From Desulfuromonas sp. SDB (GTDB taxonomy: Bacteria > SDB-A), in contig LKUE01000296.1 of the NCBI GenBank assembly GCA_001412365.1, positions 1 through 14,865 of the forward strand: a DNA stretch of 14,865 nucleotides, given 5' to 3'. The number at the start of each line of letters is the position of its first letter. The first letter of the stretch is position 1. This document shows, piece after piece, positions 1 to 14,865 of the stretch. Both the position numbers and the translations under genes were made by a program. Below the pieces are notes generated by a model. It was not told the origin of the DNA. It saw only the letters and a program-made list of their open reading frames with translations, and ran no database searches.

Positions 1-1
1 G

Positions 2-253
2 AAGAAAGAAGAAGGGGGTAGACATAAGCCCTTTGTCAAGGGATACCGTCCCCAGTATTATTTCCGGACCACTGATGTGACCGGAGAGATTGCCTCGCTG
101 CCGGAAGGAGTGGAGGTAGTGATGCCGGGAGATAATGTAAACATGGAAGTGAGTTTGATTACCACTGTGGCTATGGAGAAAGGTTTACGGTTTGCCATCC
201 GGGAGGGCGGAAGAACTGTAGGCGCTGGTGTGGTCACTGAAATTATTGAATAA
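2..253 (+). CDS. tuf: Elongation factor Tu, C-terminal fragment (5' end outside window)
   Basis: These are the last 83 codons of EF-Tu, the GTPase that delivers aminoacyl-tRNA to the ribosomal A site. The frame reads directly into the conserved domain 3 block KEEGGRH, then [15 protein letters not shown], then [20 protein letters not shown] and a stop. These match the end of domain 3, which contacts tRNA and EF-Ts, and no internal lesion is seen. Only the 3' end is present, so start, promoter and G domain cannot be assessed. It lies 9 bp upstream of rpmG, so it is probably cotranscribed with rpmG-tRNA-secE-nusG, a common bacterial arrangement. Whether a second tuf follows fusA outside the window is unknown. 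Identification is near certain. Confidence 0.97.
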
Positions 254-262
254 GAGGAAATT

Positions 263-415
263 ATGCCCCGAGATATTATAGTATTGGCATGTTCTGACTG
301 CAAAAGGAGAAACTACACTACCTGGAAAAATAAGCGAAAACACCCCAGCAGAGTAGAATACAAGAAATACTGCCGGTTTTGCAATAAACATACAATACAC
401 AAAGAAACCAAATAA
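263..415 (+). CDS. rpmG: 50S ribosomal protein L33 (zinc-binding form)
   Basis: This is a 50-residue small basic protein of the large ribosomal subunit, located near the E site. It starts with [20 protein letters not shown] and ends with [18 protein letters not shown]. Two CxxC pairs (Cys10/Cys13 and Cys37/Cys40) form a zinc ribbon, so this is the zinc-containing ('C+') L33 type rather than the cysteine-free paralogue that many bacteria use under zinc limitation. A purine-rich GAGGAAA (254-260) just upstream is the likely ribosome binding site for the ATG. The gene lies between tuf and tRNA-Trp with only a few bases on each side. Length is normal for the family. Confidence 0.96.
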
Positions 416-420
416 TAAAT

Positions 421-497
421 AGGCCTGTAGCTCTAATTGGCAGAGCATCGGACTCCAAATCCGAGGGTTGTAGGTTCGAATCCTACCAGGCCTGCCA
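421..497 (+). tRNA. trnW: tRNA-Trp (anticodon CCA), 3' CCA encoded
   Basis: A full cloverleaf can be drawn by eye. The acceptor stem is AGGCCTG (421-427) with CAGGCCT (487-493), discriminator G494 and an encoded CCA (495-497). The D stem is GCTC/GAGC (430-433/443-446) with GG at 439-440. The anticodon stem is TCGGA/TCCGA (448-452/460-464) around loop CTCCAAA, giving anticodon CCA at 455-457. The T stem is GTAGG/CCTAC (470-474/482-486) with loop TTCGAAT. A1-U72 and G73 are the usual bacterial tRNA-Trp identity elements. It reads UGG, consistent with TGA being a stop here. It sits 5 bp after rpmG and 25 bp before secE, so it must be cut out of a protein-coding transcript. Confidence 0.98.
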
Positions 498-522
498 GCA
501 TTTTAGGCTAAGGAAGGTTTGG

Positions 523-723
523 ATGAAGGTATTAGGATTTATAAGTAAGATACAAAAATTTTTAATTGAATCTAAGCAAGAACTGTTCAGAGTTTCTTGG
601 CCCAAAAAAAATGAACTTTGGGATTCAACCTTAGTGGTAATTTTTGTATCCATAATTCTAGCAATTTTTATTGGAGTTTTTGACCGAATTTTTACATTTA
701 TCATCAGTTTAATTTTAGGTTGA
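523..723 (+). CDS. secE: Preprotein translocase subunit SecE
   Basis: This is a 66-residue inner-membrane subunit that clamps SecY in the SecYEG protein-export channel. It is the short, single-span form found in most bacteria, unlike the three-span E. coli protein. Residues about 1-33 form the amphipathic cytoplasmic helix, including the family signature ELFRVSWPKKNEL (SecE consensus E-[LF]-x-[KR]-V-x-W-P). Residues about 36-65 are one hydrophobic transmembrane segment rich in Ile, Val and Phe. The ATG is set by AGGAAGG (511-517), 5 nt upstream. It follows tRNA-Trp and is 4 bp from nusG, the canonical secE-nusG pair, implying shared transcription and possibly translational coupling. Confidence 0.96.
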   Translation: MKVLGFISKIQKFLIESKQELFRVSWPKKNELWDSTLVVIFVSIILAIFIGVFDRIFTFIISLILG

Positions 724-727
724 TATT

Positions 728-1486
728 ATGGAGCAGGAACATCAGCATCAGGAAGATGAACATCAGCAGTCGGAACAGATAGTTTCTGATAAACCGCAGC
801 AGGAAACGGAATCACCCTCTCCTCACGGTGAACAGGAAAACACCGAAGTAGAAGATCAGCAAGGCAACCAGGAAGCAAATGCTGATAAATCGTCTGATCC
901 GGATAATGATGATCAGGAATTAACCGGAAAATTTACTCATTCTGATGAAACTACCAAATGGTATGCACTCCATATCTACTCAGGTTCGGAGAAAAAAGTT
1001 CAGAAGATGATCCAGGAGATGAAAAAGAGTTCAACCTGGGGTAAATTTGTAAACGAGATTTATGCTCCAATTAAAAGAAGTTCCAGAGTGGTGAGAAGCA
1101 GCAAGTCGGCAAAAAGAGTGCTTAAGCCCAAGAATTTGTATCCTGGTTATATATTCATAAAGATTGAGGAGAGCCAGGAAGCATTTAGGGCAATTTCAAA
1201 TCTTCCCAATGTAATTGGATTTTTGGGAGGAGATAATCCTATACCTTTAACTCAACAGGAAGAAGAAAATCTAAAGTCGCTGATGGAAGAAGGAGATAAA
1301 ATTGTAAAACTAACCACACCTTTTGTGGTCAGTGAGAGTGTGAAAATTATTAACGGTCCGTTTGCAGACTTCATCGGAACAGTTGAAAATGTAAATGAAG
1401 AAAAACAAAGATTAAGAGTAATTGTTACTATATTCGGTCGAGCCACACCAGTTGAAGTTGACTTCGTTGATGCTCAACCAGTGTAA
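728..1486 (+). CDS. nusG: Transcription elongation factor NusG with acidic N-terminal extension
   Basis: NusG binds the clamp of elongating RNA polymerase, suppresses pausing and can link to S10 on the ribosome or to Rho. At 252 residues it is well above the usual 175-200. The NGN domain starts at about residue 77 ([16 protein letters not shown]) and includes [10 protein letters not shown] and [10 protein letters not shown]. The KOW domain covers about 199-250 ([19 protein letters not shown]). Residues 1-76 are an extra tail with 14 Glu, 9 Asp, 13 Gln and 5 His but only 3 Lys and almost no hydrophobic residues, so probably disordered. No in-frame ATG exists between 728 and Met94, which lies inside the NGN domain, so an internal methionine start would break the fold. 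The ribosome site is weak (AGGT at 717-720). The tail's function is unknown. Confidence 0.95.
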
Positions 1487-1500
1487 AAAAGGGGATTAAT

Positions 1501-1938
1501 ATGGCTAAATCAAAAAAACAAATAAATTCAATTATCAAATTGCAGATACCTGCTGGTCAGGCTACTCCTGCCCCTCCCCTGGGACCTGCCCTGGGTCAAG
1601 CGGGAGTGAATATTCCTGAGTTTATAAAATCATTTAACGCGAAAACCGGTGGCGGGGAACCTCTGCCCATACCAACCATCATTACCATCTATAAGGACAG
1701 AAGTTTTTCATTTACGGTTAGAAAACCACCAGTTGCAGTTTTATTGAAGAAAAGTGCAAAAATCGCCAAAGGCTCCGGTGAGCCCAACAAAAATAAGGTT
1801 GCCACCATTAAGGTTGCTGATCTTGAAAAAATCGCCGAGACCAAAATGGAAGATATGACTGCAGGATCAAAACAAGCAGCAATAAGCATGATAAAAGGAA
1901 CTGCCAGAAGCATGGGCATAGTTGTGGAAGAGGTTTAA
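1501..1938 (+). CDS. rplK: 50S ribosomal protein L11
   Basis: This 145-residue protein is part of the GTPase-associated centre and binds 23S rRNA helices 43/44 at the base of the L7/L12 stalk. The N-terminal domain carries the proline-rich [20 protein letters not shown] (residues 19-38), the region to which thiostrepton-type antibiotics bind, followed by FIKSFNAKT. The C-terminal rRNA-binding domain covers about 75-145 and contains [18 protein letters not shown] and the closing GTARSMGI. Length is typical (about 141-145). The ATG follows a GGGGA (1491-1495) ribosome site. It begins the usual rplK-rplA-rplJ-rplL block and ends 1 nt before the rplA ATG. In E. coli this pair is repressed by L1 binding to the rplK leader; no convincing L1 site was recognised here. 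Confidence 0.98.
1926..1933 (+). promoter_or_regulatory. Ribosome binding site fixing the rplA start
   Basis: GGAAGAGG lies inside the last codons of rplK, 6 nt before the ATG at 1940. It favours that ATG over the in-frame upstream TTG at 1922, which would add six residues (MWKRFN) with no family counterpart and no ribosome site of its own. Confidence 0.75.
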
Positions 1939-1939
1939 T

Positions 1940-2647
1940 ATGAAAAAAAGCAGAAGATATCAGGATTTAACTAAAAAGCTGGAGAAACAGCAAAATTACA
2001 GCTTAAAAGAAGCTTTGGAAAAAATTACTCAGCTGGCTAATGCAAAATTTGATGAGACCATTGAAATTTCTATGAAACTGGGAATTGATCCCCGAAAATC
2101 CGATCAAATGGTCAGAGGTTCGGTAATTCTTCCTCACGGAACCGGTAAGGATGTCAAAGTACTGGTTTTTGTTCAGGATGATGACACTGCTGAACAGGCT
2201 AAGAAAGCCGGAGCTGATTATGTGGGGGGAGATGAATTAGTGGAGAAAATTTCTAAAGAAGGCTGGGTTGATTTCGACGCAGTAGTGTCTGTCCCTCAGA
2301 TGATGAGTAAGGTGGGAAAACTTGGTAAAATTCTGGGGCCTAGAGGATTGATGCCAAATCCTAAACTGGGTACAGTAACTCCTGATGTTAAAGGAGTAGT
2401 GGAGGAAATTAAAAAAGGAAGGGTGGAGTTCAAGGCAGATAAAACTGCAAATCTGCATGTGCCGGTGGGCAAGGCATCGTTTAATAGTGAAAAAATTTAC
2501 GATAATATAATTGAATTTTTCCGTGAAGTAATTAGAATAAGGCCTGCTTCAGTGAAAGGCGCTTATGTGAGATCAGTACATCTGAGTTCAACCATGAGTC
2601 CCGGAATTAAAATTGATGTAACTGATCTTCAGCAGGCTATCCAGTAA
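1940..2647 (+). CDS. rplA: 50S ribosomal protein L1
   Basis: L1 forms the mobile stalk at the E site and helps release deacylated tRNA; in many bacteria it also represses its own operon. With the ATG at 1940 the product is 235 residues, normal for bacterial L1. Domain I is made from about residues 1-67 and 160-235, with the inserted domain II between them. The signature GKLGKILGPRGLMPNPKLGT is at 127-146 and the conserved KTANLHVPVGK at 168-178. An in-frame TTG at 1922 gives a longer frame but is not favoured. The gap to rplK is 1 nt, so translation is probably coupled. The following rplJ starts 22 bp after the stop, leaving no separate leader. Confidence 0.97.
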   Translation: MKKSRRYQDLTKKLEKQQNYSLKEALEKITQLANAKFDETIEISMKLGIDPRKSDQMVRGSVILPHGTGKDVKVLVFVQDDDTAEQAKKAGADYVGGDELVEKISKEGWVDFDAVVSVPQMMSKVGKLGKILGPRGLMPNPKLGTVTPDVKGVVEEIKKGRVEFKADKTANLHVPVGKASFNSEKIYDNIIEFFREVIRIRPASVKGAYVRSVHLSSTMSPGIKIDVTDLQQAIQ

Positions 2648-2659
2648 GACAGGAAAGAT

Positions 2660-2664
2660 GGGAG
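2660..2664 (+). promoter_or_regulatory. Ribosome binding site favouring the second rplJ ATG
   Basis: GGGAG lies 5 nt before the ATG at 2670. The upstream in-frame ATG at 2658 overlaps this site and has only AGGA (2651-2654) 3 nt before it, too close for efficient initiation. The choice changes the product by four residues. Confidence 0.6.
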
Positions 2665-2669
2665 TTTAT

Positions 2670-3185
2670 ATGGCTAAGCAGAAAAGTATAGAAACCGTTG
2701 AATTGCTCAAGGAGAAATTTACTTCTGCCAAAGCAGTTTATCTCAGTGATTTCAAAGGAATGACTGTAGAACAAATGACTGAATTCCGGAAAAAAATGAG
2801 AGAAGCTGGGATGGAATACAGAGTGATTAAGAATACCTTGGCTAAAATTGCCCTTAAAGAAACAGATAATGAAGATATCTCTGAATACTTTCAGGGACCG
2901 GTAGCAGTGGCATTCAGCTATGCTGATCCGGTAATCCCCGCCAAGGTGATCAAGGAAAGTTTTGATGATATCGGTCTTCCCATTATTAAGGGAGGTCTTC
3001 TTGAGGGTAAAAAAATTGATGCACAACAAGCTGAAAATATTGCCAAACTTCCTTCCAAGGAAGTACTACTTGGTCAGGTAGTGGGAACTATGTCTGCTCC
3101 TCTCACCGGATTCATGGGCATGGGTAAAAATCTGATCAGCAGTTTTATCAGGGCAGTATCAGCAATTCAGGAACAAAAACAATAA
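2670..3185 (+). CDS. rplJ: 50S ribosomal protein L10 (stalk base)
   Basis: L10 anchors L7/L12 dimers to the ribosome and binds 23S rRNA next to L11. The preferred start gives 171 residues beginning MAKQKSIETVELLKEKF; starting at 2658 would add MGVY. The N-terminal globular domain (about 1-135) has the typical LSDFKGMTVEQMTEFRKKMR and RVIKNTLAKIAL. The C-terminal helix (about 139-171), ending SSFIRAVSAIQEQKQ, is the L7/L12 docking helix; its length is in the ordinary range and I do not assign a dimer number. It is followed 31 bp later by rplL, the invariant partner. In E. coli L10-L12 represses through a long rplJ leader; here only 22 bp separate rplA and rplJ, so any such site would lie within rplA. 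Confidence 0.97.
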   Translation: MAKQKSIETVELLKEKFTSAKAVYLSDFKGMTVEQMTEFRKKMREAGMEYRVIKNTLAKIALKETDNEDISEYFQGPVAVAFSYADPVIPAKVIKESFDDIGLPIIKGGLLEGKKIDAQQAENIAKLPSKEVLLGQVVGTMSAPLTGFMGMGKNLISSFIRAVSAIQEQKQ

Positions 3186-3204
3186 TTTATTTTTGTTAAT
3201 AATT

Positions 3205-3213
3205 AGGAGGTGA
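3205..3213 (+). promoter_or_regulatory. Very strong ribosome binding site of rplL
   Basis: AGGAGGTGA, fully complementary to the 3' end of 16S rRNA, lies 3 nt before the rplL ATG counted from its end and 6 nt counted from the AGGAGG core. It is the longest canonical Shine-Dalgarno match in the window. This fits L7/L12 being the only ribosomal protein present in several copies per ribosome. Confidence 0.85.
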
Positions 3214-3216
3214 CAT

Positions 3217-3597
3217 ATGTCAGAGGCCACACAAAAGGTCATAGATTTAGTGAAAAACTTGACCGTAATGGAATTAGCTGAGTTGGTCAAGGAAATGGAA
3301 GACGTGTTTGGTGTATCCGCTTCTGCACCAGTAATGCAGGTTGCCGGGCAAGCTGTAGCCGGTGGTGCAGAAGAAAAAGAAGAAAAAACTGAATTTGATG
3401 TTATGTTGAGTTCTTATGGAGACAAGAAAATTCAAGTGATCAAGGAAGTACGTTCACTTACCGGACTGGGGTTAAAAGAAGCTAAGGAATTAGTTGAATC
3501 AGCCCCTGCTAAAATTAAAGAAGGATTACCTAAAGCGGAAGCTGAAGAAATTCAGAAAAAATTGGAAGCAACTGGCGCCACTGTAGAACTTAAATAA
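3217..3597 (+). CDS. rplL: 50S ribosomal protein L7/L12
   Basis: This is the multicopy acidic stalk protein that recruits EF-Tu, EF-G, IF2 and RF3 and stimulates GTP hydrolysis. The 126-residue product has an N-terminal dimerisation and L10-binding domain (about 1-33, with [19 protein letters not shown]), an Ala/Gly/Val-rich flexible hinge (about 34-56) and the C-terminal domain (about 58-126). The GTPase-contact helices lie in [20 protein letters not shown] (70-89), followed by [15 protein letters not shown]. Length is typical (about 120-130). It closes the ribosomal-protein block; a 143-bp spacer with a large hairpin separates it from the preferred rpoB start, a point where stalk and polymerase expression could be set at different levels. 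Confidence 0.98.
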
Positions 3598-3659
3598 TTA
3601 AGGGGTGAATTATAGAAATTTAAACAGTGTTGCTTTTGACCGAATTCCATTATAGACAA

Positions 3660-3697
3660 GGCATTATATTTTGAGCATTCTCTCAAAATGTAATGCC
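3660..3697 (+). promoter_or_regulatory. Large hairpin in the rplL-rpoB spacer
   Basis: The arms are 3660-3675 and 3682-3697: 16 base pairs with a single T-G mismatch (a G-U wobble in RNA) and a 6-nt loop (CATTCT). No T-run follows the right arm (TAAGAATCG), so it is not a canonical intrinsic terminator. It sits where E. coli has an attenuator and an RNase III processing site that lower rpoBC expression relative to rplJL. A processing or pausing role is therefore a reasonable inference, not proven. The right arm contains the in-frame ATG at 3693, which argues against that codon being the rpoB start. Confidence 0.8.
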
Positions 3698-3727
3698 TAA
3701 GAATCGTTATTATATCCACCATCCCAT

Positions 3728-3733
3728 GGGAGG
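3728..3733 (+). promoter_or_regulatory. Ribosome binding site indicating a TTG start for rpoB
   Basis: GGGAGG lies 7 nt before TTG at 3741. The in-frame ATG at 3693 has no purine-rich site before it and lies in a hairpin arm. The in-frame ATG at 3726 overlaps the GGGAGG. This makes the TTG the best-supported initiation codon. Confidence 0.75.
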
Positions 3734-3740
3734 TTATAAA

Positions 3741-6700
3741 TTGGCAAAAAATAAAAGAGTAAGCTATCAAAAATTGCATACTACTTTGCCAGTTCCAAAT
3801 TTGCTGGAAATGCAGAAAAACTCCTTTAAGGCGTTCATTCAAGAAGGGGTTAGCATTAATAAAAGGAAAAGTGCCGGTTTGCAGATGATTTTTGAAAACA
3901 CCTTCCCCATTGAAGATCCTCAGCAGAAATGCGAGTTAAGATTTATAAAATATGAATTGGGAAATTCCAAGTACACTCCGGAAGAAGCCATAGATAAAGG
4001 TACTACCTATGCCGCTCCTTTGAAATTACATCTTCAGCTGGTGATTAAAGATGAACAAACAGATAGTTTCAAAGAAATACGTGAACAGGAAGTGTTTTTA
4101 TGTGATCTGCCTTTAATGACAGAAAAAGGAAATTTTGTAATTAATGGAATTGAACGGGCAATCGTCGCTCAACTGCACAGAAGCCCGGGGGTATTTTTCA
4201 GCTCGGAGTATCATCACGCTGGTAAACTATTGGTGGGAGCCCAGATTATTCCCCATAAAGGGTCATGGCTTAATTTGTCCTTGGATCATAATGATATATT
4301 AACTATAAGCCTGGACCGCCGAAGAAGGTTCCCTATTACCATTTGGCTTCAAGCTATAGGATTGGGAGATAAAGCGGAGATATTTGACCGGTTTTTTGGA
4401 ACTCAGGAAGTAAAAGTTCCCCGTCCCGGCACTAAATCACTGGAAAACATGATAGGTAGAATTATCGGAGAAGATATTGCCGATCCGGTAACTGGAGAGA
4501 TAGTGCTTATGGCAGGCAGTGAAGTTACAGTTAATGTTATTGAAATGCTGAACACTTTTGATAAAAAAACTTTAATCTTGGTTAACCACCACAGCCCCAG
4601 TGCCTTGGATGTAATCAGGAAAACTTTTGCAAAAGTTAAAAAGACATTAACTCAGAAAGAAGCTGCAGTTTACGTATATAAATTCCACCGGGGCACTGAT
4701 CCGGTAACACCTGAATCTGCTATTGATTACATTGAAAATATTTTCTTCTCAGCTAAAAGGTATTTTATCAGCCCAGTGGGCAGAAAGATGATGAAGGATA
4801 AACTGGGAAAAACTCCTGATGAAGATGCACTGACTTTAGTTCCGGAAGATTTTATCTATATTATCAATTACCTGTTTGATTTTCTGGAAAGAAGGCAGGA
4901 AGCAGAAGTGGATGATATTGATCATCTGGGTAACCGTCAGATAAGAAGAGTGGGAGAGTTATTAAGTGACCATTTTAATACTGCTTTGATGAGGGTGGTC
5001 AAGGGAGTAAGAGATAAAATGCTCCAGGAATCGGATTACAGTAAATTATCTCCCCAGGTATTGATCAATTCACGTTTTGTAACCAGCACCTTGATGGCTT
5101 TTTTCTCATCCAGTCAGTTGTCTCAGTTTATGGAGCAAACTAATCCCTTAACTGAATTGACCCATAAGAGAAGGTTAAGTGCTTTAGGACCTGATGGGCT
5201 GACTCGAGACACTGCCGGTTTTGAGGTTAGAGACGTTCATCATTCTCATTATGGAAGGATTTGTCCTATTGAAACACCGGAAGGACCGAATATCGGGTTA
5301 ATTACCTCTTTATCCATATATGCCCGGATAAATGATTACGGTTTTATTGAAACCCCTTACCGTAAAGTGGAAAAAGGAATGGTTACTGATAAAATTGAAT
5401 ATCTTTCACCTCATGAGGAGGATAAATATATAATTGCCCAGGCTAATGAACCGGTTAATGAGCATAACCACTTTACTAACCGGGAAATTTTAGCCAGGCA
5501 TAAAGATGACTATCCCGTAGTGACCCCTTCTCAAATTGATTACATGGATGCCACTCCCATACAAATTCTCAGCGCCTCTGCTTCCCTTATCCCCTTCATG
5601 GAACATGATGAAGCTAACCGGGCATTGATGGGATCTAACATGCAGAGGCAGGCAGTGTCTCTGGTTAGAACAGAAGCCCCACTGGTGGGTACAGGTATGG
5701 AAGAAATCATCGCCAGGGATTCAGGTACGGTGGTTTTAGCGAAACGTTCAGGAGAAGTCCTTTACGTAGATGCTACTGAAATAAGGATAAAACCAAATAA
5801 AGCTACATCGGTGGTGTTCGGAGAAGAGGATATTGATGTTTACCAATTAAAGAAATTCAGCATGACCAATCAAAATACCTGTATAAATCAAATTCCCATT
5901 GTGCAGGTAGGAGATAAAATCAGGGAAAACCAGGTAATTGCCGACGGAGCAGCAACGGATAAAGGAGAGTTAGCGTTAGGGAAAAATATTCTGGTATCGT
6001 TTATGCCATGGCGCGGCTATAACTTTGAAGATGCCATCGTAGTCAGCGAGAGGCTGTTGAAAGAAGATGCGTTTACATCAATTCATATAAAGAGCTTCAC
6101 CATTGAAGTTAGGGAAACAAAACTTGGACCGGAGGAATTAACCCGGGAAATACCCAATGTCAGTGAGGATTCCACTAAAAACTTGGATGATGAGGGCATC
6201 ATTCGAATTGGAGCTGAAGTTCATCAAGATGATATTTTAGTGGGCAAGGTTACTCCCAAGGGAGAAACCGAGTTAACCCCCCAGGAGAAATTACTGAAGG
6301 CAATTTTCGGAGAGAAAGCAGCAGATGTCAGAGATACTTCGTTGAAAGTCCCCCCGGGGGTACAAGGGGTAGTTATTGATGTAAAAGTGCTCAGCAGAAC
6401 TACTAACAGCAAATCTGAAAAAATGCAGGTTCAAAAGAAGATTAAAAAGGTGGAAGATAAATACCTGCAGGAAATAGCTAGAATTGAAAAAATCAGACAA
6501 CAGAAAATACAGGATTTAATTAAGGACCAAATTCTTCAGGAAAAATTATTTGCCCGAACTGGTGAATTATTACTGGATAAAGGCAAGAAGTTTACCTCAT
6601 CAGTTTTATCCAATATTGATTGGAATGAAGTAGTGTTGCCGGATAATCCGGTAGGAAATAATTCCGATTTACTGAAAGACATTATTACTGAATCATCTCA

Positions 6701-7559
6701 AATCATAACTGAAAACAACCGGTTAATGCAAAATGAGATTGAAGTTCTCAAACAGGGAGATGAACTGCCCCATGGATTGCTGAAAAGAGTTACTGTATTT
6801 GTCGCTCAGAAGAGAAAGCTGGCAGTTGGGGATAAGATGTCCGGAAGGCATGGAAACAAAGGAGTGGTTTCCATTATTGTCCCCGAAGAAGACATGCCTC
6901 ATATGGAAGATGGAACTCCTATTGATATCTTGTTAAATCCCCTGGGAGTGCCTTCTAGAATGAATGTAGGACAGATATTGGAAACGCACCTGGGCTGGGC
7001 AGCTAAAAAATTGAATCTGAAGTACACTACTCCTGTTTTTGACGGCGCTTCCTGGAAAAATATTGAACAGGAATTGGAAAAAGCAGGATTGGATAGAACC
7101 GGAAAAGCTCAATTATCCGATGGAAGAACCGGACAAAAAATTGACGGAAAAAGTACGGTTGGATACAACTACATGCTCAAACTGGTTCACATGGTTGACG
7201 ATAAAATCCATGCCCGTAGTATCGGACCTTATTCTATGATAACTCAACAACCTCTCGGAGGAAAAGCACATTTCGGCGGTCAACGGTTTGGTGAAATGGA
7301 AGTGTGGGCGCTGGAAGCATACGGGGCTGCTTATACCCTGCAGGAAATGCTTACGGTTAAGTCAGATGATGTCAGCGGAAGAAAGAAGATGTATGAAACT
7401 ATAATCAAAGGGGAAAGCCCCCCTGAACCCGGCTTGCCTGCTTCCTTTAATGTACTGGTTAAAGAACTTAATGGATTGTGCTTAAATGTTGAAATTGAAA
7501 AGGATACCTCTAAATTATTATTTAAGGATAATAAGAAATCTCGGAGGGAGGAATCTTGA
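3741..7559 (+). CDS. rpoB: DNA-directed RNA polymerase subunit beta
   Basis: This is the second-largest catalytic subunit of RNA polymerase, forming one side of the active-site cleft and the rifampicin pocket. From TTG 3741 it is 1,272 residues (MAKNKRVSYQKL...); starting at ATG 3693 would add 16 residues with no ribosome site. Visible blocks include GIERAIVAQLHRSPGVFF, the rifampicin region SSQLSQFMEQTNPLTELTHK (from about residue 457), CPIETPEGPNIGL (508 on), GDKMSGRHGNKG (about 1030) and the closing GQRFGEMEVWALEAYGA. Residues about 887-1005 are a Lys/Glu-rich, probably helical insertion at the position of E. coli beta SI2. The rifampicin pocket has Glu465 where E. coli has Asp516; His475 and Ser480 (E. 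coli His526, Ser531) are kept. The stop overlaps the rpoC start by TTGA. Confidence 0.97.
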   Translation: MAKNKRVSYQKLHTTLPVPNLLEMQKNSFKAFIQEGVSINKRKSAGLQMIFENTFPIEDPQQKCELRFIKYELGNSKYTPEEAIDKGTTYAAPLKLHLQLVIKDEQTDSFKEIREQEVFLCDLPLMTEKGNFVINGIERAIVAQLHRSPGVFFSSEYHHAGKLLVGAQIIPHKGSWLNLSLDHNDILTISLDRRRRFPITIWLQAIGLGDKAEIFDRFFGTQEVKVPRPGTKSLENMIGRIIGEDIADPVTGEIVLMAGSEVTVNVIEMLNTFDKKTLILVNHHSPSALDVIRKTFAKVKKTLTQKEAAVYVYKFHRGTDPVTPESAIDYIENIFFSAKRYFISPVGRKMMKDKLGKTPDEDALTLVPEDFIYIINYLFDFLERRQEAEVDDIDHLGNRQIRRVGELLSDHFNTALMRVVKGVRDKMLQESDYSKLSPQVLINSRFVTSTLMAFFSSSQLSQFMEQTNPLTELTHKRRLSALGPDGLTRDTAGFEVRDVHHSHYGRICPIETPEGPNIGLITSLSIYARINDYGFIETPYRKVEKGMVTDKIEYLSPHEEDKYIIAQANEPVNEHNHFTNREILARHKDDYPVVTPSQIDYMDATPIQILSASASLIPFMEHDEANRALMGSNMQRQAVSLVRTEAPLVGTGMEEIIARDSGTVVLAKRSGEVLYVDATEIRIKPNKATSVVFGEEDIDVYQLKKFSMTNQNTCINQIPIVQVGDKIRENQVIADGAATDKGELALGKNILVSFMPWRGYNFEDAIVVSERLLKEDAFTSIHIKSFTIEVRETKLGPEELTREIPNVSEDSTKNLDDEGIIRIGAEVHQDDILVGKVTPKGETELTPQEKLLKAIFGEKAADVRDTSLKVPPGVQGVVIDVKVLSRTTNSKSEKMQVQKKIKKVEDKYLQEIARIEKIRQQKIQDLIKDQILQEKLFARTGELLLDKGKKFTSSVLSNIDWNEVVLPDNPVGNNSDLLKDIITESSQIITENNRLMQNEIEVLKQGDELPHGLLKRVTVFVAQKRKLAVGDKMSGRHGNKGVVSIIVPEEDMPHMEDGTPIDILLNPLGVPSRMNVGQILETHLGWAAKKLNLKYTTPVFDGASWKNIEQELEKAGLDRTGKAQLSDGRTGQKIDGKSTVGYNYMLKLVHMVDDKIHARSIGPYSMITQQPLGGKAHFGGQRFGEMEVWALEAYGAAYTLQEMLTVKSDDVSGRKKMYETIIKGESPPEPGLPASFNVLVKELNGLCLNVEIEKDTSKLLFKDNKKSRREES
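7543..7551 (+). promoter_or_regulatory. Ribosome binding site for the TTG start of rpoC
   Basis: GGAGGGAGG lies inside the last rpoB codons, 4 nt (end) to 8 nt (first GGAGG) before TTG 7556. No ATG or GTG lies near enough to compete. The start and the rpoB stop share TTGA, so terminating ribosomes can reinitiate directly. Confidence 0.8.
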
Positions 7560-10500
7560 GATATAACTATATTCCCAGAGGAAAGAAAATAAGTTCTCAG
7601 GAACAAGATATTGAGTCAATTCGACTCACCATCGCCTCACCGGCAGTAATCAGGGAATGGTCATATGGTGAAGTGGTCAATCCGGAGACCATTAACTATC
7701 GGACCCAGAAGCCTGAACCGGGAGGTCTGTTCTGTGAGAAAATTTTCGGACCAGTGAAAGATTACGAATGTAACTGCGGACGCTACAAACATATTCGTTA
7801 TCGAGGAGTGGTCTGTGAACGATGCGGAGTGGAAGTTACCACTTCCAAGGTAAGAAGAAACCGGATGGGACATATTGAATTAGCAGTTCCGGTTGCCCAC
7901 ATCTGGTTTTACAAGGTAACTCCCAGCAGAATATCGCTATTGCTGGGACTTACTCAGGACACCTTACAGAGAATTCTTTATTATGAAGGATATTTGATTC
8001 TGGATCTGGGTGATCTGGAAGCAGATAATCCTTACGGACTTAAACTTTTAAGCTTTATCAAAGAAGAACAACGTCATGAGTTAGAAGAGAAAATTGATAT
8101 AACCGTATTCAGGACAATTAAATTCGGAATTGGAGGGGCAGGAATAAGGGAAGCTCTTCAAAATTTAGATTTGGATAAACTAAATGCCGATTTAAGATCA
8201 AAAATTAAAATTGAGCGGTCCGGAGATGCCAAGACTAAAATGCTGAAAAGGCTAAAAGTGGTGGAGGCTTTCCGGTTATCCGGCAATCACCCTGAGGACA
8301 TGATTCTCACTGTATTGCCGGTAATTCCTCCGGAGTTAAGACCATTGGTGGCTTTAGACGGAGGGCGTTATGCTTCTGCTGATTTAAATGATCTTTACCG
8401 AAGAGTTATTTCCAGAAACAACCGGTTGAAATATCTAAAAAAAATTGGTGCTCCTGAAATCATTCTGAGAAATGAAATGAGAATGCTGCAGGATTCGGTG
8501 GATTCATTGCTGGATAATTCTCGGAGAGCCAGGAATGTCAGAGGTCGGGGTAACCGTCCTTTAAAATCATTGTCCGATGTATTAAAGGGAAAACAGGGCA
8601 GATTCAGAGCAAATTTGCTGGGAAAAAGGGTTGATTATTCAGGCAGGTCGGTAGTAGTAGTGGGACCTAATCTGAAAATTCACCAGTGTGGAATACCTAA
8701 AATTATGGCTCTGGAACTTTATAAACCATTTATAATACGTAAATTGGAAGAGAAAAAATATGCCGAATCAATTAAAGGCGCGGAAAGATTAATGGAAAAA
8801 GGATCTCCGGAGGTGTGGTCAATTCTGGAAGAGATCGTGGAAAATCATCCGGTAATGTTGAACCGGGCTCCCACTCTTCATAGATTGGGAATACAGGCAT
8901 TCCAACCAGTGCTGGTTGAAGGAAAGGCTATTAGGCTTCATCCTCTGGTGTGTCCCGCATTTAATGCTGACTTTGACGGAGATCAAATGGCAGTTCATCT
9001 CCCCTTGTCTTTTGAAGCTCAAGCGGAATCTTATTTGCTGATGATGTCTTCAAATAATCTGCTATCACCTTCAAATGGATTGCCCCTGGTTGCCCCCACT
9101 CATGATATAGTTCTGGGAGCTTATTATATTACCAAGGAAAAAGAAGGAATGCCCGGGGAAGGGCGCTGTTTCTCCAGTTTAACTGAAGTTGAGTTGGGTT
9201 TAGAGTTAGATGACCTTGATATCCATGCTCAGGTGAAATATCCGGTTAAGGGAGAGATGATCAACACCACTATTGGTAGAATTATCTTTAACAGTATTTT
9301 ACCTGAGGGCATTGAATATATTAATCAAAGCGTGGATAAGAAAGTGTTAGCCAATATTGTAGCGGATGTCCATAAGCAGTACGGAAATGAAGTTACCTGT
9401 GTGTTTTTAGATAAACTAAAAAGGACAGGATATGAATATGCTACCTTTTCCGGAGTAACTTTCGGAATGGATGATCTGATTGTACCTAAAGAAAGAAGTC
9501 ATATATTGAAGGAAGCTCAGCAGGAAGTACATAAGATCAGAACAAACTTCAAAAAGGGTGTCATCACTGAAAATGAAAAATATCAGAGAATTGTGGAAGC
9601 TTGGACACAAGCTACTGACGAAGTTGAACAGTGCATGATGGATAATTTTGCCCAGGACCGACAAGGTTTTAATCCCATATTTATGATGGAAAGTTCGGGG
9701 GCAAGAGGAAGCCGAGAACAGATCAGGCAGTTAGCGGGAGTGAGAGGATTGATGACCAGACCCCAGAAAAAAATCACCGGTCAAAGAGGTGAGATTATTG
9801 AATCCCCCATTCTGTCCAACTTTAAAGATGGATTGAAAGTTTTGGAATACTTCATTTCTTCCCACGGAGCCAGAAAAGGATTGACTGATACCGCTCTGAA
9901 AACCGCAGAAGCCGGTTATCTTACCCGTAGATTGATTGACGTGGCTCAAGATGTGATTATTACTGAACCTGACTGTGGAACCATATTAGGACTCAATGTT
10001 GAACCGCTCACTGAAGGAGGGGAGATCATCGAACCCTTGGCGGACCGTATCGAGGGACGTTTTTCCCTGGATGATATCTATTCTCCTATTTCCGGTGAAT
10101 TGTTGGTAGAAGAAGGCCAGGAAATAACCAAACAGCTGGCGGAAAAAATTGAACAAAATAATATCACTGCGGTAAAAATCAGATCAGTGTTGACTTGTGA
10201 AGCTAAAAGGGGCTTATGTCAGAAATGTTACGGCAGAGACCTCTCTACCGGAAAGACCGTAGCCATAGGTGAAGCGGTGGGAATTATTGCCGCCCAATCC
10301 ATTGGTGAACCGGGTACTCAGTTGACCTTGCGTACATTTCACATTGGAGGAACTGCCACCCGAATCGCCCAGCAGTCAGTGGTTAATTCGTTGATTGAGG
10401 GAAAAGTTAATTTTGTCAGAATGAAAGTAATTGAACGAAGTGATGGAAGAAAGGTAGTGGCAGCCAGGGATGCTGAGATTGTTATTAAAGGGAAAAGAAG

Positions 10501-11710
10501 AGAAATTTCTCATAAAGTACAATACGGAGCAGTCCTGGAAGTACAAGAAAATCAGCAGGTAAACGTAGATGATCCCCTCTATGAATGGGATCCCTTTACT
10601 GATCCCATCTTAGCTGAAGTTACAGGGACGGTTAATTATCAGGATCTAATTGAAAATTTGACCATGCGCTATGAAATTCATCCCCAAACCGGCGAAAAGC
10701 AAGTGGTGGTAGTGGAACACCGGGAAAGGGGATTAGTCCCTGCGGTAGAAATAGAACCAGATAAAAAACAATTTCAAAGACAGATTACCCTGGTCCCAGT
10801 GGGGACTTACATCATCGTGGAGGACAATAAAAAGGTCCATGCCGGGGATGTAATTGGGAAAATTCCCCGAGAAAGTGGAAGGAGCAGAGATATCACTGCT
10901 GGTCTACCTCGGGTGGAGGAGTTATTTGAAATTAGAAAACCAAAAAATGCTGCCATAATTTCAGAAATTAACGGGAAGGTGAAATTTGAAGATACTAATA
11001 AGGGATCTAAAGTAATAAAGATTCAAAGCTCCGGGGGGAGCAGAGAATACCTTATTCCTTATGGCAAACATATATTAGTTCAGGAAAATCAAGAAGTTAA
11101 AGCAGGAGATAAGTTAACCGATGGTCAACTTAACCCCCAGGATCTTCTTCAAGCTAAAGGTCCCATTGCGGTCCAGGAGTACCTTCTTAACGAAATACAG
11201 GAGGTTTACCGGCTGCAGGGGGTAACTATTGCGGATAAACATATTTCAGTAATTATCCGTCAGATATTGAGGAGGGTGAAAATTGAAGATTCCGGAGACA
11301 CCAATTTAATTGAGGGAGAAATTGTGGATAGCCGGGCGGTAGCCGAGGAAAATAAGAGAATTCAGGAAGCCGGAGGAAAACCCGCTACCTACCGTTATAT
11401 TTTACTGGGAATAACTAAAACTGCTCTTACTGCAGAAAGCTTTATCTCCGGGGCAAGTTTTCAGGAAACAACAAAAGTGTTGACAACAACCGCAGTAGAA
11501 GGTAAGAGAGACACACTGCAAGGGTTAAAGGAAAACGTTATTGTGGGTAATTTGATCCCTGCAGGCACCGGATTGAGAAAATACAAACAACTTAGAGTTG
11601 AAGGAGAAGAAGAAGTTGAACATCTTAAGGATGAATCCTTAATGATGTTCAATGAGCAGGTTGAACAAACTGCAGAACAACCTGAACAGGGAAAAAAAAT
11701 ATTGGAATAA
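7556..11710 (+). CDS. rpoC: DNA-directed RNA polymerase subunit beta'
   Basis: This is the largest RNA polymerase subunit and carries the catalytic metal site. The 1,384-residue product keeps all core features. The N-terminal zinc site is Cys72, Cys74, Cys87, Cys90; NADFDGD (470-476) holds the three Mg-binding Asp; the second zinc site is Cys807, Cys881, Cys888, Cys891. The bridge helix and trigger loop region ends in GEPGTQLTLRTFHIGG (917-932). A SI3-type insertion of about 170 residues (about 940-1112, with YGAVLEVQ and EWDPFTDPILAEVTG) splits the trigger loop before ITAGLPRVEELFE, as in E. coli and other Gram-negative lineages. The C-terminal block ASFQETTKVLTTTA and GNLIPAGTG is intact, then a Glu/Gln-rich tail. 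The TTG start is supported by a strong ribosome site and coupling to rpoB. Confidence 0.98.
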   Translation: MRYNYIPRGKKISSQEQDIESIRLTIASPAVIREWSYGEVVNPETINYRTQKPEPGGLFCEKIFGPVKDYECNCGRYKHIRYRGVVCERCGVEVTTSKVRRNRMGHIELAVPVAHIWFYKVTPSRISLLLGLTQDTLQRILYYEGYLILDLGDLEADNPYGLKLLSFIKEEQRHELEEKIDITVFRTIKFGIGGAGIREALQNLDLDKLNADLRSKIKIERSGDAKTKMLKRLKVVEAFRLSGNHPEDMILTVLPVIPPELRPLVALDGGRYASADLNDLYRRVISRNNRLKYLKKIGAPEIILRNEMRMLQDSVDSLLDNSRRARNVRGRGNRPLKSLSDVLKGKQGRFRANLLGKRVDYSGRSVVVVGPNLKIHQCGIPKIMALELYKPFIIRKLEEKKYAESIKGAERLMEKGSPEVWSILEEIVENHPVMLNRAPTLHRLGIQAFQPVLVEGKAIRLHPLVCPAFNADFDGDQMAVHLPLSFEAQAESYLLMMSSNNLLSPSNGLPLVAPTHDIVLGAYYITKEKEGMPGEGRCFSSLTEVELGLELDDLDIHAQVKYPVKGEMINTTIGRIIFNSILPEGIEYINQSVDKKVLANIVADVHKQYGNEVTCVFLDKLKRTGYEYATFSGVTFGMDDLIVPKERSHILKEAQQEVHKIRTNFKKGVITENEKYQRIVEAWTQATDEVEQCMMDNFAQDRQGFNPIFMMESSGARGSREQIRQLAGVRGLMTRPQKKITGQRGEIIESPILSNFKDGLKVLEYFISSHGARKGLTDTALKTAEAGYLTRRLIDVAQDVIITEPDCGTILGLNVEPLTEGGEIIEPLADRIEGRFSLDDIYSPISGELLVEEGQEITKQLAEKIEQNNITAVKIRSVLTCEAKRGLCQKCYGRDLSTGKTVAIGEAVGIIAAQSIGEPGTQLTLRTFHIGGTATRIAQQSVVNSLIEGKVNFVRMKVIERSDGRKVVAARDAEIVIKGKRREISHKVQYGAVLEVQENQQVNVDDPLYEWDPFTDPILAEVTGTVNYQDLIENLTMRYEIHPQTGEKQVVVVEHRERGLVPAVEIEPDKKQFQRQITLVPVGTYIIVEDNKKVHAGDVIGKIPRESGRSRDITAGLPRVEELFEIRKPKNAAIISEINGKVKFEDTNKGSKVIKIQSSGGSREYLIPYGKHILVQENQEVKAGDKLTDGQLNPQDLLQAKGPIAVQEYLLNEIQEVYRLQGVTIADKHISVIIRQILRRVKIEDSGDTNLIEGEIVDSRAVAEENKRIQEAGGKPATYRYILLGITKTALTAESFISGASFQETTKVLTTTAVEGKRDTLQGLKENVIVGNLIPAGTGLRKYKQLRVEGEEEVEHLKDESLMMFNEQVEQTAEQPEQGKKILE

Positions 11711-11744
11711 ATTATGATGCACGATAAGTTTTTGGAGGAAGCCT

Positions 11745-12119
11745 ATGCCTACGATTAATCAGTTGGTCAGAAAAGGAAGAAAGCAGGTTATTAAAAAAAC
11801 AAAGGCTCCGGCCTTAACCAAATGCCCTCAAAGAAGAGGAGTATGCGTAAGAGTTTATACCACCAGCCCCAAGAAACCCAACTCTGCTTTAAGGAAAGTT
11901 GCCAGAGTGAGGTTAAGTAACGGGTATGAAGTTACTGCATACATCCCCGGAGAAGGACATAATTTGCAGGAGCATTCTACAGTGTTAATTAGAGGAGGCA
12001 GAGTAAAAGATTTACCCGGAGTAAGATATCACGTGGTCCGGGGAATTCTTGACTCCGCTGGGGTTGAAGGACGTAATCAGAGTAGATCTCTCTACGGGAC
12101 CAAAAAGCCTAAGAAGTAG
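11745..12119 (+). CDS. rpsL: 30S ribosomal protein S12
   Basis: S12 lies at the decoding centre and helps control accuracy of tRNA selection. The 124-residue product has all landmarks: the opening [33 protein letters not shown] (27-46), [10 protein letters not shown] and [15 protein letters not shown]. Lys43 and Lys88, the sites of classical streptomycin-resistance changes, are the wild-type lysines, and Asp89, the residue methylthiolated by RimO in E. coli, is present. GGAGGA (11734-11739) precedes the ATG by 5 nt. It starts 34 bp after rpoC with no terminator or clear promoter between, so the rif and str blocks are probably read through. Length is typical. Confidence 0.98.
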
Positions 12120-12132
12120 ACAGGAGGATTAG

Positions 12133-12606
12133 ATGCCCAGAAAAAGAAGAGCTGAACGAAGAATGGTCCCTCCCGACCCAAGTTTTAATAGTGAATTGGT
12201 AAGTAAGTTTATCAATGCTATTATGAAAGATGGCAAGAAAAGCATCGCGGAGAAAGTGATGTACGGATCTTTAGATATAATTGCGGAGAAACTGAAAATC
12301 GCAGATCCTTTGGAGATTTTTGAGAAGGCAGTTAACAATGTCAAACCAGCCATGGAAGTAAAACCCCGAAGAATTGGAGGCGCTACCTATCAAATCCCGG
12401 TAGAAGTGTCTCCACATCGAAAAACTGCCCTGGCTATCCGCTGGCTGATTAGAGCTGCCCAAAGCCGCTCGGAAAAGACAATGAGAGAAAAATTAGCCGC
12501 TGAATTTATTGCCGCTAGCAATAAAGAAGGAGCAGCGGTTAAGAAAAGAGAAGATACCCACCGCATGGCTGAGGCAAATAAGGCATTTGCCAGCTATATG
12601 TGGTAA
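12133..12606 (+). CDS. rpsG: 30S ribosomal protein S7
   Basis: S7 starts assembly of the 30S head and lines the E-site tRNA path; in E. coli it also represses the str operon by binding the rpsL-rpsG junction. The 157-residue product begins [18 protein letters not shown] and contains [44 protein letters not shown] and [20 protein letters not shown], all typical of bacterial S7 of 156-157 residues. AGGAGG (12122-12127) lies 5 nt before the ATG. The rpsL-rpsG gap is only 13 bp, shorter than the E. coli intercistronic repressor site, so that mode of control is not evident. A strong terminator follows 22 bp after the stop. Confidence 0.98.
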
Positions 12607-12617
12607 AATTTTATAAT
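12587..12617 (+). promoter_or_regulatory. Possible weak promoter at the end of rpsG
   Basis: TTGCCA (12587-12592) and a perfect TATAAT (12612-12617) are separated by 19 bp, longer than the preferred 17. RNA would start near 12624, just before the terminator hairpin, so the fusA leader would be almost nothing but that hairpin. The hexamers may be chance in AT-rich DNA. They are listed because fusA otherwise has no visible source of transcript beyond readthrough. Confidence 0.3.
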
Positions 12618-12628
12618 TCCCATAAATA

Positions 12629-12658
12629 GGCAGCAAATTTCTTTGCTGCCTTTTTTTT
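12629..12658 (+). terminator. Rho-independent terminator between rpsG and fusA
   Basis: A perfect 9-bp stem, GGCAGCAAA (12629-12637) with TTTGCTGCC (12642-12650), closes a 4-nt loop (TTTC) and is followed by eight T (12651-12658). This is a textbook intrinsic terminator and the only one recognised in the window. The fusA ATG lies only 10 nt after the T-run. Confidence 0.92.
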
Positions 12659-12668
12659 GAACAACATT

Positions 12669-14762
12669 ATGGAAAAAGTTAAACAACAAATAGAGCAGAT
12701 AAGAAATATTGGAATTATCGCCCATATTGATGCAGGGAAGACTACAGTAACTGAACGAATGTTGTTCTACTCAGGTAAAACCCATCGAATTGGAGAAGTA
12801 GATGAGGGCACTACCATCACTGATTTTTTAGAACAGGAAAAGGAACGGGGGATCACCATCGAATCAGCAGTGGTTTCCCTGTTGTGGAAGGACAACAGCA
12901 TTAATATTATTGATACCCCTGGACATGTTGATTTTACCGGAGAAGTGGAAAGATCACTGAGGGTATTAGACGGGGCAGTAGTCATCTTCAGTGCAGTGGA
13001 AGGTGTGGAGTCACAGTCGGAAACAGTTTGGCACCAAGCCGACCATTATCACGTTCCCAGAATTGTATTTATTAATAAAATGGACCGGGTGGGGGCAGAT
13101 TTTTTTTCGGTAATTAATGAGATGAGAGATAAATTCCCTCAACAGCAGTTGATATTGAATATTCCGGTGATAATTGAAGATCAATTTACTGGTATTATTG
13201 ACGTATTGACTCAACAGTATCTGATATGGGATTCCAGTGATGAAGGGATGACGGTTAGCATTAATAAAATACCATCTGATTATCTACCCCTGGCTATAAA
13301 ATACCATGAGTCCTTAATGGAAACATTAAGTGATTATGATGACAAGATTGCTGAATCTTATTTGGAAGGAAAAAATTTAGATATTGAAAACATTAAAAAT
13401 ACTATCCGAAAACTTACTATTGACAATAAAATTGTACCGGTGTTATCAGGTTCGGCTAAGAAAAATATTGGGGTGCAACCAGTTATGGACAGTATCACCG
13501 AATATTTGCCCTCCCCCAATGATTTCCTGGAAATCAAGGTGATAAATCCGGAAGACCACAGTATCTGCCAGATCAAGGCAACTCCTGAGTCTCCATTCCT
13601 TGCATTGGTGTTTAAAGTTGTGTCAGATATCCATGTAGGAAAGCTGCAGTATATGAGGGTTTATTCAGGAACCATAAGAAATAAAGTTCAAGTGTTGAAT
13701 TCATCTACCGGAAAAAAAGAAATTATTCAGAAAATATACGCTATTTATGCAGATAAAAGAGTGGAGGTAAATTTTGCTAAAATGGGGGATATCGTAGAAA
13801 TTACCGGTCCGAAGATTGCTTCCACTGGACATACCCTGACTAGCTACAAGGAAAAGTACTATCTGGAAAAACCAGTTTTTCCAGTGCCGGTTGTATCCCT
13901 GGCTATTGAGCCAAAATCTTCCTCTCATCTGGATAAACTCTATGAATGTTTGGAATTACTTAAACAAGAAGATCCTACCTTTAAATACTCAGAAGATAAA
14001 GAAACCGGACAGCTGATTATTTCAGGAATGGGTGAACTTTATCTAGAAGTGCTGGTGGAAAGATTAAAGAGAAATTTTCAAGTTCCCGTAAATAAAGGCA
14101 CTCCCAGAGTTGCCTACCGGGAAAGCATTTCTTGTGAGAATGTGACCAGCTTTGAATTTTCTAAAATTATCGGGGGTAAAAAATATTGGGCGGTGGTCAA
14201 GATCAAGGTTAAACCAGGATCGGGACTGTTTTGCCAGTTTGATATTGAAAAAAATCTATTCAGTTCCTTTAACAAAGAAATTAAAGTAATTTTGAAGAAT
14301 TTTGAGGACAGCTTCAAATCCACCTATATTCCCGGACCATTAGCCGGTTTTCCGTTAATGGCTATATCTGCTCAAGTTACTGATCTAAAAATTAATGATG
14401 ATCAGATTGCGGAGGCGGTTTTGGATTCTGCACTGGAAATAGCTTTTGAGAAAGCCTGTCAGAAAGCAGACCCGGTATTATTGGAACCGGTGATGAAAAT
14501 GGAATTATTTACCCCTGATGAATACTTAGGTGAAGTTATGAAAAGCTTAAATTCTTTATTGGCAAAAGTTACCAGTATCGAAGATAGGAAAACACATAAA
14601 TTAATTTATTCAGAAGTTGCCTTAAGCAAAACTTTCGGATATGCAACTGCTCTTCGAGGACTTACTAAAGGAAAGGCAATGTATACCATGCAGTTTTCGA
14701 GATATGAAAGATTATCACCTGATGAACAACAGGAAGTTTTAAAAAAGTTCAGGGGCTTTTAA
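12669..14762 (+). CDS. fusA: Elongation factor G family GTPase, atypical domain IV
   Basis: EF-G drives tRNA-mRNA translocation and, with RRF, ribosome recycling. The preferred ATG gives 697 residues; an in-frame TTG at 12657 lies in the terminator T-run and would add MNNI. The G domain is intact: AHIDAGKTT (18-26), RGITI (60-64), DTPGH (82-86), NKMD (136-139), SGSAK (260-264). Domains II (about 308-390), III (about 403-485, with GMGELYLEV) and V (about 604-680, with FGYATALRG) are recognisable. Domain IV (about 486-603) is divergent: the usual QSGGRGQYG loop reads IIGGKKYWA, and the tip motif GSYHDVDSSE aligns without gaps to LKINDDQIAE, so the translocation-critical His (E. coli His583) is Asn577. 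This resembles secondary EF-Gs more than canonical EF-G1. No Shine-Dalgarno precedes the start. Confidence 0.9.
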   Translation: MEKVKQQIEQIRNIGIIAHIDAGKTTVTERMLFYSGKTHRIGEVDEGTTITDFLEQEKERGITIESAVVSLLWKDNSINIIDTPGHVDFTGEVERSLRVLDGAVVIFSAVEGVESQSETVWHQADHYHVPRIVFINKMDRVGADFFSVINEMRDKFPQQQLILNIPVIIEDQFTGIIDVLTQQYLIWDSSDEGMTVSINKIPSDYLPLAIKYHESLMETLSDYDDKIAESYLEGKNLDIENIKNTIRKLTIDNKIVPVLSGSAKKNIGVQPVMDSITEYLPSPNDFLEIKVINPEDHSICQIKATPESPFLALVFKVVSDIHVGKLQYMRVYSGTIRNKVQVLNSSTGKKEIIQKIYAIYADKRVEVNFAKMGDIVEITGPKIASTGHTLTSYKEKYYLEKPVFPVPVVSLAIEPKSSSHLDKLYECLELLKQEDPTFKYSEDKETGQLIISGMGELYLEVLVERLKRNFQVPVNKGTPRVAYRESISCENVTSFEFSKIIGGKKYWAVVKIKVKPGSGLFCQFDIEKNLFSSFNKEIKVILKNFEDSFKSTYIPGPLAGFPLMAISAQVTDLKINDDQIAEAVLDSALEIAFEKACQKADPVLLEPVMKMELFTPDEYLGEVMKSLNSLLAKVTSIEDRKTHKLIYSEVALSKTFGYATALRGLTKGKAMYTMQFSRYERLSPDEQQEVLKKFRGF

Positions 14763-14769
14763 TTTATAC

Positions 14770-14797
14770 TTGACAAAAAGGTAAAAAAAGTTAAAAT
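14770..14797 (+). promoter_or_regulatory. Sigma-70-type promoter downstream of fusA
   Basis: A perfect TTGACA (14770-14775) is followed after 16 bp by TAAAAT (14792-14797), one base from TATAAT. The spacer is A-rich. Transcription would begin near 14804 toward the right edge and serve a gene outside the window; by analogy with the str order this could be another tuf or rpsJ, but nothing in view shows it. The remaining bases to 14865 contain no start with a ribosome site. They hold a 6-bp AT-rich stem (14826-14831 with 14836-14841, loop TTAT) and a 4-bp GGTG/CACC stem (14845-14848 with 14856-14859), both too weak to call. Confidence 0.75.
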
Positions 14798-14865
14798 AGT
14801 AACTCTTTTGCCCAACACACTATAGTATTGTTTATACAATAATTGGTGGTTTTTTCACCTTAAAC

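Follow-up and report, generated by a model that had tools for sequence, protein, structure and literature searches.

The EF-G encoded directly after rpsG in the str operon of Desulfuromonas sp. SDB (SDB-A) combines an intact G domain with a domain IV in which both tip loops are replaced. We consider it probable (about 0.6) that this protein is a recycling-type EF-G occupying the str slot and that a separate translocase is encoded elsewhere. The stretch of DNA that was analysed, here denoted the window, is the whole contig LKUE01000296.1 (14,865 nucleotides) of assembly GCA_001412365.1 (genome label G000). Automated annotation of its fusA gene reads plain EF-G.

An EF-G with an intact G domain and a replaced domain IV tip

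Table 1. Features of the window that bear on the str-encoded EF-G (positions in nucleotides of the window; aa, residues of the EF-G).
Feature	Position	Strand	Remarks
tuf, C-terminal 83 codons, at contig edge	2..253	+	same 83 residues start contig C15
tRNA-Trp (CCA)	421..497		between tuf and nusG
rpsL (S12), str operon	11745..12119	+	
rpsG (S7)	12133..12606	+	directly upstream of fusA
rpsG-fusA intergenic hairpin and T run, terminator- or attenuator-like	12628..12658	+	the three relatives have a similar one at this position
fusA, EF-G (G domain intact, domain IV tip degenerate)	12669..14762	+	697 aa, ATG at 12669
G domain (PF00009)	12693..13514	+	AHIDAGKTT, ERGITI, DTPGHVDF (catalytic His), NKMD and SGSA intact
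GMGELYLE, His to Tyr relative to GMGELHLE	14025..14048	+	aa 453-460
Domain IV loop 1, IIGGKKYWA replacing QSGGRGQYG	14166..14192	+	aa 500-508
Domain IV tip, LKINDDQIAE replacing GSYHDVDSSE	14385..14414	+	aa 573-582; Asn576 opposite His583
Promoter-like TTGACA-16-TAAAAT after fusA	14770..14797	+	comparable TTGACA stretch before tuf in relatives

A profile search with the window EF-G against the NCBIfam EF-G equivalog TIGR00484 yielded 734.6 bits (cut-off 659.4), and Pfam recognised all five EF-G domains, the weakest being domain IV with 36.5 bits. The full EF-G architecture that a sequence-only reading had described for the gene after rpsG is thus borne out, as are its GMGELYLE and the position that it gave for the altered loop 1. 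We compared the window genome with three others (G001, G002 and G003), all of one family, which together form our sample of the phylum. The P-loop, RGITI, DTPGHVDF and NKxD of all four str EF-Gs have canonical forms, and the four share the change of GELH to GELY.

Translocase-type domain IV carries SGGRGQYG in loop 1 and GSYHDVDSS with His583 at the tip; the window EF-G has neither. Its loop 1 retains the first two glycines and has lost the third glycine and the glutamine. A MAFFT alignment of 148 sequences placed Asn576 opposite E. coli His583 without a gap, and an independent phmmer alignment paired TDLKINDDQIAE of the window EF-G with YDGSYHEVDSSE of Thermus EF-G, again without a gap. At the level of sequence these two alignments confirm that the histidine is replaced and rule out that it is displaced by a gap, the outcome that would have spoken against the earlier reading. 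That reading had correctly aligned the tip and placed an asparagine opposite His583; its numbering, 572-581 for the tip and Asn577 for the residue, is to be corrected to that of Table 1. Chance and a frameshift or sequencing error are ruled out as the origin of the lost tip, since the frame is open throughout and the same loss is seen in the three relatives. In an AlphaFold2 model (mean pLDDT 82.9) domain IV is folded; Gly502-Gly503 form the turn of a hairpin, and a helix follows the short loop at 576-581. A PDB fold search returned both recycling and translocating EF-Gs and did not separate the two types.

Each of the four sampled genomes of the phylum carries a tip-less EF-G directly after rpsG, those of the relatives being 52-55% identical to the window EF-G. 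Loop 1 reads NIGGKKH, TLGGKKF and TVGGKKY in the relatives, so that GGKK is common to all four proteins, and the canonical tip motif is gone from their tips as well (VETDEDANE, VEAEDSINE and VETGEEVNE). Among the four, the asparagine occurs in the window EF-G alone; the relatives carry D, E and G at the 583 position, together with a deletion of one residue. Divergence is concentrated in domain IV. Between the window EF-G and that of G003, domains I to V are 62, 46, 69, 37 and 62% identical and the tip 7%; relative to E. coli, domain IV is 27% identical vs 49% for the G domain. The whole str EF-G evolves faster than most of the operon, because RpoB (68%) and RpoC (73%) are more alike between the genomes than EF-G (52-55%). 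A scan of named genomes with the window EF-G returned no member of the phylum and EF-Gs up to 46% identical.

The hairpin between rpsG and fusA has the sequence GGCAGCA...TGCTGCC followed by T7-8 and is weaker in G001. Matches to promoter and terminator consensus are equally frequent in shuffled sequence, and the hairpin is backed by its conserved position only. It is possibly an attenuator, and hairpin and promoter-like site may set fusA expression apart from rpsL-rpsG and from tuf. A foreign origin of the contig is not favoured: over its whole 14.8 kb the operon sides with those of the three same-family genomes (RpoB 67-68%, RpoC 73%), and contig C15 of the same assembly starts with the same tuf end. 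A small tree of RpoC, S12 and S7, in which few groups were sampled, placed the phylum beside Cloacimonadota (98).

Second EF-Gs in relatives and in other phyla

Each of the three relatives encodes, outside the str locus, a second EF-G whose G domain is intact and which carries TGG[KR]GQYAHV and GS[YF]H.VDSSD. These proteins are about 41% identical to the window EF-G, and their domain IV is as conserved as the remainder (81-84%). A DNA pattern of the canonical tip matches exactly the second EF-Gs and the EFG IIs in these genomes, EFG II being present as two proteins in G003 and as a partial one in G002. A recent duplication of the str gene as the source of the second EF-G is disfavoured, the tree that makes them sisters being 32 log units worse, with an AU p of 0.133 that does not reject it.

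The window assembly (3.14 Mb, 433 contigs) has an estimated completeness of 98.7% and a contamination of 3.9%. Domain searches, with the window protein and a relative's second EF-G as further queries, found no second EF-G in it, none carrying SGGRGQYG and YHDVDS turned up, and the DNA pattern that matches in all three relatives had no match. EFG II, LepA and TypA were not found in it either; LepA and TypA were both found in each of the three relatives. RF1, RF2, IF3, EF-Ts, RRF, S2 and PheS were found, and RRF occurs in the three relatives as well. Of EF-Tu the assembly contains only two truncated C-terminal parts, each at the edge of a contig: both tuf copies end in the same 83 residues, and the assembly is interrupted at them, at positions 2-253 of the window and 2-250 of C15. 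Because essential EF-Tu is broken in this way, translation genes have been lost to assembly gaps in the window genome. It is credible that the second EF-G is missing through such a gap; given several separate absences, true loss of the paralogue in this lineage is credible as well. One of the genes next to the second EF-G has a likely orthologue on a 23.6 kb contig of the window genome, with no EF-G adjoining, and since gene order around the second EF-G is poorly conserved, synteny cannot prove its absence. The first alternative of the sequence-only reading, a specialised EF-G in the str locus with a canonical EF-G elsewhere, is supported in the three relatives; five search routes returned no such partner in the window genome itself.

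Its second alternative, a sole EF-G working with an altered tip, draws on the same searches. In that case the window organism would perform both jobs with a rebuilt tip (GGKK in loop 1, an acidic or amide tip), the second EF-G having been lost here or gained only in the sister genus. Protein, domain and pattern searches that found other translation factors detected no second EF-G, EFG II or canonical-tip DNA, the parallel absence of LepA and TypA makes loss of paralogues in the lineage plausible, and the 23.6 kb contig points the same way. Domain IV of the window EF-G is moreover less degenerate than that of its sisters, retaining PGSGLFCQFDIEKN and a tip of full length. However, intact EF-Tu is also lacking though certainly present in the cell, so that gaps at translation genes are real, conservation of gene order cannot be counted on between genomes this far apart (RpoB 68%), and a canonical-tip EF-G is retained by each of the three relatives. 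In E. coli EF-G, furthermore, H583K slows translocation strongly, down to about 1 per s (PMC4490557). We regard a sole EF-G as unlikely, while acknowledging that an assembly without second EF-G, EFG II, LepA and TypA, from which several paralogues are missing or lost, also weighs against the recycling reading.

A tip-less EF-G directly after rpsG also occurs in Cloacimonadota, in Kapaibacteria and in genome G028. In a Kapaibacterium (L099:2859-8040) a KDG-bearing EF-G, rpsL, rpsG and a tip-less EF-G stand in one row, both specialised EF-Gs together. Outside Cloacimonadota we sampled 23 genomes with a tip-less EF-G, the window genome counted, and 18 of them have in addition an EF-G with both a canonical tip and an intact switch II. 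G094 has a partial canonical-tip partner plus EFG II, and G006 only EFG II besides; in G047 and G090, for which there is no completeness estimate, and in the window genome no other EF-G was found.

All 39 sampled genomes of Cloacimonadota carry a str-type EF-G. The residue at 583 was Asn in 27 of the 35 str-type proteins read (L138, L234-L262, L302-L306), His in 4, Asp in 2 and Ser in 2. A further EF-G, with 39-45% identity to the query, is encoded in 11 of the 39 genomes; KDG is present in all eight that were read. In the other 28, neither spdEFG1 nor any other GTPase-intact second EF-G was matched; their str-type EF-G usually combines Asn at 583 with an altered loop 1, and besides it they have only EFG II or, in one genome, nothing. 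The EFG IIs that were read (9/9; L295-L301, L151 and L152) have a canonical tip and no switch II His. This parallel, with 31 of 35 str-type proteins devoid of His583, is a further point for a sole EF-G. Functions in Cloacimonadota may also be split in another manner, between a tip-less, GTPase-intact EF-G and an EFG II that has the tip and no catalytic His. That the window organism, and perhaps most Cloacimonadota, translocate without the canonical domain IV tip, so that His583 and GSYHxVDSS are not universally needed, seems to us doubtful; were the window EF-G the only one, it would be a natural test of the need for the tip in translocation.

The str copy might also be a decaying or conditional, non-essential paralogue, the second EF-G performing both functions. 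Rapid drift of the tip among G001-G003 (53-67% identity vs about 80% overall) speaks for this. Against it stand an open frame in each of the four genomes, retention of the gene in the str slot, and the invariance or conservation of the loop 1 GGKK, the GTPase motifs and domains III and V; we hold decay to be very improbable.

Family placement and proposed function

We built two trees, one without the tip columns and one without all of domain IV, from sequences other than the characterised Borrelia and mitochondrial proteins. Without the tip columns, a clade of the four str EF-Gs (100) is nested in a cluster that holds 25 of the 26 tip-less EF-Gs (SH-aLRT 93) along with the canonical-tip L139 and L131. 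The cluster is still recovered without domain IV (SH-aLRT 86), and the test does not reject the union of the window protein and the tip-less EF-Gs in one clade (AU p 0.449). The window clade groups with tip-less, spdEFG2-like EF-Gs of a Treponema, deltaproteobacteria and a planctomycete. KDG-bearing spdEFG1 forms a separate clade (100) without the window protein, and so do the EFG IIs (100), from which the window EF-G also differs in possessing RGITI and DTPGHVDF. The second EF-Gs of the three relatives group with a planctomycete EF-G without KDG (99); that planctomycete also has a tip-less EF-G. Deep support is moderate (not starred), and the long branches present may attract one another. A firm position within canonical EF-G1, which would have contradicted the sequence-only reading, was not obtained; the family tree that it had called for places the protein among tip-less, spdEFG2-like EF-Gs, with KDG spdEFG1 apart and the Borrelia reference absent.

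Membership in spdEFG2, as suggested by these sequence comparisons, is a lead and not a result. spdEFG2 co-occurs with spdEFG1, which has KDG in switch I, and EFG I is then absent (PMC3150367). The partner in the three relatives has no KDG, and none was found in the window genome. An altered loop 1 marks the recycling-only EF-G2mt and Borrelia EF-G2, one of the two loop 1 glycines being replaced in recycling EF-Gs, and mutations in loop 1 impair elongation while hardly affecting ribosome disassembly (PMC8203779). In the phylum GGRG has become GGKK, with the first two glycines retained in each of the four proteins.

Altered loops near the decoding centre are also typical of TetM-type proteins, and a main role other than recycling or translocation, for instance ribosome protection or stress translation, is conceivable on that ground; with 376.5 bits against the tet_protect profile (cut-off 775), far under its EF-G match, five EF-G domains and a str location, we give it hardly any credence.

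Under the recycling reading, the str EF-G of the phylum would be an active ribosome-dependent GTPase whose domain IV has lost its decoding-centre tip. Together with RRF it would bind the ribosome after termination, and GTP and the still-folded domain IV would push domain II of RRF against bridge B2a, so that the two factors would split the subunits in the manner of Borrelia EF-G2 and mitochondrial EF-G2. Translocation would be carried out by the second EF-G, with its canonical tip and its gene outside the str locus. The window-type EF-G would accordingly have lost translocation activity and kept recycling activity, and the window organism's own cell would contain a second EF-G that is missing from the 433-contig assembly. 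If this is true, the universal fusA slot does not hold the translocase in several phyla, which bears on fusA as a marker and on antibiotics directed at EF-G.

The canonical EF-G (EFG I, E. coli fusA) shares domain order, GTPase motifs, the str locus and the TIGR00484 match with the window EF-G, which differs from it in having neither SGGRGQYG nor GSYHDVDSSE. EFG II, which occurs as an extra copy in G002 and G003, keeps the canonical tip and has neither RGITI nor the switch II His; the window EF-G is the reverse. Like spdEFG2 (Borrelia EF-G2), the window EF-G has a changed loop 1 and tip with an intact GTPase, and a canonical-tip EF-G exists alongside, here in three relatives. Unlike in spdEFG2, the partner has no KDG insertion of the spdEFG1 type, the gene follows rpsG and the placement is moderately supported; unlike in Borrelia EF-G2 and EF-G2mt, both loop 1 glycines are retained. 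Recycling-specialised mitochondrial EF-G2 (GFM2, EF-G2mt) shares the changed loop 1 and the normal G domain (PMC8203779), whereas its second loop 1 glycine is Asp and it belongs to a eukaryotic organelle. The arrangement that we propose is like that in P. aeruginosa, where preliminary biochemistry points to str-encoded EF-G1A as a recycler beside a translocase encoded elsewhere (PMC3832671). The P. aeruginosa copies, however, are 84% identical and stem from a recent duplication, whereas the str and second copies described here are about 41% identical and are not sisters in the tree.
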